Below are positions 1 through 21,053 of a DNA stretch of 21,053 nucleotides, in pieces. The first letter of the stretch is position 1, and every line of letters begins with the position of its first letter. The stretch comes from a virus. The DNA lies in IMG/VR virus record IMGVR_UViG_3300042556_001069, positions 1 through 21,053 of that record; one strand, 5' to 3'. The notes under the pieces were generated by a model. The model made no database searches and was not told the origin of the DNA. It worked only from the letters and a program-made list of their open reading frames with translations. A program made the translations under genes and the position numbers.

Positions 1-237
1 TGGGAAAACAAGGTTGATGTTATCAATGACATCTACACAGGCGAGTTTAACGGCATGATTGCTGGTAATGCTTGGGGTGCTTTCAATGCACTAACTGAAC
101 GCCTTGATTGGTACCGTTCTGCTCGTGGTGGTTCTAACGAATCTATCCTTGCATCTGCAAGTGGTTTTGACCCTGCTATCAATGCAGAAAAAAATCGTTT
201 GCTAAAAATTGTACAAAATACTTTGCAGATTGCATAA
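1..237 (+). CDS. DUF932-family phage/plasmid protein, C-terminal part
   Basis: The reading frame is open from the first base, so the N-terminus lies outside the window. The visible 78 residues contain GNAWGAFNALTERLDWY, which matches the C-terminal signature of DUF932 (phage/plasmid-like TIGR03299 proteins), where a 'T/NAWGA-NA-TE-DH' segment precedes the end. DUF932 proteins are common in phages of Actinobacteria near replication and recombination genes; their biochemical role is unknown. The gene ends about 40 nt before a tRNA-Asp gene. The internal ATG at 55 lies within the conserved segment and is not a start. Family assignment rests on motif recognition only. Confidence 0.8.
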   Translation, partial: WENKVDVINDIYTGEFNGMIAGNAWGAFNALTERLDWYRSARGGSNESILASASGFDPAINAEKNRLLKIVQNTLQIA

Positions 238-279
238 GTAAAAAAATTCCTGAGCAAGAATTAAAACTGCTCACCATTA

Positions 280-353
280 GGTCCGTTAGAATAGTTGGTT
301 AGTTCGCTACCCTGTCACGGTAGAGGTCACGGGTTCAAGTCCCGTACGGATCG
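280..353 (+). tRNA. tRNA-Asp (GTC)
   Basis: A full cloverleaf can be drawn: acceptor 280-286 with 346-352 (one G-T pair), anticodon stem 307-311 with 319-323 around loop CTGTCAC (anticodon GTC at 314-316), and T stem 329-333 with 341-345 around TTCAAGT. The discriminator is G353; CCA is not encoded. Confidence 0.93.
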
Positions 354-362
354 CAAGAAATT

Positions 363-377
363 CCTAGGCAACCTAGA
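363..377 (+). repeat. 15-bp repeat CCTAGGCAACCTAGA, copy 1
   Basis: This exact 15-mer recurs at 3336-3350. Its core CTAGG-CAA-CCTAG is a 5-bp hairpin with a 3-nt loop. Copy 1 follows tRNA-Asp and copy 2 follows a UUCG hairpin, so both sit at the end of a transcription unit. It may be part of a terminator or a processing signal. Confidence 0.6.
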
Positions 378-461
378 TGTCCGATATGTCCGAATTGACA
401 TTTTAAAGAATATCTATTAAGATGATCAAATAATATTTCCTGGATTTTTTGATTACGATAC

Positions 462-490
462 TTGACATTTATCCCCCAAACCCCTATAAT
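462..490 (+). promoter_or_regulatory. Consensus promoter, leaderless start at 497
   Basis: TTGACA (462-467) and TATAAT (485-490) are separated by exactly 17 bp. Six nucleotides follow before the ATG at 497, so initiation 7 nt after the -10 would begin at the start codon. Confidence 0.85.
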
Positions 491-496
491 TAGTAT

Positions 497-661
497 ATGA
501 CCCAAACAAAACCTTACACAATAGATGAACTAATGCAAAAAATATATGATGAGAACTTTTCTCATTTTGATTTCATGGATAACATGAATGGTGGAGAGTG
601 TGATTGTAATCTCCATGTGGCTATGGATTTAATGTATGAATATGGAGGTGGGCTATGTTAG
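497..661 (+). CDS. Small acidic hypothetical protein (54 aa)
   Basis: The ORF starts at the ATG that follows a perfect 17-bp-spaced promoter and has no room for a Shine-Dalgarno sequence, which implies a leaderless mRNA. The protein is acidic and Met-rich, with a central GGECDCNLH containing two Cys and a nearby His that might bind metal. No family is recognised. The gene overlaps the next one by 7 nt (ATG at 655), so it is probably the first cistron of a coupled operon that runs through 1025. Confidence 0.65.
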   Translation: MTQTKPYTIDELMQKIYDENFSHFDFMDNMNGGECDCNLHVAMDLMYEYGGGLC

Positions 662-810
662 GCTATACCGTTGATGATTTAGATGAAATGATTAGGGCTG
701 TTGTTCTTGCTAAGAAATCAGTACCAAGCACACAACTTAGAATCCATGCTGGTTTAGATAAAGCAGATGAGTTCCTAAAGGGACTATGGGCAGAAGGGTA
801 CTTTGACTAA
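655..810 (+). CDS. Small hypothetical protein (51 aa)
   Basis: It starts inside the end of the preceding gene, with GGAGG at 644-648 six nucleotides upstream of the ATG, and ends at a TAA whose last base is the first base of the next ATG. The protein (LGYTVDDLDEMIRAV at its start, predicted mostly helical) resembles no family I can name. The overlaps on both sides and the good Shine-Dalgarno sequence are the main evidence that it is real. Confidence 0.65.
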   Translation: MLGYTVDDLDEMIRAVVLAKKSVPSTQLRIHAGLDKADEFLKGLWAEGYFD

Positions 811-1025
811 TGTGGATTAAGTATGATTATCTATGTGTTGATTGCGATGCCCTGATTGAAATCACTGCCTGTGCAGATCTTGTTAGAGAGCCTTCCTGTA
901 TTTGTGACGGGGAAGGTATAGTTATCTTATTATCAGAGTCAGACGGCAATGCCCCTATCCTTACAGATGTGAGCAAGGTCACACCCCGTACACTTGTAAA
1001 AATCAACACGAACCCGTATAATTAA
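810..1025 (+). CDS. Small zinc-ribbon-like protein (71 aa)
   Basis: The start is the ATG in a TAATG overlap with the preceding stop. Cys9-x2-Cys12 and Cys30-x-Cys32 form two knuckles of a likely zinc ribbon, with Cys21 between them. The pattern Tyr-x-Cys-x2-Cys followed by Cys-x-Cys recurs in the 45-residue protein at 11447, which looks like a shorter paralogue; this one has about 35 further C-terminal residues. Metal binding is inferred from Cys spacing only. A regulatory or nucleic-acid-binding role is possible but not shown. Confidence 0.65.
   Translation: MWIKYDYLCVDCDALIEITACADLVREPSCICDGEGIVILLSESDGNAPILTDVSKVTPRTLVKINTNPYN
994..1022 (+). promoter_or_regulatory. Promoter, leaderless start at 1029
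   Basis: TTGTAA (994-999), 17 bp, TATAAT (1017-1022), then six nucleotides to the ATG at 1029. The -10 overlaps the stop codon of the preceding gene. Confidence 0.7.
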
Positions 1026-1028
1026 TAT

Positions 1029-1193
1029 ATGGACCTAAACACATTCAAAGAATATATCAGACTACATGCTATCTCCCTTGAACAGGACTTAGCATATACA
1101 TTGGAGCATGAGGACAATGCTGACGATATAACCTTCTACATTGAAGGTTCTATTGATGTATGCAATCACCTACTGGAGGTTATCAATGAATAG
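1029..1193 (+). CDS. Small hypothetical protein (54 aa)
   Basis: The ATG lies 7 nt after a TATAAT, so this gene probably starts a new leaderless transcript even though it is only 3 nt past the preceding stop. The sequence is helical and acidic (EQDLAYTLEHEDNADD). It overlaps the next gene by 8 nt. No family is recognised. A second internal promoter this close to the upstream operon suggests separate timing or dosage for the genes from here to 2659. Confidence 0.65.
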   Translation: MDLNTFKEYIRLHAISLEQDLAYTLEHEDNADDITFYIEGSIDVCNHLLEVINE

Positions 1194-1443
1194 CATAACA
1201 CTTGACCCATATCTACGCAAGCAAGTTGAGTTAGGCATGGACGGTGCAGACATAATGCATGGCCACTTAAAGACTATGATGTATGAGGCTGAAAAGCAAC
1301 TGGCTGAGTATGCTGACAACGATGATGAACAGTATGACCAAACAGTTAATCGTTTACACCTTGAAGGATACCTTGAAGGTTTGTCAGAACTATATAGTTT
1401 AACATATGCTATTGCTTTTGCTAAGGAGGAAGTCAATGGATAA
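1186..1443 (+). CDS. Hypothetical helical protein (85 aa)
   Basis: An in-frame ATG exists 45 nt further upstream, but the start at 1186 is preferred because GGAGG at 1176-1180 sits at the right distance and the reading frame upstream is occupied by the preceding gene. The protein is rich in Glu, Asp, Tyr and Leu and looks like an all-helical domain (HGHLKTMMYEAEKQLAEYA, then LEGYLEGLSELYSLTYAIAF). It overlaps the next gene by 8 nt. No family is recognised. Confidence 0.7.
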   Translation: MNSITLDPYLRKQVELGMDGADIMHGHLKTMMYEAEKQLAEYADNDDEQYDQTVNRLHLEGYLEGLSELYSLTYAIAFAKEEVNG

Positions 1444-1822
1444 CTTTATTTACCTAACTATGGAAGAATGGGAAGCCACTTACAAACCTATATATAATCA
1501 TATAGATAACAATGCTTCCTTTCAAGATGAATCAGGTCAGGGTATTATGTTTGAGACCTATGGTGATGAGGTTGCTTTTGTTAAGTCTCAATCCCCTGAC
1601 AAAATTTGGATGTATGGCTCTGGCGATGACGGTGGTACTTACATCTGGAATGGCTGGGGATTTGTAAATAGATTAGGATACTTCATTACTGAGGTACCGT
1701 GCCCACCTAACACACATATACAGGTACAGGTAGGAGAGCCTGACTTGACATGTGATTTCTGCGGTGATATACTTGATGAAGAATTAGAACACGACCCACT
1801 ATGTGAAGGAATACAACAATGA
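1436..1822 (+). CDS. Hypothetical protein with a C-terminal zinc knuckle (128 aa)
   Basis: The start at 1436 follows an excellent AAGGAGGA (1423-1430); the ORF is open 30 nt further upstream, but that part lies inside the preceding gene. Residues 1-90 are rich in aromatic and Gly residues. The C-terminus has Cys106-x2-Cys109, then His119 and Cys123, a plausible single zinc site. It ends in an ATGA overlap with the DUF4241-like gene. Function unknown; conserved small proteins of this style are typical of the accessory blocks of actinobacterial phages. Confidence 0.75.
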   Translation: MDNFIYLTMEEWEATYKPIYNHIDNNASFQDESGQGIMFETYGDEVAFVKSQSPDKIWMYGSGDDGGTYIWNGWGFVNRLGYFITEVPCPPNTHIQVQVGEPDLTCDFCGDILDEELEHDPLCEGIQQ

Positions 1823-2151
1823 AAAAAACAAATGACCTAACACTTATCGGAGAATTTTTTGTAGATAGCGGACAAGCCATTGTTGGCGACCCATGCTATT
1901 TAGATGAGTGGCAAAATTGGGATAGTGATGTAGAACCATACGAAAACAATCTTAATAAGGTTGGAGAGTATGGATATCTTGGAGCATGTAATGCTACTGC
2001 TGGAAAAGGCTTTGGACAATTGGGCGGTATGAATGCCGTTGCATTTTCCACGGGATACGGAGACGGACACTATCCTGTCTATGCAGACATCAATGAGGAC
2101 GGACGAGTAACTATGATTGTTATTCCTTTTATTAATGATGAGGATAACTAA
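1819..2151 (+). CDS. DUF4241-like protein (110 aa)
   Basis: The N-terminal VDSGQAIVGDPCYLDEW and the later AVAFSTGYGDGHYPVYADI match the pattern of DUF4241-type phage and bacterial proteins ('VDSG...GDPCY' followed by 'TG-GDG-YPVY'). The family has no established function. Start and stop overlap both neighbours (ATGA with the upstream gene, TAATG with the downstream one), so it is translated as part of the operon. Family assignment is by motif only. Confidence 0.75.
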   Translation: MKKTNDLTLIGEFFVDSGQAIVGDPCYLDEWQNWDSDVEPYENNLNKVGEYGYLGACNATAGKGFGQLGGMNAVAFSTGYGDGHYPVYADINEDGRVTMIVIPFINDEDN

Positions 2152-2297
2152 TGTCAGAATTTAAAGTAGAGATTATCTTTGAGCCAACAGGCGACTACAT
2201 GACATTTAGATACGATGCTGAATCAGATAATGAAGCAGACCTTATCAATGAAATACTAAACCAACTATCAATCGTATCTTTTAAGGAGCAAGACTAA
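2151..2297 (+). CDS. Small acidic hypothetical protein (48 aa)
   Basis: It starts in a TAATG overlap and ends in another TAATG overlap, with AAGGAG at 2283-2288 serving the next gene. The protein (FKVEIIFEPTGDYMTF...) has an alternating pattern suggesting a beta strand followed by a helix. No family is recognised. Support is the perfect overlap geometry on both sides. Confidence 0.65.
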   Translation: MSEFKVEIIFEPTGDYMTFRYDAESDNEADLINEILNQLSIVSFKEQD

Positions 2298-2659
2298 TGG
2301 GAGCCCGTATTAACTTTGTATTTAAAGACATTGAGGATGAAGCACACGTAGTCCTATATAGCCATTGGGGTGAGACTGAATGGCAGCGGGACTTAGCCAT
2401 GGCACTGGAGCACTCTAAGCCACGTTGGAAAGACTATGCATACTTTACCCGCATGATGATTAGTTATCTTATTCAAGATTCCGTGCTTGAAGAGACAGGG
2501 TTTGGAATTTATGCTATTACTGGTACCAATTTCGAATTAGGTGAGACCACTGTCGTTATCGATATCTCTAAAGAGACTGTCTATGAGGCAGGCAAGGACC
2601 TGCAGGTCGACTGGCAGTTATTTATTAATGCCTACATACCAAAAACCGTTAGCGCTTAG
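2297..2659 (+). CDS. Conserved phage hypothetical protein (120 aa)
   Basis: The N-terminus (MGARINFVFKD, then VVLYSHWGETEWQRDLA) is a pattern I recognise from conserved hypothetical proteins of actinobacterial phages; its function is unknown. An AAGGAG Shine-Dalgarno lies 8 nt upstream. It is the last gene of the 1029-2659 operon and is followed by a 121-nt gap with small hairpins and a new promoter. Confidence 0.75.
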   Translation: MGARINFVFKDIEDEAHVVLYSHWGETEWQRDLAMALEHSKPRWKDYAYFTRMMISYLIQDSVLEETGFGIYAITGTNFELGETTVVIDISKETVYEAGKDLQVDWQLFINAYIPKTVSA

Positions 2660-2734
2660 CGCAGCATAGATCAACAGGTATGGGTCACCTGCTGATTAAC
2701 TAAATAAGGATAGGGACGGCGTAGCCTGTGGGGG

Positions 2735-2763
2735 TTGCGCCTCCCTTCCCCTTCCTGTATAAT
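2735..2763 (+). promoter_or_regulatory. Promoter for the 2781 gene (leadered)
   Basis: TTGCGC (2735-2740), 17 bp, TATAAT (2758-2763). Here 17 nt separate the -10 from the ATG, leaving an about 11-nt leader with GAGGAGA (2771-2777). The gap upstream (2660-2734) holds small inverted repeats such as CAGGT/ACCTG (2675-2691) that could be a weak terminator. Confidence 0.65.
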
Positions 2764-2780
2764 AGATAAAGAGGAGAGAC

Positions 2781-3023
2781 ATGGCATACAGCGTTCGTAA
2801 AAAGCCTGAGAGCACAAAAGAAATACAGTTCTCAAATCGTTTAGCAAAGTTGCTAACTGAGGACATGGGACTCAACTTGGAAGCACTTGGCTTTCATTTA
2901 GTACATAACCACCCTGTTATAGTATCACGCAGACTCGAAGTCGTTGCATTGACAGCGGGGGAGGAGTATGATAAACTTATGACAGGATACTTGGGAGAGG
3001 ATTACACAGCACTATGGAAGTAA
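2781..3023 (+). CDS. Hypothetical protein (80 aa)
   Basis: A strong promoter and a GAGGAGA Shine-Dalgarno precede the ATG. The protein begins with a basic stretch (YSVRKKPESTKE) and contains ALGFHLVHNHPVIVSRRLE; it is predicted soluble and mixed alpha/beta. No family is recognised. It overlaps the following gene by 10 nt, suggesting coupling to the first member of the duplicated pair. Confidence 0.7.
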   Translation: MAYSVRKKPESTKEIQFSNRLAKLLTEDMGLNLEALGFHLVHNHPVIVSRRLEVVALTAGEEYDKLMTGYLGEDYTALWK

Positions 3024-3310
3024 ACTTTATAGACAGATGCGGTATTTTAGGGCAGTTCTGGTTTGAGTACAGAGATGATGAGGATGTAAAACCTTTCATT
3101 GACTACAACGATGTTGGTTTGCCGCTTGCGTGGTTTATTTCAACGGGAGTTGTAACAGCACTACCAGTAGCAGAGGACTATGTAAACGAAACGTTTGCTA
3201 TGTTCCTTGATGCAATGGAAGTAACAGAGGATGAAGTTGCAGATGTAGATAATCTTGATGACTTGTTGGCTATTGCAGAACAAAAGAAAAGCGAAGAAGA
3301 AGCAAAGTAA
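3014..3310 (+). CDS. Acidic hypothetical protein, paralogue A (98 aa)
   Basis: Strongly acidic protein with the core ILGQFWFEYRDDED...YNDVGLPLAW...YVNETFAMFLDAMEV. The same core recurs in the protein at 3481-3729, so the two are tandem paralogues. Paralogue A carries a longer Glu/Lys-rich tail. The combination of very low pI, aromatic residues and duplication would suit a DNA-mimic or small inhibitor, but that is speculation. GGGAGAGG lies 13 nt upstream of the start, within the preceding gene. Confidence 0.7.
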   Translation: MEVNFIDRCGILGQFWFEYRDDEDVKPFIDYNDVGLPLAWFISTGVVTALPVAEDYVNETFAMFLDAMEVTEDEVADVDNLDDLLAIAEQKKSEEEAK

Positions 3311-3319
3311 TTCAGGCCA

Positions 3320-3333
3320 CACCCTTCGGGGTG
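3320..3333 (+). terminator. UUCG hairpin after the 3014 gene
   Basis: CACCC-TTCG-GGGTG forms a 5-bp stem capped by a stable UUCG tetraloop, 9 nt after the stop codon at 3310. No T-run follows; the CTAGG-CAA-CCTAG hairpin at 3338-3349 comes next. It may be a terminator or an mRNA 3'-end stabiliser. Confidence 0.55.
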
Positions 3334-3335
3334 CC

Positions 3336-3350
3336 CCTAGGCAACCTAGA
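3336..3350 (+). repeat. 15-bp repeat CCTAGGCAACCTAGA, copy 2
   Basis: Exact repeat of 363-377. It follows the UUCG hairpin and forms a second small stem-loop. Confidence 0.6.
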
Positions 3351-3364
3351 ATATACCACATATA

Positions 3365-3384
3365 TCAAACCTTGTCAAACCTTA
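3365..3384 (+). repeat. Two tandem 10-bp TCAAACCTTG/A repeats
   Basis: TCAAACCTTG and TCAAACCTTA are adjacent with an exact 10-bp period, one helical turn. They belong to the CAAACC/GGTTTG motif family concentrated between here and 4277. They lie about 100 nt upstream of the leaderless gene at 3481. Confidence 0.65.
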
Positions 3385-3467
3385 TATCAAGGTATTACGA
3401 ACTTTGAGAAAATTTCCCCAGAATTAGATTACGATGGTTTGGAATTTTTTCCCAGAACCATACATGA

Positions 3468-3473
3468 TATACT
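3468..3473 (+). promoter_or_regulatory. -10 element TATACT for the 3481 gene
   Basis: TATACT ends 7 nt before the ATG at 3481. No good -35 is visible (a T-run lies at the expected place), and there is no Shine-Dalgarno sequence. Confidence 0.5.
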
Positions 3474-3480
3474 TGTATGT

Positions 3481-3729
3481 ATGACAAGTTTTGAAAGCAA
3501 AGCCCAGATCCTAGGAGAACTATGGATCAACTATAAAGGTGATGATGAATGGGTAGACTTCTTTGAATACAATGATATGGGTTTACCTCTTGCCTTTGCT
3601 TTTGCTGAGGGGATTGTAAACCATACAAATACCCTGGAGCAATACATAAACGAAACCTGGTTTCTATTCCTTGAGGGCCTAGACATTGAAGACACAGGGT
3701 TTGAAGACATATCAGATCTTTTGCAATAA
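3481..3729 (+). CDS. Acidic hypothetical protein, paralogue B (82 aa)
   Basis: The frame is open further upstream to 3331, but that part would translate the hairpins and repeats; ATG 3481 is chosen because a TATACT -10 lies just before it and homology to paralogue A starts here. Shared features are ILGELWINYKGDDEW, EYNDMGLPLAF and YINETWFLFLEGLDIED. The protein is very acidic, like its partner. The two copies have separate promoters, so duplication was accompanied by different control. Confidence 0.7.
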   Translation: MTSFESKAQILGELWINYKGDDEWVDFFEYNDMGLPLAFAFAEGIVNHTNTLEQYINETWFLFLEGLDIEDTGFEDISDLLQ

Positions 3730-3771
3730 GACATTAAGATCCAAACCAAAAAAATCGCTGAACTTTTTATA

Positions 3772-3792
3772 ACAAACCAGGTTTGTCAAACC
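3772..3792 (+). promoter_or_regulatory. Operator-like triple half-site CAAACC-A-GGTTTG-T-CAAACC
   Basis: Three 6-bp half-sites alternate in orientation with 1-nt gaps: 3773-3778, 3780-3785 and 3787-3792. They form two overlapping perfect palindromes (15 bp at 3772-3786 and 13 bp at 3780-3792). The array sits immediately upstream of the extended -10 of the 3810 gene, where a repressor or activator would act. Confidence 0.65.
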
Positions 3793-3794
3793 AA

Positions 3795-3803
3795 TGTTAT
3801 AAT
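3795..3803 (+). promoter_or_regulatory. Extended -10 (TGT-TATAAT), leaderless start at 3810
   Basis: TG at 3795-3796, TATAAT at 3798-3803, then six nucleotides to the ATG. No -35 is present; the palindromic half-sites occupy that region. Confidence 0.7.
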
Positions 3804-3809
3804 GAAACT

Positions 3810-4040
3810 ATGCCAAGAGATCACTTTTCTCAAATGAGTAGACAAACCTCTCATCGCCATGATCAACCACATGATGTCCAAGTCTTTAATAAATCAATGG
3901 GTATTCTTACTGGTATGTTGTATTCTATTGTTACTCTTAAGGCTTTCTTTCCTTCTGCCCCCGCCCCAACGATGACTAATAATCCTGTTAAGGACGCTGC
4001 AAGCGGGGACTCAAAGTATACACAATTAACCCTATGGTAA
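3810..4040 (+). CDS. Small protein with one hydrophobic segment (76 aa)
   Basis: ATG 3810 is preferred over the upstream in-frame ATG at 3783 because it lies 7 nt after an extended TATAAT. Residues 1-25 are polar and His-rich (RQTSHRHDQPHD), residues about 30-48 form a hydrophobic segment (GILTGMLYSIVTLKAFF) and a Pro/Ala-rich stretch follows. It could be a single-pass membrane protein. No family is recognised. The gene is flanked by the CAAACC operator array upstream and a strong terminator downstream, so it is a stand-alone, probably tightly regulated unit next to the putative origin. Confidence 0.6.
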   Translation: MPRDHFSQMSRQTSHRHDQPHDVQVFNKSMGILTGMLYSIVTLKAFFPSAPAPTMTNNPVKDAASGDSKYTQLTLW

Positions 4041-4116
4041 ATAACAAACCATTATGTCCTGGTTTCTAAATATTTCATAATAGTTTTAATAAAAAAGATT
4101 ACGATTGTGGCAAATT

Positions 4117-4143
4117 TCTCCCTGGTTTTGGGAGATTTTTTTT
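4117..4143 (+). terminator. Intrinsic terminator
   Basis: TCTCCC (4117-4122) pairs with GGGAGA (4130-4135) around a 7-nt loop, followed directly by eight T residues (4136-4143). It ends the 3810 unit and insulates promoters P1 and P2. Confidence 0.88.
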
Positions 4144-4156
4144 GCATAAAATGGGC

Positions 4157-4185
4157 TTGACAAACCATACAAGATAGGCTATAAT
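4157..4185 (+). promoter_or_regulatory. Consensus promoter P1 without a downstream ORF
   Basis: TTGACA (4157-4162), 17 bp, TATAAT (4180-4185): a perfect match. A CAAACC box (4161-4166) overlaps the -35. Only a 5-codon ORF follows, so an untranslated RNA directed into the DnaA-box region is expected. Confidence 0.8.
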
Positions 4186-4203
4186 GCCCAAACCATGCAT
4201 ATT

Positions 4204-4277
4204 AAGGTTTGACAGATATGAAGGTTTGTGATACAATCCCGCTACGAAGGTTTGGGGATAGGAAGGTTTGGGGTTTG
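4204..4277 (+). repeat. Cluster of AAGGTTTG motifs
   Basis: AAGGTTTG occurs at 4204-4211, 4221-4228, 4247-4254 and 4263-4270, and GGTTTG again at 4272-4277. Spacing is irregular (17, 26 and 16 nt). Complementary CAAACC copies lie at 4161 and 4189. Confidence 0.7.
4209..4237 (+). promoter_or_regulatory. Near-consensus promoter P2 without a downstream ORF
   Basis: TTGACA (4209-4214), 17 bp, TACAAT (4232-4237), 52 bp downstream of P1 and in the same direction. AAGGTTTG boxes overlap its -35 (4204-4211) and sit in the spacer (4221-4228), positions suited to repression. Confidence 0.75.
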
Positions 4278-4310
4278 GCATTACGAACGCCTTCTATAAA
4301 AGGGCCCTAT

Positions 4311-4340
4311 ACTCCACTATCCTCCACTTTACTCCACTTC
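4311..4340 (+). repeat. Three phased decamers
   Basis: ACTCCACTAT, CCTCCACTTT and ACTCCACTTC follow one another with an exact 10-bp period, directly before the AT-rich stretch and DnaA boxes. They resemble the short tandem arrays found beside unwinding elements. Confidence 0.65.
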
Positions 4341-4375
4341 TACCTTGTCTAATAATATTATCAGTAAGATTAATC

Positions 4376-4429
4376 TGTGGATAACTTGTGGATAACTATG
4401 ACATTTTTAGCATATCAGGCTGTGGATAA
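4376..4429 (-). promoter_or_regulatory. Three perfect DnaA boxes
   Basis: TTATCCACA (written on the - strand) occurs at 4376-4384, 4387-4395 and 4421-4429, all in one orientation, with start-to-start distances of 11 and 34 bp, close to one and three helical turns. A fourth copy lies at 4998-5006. The last box touches the stop codon of the - strand gene at 4430. Confidence 0.8.
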
Positions 4430-4966
4430 CTAATATGTAAACATCTGAAGTGAAACACGTAATTTGCCATCATTTGATACAGTCGTATAGTGTTTTTCAT
4501 TGTTGTCATTATAAACTAACATGCCTTGCTCTGGAACTAAGACCTTCCACTGCTGATCATCTTTGTCAAAGTAGTTAAGTGTGCCACCATCTTGTATTGA
4601 CCACTTCTCATTAAGATAGGCAGTAAAAACCTTTCTATCCGTATCCGAGAAGCCATCCTCGTGCATAGGTATGTAAGAGCCTGAAGTCCATACATAAACC
4701 ATAGTGCTTAGATTCTCTGTCATATCAACTAAGCCCAATACCATCAGTTCTTCTTTGACCTTTAAGGCAATCTCGTCAGGTGGAAAGTATATGATAACTG
4801 GCTTACTGTCTTTGATGATAGAGTTATTCCAGGAAGAGTTGGTAGTTGTTTTAACTGGATTAGGAAAACCCAATGGATGTGTAGATTTTCCGTATATATA
4901 TGTTCCTGCCCACTCATAAAGTTCTTTACATAGTTCTGGACTTATGCCATTTTGTAAAGTCTTCAT
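4430..4966 (-). CDS. 2OG-Fe(II) oxygenase (178 aa)
   Basis: Prolyl-4-hydroxylase-like double-stranded beta-helix enzyme, expected to couple decarboxylation of 2-oxoglutarate to hydroxylation of an unknown substrate. Iron ligands are His102-x-Asp104 (in YIPMHEDG) and His159 (in NEKHYTT); Arg170 (in KLRVSLQ) is placed to bind 2-oxoglutarate. The jelly-roll core spans about residues 85-178. The start follows a TGC-TATACT extended -10 by 7 nt, another leaderless arrangement, and the promoter is divergent from that of the 5023 gene with a DnaA box between them. The substrate could be a protein, peptide, nucleobase or small molecule; nothing in the sequence decides. Confidence 0.85.
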   Translation of the reverse strand: MKTLQNGISPELCKELYEWAGTYIYGKSTHPLGFPNPVKTTTNSSWNNSIIKDSKPVIIYFPPDEIALKVKEELMVLGLVDMTENLSTMVYVWTSGSYIPMHEDGFSDTDRKVFTAYLNEKWSIQDGGTLNYFDKDDQQWKVLVPEQGMLVYNDNNEKHYTTVSNDGKLRVSLQMFTY

Positions 4967-4972
4967 ATAAAA

Positions 4973-4981
4973 AGTATAGCA
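4973..4981 (-). promoter_or_regulatory. Extended -10 (TGC-TATACT), leaderless start at 4966
   Basis: On the - strand TGC precedes TATACT (4978-4973), and six nucleotides separate it from the ATG at 4966. Confidence 0.65.
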
Positions 4982-4997
4982 TATCCCTGGTCAAGAA

Positions 4998-5006
4998 TGT
5001 GGATAA
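4998..5006 (-). promoter_or_regulatory. Fourth DnaA box, inside a promoter
   Basis: A perfect TTATCCACA (- strand) lies in the spacer between TGGTCA (4988-4993) and TATAAT (5011-5016) of the 5023 promoter, and within the 56-nt divergent intergenic region. DnaA binding here would compete with RNA polymerase. Confidence 0.65.
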
Positions 5007-5007
5007 C

Positions 5008-5016
5008 TGCTATAAT
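5008..5016 (+). promoter_or_regulatory. Extended -10 (TGC-TATAAT), leaderless start at 5023
   Basis: TGC (5008-5010) then TATAAT (5011-5016) and six nucleotides to the ATG; a weak -35 TGGTCA lies 17 bp upstream. Confidence 0.7.
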
Positions 5017-5022
5017 TAAACC

Positions 5023-5109
5023 ATGAAACCTTTTCTCATTATAATGCTTGGCCTATTCATATTTCTAAACTATATGGCTTACCTACAACAGGTCCGTATG
5101 GGTGGATAA
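5023..5109 (+). CDS. Very small membrane protein (28 aa)
   Basis: A leaderless-type start is followed by a hydrophobic segment (FLIIMLGLFIFLNYMAYL) spanning residues 4-21 and a short basic end. It stops 3 nt before the ATG of the cupin-like oxygenase, so it may be a leader or a membrane micropeptide translated upstream of that gene. No family is recognised. The well-placed promoter and the strongly hydrophobic composition support it. Confidence 0.55.
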   Translation: MKPFLIIMLGLFIFLNYMAYLQQVRMGG

Positions 5110-5112
5110 ACA

Positions 5113-5613
5113 ATGATAGACAACTATAAACTCATAGAAAACTACTTCCCTATCAATACAGACTGGCAAACAGCATTAAATATCCTATACAAAAACTCAG
5201 AAGGATCACAAAGACCCAACACACTATGGTTTAAGATAAAAAACCGTAGACTATTTGATGACATTCCAGACCTAAGACCTTTCTTTGAAAAGTTAAACAA
5301 AGACTTTGGTTCAGACTTCTTTGAGGAATGTACCTATTATGATGACTGGTTTGCTGGTCGCTGTAACTGTAAGGCTGTATGGCACATGGATGGGCCAGTC
5401 ATATCATTAGATGGTGGAACTGTAAGCGCACATAGAGATGTAAGTGATGCTTCCTATATCCAAGTACTTGGCAAATCATTTTGGAAATTGGGGGAGGAAG
5501 TAATAACTCTCAATCCTGGGGATATCCTTTTCCTATCTAATGAAATTACTCATGAGGTATGGGGAGAAGGCCCAAGAATGGGTATTCTTAACATGGCTAT
5601 AAAACCACGGTAA
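5113..5613 (+). CDS. Cupin/JmjC-like 2OG-Fe(II) oxygenase candidate (166 aa)
   Basis: A double-stranded beta-helix fold is suggested by the metal triad His107-Arg-Asp109 (SAHRDVSDASY), His147 (ITHEVWGEG) and the strand signature LNPGDILFLSNEITH typical of cupin_8/JmjC-like enzymes. Arg155 could bind the co-substrate carboxylate. The N-terminal 90 residues are helical and carry CNC near the core. It is unlike the three P4H-type oxygenases in the window, so the region combines two oxygenase subfamilies. It follows the 28-aa membrane ORF and converges on the GIY-YIG-like gene with 7 nt between the stops. Substrate unknown. Confidence 0.75.
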   Translation: MIDNYKLIENYFPINTDWQTALNILYKNSEGSQRPNTLWFKIKNRRLFDDIPDLRPFFEKLNKDFGSDFFEECTYYDDWFAGRCNCKAVWHMDGPVISLDGGTVSAHRDVSDASYIQVLGKSFWKLGEEVITLNPGDILFLSNEITHEVWGEGPRMGILNMAIKPR

Positions 5614-5620
5614 ATAAAGA

Positions 5621-5944
5621 TTACGTATCGCTTTGCGATTCCTTTATAGCCCTATTGACCATACGGATCAAGGCCTTTCGGCTTATCTTCGATGCATCAA
5701 ATGTCTCCGTATATCCCCCTTGTGGCATATCTTCCTTACTGAGGTAATGGCCATATCTATTAGTAAGGGTTTGTACTACTATGGTTTCTATTGCTCTTGC
5801 TCTATCCCGTTCGGAAAATGCCCAATACTTGATCAATATCCAACCCTTGGTCCTATGGCTTGCAAACCTTCTACCTGACACATCTGATATACCTATCTTG
5901 ACAGCCTTATGTATGGGGCTATAGAGTATATATAGTAGGGTCAT
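5621..5944 (-). CDS. GIY-YIG superfamily nuclease-like protein (107 aa)
   Basis: The N-terminus LLYILYSPIHKAVKIGIS follows the T5orf172/MUG113-type version of the GIY-YIG fold, in which 'YIL...KIGIS' replaces the classic GIY...YIG strands. Arg25/Arg26 and Glu53 (AIETIVVQ) are placed like the catalytic Arg and metal-binding Glu. Such small domains occur as free-standing homing or phage nucleases. It has a leaderless-type start (TATAAT at 5956-5951) and a promoter that overlaps the divergent one for 5993. A degenerate or non-catalytic member cannot be excluded. Confidence 0.7.
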   Translation of the reverse strand: MTLLYILYSPIHKAVKIGISDVSGRRFASHRTKGWILIKYWAFSERDRARAIETIVVQTLTNRYGHYLSKEDMPQGGYTETFDASKISRKALIRMVNRAIKESQSDT

Positions 5945-5950
5945 ATGTCT

Positions 5951-5956
5951 ATTATA
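5951..5956 (-). promoter_or_regulatory. -10 TATAAT, leaderless start at 5944
   Basis: TATAAT on the - strand, six nucleotides before the ATG. It lies immediately next to the -35 of the divergent promoter. Confidence 0.65.
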
Positions 5957-5957
5957 C

Positions 5958-5986
5958 TTGACATCCCCCGCAAAATCTGAGATACT
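5958..5986 (+). promoter_or_regulatory. Promoter, leaderless start at 5993
   Basis: TTGACA (5958-5963), 17 bp, GATACT (5981-5986), six nucleotides to the ATG. It overlaps the divergent promoter of the 5944 gene, so the two probably exclude each other. Confidence 0.7.
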
Positions 5987-5992
5987 TGATTT

Positions 5993-6238
5993 ATGAGATG
6001 TAAAGCACTAACCAAAAAGAAAACCCCTTGCAGCATAGATGTTGAGGATTTTCGCAAAAATGGTTTGTGCCATGTCCATGATCCTGATGGAAAGTTTAAA
6101 ATACAGCAGAGGAACAAGGGCTGGCAAGACCATACTGTCATTGGTGTATGTGACCATAAATGGTATATGCGTGATGTAGGCATTCAGTGTAGCAAATGCT
6201 TTGAGGTTTGGAAGCAAGATGAGGATAGTAACCAATAG
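5993..6238 (+). CDS. Small protein with two zinc sites (81 aa)
   Basis: Two Cys/His sets are visible: Cys3, Cys13, Cys26 and His29 in a 'RCKALTKKKTPC...GLCHVH' pattern seen in small phage zinc proteins, and Cys53, His55, Cys66 and Cys69 forming a zinc-ribbon-like C-terminal half. Both would bind one zinc each. The N-terminal motif is conserved among phages but has no assigned function that I know. The leaderless promoter fixes the start. Confidence 0.75.
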   Translation: MRCKALTKKKTPCSIDVEDFRKNGLCHVHDPDGKFKIQQRNKGWQDHTVIGVCDHKWYMRDVGIQCSKCFEVWKQDEDSNQ

Positions 6239-6253
6239 TGCCCGTGTAGGGCA
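6239..6253 (+). terminator. Small hairpin after the 5993 gene
   Basis: TGCCC (6239-6243) pairs with GGGCA (6249-6253) directly after the stop codon. No T-run follows, so termination would be weak. An AAGGTTTG motif (6258-6265) lies just downstream. Confidence 0.45.
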
Positions 6254-6276
6254 TAGGAAGGTTTGTAACTTCTATT

Positions 6277-6305
6277 TTGCGCCGAACTTTAAAACATGAT
6301 ATAAT
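6277..6305 (+). promoter_or_regulatory. Promoter with extended -10, leaderless start at 6312
   Basis: TTGCGC (6277-6282), 17 bp, TATAAT (6300-6305) preceded by TGA, then six nucleotides to the ATG at 6312. Confidence 0.72.
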
Positions 6306-6311
6306 CAATAG

Positions 6312-6437
6312 ATGAATAAATCTAAGTGTTTTTTTTGCAACAAGGACGCAACACATTACGATATTGTGGTCGATCATGCCGACTATGTAGTTGCAGATGT
6401 CTGCTTAGACCATCTATCTATGGGTCTTGTCTCATAA
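6312..6437 (+). CDS. Small zinc-knuckle protein (41 aa)
   Basis: Cys6-x2-Cys9 near the N-terminus and Cys31-x2-His34 near the C-terminus give a four-ligand zinc site. The layout is like that of the 49-residue protein at 17936-18085, so the two may be distant relatives. The leaderless promoter defines the start. It precedes an oxygenase gene by 24 nt and is probably co-transcribed with it. Function unknown. Confidence 0.68.
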   Translation: MNKSKCFFCNKDATHYDIVVDHADYVVADVCLDHLSMGLVS

Positions 6438-6461
6438 AATAAAAGAAAGAGGCAAGGACAT

Positions 6462-7232
6462 ATGAAATATAACAAAGAAGAATATAAAGAGCAAGACATA
6501 CTGAGATTGTCAGAAATTTGGGAGCCAAGAAAAGAATACATAGAAAAAGACCTATGGGTAATCAGAGACTTTCTGTCAGATGAAGAACTAGATTGGCTAA
6601 ACAAAGAAGCAAACGATCCATTTGGATGGTACGACACAATGAGATCCCCATACGGCAGAAACACTAAGAATAAGTTTTTGGGGTATATTCCAGAATATGA
6701 CAAAAATGGAAGAATGCTTGTTCCTAATAGTGGTTCGAGTACTAGATACAGAGACCCAGTTATTTTTATAGAAAAAAGAATAGAATCTGTTGTTCCAAAA
6801 TATTTCGGTGGTGCTGGTGCCCTTCAGTCTTTTTTTGAAGTTTCTGATGAGCAAATTTTTAGAGAACTTGGAAGAAGAGATGTAGACTATGCAATGGGAT
6901 GGCATTACGAAAGAGACGATAGCGATGACGAAGAGCAGCAAAAAACAATTGTAGAAAACTCAAAGACAGATAATAAAAAAATTATCAGTGAAAGTAAAAT
7001 ATCTGCATCATTTAGTGTTTATATAAATGACAATTTTGATGGAGGTATTTTAGAATTTAAAAATAAAGAATATTCTATAAAGCCAGAAGTAGGGATGCTT
7101 GTTAATGTTCCACTATACAAAGAGTTTGAGCATAGAGTTACCAAAGTCACTAATGGTAATCGTCACACAATTTATGGAAGGTGCTGGGACAGCATAGAAG
7201 GAAAGTATACCTCTACAGATGAAGATTGCTAA
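6462..7232 (+). CDS. 2OG-Fe(II) oxygenase, long paralogue (256 aa)
   Basis: P4H-type oxygenase closely related to the protein at 8717-9400. Ligands are His148-x-Glu150 (GWHYERDD) and His224 (FEHRVTKV); Arg234 (GNRHTIYG) is the likely 2-oxoglutarate anchor. Glu in place of the usual Asp in the HxD motif is uncommon but known in the superfamily. Shared blocks include the N-terminal WVIRDFLSDEELDWL, WYDTMRSPYGR and the C-terminal DEDC. Compared with its paralogue it has a Lys/Asp/Glu-rich insert (about 152-178) next to the metal site and a longer N-terminus. AAGGA lies upstream of the ATG. Substrate unknown. Confidence 0.85.
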   Translation: MKYNKEEYKEQDILRLSEIWEPRKEYIEKDLWVIRDFLSDEELDWLNKEANDPFGWYDTMRSPYGRNTKNKFLGYIPEYDKNGRMLVPNSGSSTRYRDPVIFIEKRIESVVPKYFGGAGALQSFFEVSDEQIFRELGRRDVDYAMGWHYERDDSDDEEQQKTIVENSKTDNKKIISESKISASFSVYINDNFDGGILEFKNKEYSIKPEVGMLVNVPLYKEFEHRVTKVTNGNRHTIYGRCWDSIEGKYTSTDEDC

Positions 7233-7463
7233 ATGAATAAAAGAATACTTAAAGATGGTTCAGAGGTTGACTCTTTTGATAAGCCAGTTGATTTAATTAT
7301 TCACACTAAAGCCCCTGAAAAATGGAAACTAACTGATTTAGAAACAGGCGAAGAGTATCTTGGATCTGAAATAATTACTGACTTTGCAGAAATATTAAGA
7401 GAAAAAGTAAACACAAACAAAATAGGCACTTGGGTAAAAACCAAGGGCAAGCAAGTTGACTAA
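7233..7463 (+). CDS. Hypothetical protein (76 aa)
   Basis: The ATG immediately follows the TAA of the oxygenase gene, so translation is probably by re-initiation. The protein has a predicted beta-rich first half (LIIHTKAPEKWKLTDLETGEEY) that could form a small barrel and a basic C-terminus. No family is recognised. Its place directly behind an oxygenase suggests a shared transcript; a partner or substrate role is only a guess. Confidence 0.7.
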   Translation: MNKRILKDGSEVDSFDKPVDLIIHTKAPEKWKLTDLETGEEYLGSEIITDFAEILREKVNTNKIGTWVKTKGKQVD

Positions 7464-7484
7464 ACCCTTACTTTAAGGTATACT
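7456..7484 (+). promoter_or_regulatory. Promoter, leaderless start at 7491
   Basis: TTGACT (7456-7461), 17 bp, TATACT (7479-7484), six nucleotides to the ATG. The stretch TTAAGGTATACT is shared with the promoter at 10676-10704. Confidence 0.82.
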
Positions 7485-7490
7485 AAATAT

Positions 7491-7772
7491 ATGGAACAAT
7501 GGATTAACGACTATGCCTCATGGGTGCTTGCCCTAAGCGGTGTTGCTGCAATATATTTTATTGGTAGAAAGCATATATGGGGATGGATCTGGGCTACTCT
7601 TAATGAGGCCATGTGGATATACTATGCAGTAAGTACCAAGCAATATGGTTTTATTTTTGCTGCTATCGCATACTCTGTTGTTTATATTAAGTCTTATAGG
7701 CACTGGAAAGACTTAGAGTCGGATAAGTTATCTTGGCATAAGTTCCTTGGCTTAGTTTGGTCCCGTCGATGA
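7491..7772 (+). CDS. Small membrane protein, PnuC-like (93 aa)
   Basis: Three hydrophobic segments (about residues 10-25, 29-47 and 52-68) separated by short basic or aromatic loops, with WIWATLNEAMWIYYAVSTKQYGF and YSVVYIKSYRHW. The Trp/Asn/Tyr pattern and final 'Y...W' resemble half of a PnuC-type nicotinamide riboside transporter; phages carry pnuC genes for NAD salvage, but a full PnuC is about twice this long. It may be a dimerising half-size protein or an unrelated membrane protein. The start is fixed by the leaderless promoter. Confidence 0.6.
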   Translation: MEQWINDYASWVLALSGVAAIYFIGRKHIWGWIWATLNEAMWIYYAVSTKQYGFIFAAIAYSVVYIKSYRHWKDLESDKLSWHKFLGLVWSRR

Positions 7773-7975
7773 TTAACATGGAGATTCCTGATCCTTTTCA
7801 AACCTTCGTAGCCAAGAAGTATGCTAACGCTAAAGGCTATGTGCATGACTTCTTTACTGGGGAATGGTCTTATAAGTGTAGTGCTTGTAAGGATGATCTT
7901 TATGCTCCATCTCGCAAAATTATGACAAAGATTAGGTTATTTCATACCCGCAATGAATGCCTTGGAGGGTACTGA
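7769..7975 (+). CDS. Small zinc-finger-like protein (68 aa)
   Basis: The start at 7769 gives an ATGA overlap with the preceding stop; an upstream in-frame ATG at 7757 is less likely. Cys37-x2-Cys40 with His59 and Cys64 form a probable zinc site in the C-terminal half (YKCSACKDDLY...RLFHTRNEC). The N-terminal half is aromatic and polar. No family is recognised. It is the first of a run of ATGA-coupled miniature genes that continues to 8335. Confidence 0.65.
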   Translation: MINMEIPDPFQTFVAKKYANAKGYVHDFFTGEWSYKCSACKDDLYAPSRKIMTKIRLFHTRNECLGGY

Positions 7976-8121
7976 TGAGAATTAAAGTTAATCGTGGTAC
8001 ACAGACTGCTGGTTACTCTATTGGGTTTTATCTATACAATTGGGGATATCCTATTGCCAATGAGTGGGAGTTGGGTGTATACTTTTTAAAGTGGTATATA
8101 GGAGTGGAGTTGTTTAGATGA
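7975..8121 (+). CDS. Small aromatic-rich hypothetical protein (48 aa)
   Basis: It shares one base with the stop of the preceding gene (TGATG) and ends in an ATGA overlap with the next. The product is rich in Tyr, Trp and Phe (GYSIGFYLYNWGYPIANEWELG) and could be a small membrane-associated or barrel-forming peptide. No family is recognised. A GGAGGG at 7964-7969 serves as Shine-Dalgarno. Confidence 0.6.
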   Translation: MRIKVNRGTQTAGYSIGFYLYNWGYPIANEWELGVYFLKWYIGVELFR

Positions 8122-8237
8122 ACGAAGCAGAGTTTGACCAAGAATTTAATTTAGAAGACATTACGAACGCCATAGTTAATCAGGCTAAGGCTGATGTTAA
8201 GTCTAAGTTTGGAAATAAGAAACGGCATAGACAATGA
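8118..8237 (+). CDS. Small charged hypothetical protein (39 aa)
   Basis: Defined by ATGA overlaps at both ends. The sequence has an acidic N-terminus (NEAEFDQEFNLEDI) and a basic C-terminus (KKRHRQ), consistent with a short helix that could bind nucleic acid or act as an adaptor. No family is recognised; the coupling geometry is the main support. Confidence 0.55.
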   Translation: MNEAEFDQEFNLEDITNAIVNQAKADVKSKFGNKKRHRQ

Positions 8238-8335
8238 CATGCCCTACCTGTAAAATGGATAAAGAAAACATTGAGTACTGGGATACTCATCAAACCATGA
8301 GCGATTACAGGGTGTGGTGTGCCAAGAGAGCCTAA
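8234..8335 (+). CDS. Miniature Cys-motif protein (33 aa)
   Basis: Starts in an ATGA overlap. It has Cys3-x2-Cys6 and Cys29, with His19 as a possible fourth ligand, so a zinc ribbon of minimal size is conceivable. A single CxxC knuckle with no second complete pair may mean that it is a remnant or needs a partner. Confidence 0.5.
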   Translation: MTCPTCKMDKENIEYWDTHQTMSDYRVWCAKRA

Positions 8336-8345
8336 GATTACGAAG

Positions 8346-8432
8346 ATGGACTGGAGAGCCTTGGGCTATTGGCCTGTTTACAAAGATGGAAAGAAGGTTT
8401 GGGAAAAAGATGATAAAGCATCAAAAGACTAA
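8346..8432 (+). CDS. Very small Lys/Asp-rich ORF (28 aa)
   Basis: ATG at 8346 gives DWRALGYWPVYKDGKKVWEK followed by a charged tail and TAA. The composition is protein-like (Trp-Tyr-rich beta hairpin) and it overlaps the next gene by 23 nt. A neighbouring frame also reads through this area from 8314, but its N-terminal part looks like a shadow. No Shine-Dalgarno of note; confidence is low. Confidence 0.4.
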   Translation: MDWRALGYWPVYKDGKKVWEKDDKASKD

Positions 8433-8616
8433 GATAGTTCCACTGAGATTTATTGGAAATATATGTGGTGGCTTTGCTGGTAACCATTTGTTTAAGGCTA
8501 TGTGTCTTGATGAAGATGGTGATCATGGTTGGCGTTATAAGTACCACGGGAAAATGTGGGTAATTTTAAACAAACCATATAAACTATGGGGCACATACTA
8601 TATAATGGATATATAA
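8410..8616 (+). CDS. Hypothetical protein (68 aa)
   Basis: The frame is open from 8314, but the first convincing residues begin at the ATG of 8410, giving MIKHQKTKIVPL. The central FAGNHLFKAMCLDEDGDHGW and the Trp/Tyr-rich end are compact and beta-rich, of a style I recognise in phage hypothetical proteins without assigned function. It ends 5 nt before tRNA-Glu, so the transcript probably reads into the tRNA. Confidence 0.6.
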   Translation: MIKHQKTKIVPLRFIGNICGGFAGNHLFKAMCLDEDGDHGWRYKYHGKMWVILNKPYKLWGTYYIMDI

Positions 8617-8621
8617 AAATT

Positions 8622-8693
8622 GGCCCCATCGTCCATGGGTTAGGATACCAGGCTTTCATCTTGGTGAACAGGGTTCAAGTCCCTGTGGGGCTA
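8622..8693 (+). tRNA. tRNA-Glu (TTC)
   Basis: Acceptor 8622-8628 pairs with 8686-8692 (G-T at the first position). Anticodon stem CCAGG/CTTGG encloses CTTTCAT with anticodon TTC at 8655-8657. The T arm is CAGGG-TTCAAGT-CCCTG. Discriminator A8693; CCA is not encoded. Confidence 0.93.
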
Positions 8694-8701
8694 CAAATTT
8701 G

Positions 8702-8710
8702 TGGTATCAT
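8702..8710 (+). promoter_or_regulatory. Extended -10 (TGG-TATCAT), leaderless start at 8717
   Basis: It begins 9 nt after the end of tRNA-Glu; six nucleotides separate TATCAT from the ATG. The -35 position would fall inside the tRNA. Confidence 0.6.
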
Positions 8711-8716
8711 ATAGGT

Positions 8717-9400
8717 ATGGAAAAAATATACTTAGATGAAGATAAAAAGGTTTGGATCATTGAAAACTTTCTTACACAAGAAGAATTAGACTGGTTTAAA
8801 ACTCATACAGATGACCTTAACGGATGGTACCCAACTATGAGATCGCCATACTCAAATATTTTAAACAAATTTTTAAATATTGTTCCTAAGTACGATGATA
8901 CTGGCAATATTGTTTTTCCAAACAAAGATTCAGAAGTTATTGATCTTCCCGTCTTTTCTGATCCCGACGGAATTTGGGACAGGCTTGATTCTGTCTTACC
9001 TCCAACATACAAAAGACATGCTACGCTGCAAACATTTAAGTATATGACGGATGAAGAGATTAAAGAAAATGCAAACGGATCTGCTTTAGCAGAGTATGGT
9101 GTTGCTGTAGAAGATATTGACTTCGCAATGTACTGGCATGAAGATCCTGGAGCAGAAAGCAATATAAATGCCTCATTTAGTCTTTATCTTAATGATGACT
9201 TTGATGGCGGGGAGTTAGAGTTTGGAAACCTACCAATTAAGATAAAGCCAAAGTCTGGAATGTTGGCCGTAATTCCTGGTGGAGACAAGTACAAGCATAG
9301 AGTAAACAAGGTTCTTGGACCTAACTCAAGGCACACATTGTATGGAAACTCATTTATAGACATTGAGTCTGCACCAGAAAGCACTGCAGACGACTGCTAA
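8717..9400 (+). CDS. 2OG-Fe(II) oxygenase, short paralogue (227 aa)
   Basis: ATG 8717 is preferred over 8699 because a -10-like TATCAT ends 7 nt upstream and because the N-terminus then aligns with the paralogue at 6462. Ligands are His141-x-Asp143 (YWHEDPG) and His194 (YKHRVNKV), with Arg205 (SRHTLYG) for 2-oxoglutarate. It lacks the charged insert of the paralogue and keeps the standard HxD. Both end in a DxDC or xDDC tetrapeptide, whose Cys may be functional. The two genes flank eight small genes and tRNA-Glu, so the pair arose by duplication and was then separated, or the small genes were inserted. Confidence 0.86.
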   Translation: MEKIYLDEDKKVWIIENFLTQEELDWFKTHTDDLNGWYPTMRSPYSNILNKFLNIVPKYDDTGNIVFPNKDSEVIDLPVFSDPDGIWDRLDSVLPPTYKRHATLQTFKYMTDEEIKENANGSALAEYGVAVEDIDFAMYWHEDPGAESNINASFSLYLNDDFDGGELEFGNLPIKIKPKSGMLAVIPGGDKYKHRVNKVLGPNSRHTLYGNSFIDIESAPESTADDC

Positions 9401-9405
9401 AAGAG

Positions 9406-9414
9406 TGTTATAAT
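9406..9414 (+). promoter_or_regulatory. Extended -10 (TGT-TATAAT) for the peroxidase pair
   Basis: TG-T-TATAAT begins 6 nt after the oxygenase stop. Transcription would start about 9421, leaving a leader with AGGAGG at 9430-9435 before the ATG at 9444. This is one of the few strong Shine-Dalgarno starts directly behind a promoter here. Confidence 0.7.
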
Positions 9415-9443
9415 ATCATTATAACCTTTAGGAGGTATATTAA

Positions 9444-10232
9444 ATGAAATCTATATATGACATTGAGTTGGACTCTGCCGAAGGCACTCCAAACTTTCTT
9501 CAACAATTTAAGGGCAAAGCAGTTTTGCTCATCAACACAACCGTGGGTTGTGGTAACGCTGGTCAAATGGAGTCCATTGAGTGGATACAGGAAGATATGG
9601 CAGGAGAAGACTTTACTGTTGTAGCAATTCCTACTAATGACTTCTGTGGCCCAAGCATTACAAAAGGTAAATGGTCAAAAGGTATTGAGTGTGGTCTTGA
9701 TTCAAAGAACTATGGAGAAGATGTGTATGGTGTTACATTCCCATTCTCAGAGATGATTGTTTCTAACCCCGCAGAAATTCCATTAGAAGCCCCATGGCTT
9801 GGAAAAGGTCCAGGACTTAACGGAAATGGTCAACCATTTGGAGAAAGACACGAACTTTATTTAGAAATCTCTAAGCAGATTGAAGCACTTGCTGCAGATA
9901 AAATTGAAAAAGGTATTATTGAAAAAACAGATTACGAGTCACGCTATTTAAATCAGCATGATGGTGGATTTATGATGAACGCTAACTTTGAAAAGTATTT
10001 AATTGACAAAGATGGTTATGTAGTTAAGCACTATCCTGCTACAACTCTAAACTGGGATGTAGAGCGTACTCTTAAGGAAGATCTTGCAGCACAAGGCATC
10101 TTTGCTGTAATGGGTCCAGATAGATCCGAATACATCTTTAATGAAGAGAACGCTGTTATTCGTGACCATATTGAAAGACTTATGGCTGGCGAAAGATCAC
10201 GCATTAACCCCAACTTAGTTCTATCTAACTAA
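9444..10232 (+). CDS. Glutathione-peroxidase-fold protein, divergent and enlarged (262 aa)
   Basis: Thioredoxin-fold protein related to glutathione peroxidases (usual length about 160 aa). Cys36 in NTTVGCGNAGQMES matches the peroxidatic Cys, and NANFEKYLIDKDG matches the 'WNFEKFL' block. Two of the classical tetrad residues are changed: the Gln of 'PCNQF' is Asp66 in IPTNDFCGP, and the Trp of 'WNF' is Ala170. Cys68 is a possible resolving Cys. An insert of about 50 residues (about 107-160) and a C-terminal extension of about 60 residues are atypical. The canonical paralogue follows 18 nt later in the same operon. It could be a redox chaperone or a peroxidase with altered substrate. AGGAGG drives strong translation. 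Confidence 0.8.
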   Translation: MKSIYDIELDSAEGTPNFLQQFKGKAVLLINTTVGCGNAGQMESIEWIQEDMAGEDFTVVAIPTNDFCGPSITKGKWSKGIECGLDSKNYGEDVYGVTFPFSEMIVSNPAEIPLEAPWLGKGPGLNGNGQPFGERHELYLEISKQIEALAADKIEKGIIEKTDYESRYLNQHDGGFMMNANFEKYLIDKDGYVVKHYPATTLNWDVERTLKEDLAAQGIFAVMGPDRSEYIFNEENAVIRDHIERLMAGERSRINPNLVLSN

Positions 10233-10250
10233 CAGAAAGCGAAAGCAATC

Positions 10251-10679
10251 ATGAGTATATATGATTTGTCATTTATTGACAACTCTGGCAATGAAATAAA
10301 ACTGGAAAGTTTTAAGGGTAAAAACATATTAATAGTTAACACTGCAAGCCATTGTGGTTATACAAAACAGTATGAGGACTTACAAAAAATACAAAGCGAT
10401 TCAGTAGTTGTTATTGGTTTCCCATGTAATCAGTTTGGTAACCAAGAGCCAGGTACAACAGAAGAAATTAAAACATTCTGTACAAATGTATACGGAATAA
10501 CATTTCCTATTTCTCAAAAGGTAGAGGTCAATGGTCCTAACGCACATCCAATCTATAACTATTTAAAGGGAAATTCTGGTGTTACAAACATTGGCTGGAA
10601 CTTTGAAAAATTCTTAATATCTTCTGACGGGTCAATTACTCATTATCCTAGTTCTCATCAAGTATCAGATATTGTTTGA
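10251..10679 (+). CDS. Glutathione/thioredoxin peroxidase, canonical (142 aa)
   Basis: Complete GPx signatures: peroxidatic Cys35 in NTASHCGYTKQY, Gln61 in FPCNQFGNQEP, and Trp116-Asn117 in GWNFEKFLI. Length (142) is slightly below the family norm because the C-terminal helix is short. Bacterial Cys-type GPx enzymes reduce hydroperoxides using thioredoxin or glutathione; actinobacteria mostly use mycothiol or thioredoxin. Co-transcription with the divergent GPx at 9444 suggests that the two act together. GPx genes are unusual phage cargo. The stop codon overlaps the next promoter's -35. Confidence 0.92.
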   Translation: MSIYDLSFIDNSGNEIKLESFKGKNILIVNTASHCGYTKQYEDLQKIQSDSVVVIGFPCNQFGNQEPGTTEEIKTFCTNVYGITFPISQKVEVNGPNAHPIYNYLKGNSGVTNIGWNFEKFLISSDGSITHYPSSHQVSDIV

Positions 10680-10704
10680 CAACTAGTTCATCTTAAGGTA
10701 TACT
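10676..10704 (+). promoter_or_regulatory. Promoter, leaderless start at 10711
   Basis: TTGACA (10676-10681, overlapping the GPx stop), 17 bp, TATACT (10699-10704), six nucleotides to the ATG. Confidence 0.83.
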
Positions 10705-10710
10705 TGAGTT

Positions 10711-10884
10711 ATGAGTATAGATGAAATGACACTAAGAGAAGAAATAGCAAAGGCTATAGAGTTAATCCCTATTGAGACTGCGGTAACAAATGCTTTAGGT
10801 ATGCGTATTGCAGCAGCAAAGGTTGCAAGAGGAGATGGCAACTATATGAGTAGTTTATTTGAGAGACAGGTGGATTTTGAATGA
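10711..10884 (+). CDS. Small helical hypothetical protein (57 aa)
   Basis: Leaderless-type start behind a near-perfect promoter. The sequence is helical (EMTLREEIAKAIELIPIETA, then MRIAAAKVARG), with no recognisable domain. It ends in an ATGA overlap with a 29-aa membrane ORF. Possibly a small DNA- or protein-binding factor, but this is not supported by any motif. Confidence 0.65.
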   Translation: MSIDEMTLREEIAKAIELIPIETAVTNALGMRIAAAKVARGDGNYMSSLFERQVDFE

Positions 10885-10970
10885 TTAGTTTATTCTTTTT
10901 AATACCAGCATTTATTGCAGGTTACGTAGCATGTTACTTTATTATGACATACAGGGTTAACCAAGATTAA
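10881..10970 (+). CDS. Very small membrane protein (29 aa)
   Basis: ATGA overlap with the previous gene. Residues 2-23 form one hydrophobic segment (ISLFFLIPAFIAGYVACYF) followed by a short polar end, as in phage membrane micropeptides. It overlaps the probable ATT start of the HAD phosphatase by 5 nt (ATTAA), suggesting coupling. Confidence 0.55.
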   Translation: MISLFFLIPAFIAGYVACYFIMTYRVNQD

Positions 10971-11415
10971 GCCTACAGCACACATCTACGATGTCGATGG
11001 AACATTGGCCAATGTAGATCCTTACCTTCACTATGTTCGTGGCTCTAATAGGGACTACGATGCCTTTCATGGTGCTTCTATAGATGCCCTGCCAAATGTA
11101 GAGGTAGTTGAAATGCTTAATAATTCTGTTAGTGATGGGCACTCTATATTAGTTGTAACATCTCGCAAAGAAAAGTATCGTGGTCTAACATCTATGTGGC
11201 TTGCTAAAAATAATATTAGATCTCACGGTTTGTTTATGAGGGCAGATGACGACAACAGACCAGACTATGAGGCAAAGAAAGATATACTTGATAAGATTAC
11301 ACAACTCTGGGATGTTACACATGCAGTAGATGATAATCCCAATGTGATAAGATTGTGGGAAGACAATAAGATTTCTACAACAAAGATAGGAAATTGGGAT
11401 GGCAATAAGAATTGA
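10966..11415 (+). CDS. HAD-superfamily phosphatase, polynucleotide 3'-phosphatase-like (149 aa)
   Basis: HAD motif I is Asp9-Val-Asp11-Gly-Thr in IYDVDGTLANVD, motif II is VVTSRKEKYRG, and motif III/IV correspond to YEAKKDIL and AVDDNPNV. The pattern LFMRADDDNRPDYEAKKDIL closely matches the 3'-phosphatase domain of T4-type polynucleotide kinase (PseT), which removes 3'-phosphates for RNA/DNA repair. No kinase domain is present. The first ATG/GTG/TTG in frame is a TTG at 11005 that would delete motif I. The frame is open to 10948 and the only reasonable upstream start is ATT at 10966, overlapping the previous stop. A +1 frameshift from the upstream ORF is the alternative. Confidence 0.78.
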   Translation: MKPTAHIYDVDGTLANVDPYLHYVRGSNRDYDAFHGASIDALPNVEVVEMLNNSVSDGHSILVVTSRKEKYRGLTSMWLAKNNIRSHGLFMRADDDNRPDYEAKKDILDKITQLWDVTHAVDDNPNVIRLWEDNKISTTKIGNWDGNKN

Positions 11416-11440
11416 CTTACACTATAGAGAATGGTATGAT
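11412..11440 (+). promoter_or_regulatory. Promoter, leaderless start at 11447
   Basis: TTGACT (11412-11417, overlapping the HAD stop), 17 bp, TATGAT (11435-11440) preceded by TGG, six nucleotides to the ATG. Confidence 0.78.
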
Positions 11441-11446
11441 TAGAAT

Positions 11447-11584
11447 ATGAATAAAAGAGTTAAAAAAATTTATAAGTGTGCCTCTTGTGAGACAATGATA
11501 ACAATCGTAACAAGAGTTCATGAACTTCCAGAATCAATTATTTGTCCATGTGATAACGTGGCAGAAAATCAGGGGTCAAAATGA
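11447..11584 (+). CDS. Small zinc-ribbon protein (45 aa)
   Basis: Cys11-x2-Cys14 (YKCASCETMI) and Cys33-x-Cys35 (ICPCDN) make a four-Cys zinc site with nearly the same spacing as the protein at 810-1025, and the surrounding residues are alike (Y-x-C-x2-C-(D/E)-x-(M/L)-I). It is probably a short paralogue. ATGA overlap links it to a basic protein, so the two could form a nucleic-acid-binding pair. Function unknown. Confidence 0.68.
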   Translation: MNKRVKKIYKCASCETMITIVTRVHELPESIICPCDNVAENQGSK

Positions 11585-11742
11585 AACAGTCAAACGAAAA
11601 AGTATCTCAACACAAAATTAAGAGAGCAGACAAAAACAAGAAGAGAGTACAAGGCAAACCACATCTTTCTAAGTTTGAACGAAAGCAGAAAAGAATAAGA
11701 GAAGAACTACTTCTTGGAGCAATGAACACAATATCCAAATAG
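11581..11742 (+). CDS. Small highly basic protein (53 aa)
   Basis: Very rich in Lys and Arg (HKIKRADKNKKRVQGKPH, then FERKQKRIREELL), so likely nucleic-acid binding. It begins in an ATGA overlap with the zinc-ribbon gene. No family is recognised. The length and charge are similar to small phage nucleoid- or RNA-binding proteins. Confidence 0.62.
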   Translation: MKQSNEKVSQHKIKRADKNKKRVQGKPHLSKFERKQKRIREELLLGAMNTISK

Positions 11743-11756
11743 GTCTGGAGTTTATC

Positions 11757-11900
11757 ATGGTAAATGAAGATGATTTAAAAAATATATCAAAAGATTTAAA
11801 GCGTTATATTATTAAACAGCATATGAAAAGATATTACTACTCAACTGTTGCTTTTGGATCTTTTATTATCGGAATGCTTGTAGGCATATTAATCAAGTAG
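11757..11900 (+). CDS. Small tail-anchored membrane protein (47 aa)
   Basis: A charged N-terminal helix (NEDDLKNISKDLKRYIIKQ) is followed by one C-terminal hydrophobic segment (TVAFGSFIIGMLVGILI, about residues 30-46). GGAG at 11747-11750 lies upstream of the ATG. It ends 6 nt before tRNA-Met/Ile2. No family is recognised. Confidence 0.6.
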   Translation: MVNEDDLKNISKDLKRYIIKQHMKRYYYSTVAFGSFIIGMLVGILIK

Positions 11901-11906
11901 GGTCTA

Positions 11907-11981
11907 GCACCAGTAGCCAAGTTGGTTAAGGCACCGAACTCATAATTCGGCTATTCGTAGGTTCAAGTCCTACCTGGTGTA
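11907..11981 (+). tRNA. tRNA with CAT anticodon (Met or Ile2)
   Basis: Acceptor 11907-11913 pairs with 11974-11980 (G-T first pair). Anticodon stem CCGAA/TTCGG surrounds CTCATAA with anticodon CAT at 11941-11943. T arm GTAGG-TTCAAGT-CCTAC; discriminator A11981. Elongator Met and Ile2 (which needs lysidine) cannot be separated by eye; the GNRA-like initiator features are absent. Confidence 0.88.
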
Positions 11982-12015
11982 CAAGGTTTTATTTTATAAA
12001 ATTAAAGGAGTTTAC

Positions 12016-12666
12016 ATGAAAGAGTTTCAAAAAATAATTTGGCAAACACATCAATGGGAATATGATGAACTGCCAGAACTTTACAAGAAAACAAGTGATA
12101 CCTGGAAAGTAATGAACCCAAATTGGGAATATAGATATATACCCAATAGCCAAATTAGAAATGAAATAGAAAAAATATCAACAAACTATAAGTTGTTGGA
12201 ATGCTTTGATAGACAGCCAAACATGCTTAGCAAGGCAGATGTCTATAGAGAAGTAATGGTATATGAATATGGTGGTTTGTGGGCAGATATGGACTCTGTG
12301 TGCCTGTTTCCTGTAGATAAAATTATTGAAAATAATACTGATAAAGAAATGATTTGTATTCCGCCAGTTTATAAGTTTGGAATGAATCCAGAAACAAACT
12401 ACCAGCCAGAGTCAACGGAAGACTCGCTTAACAGGCTTTTGTCAGGAACTGAATCTGGATACTGGATATCCAATGCAGCATTTTTAGGAAAAAAGCATAA
12501 TAAGATCTCAGAAGAAATAGTCAAGGCAATGAGCGGAGAGTGGAACTTTAGAGAAAGCAGTTTTATGGGCACTAGAGCAGAACTTTATGAAAAATATCAC
12601 AAAGACATGTCTTTAGATCTTCTTTGTGCTTTTCATGATGGAAGACTTAATTTAAGAAGCCTATAA
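12016..12666 (+). CDS. DXD glycosyltransferase, GT32-like (216 aa)
   Basis: The start at 12016 is chosen over an ATG at 11977 that lies in the tRNA, because AAAGGAG (12004-12010) is ideally spaced. Sugar-transferase DXD family (Gly_transf_sug, GT32-like): KIIWQTH at the start, SKADVYREVMVYEYGGLWAD and Asp91-x-Asp93 for nucleotide-sugar/metal binding, followed by a short C-terminal half. It would move a sugar from a nucleotide donor onto a glycan or other acceptor. It sits between tRNA genes and just upstream of an SGNH hydrolase and a carbamoyltransferase, suggesting surface-glycan or base tailoring. Donor and acceptor are unknown. Confidence 0.85.
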   Translation: MKEFQKIIWQTHQWEYDELPELYKKTSDTWKVMNPNWEYRYIPNSQIRNEIEKISTNYKLLECFDRQPNMLSKADVYREVMVYEYGGLWADMDSVCLFPVDKIIENNTDKEMICIPPVYKFGMNPETNYQPESTEDSLNRLLSGTESGYWISNAAFLGKKHNKISEEIVKAMSGEWNFRESSFMGTRAELYEKYHKDMSLDLLCAFHDGRLNLRSL

Positions 12667-12676
12667 ACATTTTTAT

Positions 12677-12750
12677 ACATCTGTAACTCAGTTGGTTAGA
12701 GTACCTGCCTTATATGCAGAGAGCCGTAGGTTCAAGTCCTACCAGATGTA
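12677..12750 (+). tRNA. tRNA-Ile (TAT)
   Basis: Acceptor 12677-12683 (ACATCTG) pairs with 12743-12749 (CAGATGT). T8-A9 and D stem ACTC/GAGT are standard. Anticodon loop CTTATAT carries TAT; the outermost anticodon-stem pair is mismatched. T arm GTAGG-TTCAAGT-CCTAC; discriminator A12750. Confidence 0.9.
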
Positions 12751-12754
12751 CCGT

Positions 12755-12825
12755 GGGCCTAAAGCATTAAAGTGATGCTCAGGACTTTTAATCCTGAGAA
12801 GAAGGAGCATTACCTTCTAGGCCTA
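12755..12825 (+). tRNA. tRNA-Lys (TTT), unusual D and T loops
   Basis: A cloverleaf is supported by acceptor GGGCCTA/TAGGCCT (12755-12761, 12818-12824), D stem GCAT/ATGC (12764-12767, 12775-12778), anticodon stem CAGGA/TCCTG around CTTTTAA (anticodon TTT) and T stem GAAGG/CCTTC (12801-12805, 12813-12817). The T loop is AGCATTA instead of TTCRANY, the D loop TAAAGTG lacks the GG pair, and position 8 is A. The acceptor pairing can be extended by two further pairs (12753-12754 with 12825-12826), so the exact ends are uncertain. Confidence 0.72.
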
Positions 12826-12829
12826 CTAA

Positions 12830-12902
12830 ACCTCTGTAGTTCAGTGGACAGAACGTTGGACTTCTAAGCCAAGCGTCGCAGGTTCGATTCCTGCCAGAGG
12901 TG
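12830..12902 (+). tRNA. tRNA-Arg (TCT)
   Basis: Acceptor ACCTCTG (12830-12836) pairs with CAGAGGT (12895-12901); T8-A9 and D stem GTTC/GAAC. Anticodon loop CTTCTAA holds TCT at 12863-12865, with one A-G mismatch at the base of the loop. T arm GCAGG-TTCGATT-CCTGC; discriminator G12902. Its end overlaps the next -10 element. Confidence 0.92.
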
Positions 12903-12909
12903 CTATAAT
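12901..12909 (+). promoter_or_regulatory. Extended -10 (TGC-TATAAT), leaderless start at 12916
   Basis: The TG of the extended -10 is formed by the last two bases of tRNA-Arg. TATAAT (12904-12909) ends six nucleotides before the ATG. Confidence 0.65.
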
Positions 12910-12915
12910 AGCATA

Positions 12916-13002
12916 ATGAAAACAAAGTATTACATTCATACTGCTTTTTTTAAAATAAAAAGTATTTTTAGAAAAAAAAATAAAGATAGGTATATTTATT
13001 AA
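12916..13002 (+). CDS. Small basic leader-like ORF (28 aa)
   Basis: A short basic, aromatic peptide (KYYIHTAFFKIKSIFRKKNK) encoded between the extended -10 and the SGNH hydrolase, whose ATG overlaps its stop (TAATG). It includes a run of nine A residues (12972-12980). It may be a leader that couples translation to the hydrolase rather than a functional protein. No family is recognised. Confidence 0.5.
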   Translation: MKTKYYIHTAFFKIKSIFRKKNKDRYIY

Positions 13003-13937
13003 TGAATCCTCTATATGCGATGGTTAATGGTGGAAATAGCCACCCAGACTATCAAGAAAATACGGACTATTATGTCAACAACTACTTGCATAACCAACTT
13101 GGCTATTTAGATAAAAACTCTAAAAGGCTTGGGTTTAAGGCCAGAGCGGGTATAGTTGTAGATGCAAATACTGAGTATATAACAAATAATTTTGGATTTA
13201 GGTGTAAAGATTGGGAAGATGTTGCCGAAATACTTGCTGTTGGCTGCTCTAATACCTATGGGCTAGGTGTTCCTAGCAATGCATCTTGGCCAAAAATTTT
13301 AGGGAAAATGACCAATAAAAATGTACATAATCTTTCTCATCCTGGAGCGTCTATACAGGAATTAGTTTTTCAAATGTTTGCTTATTTTAAAGAATTTGGA
13401 AACCCAAAAACTATTGTCTGCCTTTTTCCAGATCCATTTAGAATGATTGTTCCTACTAAAAAAGGTCTTATTGGTGTTACAAAAGATATAGAAAAAAATA
13501 AATTTATAGAAAGTGTTCACTTAGAAAGATATACAAATGAAAAGATTTCAGATAGACAGCAATACTTAAAAATTCCATATGACTACAATGATATTCTTCC
13601 AATGGAGTTTTCTCTATTTTTTTCAATGAGGGCAATACATATGTTAGAACAGTATTGTGCTGCAAGTAAAATTAAACTAATTTGGTCATCTTGGAATTTT
13701 CCCATTTTAGATGTTTTTGGTCAGATAGAAAACCTACCTTTTACTAATTTTATAAACAGCAAAGAGTTTGTTGTTGATACTGGAATTTCAAGACAATGTC
13801 ACACAAACTATGAAAACATAGATAATAAATATTTTGGTTCAGGACAAGATATAGAAAGCGGACCAGAGCATGCACACTGTGGGGTTCACAAACATATACA
13901 CATTGCAGAAGAATTTTATAAAGAACTAATAAAATGA
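13002..13937 (+). CDS. SGNH/GDSL-like hydrolase (311 aa)
   Basis: Block I appears as ILAVGCSNTYGLGVPSNASW, with Ser83 replacing the Ser of 'GDS', and a His-rich segment near the C-terminus (AHCGVHKHIHIAEEFY) can supply the catalytic His. The middle part alternates beta strands and helices as expected for a flavodoxin-like SGNH fold. Such enzymes often (de)acetylate glycans. It is coupled to the carbamoyltransferase by ATGA and to a 28-aa leader by TAATG. Substrate is inferred from context only: with the DXD glycosyltransferase and carbamoyltransferase it looks like part of a polysaccharide or surface-modification cassette. Confidence 0.72.
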   Translation: MNPLYAMVNGGNSHPDYQENTDYYVNNYLHNQLGYLDKNSKRLGFKARAGIVVDANTEYITNNFGFRCKDWEDVAEILAVGCSNTYGLGVPSNASWPKILGKMTNKNVHNLSHPGASIQELVFQMFAYFKEFGNPKTIVCLFPDPFRMIVPTKKGLIGVTKDIEKNKFIESVHLERYTNEKISDRQQYLKIPYDYNDILPMEFSLFFSMRAIHMLEQYCAASKIKLIWSSWNFPILDVFGQIENLPFTNFINSKEFVVDTGISRQCHTNYENIDNKYFGSGQDIESGPEHAHCGVHKHIHIAEEFYKELIK

Positions 13938-15367
13938 TAATTCTTGGCATAAATGAAACTACTCATGACGCATCTGTATCCTTAATCAAGAATGGAGAAA
14001 TACTTTTTGCAGGTCATTCAGAAAGATATAGCAAACAAAAAAATGACTGGTTTACTAATAAAGAATTAATTAAAGATGCATTGCAGTATGGGTATCCAGA
14101 TCAAATAGCATACTATGAAAAGCCTTTACTTAAGAAACTTAGAGTAAAGACTAGAGGTGGGTTTGGTGGAGACAGGCCATGGTTTGAGTCCACAGAACTT
14201 GGAGAATTGCCAAGAAAAAATTTTGGGCACCACTATTCTCATGCAGCAGCAGGATACTACACAAGTGCTTTTAGCGATGCATGCATTGTTGTTCTCGATG
14301 CAATTGGTGAATTTAATACCTCAACAATTTGGGTTGGTGAAGGAGAAAGAATTAAACTAAAGTATAAACAAAACTATCCAGTTAGTTTTGGTTTGTTCTA
14401 CTCTGCATTTACACAACTAATTGGACTTATGCCCAATCAAGAAGAGTACATCATGATGGGCATGGCTGCTTATGGAGACTGGACCAAACATTACAGAAAA
14501 GTAAATGAATACTTTCCAAATACAAATAAGCAAAAATATAACTTTCATAAGGGAATAACTGATTGGGGTTCTATAGAATCAGAGCAAGATAAGTTTGAAA
14601 TTGCAGCAGCGGTTCAATTTGTTTATGAGCAAAGACTTAACGAGTTTATGCATATGGCATACTCGATTACTGGAAAAAAGAATTTAGTTTTTATGGGTGG
14701 GTGTGCACTTAACTCTTCAGCAAATACACTGCTATGGAATATATTTGATATGATTTGGATCATGCCTAACCCTGGAGATGCTGGTAGTTCTTTAGGTGCA
14801 GCAGCAGCCTTATACGGAAAACACCTTGACTGGAAGACTCCATATCTTGGCTATGATCTTGGAGGAGAGTATCCTGTTCAGCAAATTGTGGACGGTATAT
14901 TAAAAGATGGAGTCGTAGCAGTAGCAACAGGTAGAGCAGAATACGGTCCAAGAGCATTAGGGAACAGAAGTATCCTTGCAGACCCAAGAGATCCAAACAT
15001 TAAGGATAAGGTTAACCGAATTAAACAAAGAGAGTTGTTCAGACCCTTTGCTCCAGTAGTTATGGAGGAGTGTGCCTCTAAGTGGTTTGATATGGATTTC
15101 ACAAGCCCTTATATGCAGTATACAGTTAAATGTCTTCAGCCAGATAAGATACCGTCGGTTGTTCATGCTGATGGAACATCAAGAGTTCAGACAGTAAGCA
15201 GAGAGCAGCATAGGGGCTTATATAGGGTTTTAAATAAGTTTTATCTCGAAACTGGGGTGCCAGTTTTACTAAATACTAGTTTAAATATAAAAGGACAGCC
15301 ACTACTTAATGATGAAACTGACATTATTAAATGGGAAAAAGAATATAACTTTACAATATGTAGGTAA
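13934..15367 (+). CDS. Carbamoyltransferase, NodU/CmcH/TobZ type (477 aa)
   Basis: N-terminal ASKHA-like (YrdC-related) carbamoyl-adenylate domain starts with ILGINETTHDASVSLIKNG and holds the metal-binding FGHHYSHAAAGYY block (His99, His100, His103). The middle has MGGCALNSSAN and PGDAGSSLGAAAALYG. The C-terminal carbamoyltransferase domain includes GRAEYGPRALGNRSILADPR and FRPFAPVVMEE. Family members transfer a carbamoyl group from carbamoyl phosphate via carbamoyl-adenylate to hydroxyls on sugars, antibiotics or, in some phages, hydroxymethyl cytosine. About 477 residues is slightly shorter than usual. Overlap with the hydrolase gene (ATGA) indicates one operon. Confidence 0.93.
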   Translation: MIILGINETTHDASVSLIKNGEILFAGHSERYSKQKNDWFTNKELIKDALQYGYPDQIAYYEKPLLKKLRVKTRGGFGGDRPWFESTELGELPRKNFGHHYSHAAAGYYTSAFSDACIVVLDAIGEFNTSTIWVGEGERIKLKYKQNYPVSFGLFYSAFTQLIGLMPNQEEYIMMGMAAYGDWTKHYRKVNEYFPNTNKQKYNFHKGITDWGSIESEQDKFEIAAAVQFVYEQRLNEFMHMAYSITGKKNLVFMGGCALNSSANTLLWNIFDMIWIMPNPGDAGSSLGAAAALYGKHLDWKTPYLGYDLGGEYPVQQIVDGILKDGVVAVATGRAEYGPRALGNRSILADPRDPNIKDKVNRIKQRELFRPFAPVVMEECASKWFDMDFTSPYMQYTVKCLQPDKIPSVVHADGTSRVQTVSREQHRGLYRVLNKFYLETGVPVLLNTSLNIKGQPLLNDETDIIKWEKEYNFTICR

Positions 15368-15369
15368 GA

Positions 15370-15378
15370 TGCTATAAT
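15370..15378 (+). promoter_or_regulatory. Extended -10 (TGC-TATAAT) for candidate RNA A
   Basis: TGC then TATAAT (15373-15378), just after the carbamoyltransferase stop. No + strand ORF follows; the predicted start (about 15385) coincides with the base of a 9-bp terminal stem. Confidence 0.6.
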
Positions 15379-15384
15379 AGGATT

Positions 15385-15499
15385 AAGGGTTTAGTTAGCC
15401 TATATTTGTCGGGAAACAAATATGGCCTATGTTGCAACACTAGACCCCCAACTTTAAATAGTCCTGGGTATGACTTAAAACTACCCAATATTACTTTTT
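15385..15499 (+). ncRNA. Candidate structured RNA A
   Basis: GGGTTTAGT (15387-15395) pairs with ACTAGACCC (15439-15447), closing a domain with an 8-bp hairpin (15402-15409 with 15416-15423, loop CGGGAA) and the self-complementary TGTTGCAACA (15430-15439). A second part has TGGGTA/TACCCA (15465-15470, 15482-15487), a weak terminator-like hairpin followed by a short T-run (15495-15499). A competing stem (TTTAA..GTC with GACTTAAA) excludes the TGGGTA stem. It is not a tRNA (no T arm). Whether it is a stand-alone RNA or a transcription-termination region is open. Confidence 0.5.
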
Positions 15500-15619
15500 A
15501 GGATGCTTTACTTCGTACGGTGCAATCTTAGACTTGATGCGACCATCTTTATACAGTCTAACAATCCAACCATCTTTAATCTGAATTGGATTAAACGCTA
15601 ATGCTTTTTTCTTTGGCAT
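15491..15619 (-). CDS. Small basic protein (42 aa)
   Basis: Begins in a TAATG overlap with the stop of the upstream 15619-16599 gene and ends where RNA A's T-run begins. The sequence (PKKKALAFNPIQIKDGWIVR...) is basic, with a compact beta-like centre. Small proteins of this style are common in phages without a known role. The overlap supports it. Confidence 0.62.
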   Translation of the reverse strand: MPKKKALAFNPIQIKDGWIVRLYKDGRIKSKIAPYEVKHPKK

Positions 15620-16599
15620 TATAGTGAGTGTCTTTCTGTTTGTACCTTTGTATAATCCTTACCAAAGTCAGCAAATAATGCCTTATCTTTTTCACGATTA
15701 ACAATTCCTCTTGACCATGAGAAACCTGCATCTCCACCCCATGCTAACCACATAATGTATCCGTTAGATGGGTTTGCTGAGTTGCCCCAGTCTTTACCCT
15801 TCTTGTCTACTTCATGGCGTGAGAAGTACGAGAACATTCTCTTAACAGTACTGAGAGAGATAGTTTCTCCTCTTGCTAACTGCCCTGCACGAGTCCAACC
15901 AACTGCAGTTCCTGCACCAGTTGCTTTACCATCTTCTTTAAACTTAATTGCTCTACGAGCAGCAGATCTTGCTCCTGCTGGTGGTGAGTAGCCTTCAGCC
16001 TTTGATACTGAATCTGTTTCATATTCAACTGTGTCATCATCTTCAAAAAGATCATCTGCTTTTGCAGCAGGTACACAATTAGGAACTGGTCTACCGTTTG
16101 CTCCTGGCTTCATTCCACGCTGTACATAGCCATCCCAGCATGGTGCTTGCTTATTTACATTAGCACAGCAATCTGATTTCATTTCTCCAGCCTGGCACTG
16201 TGGGCACTCTTCACATGTAACGTTTAACTCTTTGCACATAGGACAGCCACAACCTTCGTACTCTTTTTTAATCTTTTCTTCTTTTTCCTTATACGACTTA
16301 CCAACCTGCGAGTCGTACATTGCCATCTCAACTTCTGAATCCATTGAATGAGTTTCCATATCTATCTTGGTAGCGTCCTGATACATCATACCAATACTGT
16401 ATGCAGTTGGCTCCCACTTACCGTCTTCTTGTTCGTAAATTCTAACAGCCATTGCTGGGTTGTCTGGTGGCATTGACTGAATTGCATACTCTGTTCCAGG
16501 AACTCCGTATACTCCGCCCTCTGTCATGATGTGTTCTACGACTCCGTGGACTACGCCTTCGGATGTTGAACCCATAACAAAATCGCCTTCGTTTATCAT
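15619..16599 (-). CDS. Tudor-like/Cys-rich phage protein (326 aa)
   Basis: Three parts are visible. Residues 1-80 (GDFVMGSTSEGVVHGVVEHI ... YSIGMMYQDATKI) match the hypervirulence-associated Tudor/SH3-like domain. Residues 117-175 hold ten Cys, including CGCPMC, CEECPQC and a CC pair, probably binding two or more zinc ions, and the motif PVPNCVPA found in phage structural proteins. Residues 203-326 form a domain with RRAIKFKEDG, MFSYFSRHEVDKKGKDW and WLAWGGDAGFSW that recurs in structural or prohead-associated phage proteins. A leaderless-type start follows a TGC-TATAAT (16611-16606). A virion or assembly role is inference. Confidence 0.7.
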   Translation of the reverse strand: MINEGDFVMGSTSEGVVHGVVEHIMTEGGVYGVPGTEYAIQSMPPDNPAMAVRIYEQEDGKWEPTAYSIGMMYQDATKIDMETHSMDSEVEMAMYDSQVGKSYKEKEEKIKKEYEGCGCPMCKELNVTCEECPQCQAGEMKSDCCANVNKQAPCWDGYVQRGMKPGANGRPVPNCVPAAKADDLFEDDDTVEYETDSVSKAEGYSPPAGARSAARRAIKFKEDGKATGAGTAVGWTRAGQLARGETISLSTVKRMFSYFSRHEVDKKGKDWGNSANPSNGYIMWLAWGGDAGFSWSRGIVNREKDKALFADFGKDYTKVQTERHSL

Positions 16600-16605
16600 A
16601 TAACT

Positions 16606-16614
16606 ATTATAGCA
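16606..16614 (-). promoter_or_regulatory. Extended -10 (TGC-TATAAT), leaderless start at 16599
   Basis: On the - strand TGC then TATAAT (16611-16606), six nucleotides before the ATG at 16599; it overlaps the end of the HNH gene. Confidence 0.7.
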
Positions 16615-16879
16615 TGCCGTTTAGCCTGTTGTGGGTCCTTATTCTGTGGCAGTTGGCACAAACCACCTCACACTTTTCTATTTCTTTCTTGATAGCCTTC
16701 CATGAAAAACCATCATGGATCATCCTTGACACATTGTATTTCTTGTCTCTTATGTGATCGAAATCTAAAATAATATGATTATTTATTCCACAGTCCACAC
16801 AGCCAGAATCCTCTTTTATCTTAGCAAGCATCTTCTTATACTGCTGCTTATTATAATGGTCTAACTCTTTGTCAGTCAT
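16607..16879 (-). CDS. HNH endonuclease (90 aa)
   Basis: The start at 16879 is preferred over 16954 because the latter would translate the structured RNA region and a TATAAT lies 8 nt upstream of 16879. Zinc-supported HNH: Cys27-x2-Cys30 (CVDCG), LDFDH with His42, Cys74-x2-Cys77-His78 (CANCHRIRTHNR). The length fits a free-standing phage HNH nuclease, either homing or packaging-associated; here it stands next to structured non-coding sequence, which favours a homing type. Confidence 0.85.
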   Translation of the reverse strand: MTDKELDHYNKQQYKKMLAKIKEDSGCVDCGINNHIILDFDHIRDKKYNVSRMIHDGFSWKAIKKEIEKCEVVCANCHRIRTHNRLNGML

Positions 16880-16886
16880 TGCTTCT

Positions 16887-16892
16887 ATTATA
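16887..16892 (-). promoter_or_regulatory. -10 TATAAT for the HNH gene
   Basis: TATAAT (- strand) seven nucleotides before the ATG at 16879. No good -35; the inverted repeat of RNA B lies upstream. Confidence 0.55.
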
Positions 16893-16907
16893 CCGTGCAA
16901 TATTAAG

Positions 16908-16990
16908 GCCCCACACAGGCAATTCACCTGACTTGCGCCACGGTCTCTATCCAATGGGTAACTAATCCATCACTAAGGTCCTGTGTGGGG
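16908..16990 (-). ncRNA. Candidate structured RNA B
   Basis: An 11-bp perfect terminal stem (CCCCACACAGG at 16909-16919 with CCTGTGTGGGG at 16980-16990) encloses about 60 nt with a GATGG/CCATT hairpin and a CAAGTC/GAATTG stem. On the - strand it follows -10-like TATAAT (16999-16994) or TG-c-TACAAT (17007-16999). It precedes the HNH gene, so it may be a 5' region of that unit, an intron or mobile-element remnant, or an independent RNA. No tRNA or known ribozyme motif is recognised. Confidence 0.5.
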
Positions 16991-16993
16991 ACA

Positions 16994-17007
16994 ATTATAT
17001 TGTAGCA
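16994..17007 (-). promoter_or_regulatory. Promoter elements for candidate RNA B
   Basis: Overlapping -10 candidates on the - strand: TGC-TACAAT (17007-16999) and TATAAT (16999-16994). The predicted start is at the foot of the 11-bp stem. Confidence 0.45.
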
Positions 17008-17014
17008 TAGGAAA

Positions 17015-17129
17015 TGAGCAGTTTATAGACGACTGCTCAGGTCTATTAGCCACGAAGATTCGACTCCTGCTAACTCTCCACTCATAGGAGCATCCGTTGT
17101 AAAACCTTTTAAAGTCTCATAGCGGAATG
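17015..17129 (-). ncRNA. Candidate structured RNA C
   Basis: On the - strand, downstream of TATAAT (17141-17136), about 115 nt can fold into ATTCCG..CGGAT, CTCC/GGAG, TTAGC/GCTAA enclosing CGA/TCG, and finally an 8-bp stem TGAGCAGT/ACTGCTCA (17015-17022 with 17032-17039) followed by TTT. An ATAGAC/GTCTAT stem (17025-17030, 17041-17046) competes with the last stem. It lies between the hsp20 stop and RNA B. The T-arm-like GATTCGACTCC (+ strand, 17057-17067) has no matching stem, so this is not a tRNA. Confidence 0.45.
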
Positions 17130-17135
17130 TTATCC

Positions 17136-17141
17136 ATTATA
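17136..17141 (-). promoter_or_regulatory. -10 TATAAT upstream of candidate RNA C
   Basis: TATAAT on the - strand directly after the hsp20 stop codon. No clear -35 is visible. Confidence 0.45.
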
Positions 17142-17546
17142 CTATTGAATTTCAATAGTCTTTGGAAGTTTGTCTTCTGGGATCTGCTTTTCAAGTCTGA
17201 CATCTAAGATACCGTCTTTGAATTCAGCCCCAATAACCTCAACAAACTCAGGAAGGGTGAAGATATCTGTAAACTTACGGGCTGCGATGCCCTTGTGTAG
17301 ATACTCTGCTCCCTCTGGCAACTCAGTGTCCTGCTTTTCGCCCTTGATTGTAAGTTTGCGATTGTCTAGCGATACTGAGACATCATCCTTAGAAAAACCA
17401 GCCAAAGCAAATGACAGAATATACTCTGTATCATTTAATTTGATCTGATTATAAGGTGGATAGTTTGTTGCTGTTGTTACCTTCTGAAAATTTGAGAAGG
17501 TGTTGAAGAATGGATCATTAAAAAGATCCAGTGCTGTTTTTACCAT
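17142..17546 (-). CDS. hsp20: Small heat-shock protein, HSP20/alpha-crystallin (134 aa)
   Basis: The alpha-crystallin domain covers about residues 35-134: YILSFALAGFSKDDVSVSL, KLTIKGEK, GIAARKFTDIFTLP and the late conserved 'GxLxV'-type AEFKDGILDVRL. Small heat-shock proteins bind unfolding proteins as ATP-independent holdases; phage-encoded ones are known in cyanophages and may support virion assembly. AAAGGGG lies before the ATG. A TGC-TATAAT -10 at 17612-17604 gives an about 50-nt leader with a CCCAAATGGG hairpin. Confidence 0.92.
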   Translation of the reverse strand: MVKTALDLFNDPFFNTFSNFQKVTTATNYPPYNQIKLNDTEYILSFALAGFSKDDVSVSLDNRKLTIKGEKQDTELPEGAEYLHKGIAARKFTDIFTLPEFVEVIGAEFKDGILDVRLEKQIPEDKLPKTIEIQ

Positions 17547-17603
17547 GTTATTCCCCTTTCAAGCGAATAAATTAATTTACCCCCCATTTGGGCAGGCATA
17601 AAT

Positions 17604-17612
17604 ATTATAGCA
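17604..17612 (-). promoter_or_regulatory. Extended -10 (TGC-TATAAT) for hsp20
   Basis: TATAAT (- strand, 17609-17604) preceded by TGC; predicted start about 17597, so hsp20 has a leader of about 50 nt, unlike most genes here. Confidence 0.65.
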
Positions 17613-17618
17613 TAGAAA

Positions 17619-17647
17619 AGCAGGCTAGTCAACTACCCTAGCCTGCT
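17619..17647 (-). terminator. Intrinsic terminator of the leftward holin-like operon
   Basis: AGCAGGCTAG and CTAGCCTGCT form a perfect 10-bp stem with a 9-nt loop. On the - strand TTTT follows the stem, and the hsp20 promoter begins directly after it. Confidence 0.78.
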
Positions 17648-17658
17648 AATCTAATTAC

Positions 17659-17925
17659 TTACTTCTTTGCTGCTGCTTTCTTTGCAGGAGCCTTCTTGAC
17701 AACCTTAGCAGCCTTAACTGCCTTGTCTACCTCATCTACTGAAGGCATCTTTCCAAATGCTGGATCAGAAGGGTTGGCTGCTCTCAAGATCACGGGCACA
17801 AGTGCACCAAGTAGTGAGTATGCCAGTGTCTGTGGATCTGTTACACCAGAAGCATACATTGCTGTTGCTGCTCCAAGTACTGATCTTCCGTATGACGCTA
17901 GTGCGTTTTTGATTTGTTGATTCAT
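17659..17925 (-). CDS. Small membrane protein with Lys-rich tail, holin-like candidate (88 aa)
   Basis: A hydrophobic N-terminal half (VLGAATAMYASG, then LAYSLLGALVPVILRAANP) suggests two short membrane segments, followed by DPAFGKMP and a Lys/Ala-rich cytoplasmic tail ending KKAAAKK. Size, two hydrophobic segments and a basic tail fit class II holins or other small structural phage proteins. No lysin is visible nearby, so the call is tentative. AGGAGGAAAATT directly precedes the ATG. Confidence 0.55.
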   Translation of the reverse strand: MNQQIKNALASYGRSVLGAATAMYASGVTDPQTLAYSLLGALVPVILRAANPSDPAFGKMPSVDEVDKAVKAAKVVKKAPAKKAAAKK

Positions 17926-17935
17926 AATTTTCCTC

Positions 17936-18085
17936 CTAGGAATTTATTGCTTGACTATAGTGTAAATCACACAGGTCAACAATTCTGCTTTCAGAACTTG
18001 CCCAAACCTGTGTACTTTCATCCTCGCACAACTCTTCTTCACATATGAATAAGTTAAGATTCTTGGTGTGCTTAAGGACGATCAT
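17936..18085 (-). CDS. Small Cys/His protein (49 aa)
   Basis: TAATG overlap with the stop of the 18085-18489 gene. Cys15, Cys20, Cys39 and His42 (FICEEELCEDES ... VDLCDLHY) are a probable zinc site. The C-x2-H ending resembles that of the 41-residue protein at 6312. No family is recognised. Confidence 0.62.
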   Translation of the reverse strand: MIVLKHTKNLNLFICEEELCEDESTQVWASSESRIVDLCDLHYSQAINS

Positions 18086-18489
18086 TACACTATTCTATCA
18101 TAGTCTTCTGGTAACAGTTTCTTTAGTTCTTTGTATGCCCCAGAAATTTTCTTCATTGAGTGGTAGTGCGGGAATGCTGATCCCACTATCCCATACTCGT
18201 CAAAATAGGCAATTTCAGGCTCAATATCATTAATAAATTTGTTTAATGATGTTTGAAAATCTTCTATGTATTGATAAGCCCAGTCTCTAGAATCTGAAAC
18301 AAATTTTAAAAAATCCTCGTTGGCTTTTTCTTGATCTGTTTTATTTTCATCATTGCTGGCTTGCTGCATTATTAAAAGATTAATTGTATTAGCAAGAATC
18401 TGACGATTTGTTTTTCTTTGTAGCATATATAAAGATAAAAATAACAAGACTAAGAATGACAGGACACCAACAAGAATTGACTCTATCAT
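18085..18489 (-). CDS. Membrane-anchored coiled-coil-like protein (134 aa)
   Basis: Residues 4-22 are a membrane anchor (SILVGVLSFLVLLFLSLYM), and the rest is helical, acidic and polar (QQASNDENKTDQEKANEDFL ...), ending in KELKKLLPEDYDRIV. Its start overlaps the stop of the upstream gene (ATGA), and its stop overlaps the next start (TAATG). No family is recognised; a spanin-like or scaffold role cannot be judged. Confidence 0.68.
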   Translation of the reverse strand: MIESILVGVLSFLVLLFLSLYMLQRKTNRQILANTINLLIMQQASNDENKTDQEKANEDFLKFVSDSRDWAYQYIEDFQTSLNKFINDIEPEIAYFDEYGIVGSAFPHYHSMKKISGAYKELKKLLPEDYDRIV

Positions 18490-18725
18490 AACTCTTTACC
18501 ACCTTCTCTAACTAGAAGAACTATAGCCCCGTTGTCCTCTAATGCTTTCTTTACCCTAATCATATATTCTATTGCTTCTTTTTTCATTTCAACTGTTTCC
18601 AAAGACATAAAGTCTTTTTCTTTAGCCTTAACAGTTAAAAAATGATCATTGTCTATGATTTGCAAAGAAAAATTTTTAGGACAAGAAACAGATCTGAAGG
18701 CTCTTTTCATTTCTTCAGTATACAT
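18486..18725 (-). CDS. Hypothetical protein (79 aa)
   Basis: Predicted alpha/beta protein (NFSLQIIDNDHFLTVKAKEKDFM, then a long helix and AIVLLVREGGKEL), resembling a small ferredoxin-like fold. It starts one nucleotide after the WhiB stop and ends in an ATGA overlap with the membrane-anchored protein. No family is recognised. Confidence 0.65.
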   Translation of the reverse strand: MYTEEMKRAFRSVSCPKNFSLQIIDNDHFLTVKAKEKDFMSLETVEMKKEAIEYMIRVKKALEDNGAIVLLVREGGKEL

Positions 18726-18726
18726 A

Positions 18727-19008
18727 TTACTCCATTGTTAAAGATTGCCATGTCTTGCCCCAATCAATCTTACTCTTGTGGCTAGAAAATTCTTTAGAAA
18801 CTTCTCCATTTTCTAAATACACACCGCCCCAAACACCCCACTCTTTACCCGATATGCCAACAGAAAAACATTCTTTTCTTACTAAACATGAAGAGCACAG
18901 TGCATCTATTGCTGGCCTAAGCAACTCGTCTTCTTCATATTTATCAAAAAATAAATTTGTATCGTAATCTAAACAAACTGCTTCGTCTTTCCACTTATGC
19001 TTGTTCAT
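18727..19008 (-). CDS. whiB-like: WhiB-family iron-sulfur regulator (93 aa)
   Basis: Four cluster-binding cysteines, Cys12, Cys38, Cys41 and Cys47 (LCSSCLVRKEC), and the GVWGG turn at residues 58-62 are the WhiB signatures. WhiB-like proteins carry a [4Fe-4S] cluster and bind sigma-factor region 4 to control transcription; they occur only in Actinobacteria and their phages, where phage WhiB proteins can block superinfection or repress host whiB genes. The C-terminal segment lacks a strongly basic AT-hook-like tail. It sits directly after another small gene (stop TAA next to the ATG). Confidence 0.93.
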   Translation of the reverse strand: MNKHKWKDEAVCLDYDTNLFFDKYEEDELLRPAIDALCSSCLVRKECFSVGISGKEWGVWGGVYLENGEVSKEFSSHKSKIDWGKTWQSLTME

Positions 19009-19221
19009 TTATTTCACATACTTGTCTGGAATTTCCCATCCTAAACTAGAAGGGACAAACTCCTTTTTCATCTGCCACTTGTCATTTTTGTAAATGCCAA
19101 ACTTAGAGTAGTATGCTTTCTCTGATGGAAAGGTCTCAACTACTGTCCAACCATCCCAAGACAGTTGTCTATTATTCTTTACTATTGATTCCATAGTATC
19201 TAAAGAATTGATTATTTTCAT
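19009..19221 (-). CDS. Hypothetical protein (70 aa)
   Basis: Contains NNRQLSWDGWTVVETFPSEK, an aromatic-rich pattern I associate with conserved small actinophage proteins, followed by YYSKFGIYKNDKWQ. Beta-rich, no function known. It ends directly before the WhiB start and is followed upstream by a 46-nt spacer. Confidence 0.68.
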   Translation of the reverse strand: MKIINSLDTMESIVKNNRQLSWDGWTVVETFPSEKAYYSKFGIYKNDKWQMKKEFVPSSLGWEIPDKYVK

Positions 19222-19267
19222 TATGTTCCGTTCTCTTGTGTGCTTTGCACAGTTGATGTATACAAAC

Positions 19268-19618
19268 TTAAAATGTGTATACGTTTGTATTTATGTTATT
19301 TAGTTTTGATGAGTGAACAATTTTTGAAACAGGTTCTTTCGGATTAGACAGAAATGCAAAATGATTAACATCTTTGATGTTTTCTTCTAGCCATTCTTGA
19401 GTAACCTTAAAAAACTTTATAGACTTTCCTCTCGATTTCATTCCTCGTTCAGACAAGTTAACAAACTCCATGGCCATAAGGTTTATGTTGTTTGGACCTG
19501 CAGAATAGATATAAAAGTTATTGTCTTCTTTTCTTAACTCAGAAAGGGCAACAGCCATTGATCTTAAGAAGATATTGTAGTTGTTAAAACTACTTGTCCC
19601 TTGAACCCCTACTATCAT
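19268..19618 (-). CDS. Rossmann-like protein, DUF2493/SLOG-like candidate (116 aa)
   Basis: MIVGVQGTSSFNNYNIFLRS and the following FYIYSAGPNNINLMAMEFVN have the strand-Gly-x-loop pattern of the YAcAr/DUF2493 (SLOG) nucleotide-binding fold, though Ser/Gly residues of the second motif are altered. The C-terminal half (FAFLSNPKEPVSKIVHS) fits a further strand and helix. It starts inside the upstream gene (29-nt overlap). Similarity is by eye only; a generic Rossmann protein is possible. Confidence 0.5.
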   Translation of the reverse strand: MIVGVQGTSSFNNYNIFLRSMAVALSELRKEDNNFYIYSAGPNNINLMAMEFVNLSERGMKSRGKSIKFFKVTQEWLEENIKDVNHFAFLSNPKEPVSKIVHSSKLNNINTNVYTF

Positions 19619-20003
19619 CGTTAATCCCTTCTCTTAGTTTGTCCATTATAAAAAGCATCTTATCTAATTGTACCTTATCCATGCTTATTGTGTCAACTTG
19701 TTCTGCAGAGTCTTTATCAATCAACTGATCTACCAAAGGTGCTTTATAAAAAATATTATCTTTAATCCAATAGGCATTATTATCGACAATAATTACCTTG
19801 ACATTTGTTTTGTCATAATGATTTTTTGACTGTGTTTTTGAAATTAGTTTTCTTGAATACTTTTTGCCAGCGCTGTATCTATATAGAAGCATAGACTGGC
19901 TTACTATTTGAGTTCTATTCTTTGGCCTTGATGAAAGAATATATGTGCCTAAAACTAATAATATAGTTATAGTTAATCCAGCAGCGCCATACCAATTATT
20001 CAT
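19590..20003 (-). CDS. Single-pass membrane protein (137 aa)
   Basis: The start at 20003 is preferred over 20015 because GGGAG (20013-20009) lies at the correct distance. Residues 7-25 are a membrane anchor (AAGLTITILLVLGTYIL); the rest is basic then acidic, with a cytoplasmic beta-rich core (NVKVIIVDNNAYWIKDNIFY). No family is recognised. TACAAT (20026-20021) preceded by TGA is a possible -10. Confidence 0.65.
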   Translation of the reverse strand: MNNWYGAAGLTITILLVLGTYILSSRPKNRTQIVSQSMLLYRYSAGKKYSRKLISKTQSKNHYDKTNVKVIIVDNNAYWIKDNIFYKAPLVDQLIDKDSAEQVDTISMDKVQLDKMLFIMDKLREGINDDSRGSRDK

Positions 20004-20020
20004 AGATACTCCCAATATTC

Positions 20021-20029
20021 ATTGTATCA
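20021..20029 (-). promoter_or_regulatory. Possible extended -10 (TGA-TACAAT) for the 20003 gene
   Basis: The TGA is also the stop codon of the upstream gene. A start about 20014 would leave an 11-nt leader with GGGAG. Confidence 0.45.
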
Positions 20030-20359
20030 CTTTTTTTCTGAAAGAACTTTGCTAATTTCTTCAAAAACCAGCCTTTTATTTTTTTCTAATAGATTGACCG
20101 CTTGGGGATCAAAGGCTTTTGGACCCAGGTTTATTATTGGGTTTGAAGATGTTATGTCCATATCAAGAAAGCCATGACTCCAAAGATACATAGTCTCATT
20201 ATAAAAATGTAAAGAAACATCTTTATGCAGTTCTGGATTTACCTTGGCAAGTTTGTCTGTAAAGTTATATAAAAACTCTCCAGTTTCTTCGTCTATTCCT
20301 GCTGGTTCAAGTGCTCCAAAAAGTATAAGTCTTTCTATCTCTTCGTCTTCGGAATTCAT
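20027..20359 (-). CDS. Hypothetical protein, duplicated family member 1 (110 aa)
   Basis: Helical acidic protein whose first half (IERLILFGALEPAGIDEETGEFLYNFTDKL) is clearly related to that of the next gene (EHLMLQGALEFQGIDD...GEMMYGITDKM), so the two are tandem duplicates. The second half is longer and different. ATGA overlap with the upstream copy. No domain name is known to me. Confidence 0.7.
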   Translation of the reverse strand: MNSEDEEIERLILFGALEPAGIDEETGEFLYNFTDKLAKVNPELHKDVSLHFYNETMYLWSHGFLDMDITSSNPIINLGPKAFDPQAVNLLEKNKRLVFEEISKVLSEKK

Positions 20360-20580
20360 ACTTTAACTTTCCAAGTCATCCTTGTTGGGCCTTGATCAAT
20401 TAACTGAAACATATGATTTTCATATTGGTCTTTTAATTGATTATAGATTTCTGGACTTACTTCCTTCATCTTGTCTGTAATACCATACATCATCTCGCCA
20501 GTGACATCATCAATTCCCTGGAATTCTAAAGCACCCTGAAGCATTAAATGCTCTAGCATTGCTTCTTCTTGAAGGCCCAT
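20356..20580 (-). CDS. Hypothetical protein, duplicated family member 2 (74 aa)
   Basis: The ORF is open to 20643, but ATG 20580 directly after the nuclease stop is the likely start, because upstream codons lie inside the nuclease gene. It shares the motif GALEFQGIDDVTGEMMYGIT with member 1. The C-terminus ends differently (DQGPTRMTWKVKV). Confidence 0.68.
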   Translation of the reverse strand: MGLQEEAMLEHLMLQGALEFQGIDDVTGEMMYGITDKMKEVSPEIYNQLKDQYENHMFQLIDQGPTRMTWKVKV

Positions 20581-20581
20581 G

Positions 20582-20989
20582 TTACTTACCAGACTTTTTT
20601 CTAGCCTTTGCAAGAGCATCAAAGTCTTTGACCTTGGTGTCACCTAAGTATCCCCAAGCGTAACCATCATTAATCATCATATCGTTAAGAGATACTGTGT
20701 CTCCATTAATATATACCCAGCCCAAAATGCGACCATACTTTTCAGATGAGTCCATCTTCTCAGTCTTAATAACAACAGACTTGGCATCCTTAAGGTGCTT
20801 TTTGAGATACTCTTTAGACTCAAGGCCAAGAGCCTTCTCTTTAAGATCTTTTGTACGAGACTCAGGTGTATCAATACCAGCCAATCTCACACGGGACTGA
20901 AAGAGAATATCAAACCCTAAATCAATAAGAACATCAATGGTATCTCCATCTACGACATTCTCTACTTTTCTTACATAGTATTCATACAT
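20582..20989 (-). CDS. Staphylococcal-nuclease-type thermonuclease (135 aa)
   Basis: SNase/OB-fold nuclease. The conserved segments are VVDGDTIDVLID, RVRLAGIDTPESR (Arg35 and Glu43) and KYGRILGWVY (Arg87), the three catalytic residues of Staphylococcus nuclease. The start at 20989 is preferred over 21004 because GGGGGAG lies 7 nt upstream and TAATG overlaps the previous stop. There is no signal peptide, so it acts inside the cell, perhaps in host DNA or RNA degradation. It is followed by a stop one nucleotide before the next gene. Confidence 0.92.
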   Translation of the reverse strand: MYEYYVRKVENVVDGDTIDVLIDLGFDILFQSRVRLAGIDTPESRTKDLKEKALGLESKEYLKKHLKDAKSVVIKTEKMDSSEKYGRILGWVYINGDTVSLNDMMINDGYAWGYLGDTKVKDFDALAKARKKSGK

Positions 20990-21053
20990 TATTTTCTCCC
21001 CCATTTAACTTTATTCCAACCACGCTCATGGAAGTAATAAAGGATTGTTTTTG
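20989..21053 (-). CDS. C-terminal end of an upstream gene
   Basis: The frame open from the window edge reads ILYYFHERGWNKVKWGRK and ends at a TAA that overlaps the nuclease ATG (TAATG). The rest lies outside the window. The Trp/Lys-rich ending is recognisable as protein but no family can be named. Confidence 0.6.
   Translation of the reverse strand, partial: KTILYYFHERGWNKVKWGRK

Follow-up and report, generated by a model that had tools for sequence, protein, structure and literature searches.

Organization of the intergenic element

The window analyzed here is a 21-kb fragment (21,053 nucleotides) of the viral record IMGVR_UViG_3300042556_001069, which carries a WhiB-like gene, 2OG-Fe(II) oxygenases, a carbamoyltransferase, and six tRNAs. 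The region at positions 4041-4429 contains no convincing open reading frame; the sole listed frame encodes 60 residues on the minus strand and runs across promoters. A stem-loop with a T run resembling an intrinsic terminator (4117-4142, plus strand; stem at 4117-4135) separates and insulates the element from the upstream genes. Downstream of it, two promoters are found on the plus strand. P1 (4157-4185) matches TTGACA-17-TATAAT at 12 of 12 positions and is followed by GCCCAAACC; TTGACAAACC and TATAATGCC at P1 are nearly invariant among relatives. P2 (4209-4237) reads (GGT)TTGACA-17-TG-TACAAT, with 11 of 12 matches and an extended TG, and contains GGTTTGACA, which is invariant among the aligned relatives. 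GGTTTG repeats (4205-4274, plus strand), whose copy number differs between relatives, overlap the -35 boxes and are a possible phage operator. Over the larger region 3369-4274, the -35 hexamers of several promoters are overlapped by GGTTTG/CAAACC repeats, which form a palindrome, GGTTTGtCAAACC, at 3780 and are possibly a phage operator as well. A conserved segment, TTACGAACGCC..TATAAAAG, follows at 4281-4302 (plus strand) and includes a TTACGA motif that also precedes the MraZ boxes of a second class of viral contigs (class 2).

Three repeats at 10-bp phase, CTCCACTA, CTCCACTT, and CTCCACTT, occupy 4312-4339 and read as AAGTGGAG on the minus strand; the decamer array as a whole has an exact 10-bp period in three copies over 4307-4338. 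Next to them, an AT-rich stretch (4350-4373, plus strand) contains a run of eight NAN trios resembling DnaA-trios, including the conserved ATCAGTAA at 4360-4367. Three perfect copies of TTATCCACA follow on the minus strand: box 1 (4376-4384) follows ATCAGTAA at a start-to-start distance of exactly 16 bp, box 2 (4387-4395) stands in tandem with it across a 2-bp gap, and box 3 (4421-4429) marks a cassette boundary, with a variable position among relatives. The start-to-start spacings are 11 and 34 bp. The original prediction had described the three boxes with this spacing, two strong promoters, three phased decamers with an AT-rich stretch, and the lack of reading frames, all of which are present; its box sequence, however, reads on the minus strand, the plus strand being TGTGGATAA. 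It had mentioned neither the terminator-like stem nor the trio pattern nor the MraZ identity of the decamers.

A 2OG-Fe(II) oxygenase cassette (4430-4966, minus strand) begins directly after box 3, and the gene content downstream differs in most relatives. Such exchangeable cassettes, here and downstream of the boxes in relatives, are bounded by copies of CTGTGGATAACT, an extended form of the box that may itself serve as a homology patch for cassette exchange. A fourth box (4998-5006) lies in the spacer of a plus-strand promoter, TGGTCA-17-TATAAT (4988-5016), within 7 nt of which stands the ATG of a 28-codon frame (5023-5109). The gene at 5113-5613 gave no tblastn match in named phages. The exact box thus occurs four times in the window against 0.42 expected from shuffles, and none of 100 shuffles reached four. 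Allowing one mismatch in the looser TTATNCACA gave 34 occurrences against 33 expected; with no enrichment of this form, only the exact boxes are unusual.

Relatives of the phage and their presumable host

Related IMG/VR contigs reach 117 kb in length, and the related phages code for a DnaB-like helicase, a DnaG-like primase, a DnaE-type polymerase, a UvsX-like recombinase, and a Cas4-like exonuclease. Their DnaE is 53-55% identical to that of the Streptomyces phages Annadreamy and BillNye (Stanwilliamsviridae). The WhiB-like gene and the type of sites point to Actinobacteria as the host group. The family comprises uncultured actinobacterial phages that share a conserved, gene-free element of about 280 bases. 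Searches of the related records, some of them fragmentary, returned no match to the DnaA family (10 records), the MraZ family (25 records), the tyrosine integrases (PF00589, 19 records), or the ParA-type ATPases (PF13614, 19 records). The suggestion that the genome is a phage-plasmid finds no backing in this gene content, which includes a DnaB-like helicase, a primase, a DnaE polymerase, and UvsX-like genes of its own and neither integrase nor ParA-type ATPase in those 19 records.

Several records call for comment. One contig with the phage element (L392) is binned in a Chitinophagaceae MAG, probably as mis-binned phage DNA. Another record (G008; L015 and L155-L160) shows unusually short reading frames, and its DnaB-like gene at 17858-18085 has two in-frame TGA codons in the helicase match, reflecting either sequencing errors or a changed code. 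Two contigs, 3300042402_000973 and 3300042402_004449 (L005 and L007), have 100% amino acid identity to the window in the genes tested and end within or near the element, close to window positions 3921 and 4047. Assemblies break at the element, perhaps because of strain variation.

Conservation and geometry of the element

The original prediction had proposed looking for the same layout in related contigs, and it recurs: at least 127 distinct elements were found among the viral matches listed, selected on (A/T)TCAGTAA plus its neighbors. The counts from the viral and genome collections are lower bounds, and the contigs are related rather than independent. The conserved span begins with promoter P1 and ends with the boxes, beyond which the genes differ. 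Relatives found via an upstream gene also have the element, and each of the six long records checked contains a single copy.

The spacing between the parts is rigid. Among the elements listed, 28 bp separate the last MraZ repeat from (A/T)TCAGTAA in 99 of 127, ATCAGTAA precedes box 1 by 16 bp in all 118 with a perfect box, and boxes 1 and 2 start 11-12 bp apart in 112 of 114. Since this set was chosen on the core, the constancy of the core itself carries no weight as evidence. Viral matches to the repeats that were not selected for CAGTAA nevertheless show it after the MraZ repeats in 82 of 94 cases, at the same offset in 76; eleven of the remaining 12 belong to a second, differently arranged class or to unrelated contexts, and one (L225) looks like a variant of the first class. 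A scan with ATCAGTAA plus box, not selected for the repeats, found at least 94 distinct elements, 89 of 94 with two or more phased repeats. The element is conserved and single-copy, and combines operators of the MraZ type, an AT-rich stretch resembling DnaA-trios, and tandem DnaA boxes at fixed spacing.

Some members depart from this form. In four of the more distant relatives, the element is intact up to ATCAGTAAGA and has no boxes, which shows that it comprises more than DnaA boxes. Among the 127 elements listed, nine have no perfect box, and six MraZ-bearing ones without a recognizable box retain the MraZ operators.

The phased repeats as MraZ operators

The pattern CTCCACTTYACTCCACTT gave at least 119 matches in viral contigs, against two for the reversed control pattern, and at least 119 matches in bacterial genomes. 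Of the cellular matches listed, 100 of 119 have an mraZ-type frame (signature D.KGR...P) within 700 bp, typically about 100 bp downstream, and the phage repeats have the same sequence as sites that immediately precede mraZ in many genomes. The repeat AAGTGGAG on the minus strand, in its 10-bp phase, also agrees with the experimentally derived Mollicutes motif (AAAGTGKN3)3 cited in PMC5282649. At least three GTGG-core direct repeats at 10-bp phase, which we took to define an MraZ operator, are present in the element. Judged by sequence, the decamers are therefore operator sites for MraZ, the division regulator of the host, for which structures are available (9qlr, 9qlg, and 1n0e) and whose binding to the element we infer. 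Generic iterons for a phage initiator are rejected, as the decamers match mraZ operators in cells.

The mraZ operators of the dcw cluster in Actinobacteria, Clostridia, and others have the same three direct AAGTGGAG repeats at 10-bp phase. In contrast to these, the phage site has no mraZ or dcw gene nearby and is combined with DnaA boxes. A copied host mraZ promoter that already carried DnaA boxes was considered as a source and rejected, a box being near only 3 of the 118 cellular sites listed. Likewise rejected was a phage-encoded MraZ or DnaA, none having been found in the records searched. Our literature searches yielded no previous description of phage-borne MraZ operators. In two class-2 viral contigs, a near-perfect parS (GTTTCACGTGAAACA) lies beside the MraZ repeats (L172, minus strand, about 67 bp before them; L182, 57 bp before them), suggesting a further use of host chromosome-handling sites.

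The DnaA boxes and the AT-rich stretch

In candidate freshwater actinobacterial hosts, TTATCCACA lies close to dnaA; Aquiluna has it as two tandem copies 12 bp apart. The candidate host origins share with the phage both the 9-mer and the extended CTGTGGATAACT. Together with the conserved and rigidly spaced array, this bears out the earlier identification of the boxes: they are very likely real DnaA boxes, and DnaA would be expected to bind them. Repressor sites occurring in one orientation are known as the stoperators of mycobacteriophage L5, and the one-way array boxes, which recur at intergenic cassette boundaries, could recall such sites; that TGTGGATAAC is a phage repressor site with coincidental identity to a DnaA box is nonetheless highly improbable, given the perfect consensus match including flanks seen in candidate host oriC, the boxes in both orientations elsewhere in the phage genomes, and the lack of an integrase in 19 records.

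The BUS rule for bacterial origins comprises a box or tandem boxes not more than 3 bp apart, a spacer of 0-16, and at least three NAN trios (PMC8287927). In the window, the boxes at 4376 and 4387 have a 2-bp gap, and eight trios lie beside them, the spacer being 2 when counted from box 1 and 13 when counted from box 2. We compared 31 representatives, anchored on the MraZ repeats plus box and not chosen for the trio core, with shuffled sequences. The mean trio run was 6.2 (n = 31). Row shuffles gave 3.0 and column shuffles 3.1, with 10 of 5000 column shuffles reaching the observed value; with a shuffle mean of about 3, the run is partly expected in any AT-rich stretch. The polarity is that of E. 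coli DUE-R1, with the AT-rich region left of CCTGTGGATAAC, and of the oriC of Aquiluna and Rhodoluna. The element thus resembles the BUS oriC of B. subtilis and H. pylori, and the R1/DUE polarity of E. coli, in its tandem TTATCCACA 2-3 bp apart, its short spacer, and its trios on the same side and strand (PMC8287927). It differs in being phage-borne, in its MraZ operators and two inward promoters, and in the absence of the boxes from some members, and it is known here from sequence. Origins of theta-replicating plasmids and of the P1 type carry iterons and DnaA boxes, and the combination of direct repeats, an AT-rich stretch, and DnaA boxes within a short region is the same. The repeats of the element, however, belong to a host regulator and not to a replicon-encoded initiator, and no partition ATPase was found.

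The further boxes have a different setting from box 1, which lies in a promoter in only 2 of 111 cases. Among 126 further downstream boxes, a -10 hexamer occurs at +4 to +10 (peak 8 nt) in 35, each of which also has a start codon 0-10 nt beyond; in nine, TTGACA abuts the box. The same arrangement of a -10 hexamer and then a start codon is seen at 15 of 96 second boxes, and box 4 of the window (4998) is of this promoter type. Since downstream boxes are often in promoters and box 1 almost never, DnaA may have a dual role, both opening the DNA at the first pair and regulating the exchangeable cassettes.

In the two cultured Streptomyces phages, DnaA boxes 12-13 bp apart stand in tandem within or next to a non-coding gap (Annadreamy 118873/118885; BillNye 119428/119441), about 7 kb from the right end. 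Both also have a third box, which is followed by a shared CTTCTTTTACC (NC_048719, 118436-119921; NC_042105, 119428-119715). These Stanwilliamsviridae phages are thus similar to the element phages in DnaE and in tandem boxes by a non-coding gap, but differ in that the parts examined contain neither a trio run nor phased MraZ repeats. Against named phages and plasmids in general, the exact element gave short or insignificant matches only.

A GC-skew inflection at the site was sought both by windows and as GC3 of genes of one strand. For plus-strand genes, pooled over five records, GC3 skew shifts from -0.06 to +0.05 across the site; minus-strand genes show the opposite, two of the records do not show this shift, and two others (G009 and G010) have identical values and look near-identical. 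No clear inflection is evident from these values. Rfam returned no match except the tRNAs, and the consensus folding energy was about 0 on the plus strand and -4.0 on the minus strand (without a shuffle control); a non-coding RNA was rejected because the folding is not conserved.

A second intergenic family combines DnaA boxes with CRP/GlxR-like palindromes (e.g., TGTGATGCAAATCACA and TGTGTTTAAGGTCACA), CCTAGG, and CGACACGCC motifs (L009, 3158-3240; G005, reverse complement, 107955-108000 and 109763-109810; G008, 83470-85900). In this family, a box pair 11 bp apart precedes a DUF932-like gene.

A proposed initiation site and its alternatives

We tentatively propose, with a little less than even confidence, that the element is a DnaA-dependent initiation or unwinding site flanked by MraZ operators, at 4157-4431 of the window, where the phage would recruit host DnaA, open the DNA, and start replication. 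Host DnaA would bind the tandem boxes 1 and 2, extend toward the AT-rich stretch, capture one strand via the DnaA-trios, and unwind the DNA, as the BUS pattern suggests. The DnaB-like helicase, DnaG-like primase, and DnaE polymerase encoded by the phage would then be loaded. P1 and P2 would fire into the site, and their transcription could aid melting or supply primers. A host MraZ oligomer bound to the operators between the promoters and the unwinding stretch could block or permit this transcription and would thereby tie phage initiation to the division state of the host, the weakest step of the model. That host cell-cycle regulators gate phage initiation in this way, with MraZ between the early promoters and a DnaA-opened origin, seems rather unlikely at present. 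The further downstream boxes would be part of the promoters of exchangeable cassettes.

In favor of an origin are the fixed geometry, the single copy, the agreement with the BUS rule, the polarity, the replisome genes without a detected DnaA, the position of box 1 outside promoters, and the tandem boxes in or beside non-coding gaps of the cultured relatives. The boxless elements, the lack of a clear skew inflection, the absence of trios in Annadreamy and BillNye, and the distance from the replication genes, to which the element is not adjacent, weaken it. An essential origin would be expected in all relatives, although this is not formally required, and the nine of 127 elements without a perfect box limit the claim to the majority form. 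The prediction of a replication origin is thus strengthened by the trio pattern and polarity beside the boxes, whereas a purely origin-based reading is incomplete because of these nine elements and the further boxes in cassette promoters.

Alternatively, the region could be regulatory without being an origin, MraZ and DnaA controlling the early promoters and the cassettes by the cell-cycle state of the host. We regard this as possible but unlikely. DnaA is a known transcription factor (PMC8203912), the element is framed by two strong promoters and a terminator, and elements without perfect boxes keep the promoters and MraZ sites. Downstream boxes, box 4 among them, are also often followed after 8 bp by a -10 hexamer and, 0-10 nt beyond it, by a start codon. 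Promoter control, however, needs neither the 16-bp and 11/12-bp geometry nor the trio run, box 1 is hardly ever in a promoter, and the downstream gene lies on the opposite strand in the window and in others.

It is more doubtful that the element is a decoy, whose replicating copies would soak up host DnaA and MraZ so that host initiation stops and the division/cell-wall cluster is derepressed. Both targets are host cell-cycle regulators, and the exact high-affinity boxes and full MraZ operator occur in phages in which no MraZ or DnaA was found. There is a precedent in datA of E. coli, which titrates DnaA and, like the element, has DnaA boxes outside oriC to which DnaA could bind (PMC5835720). 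Unlike datA, the element is phage-borne and has trios and MraZ sites; titration requires neither fixed spacing between site kinds nor trios nor promoters, and only about 6-10 boxes and one MraZ site are present per genome.

The features listed for the T5-type injection stop signal include DnaA boxes (PMC13250531); in such a signal, repeats and DnaA boxes with bound host proteins would pause DNA entry until the pre-early genes act. With the T5-like signal of Demerecviridae the element shares DnaA boxes that lie in non-coding DNA of a phage genome of roughly 110 kb, weak matches to T5-like phages occur in non-coding DNA, and the tandem boxes of Annadreamy and BillNye lie about 7 kb from the right end. 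Such a function is nevertheless improbable for the element. The model demands a fixed distance from the first-entering end, and trios and MraZ sites play no role in it. The repeat/palindrome structure of the T5-like signal is not seen in the element, which shows neither a conserved inverted-repeat cluster nor conserved RNA-type folding.

We know of no identified origin in large phages of this kind, and the element, as a putative DnaA-dependent initiation site, is a precise and testable origin candidate. Part of the idea is already open to laboratory testing, since tandem DnaA boxes also occur in the cultured Streptomyces relatives. If gating by MraZ is true, the phage would sense the replication and division state of its host through two host proteins at a single site, and the use of MraZ by a phage would connect the replication of the virus with the division cluster of its hosts, the abundant Actinobacteria of aquatic habitats.
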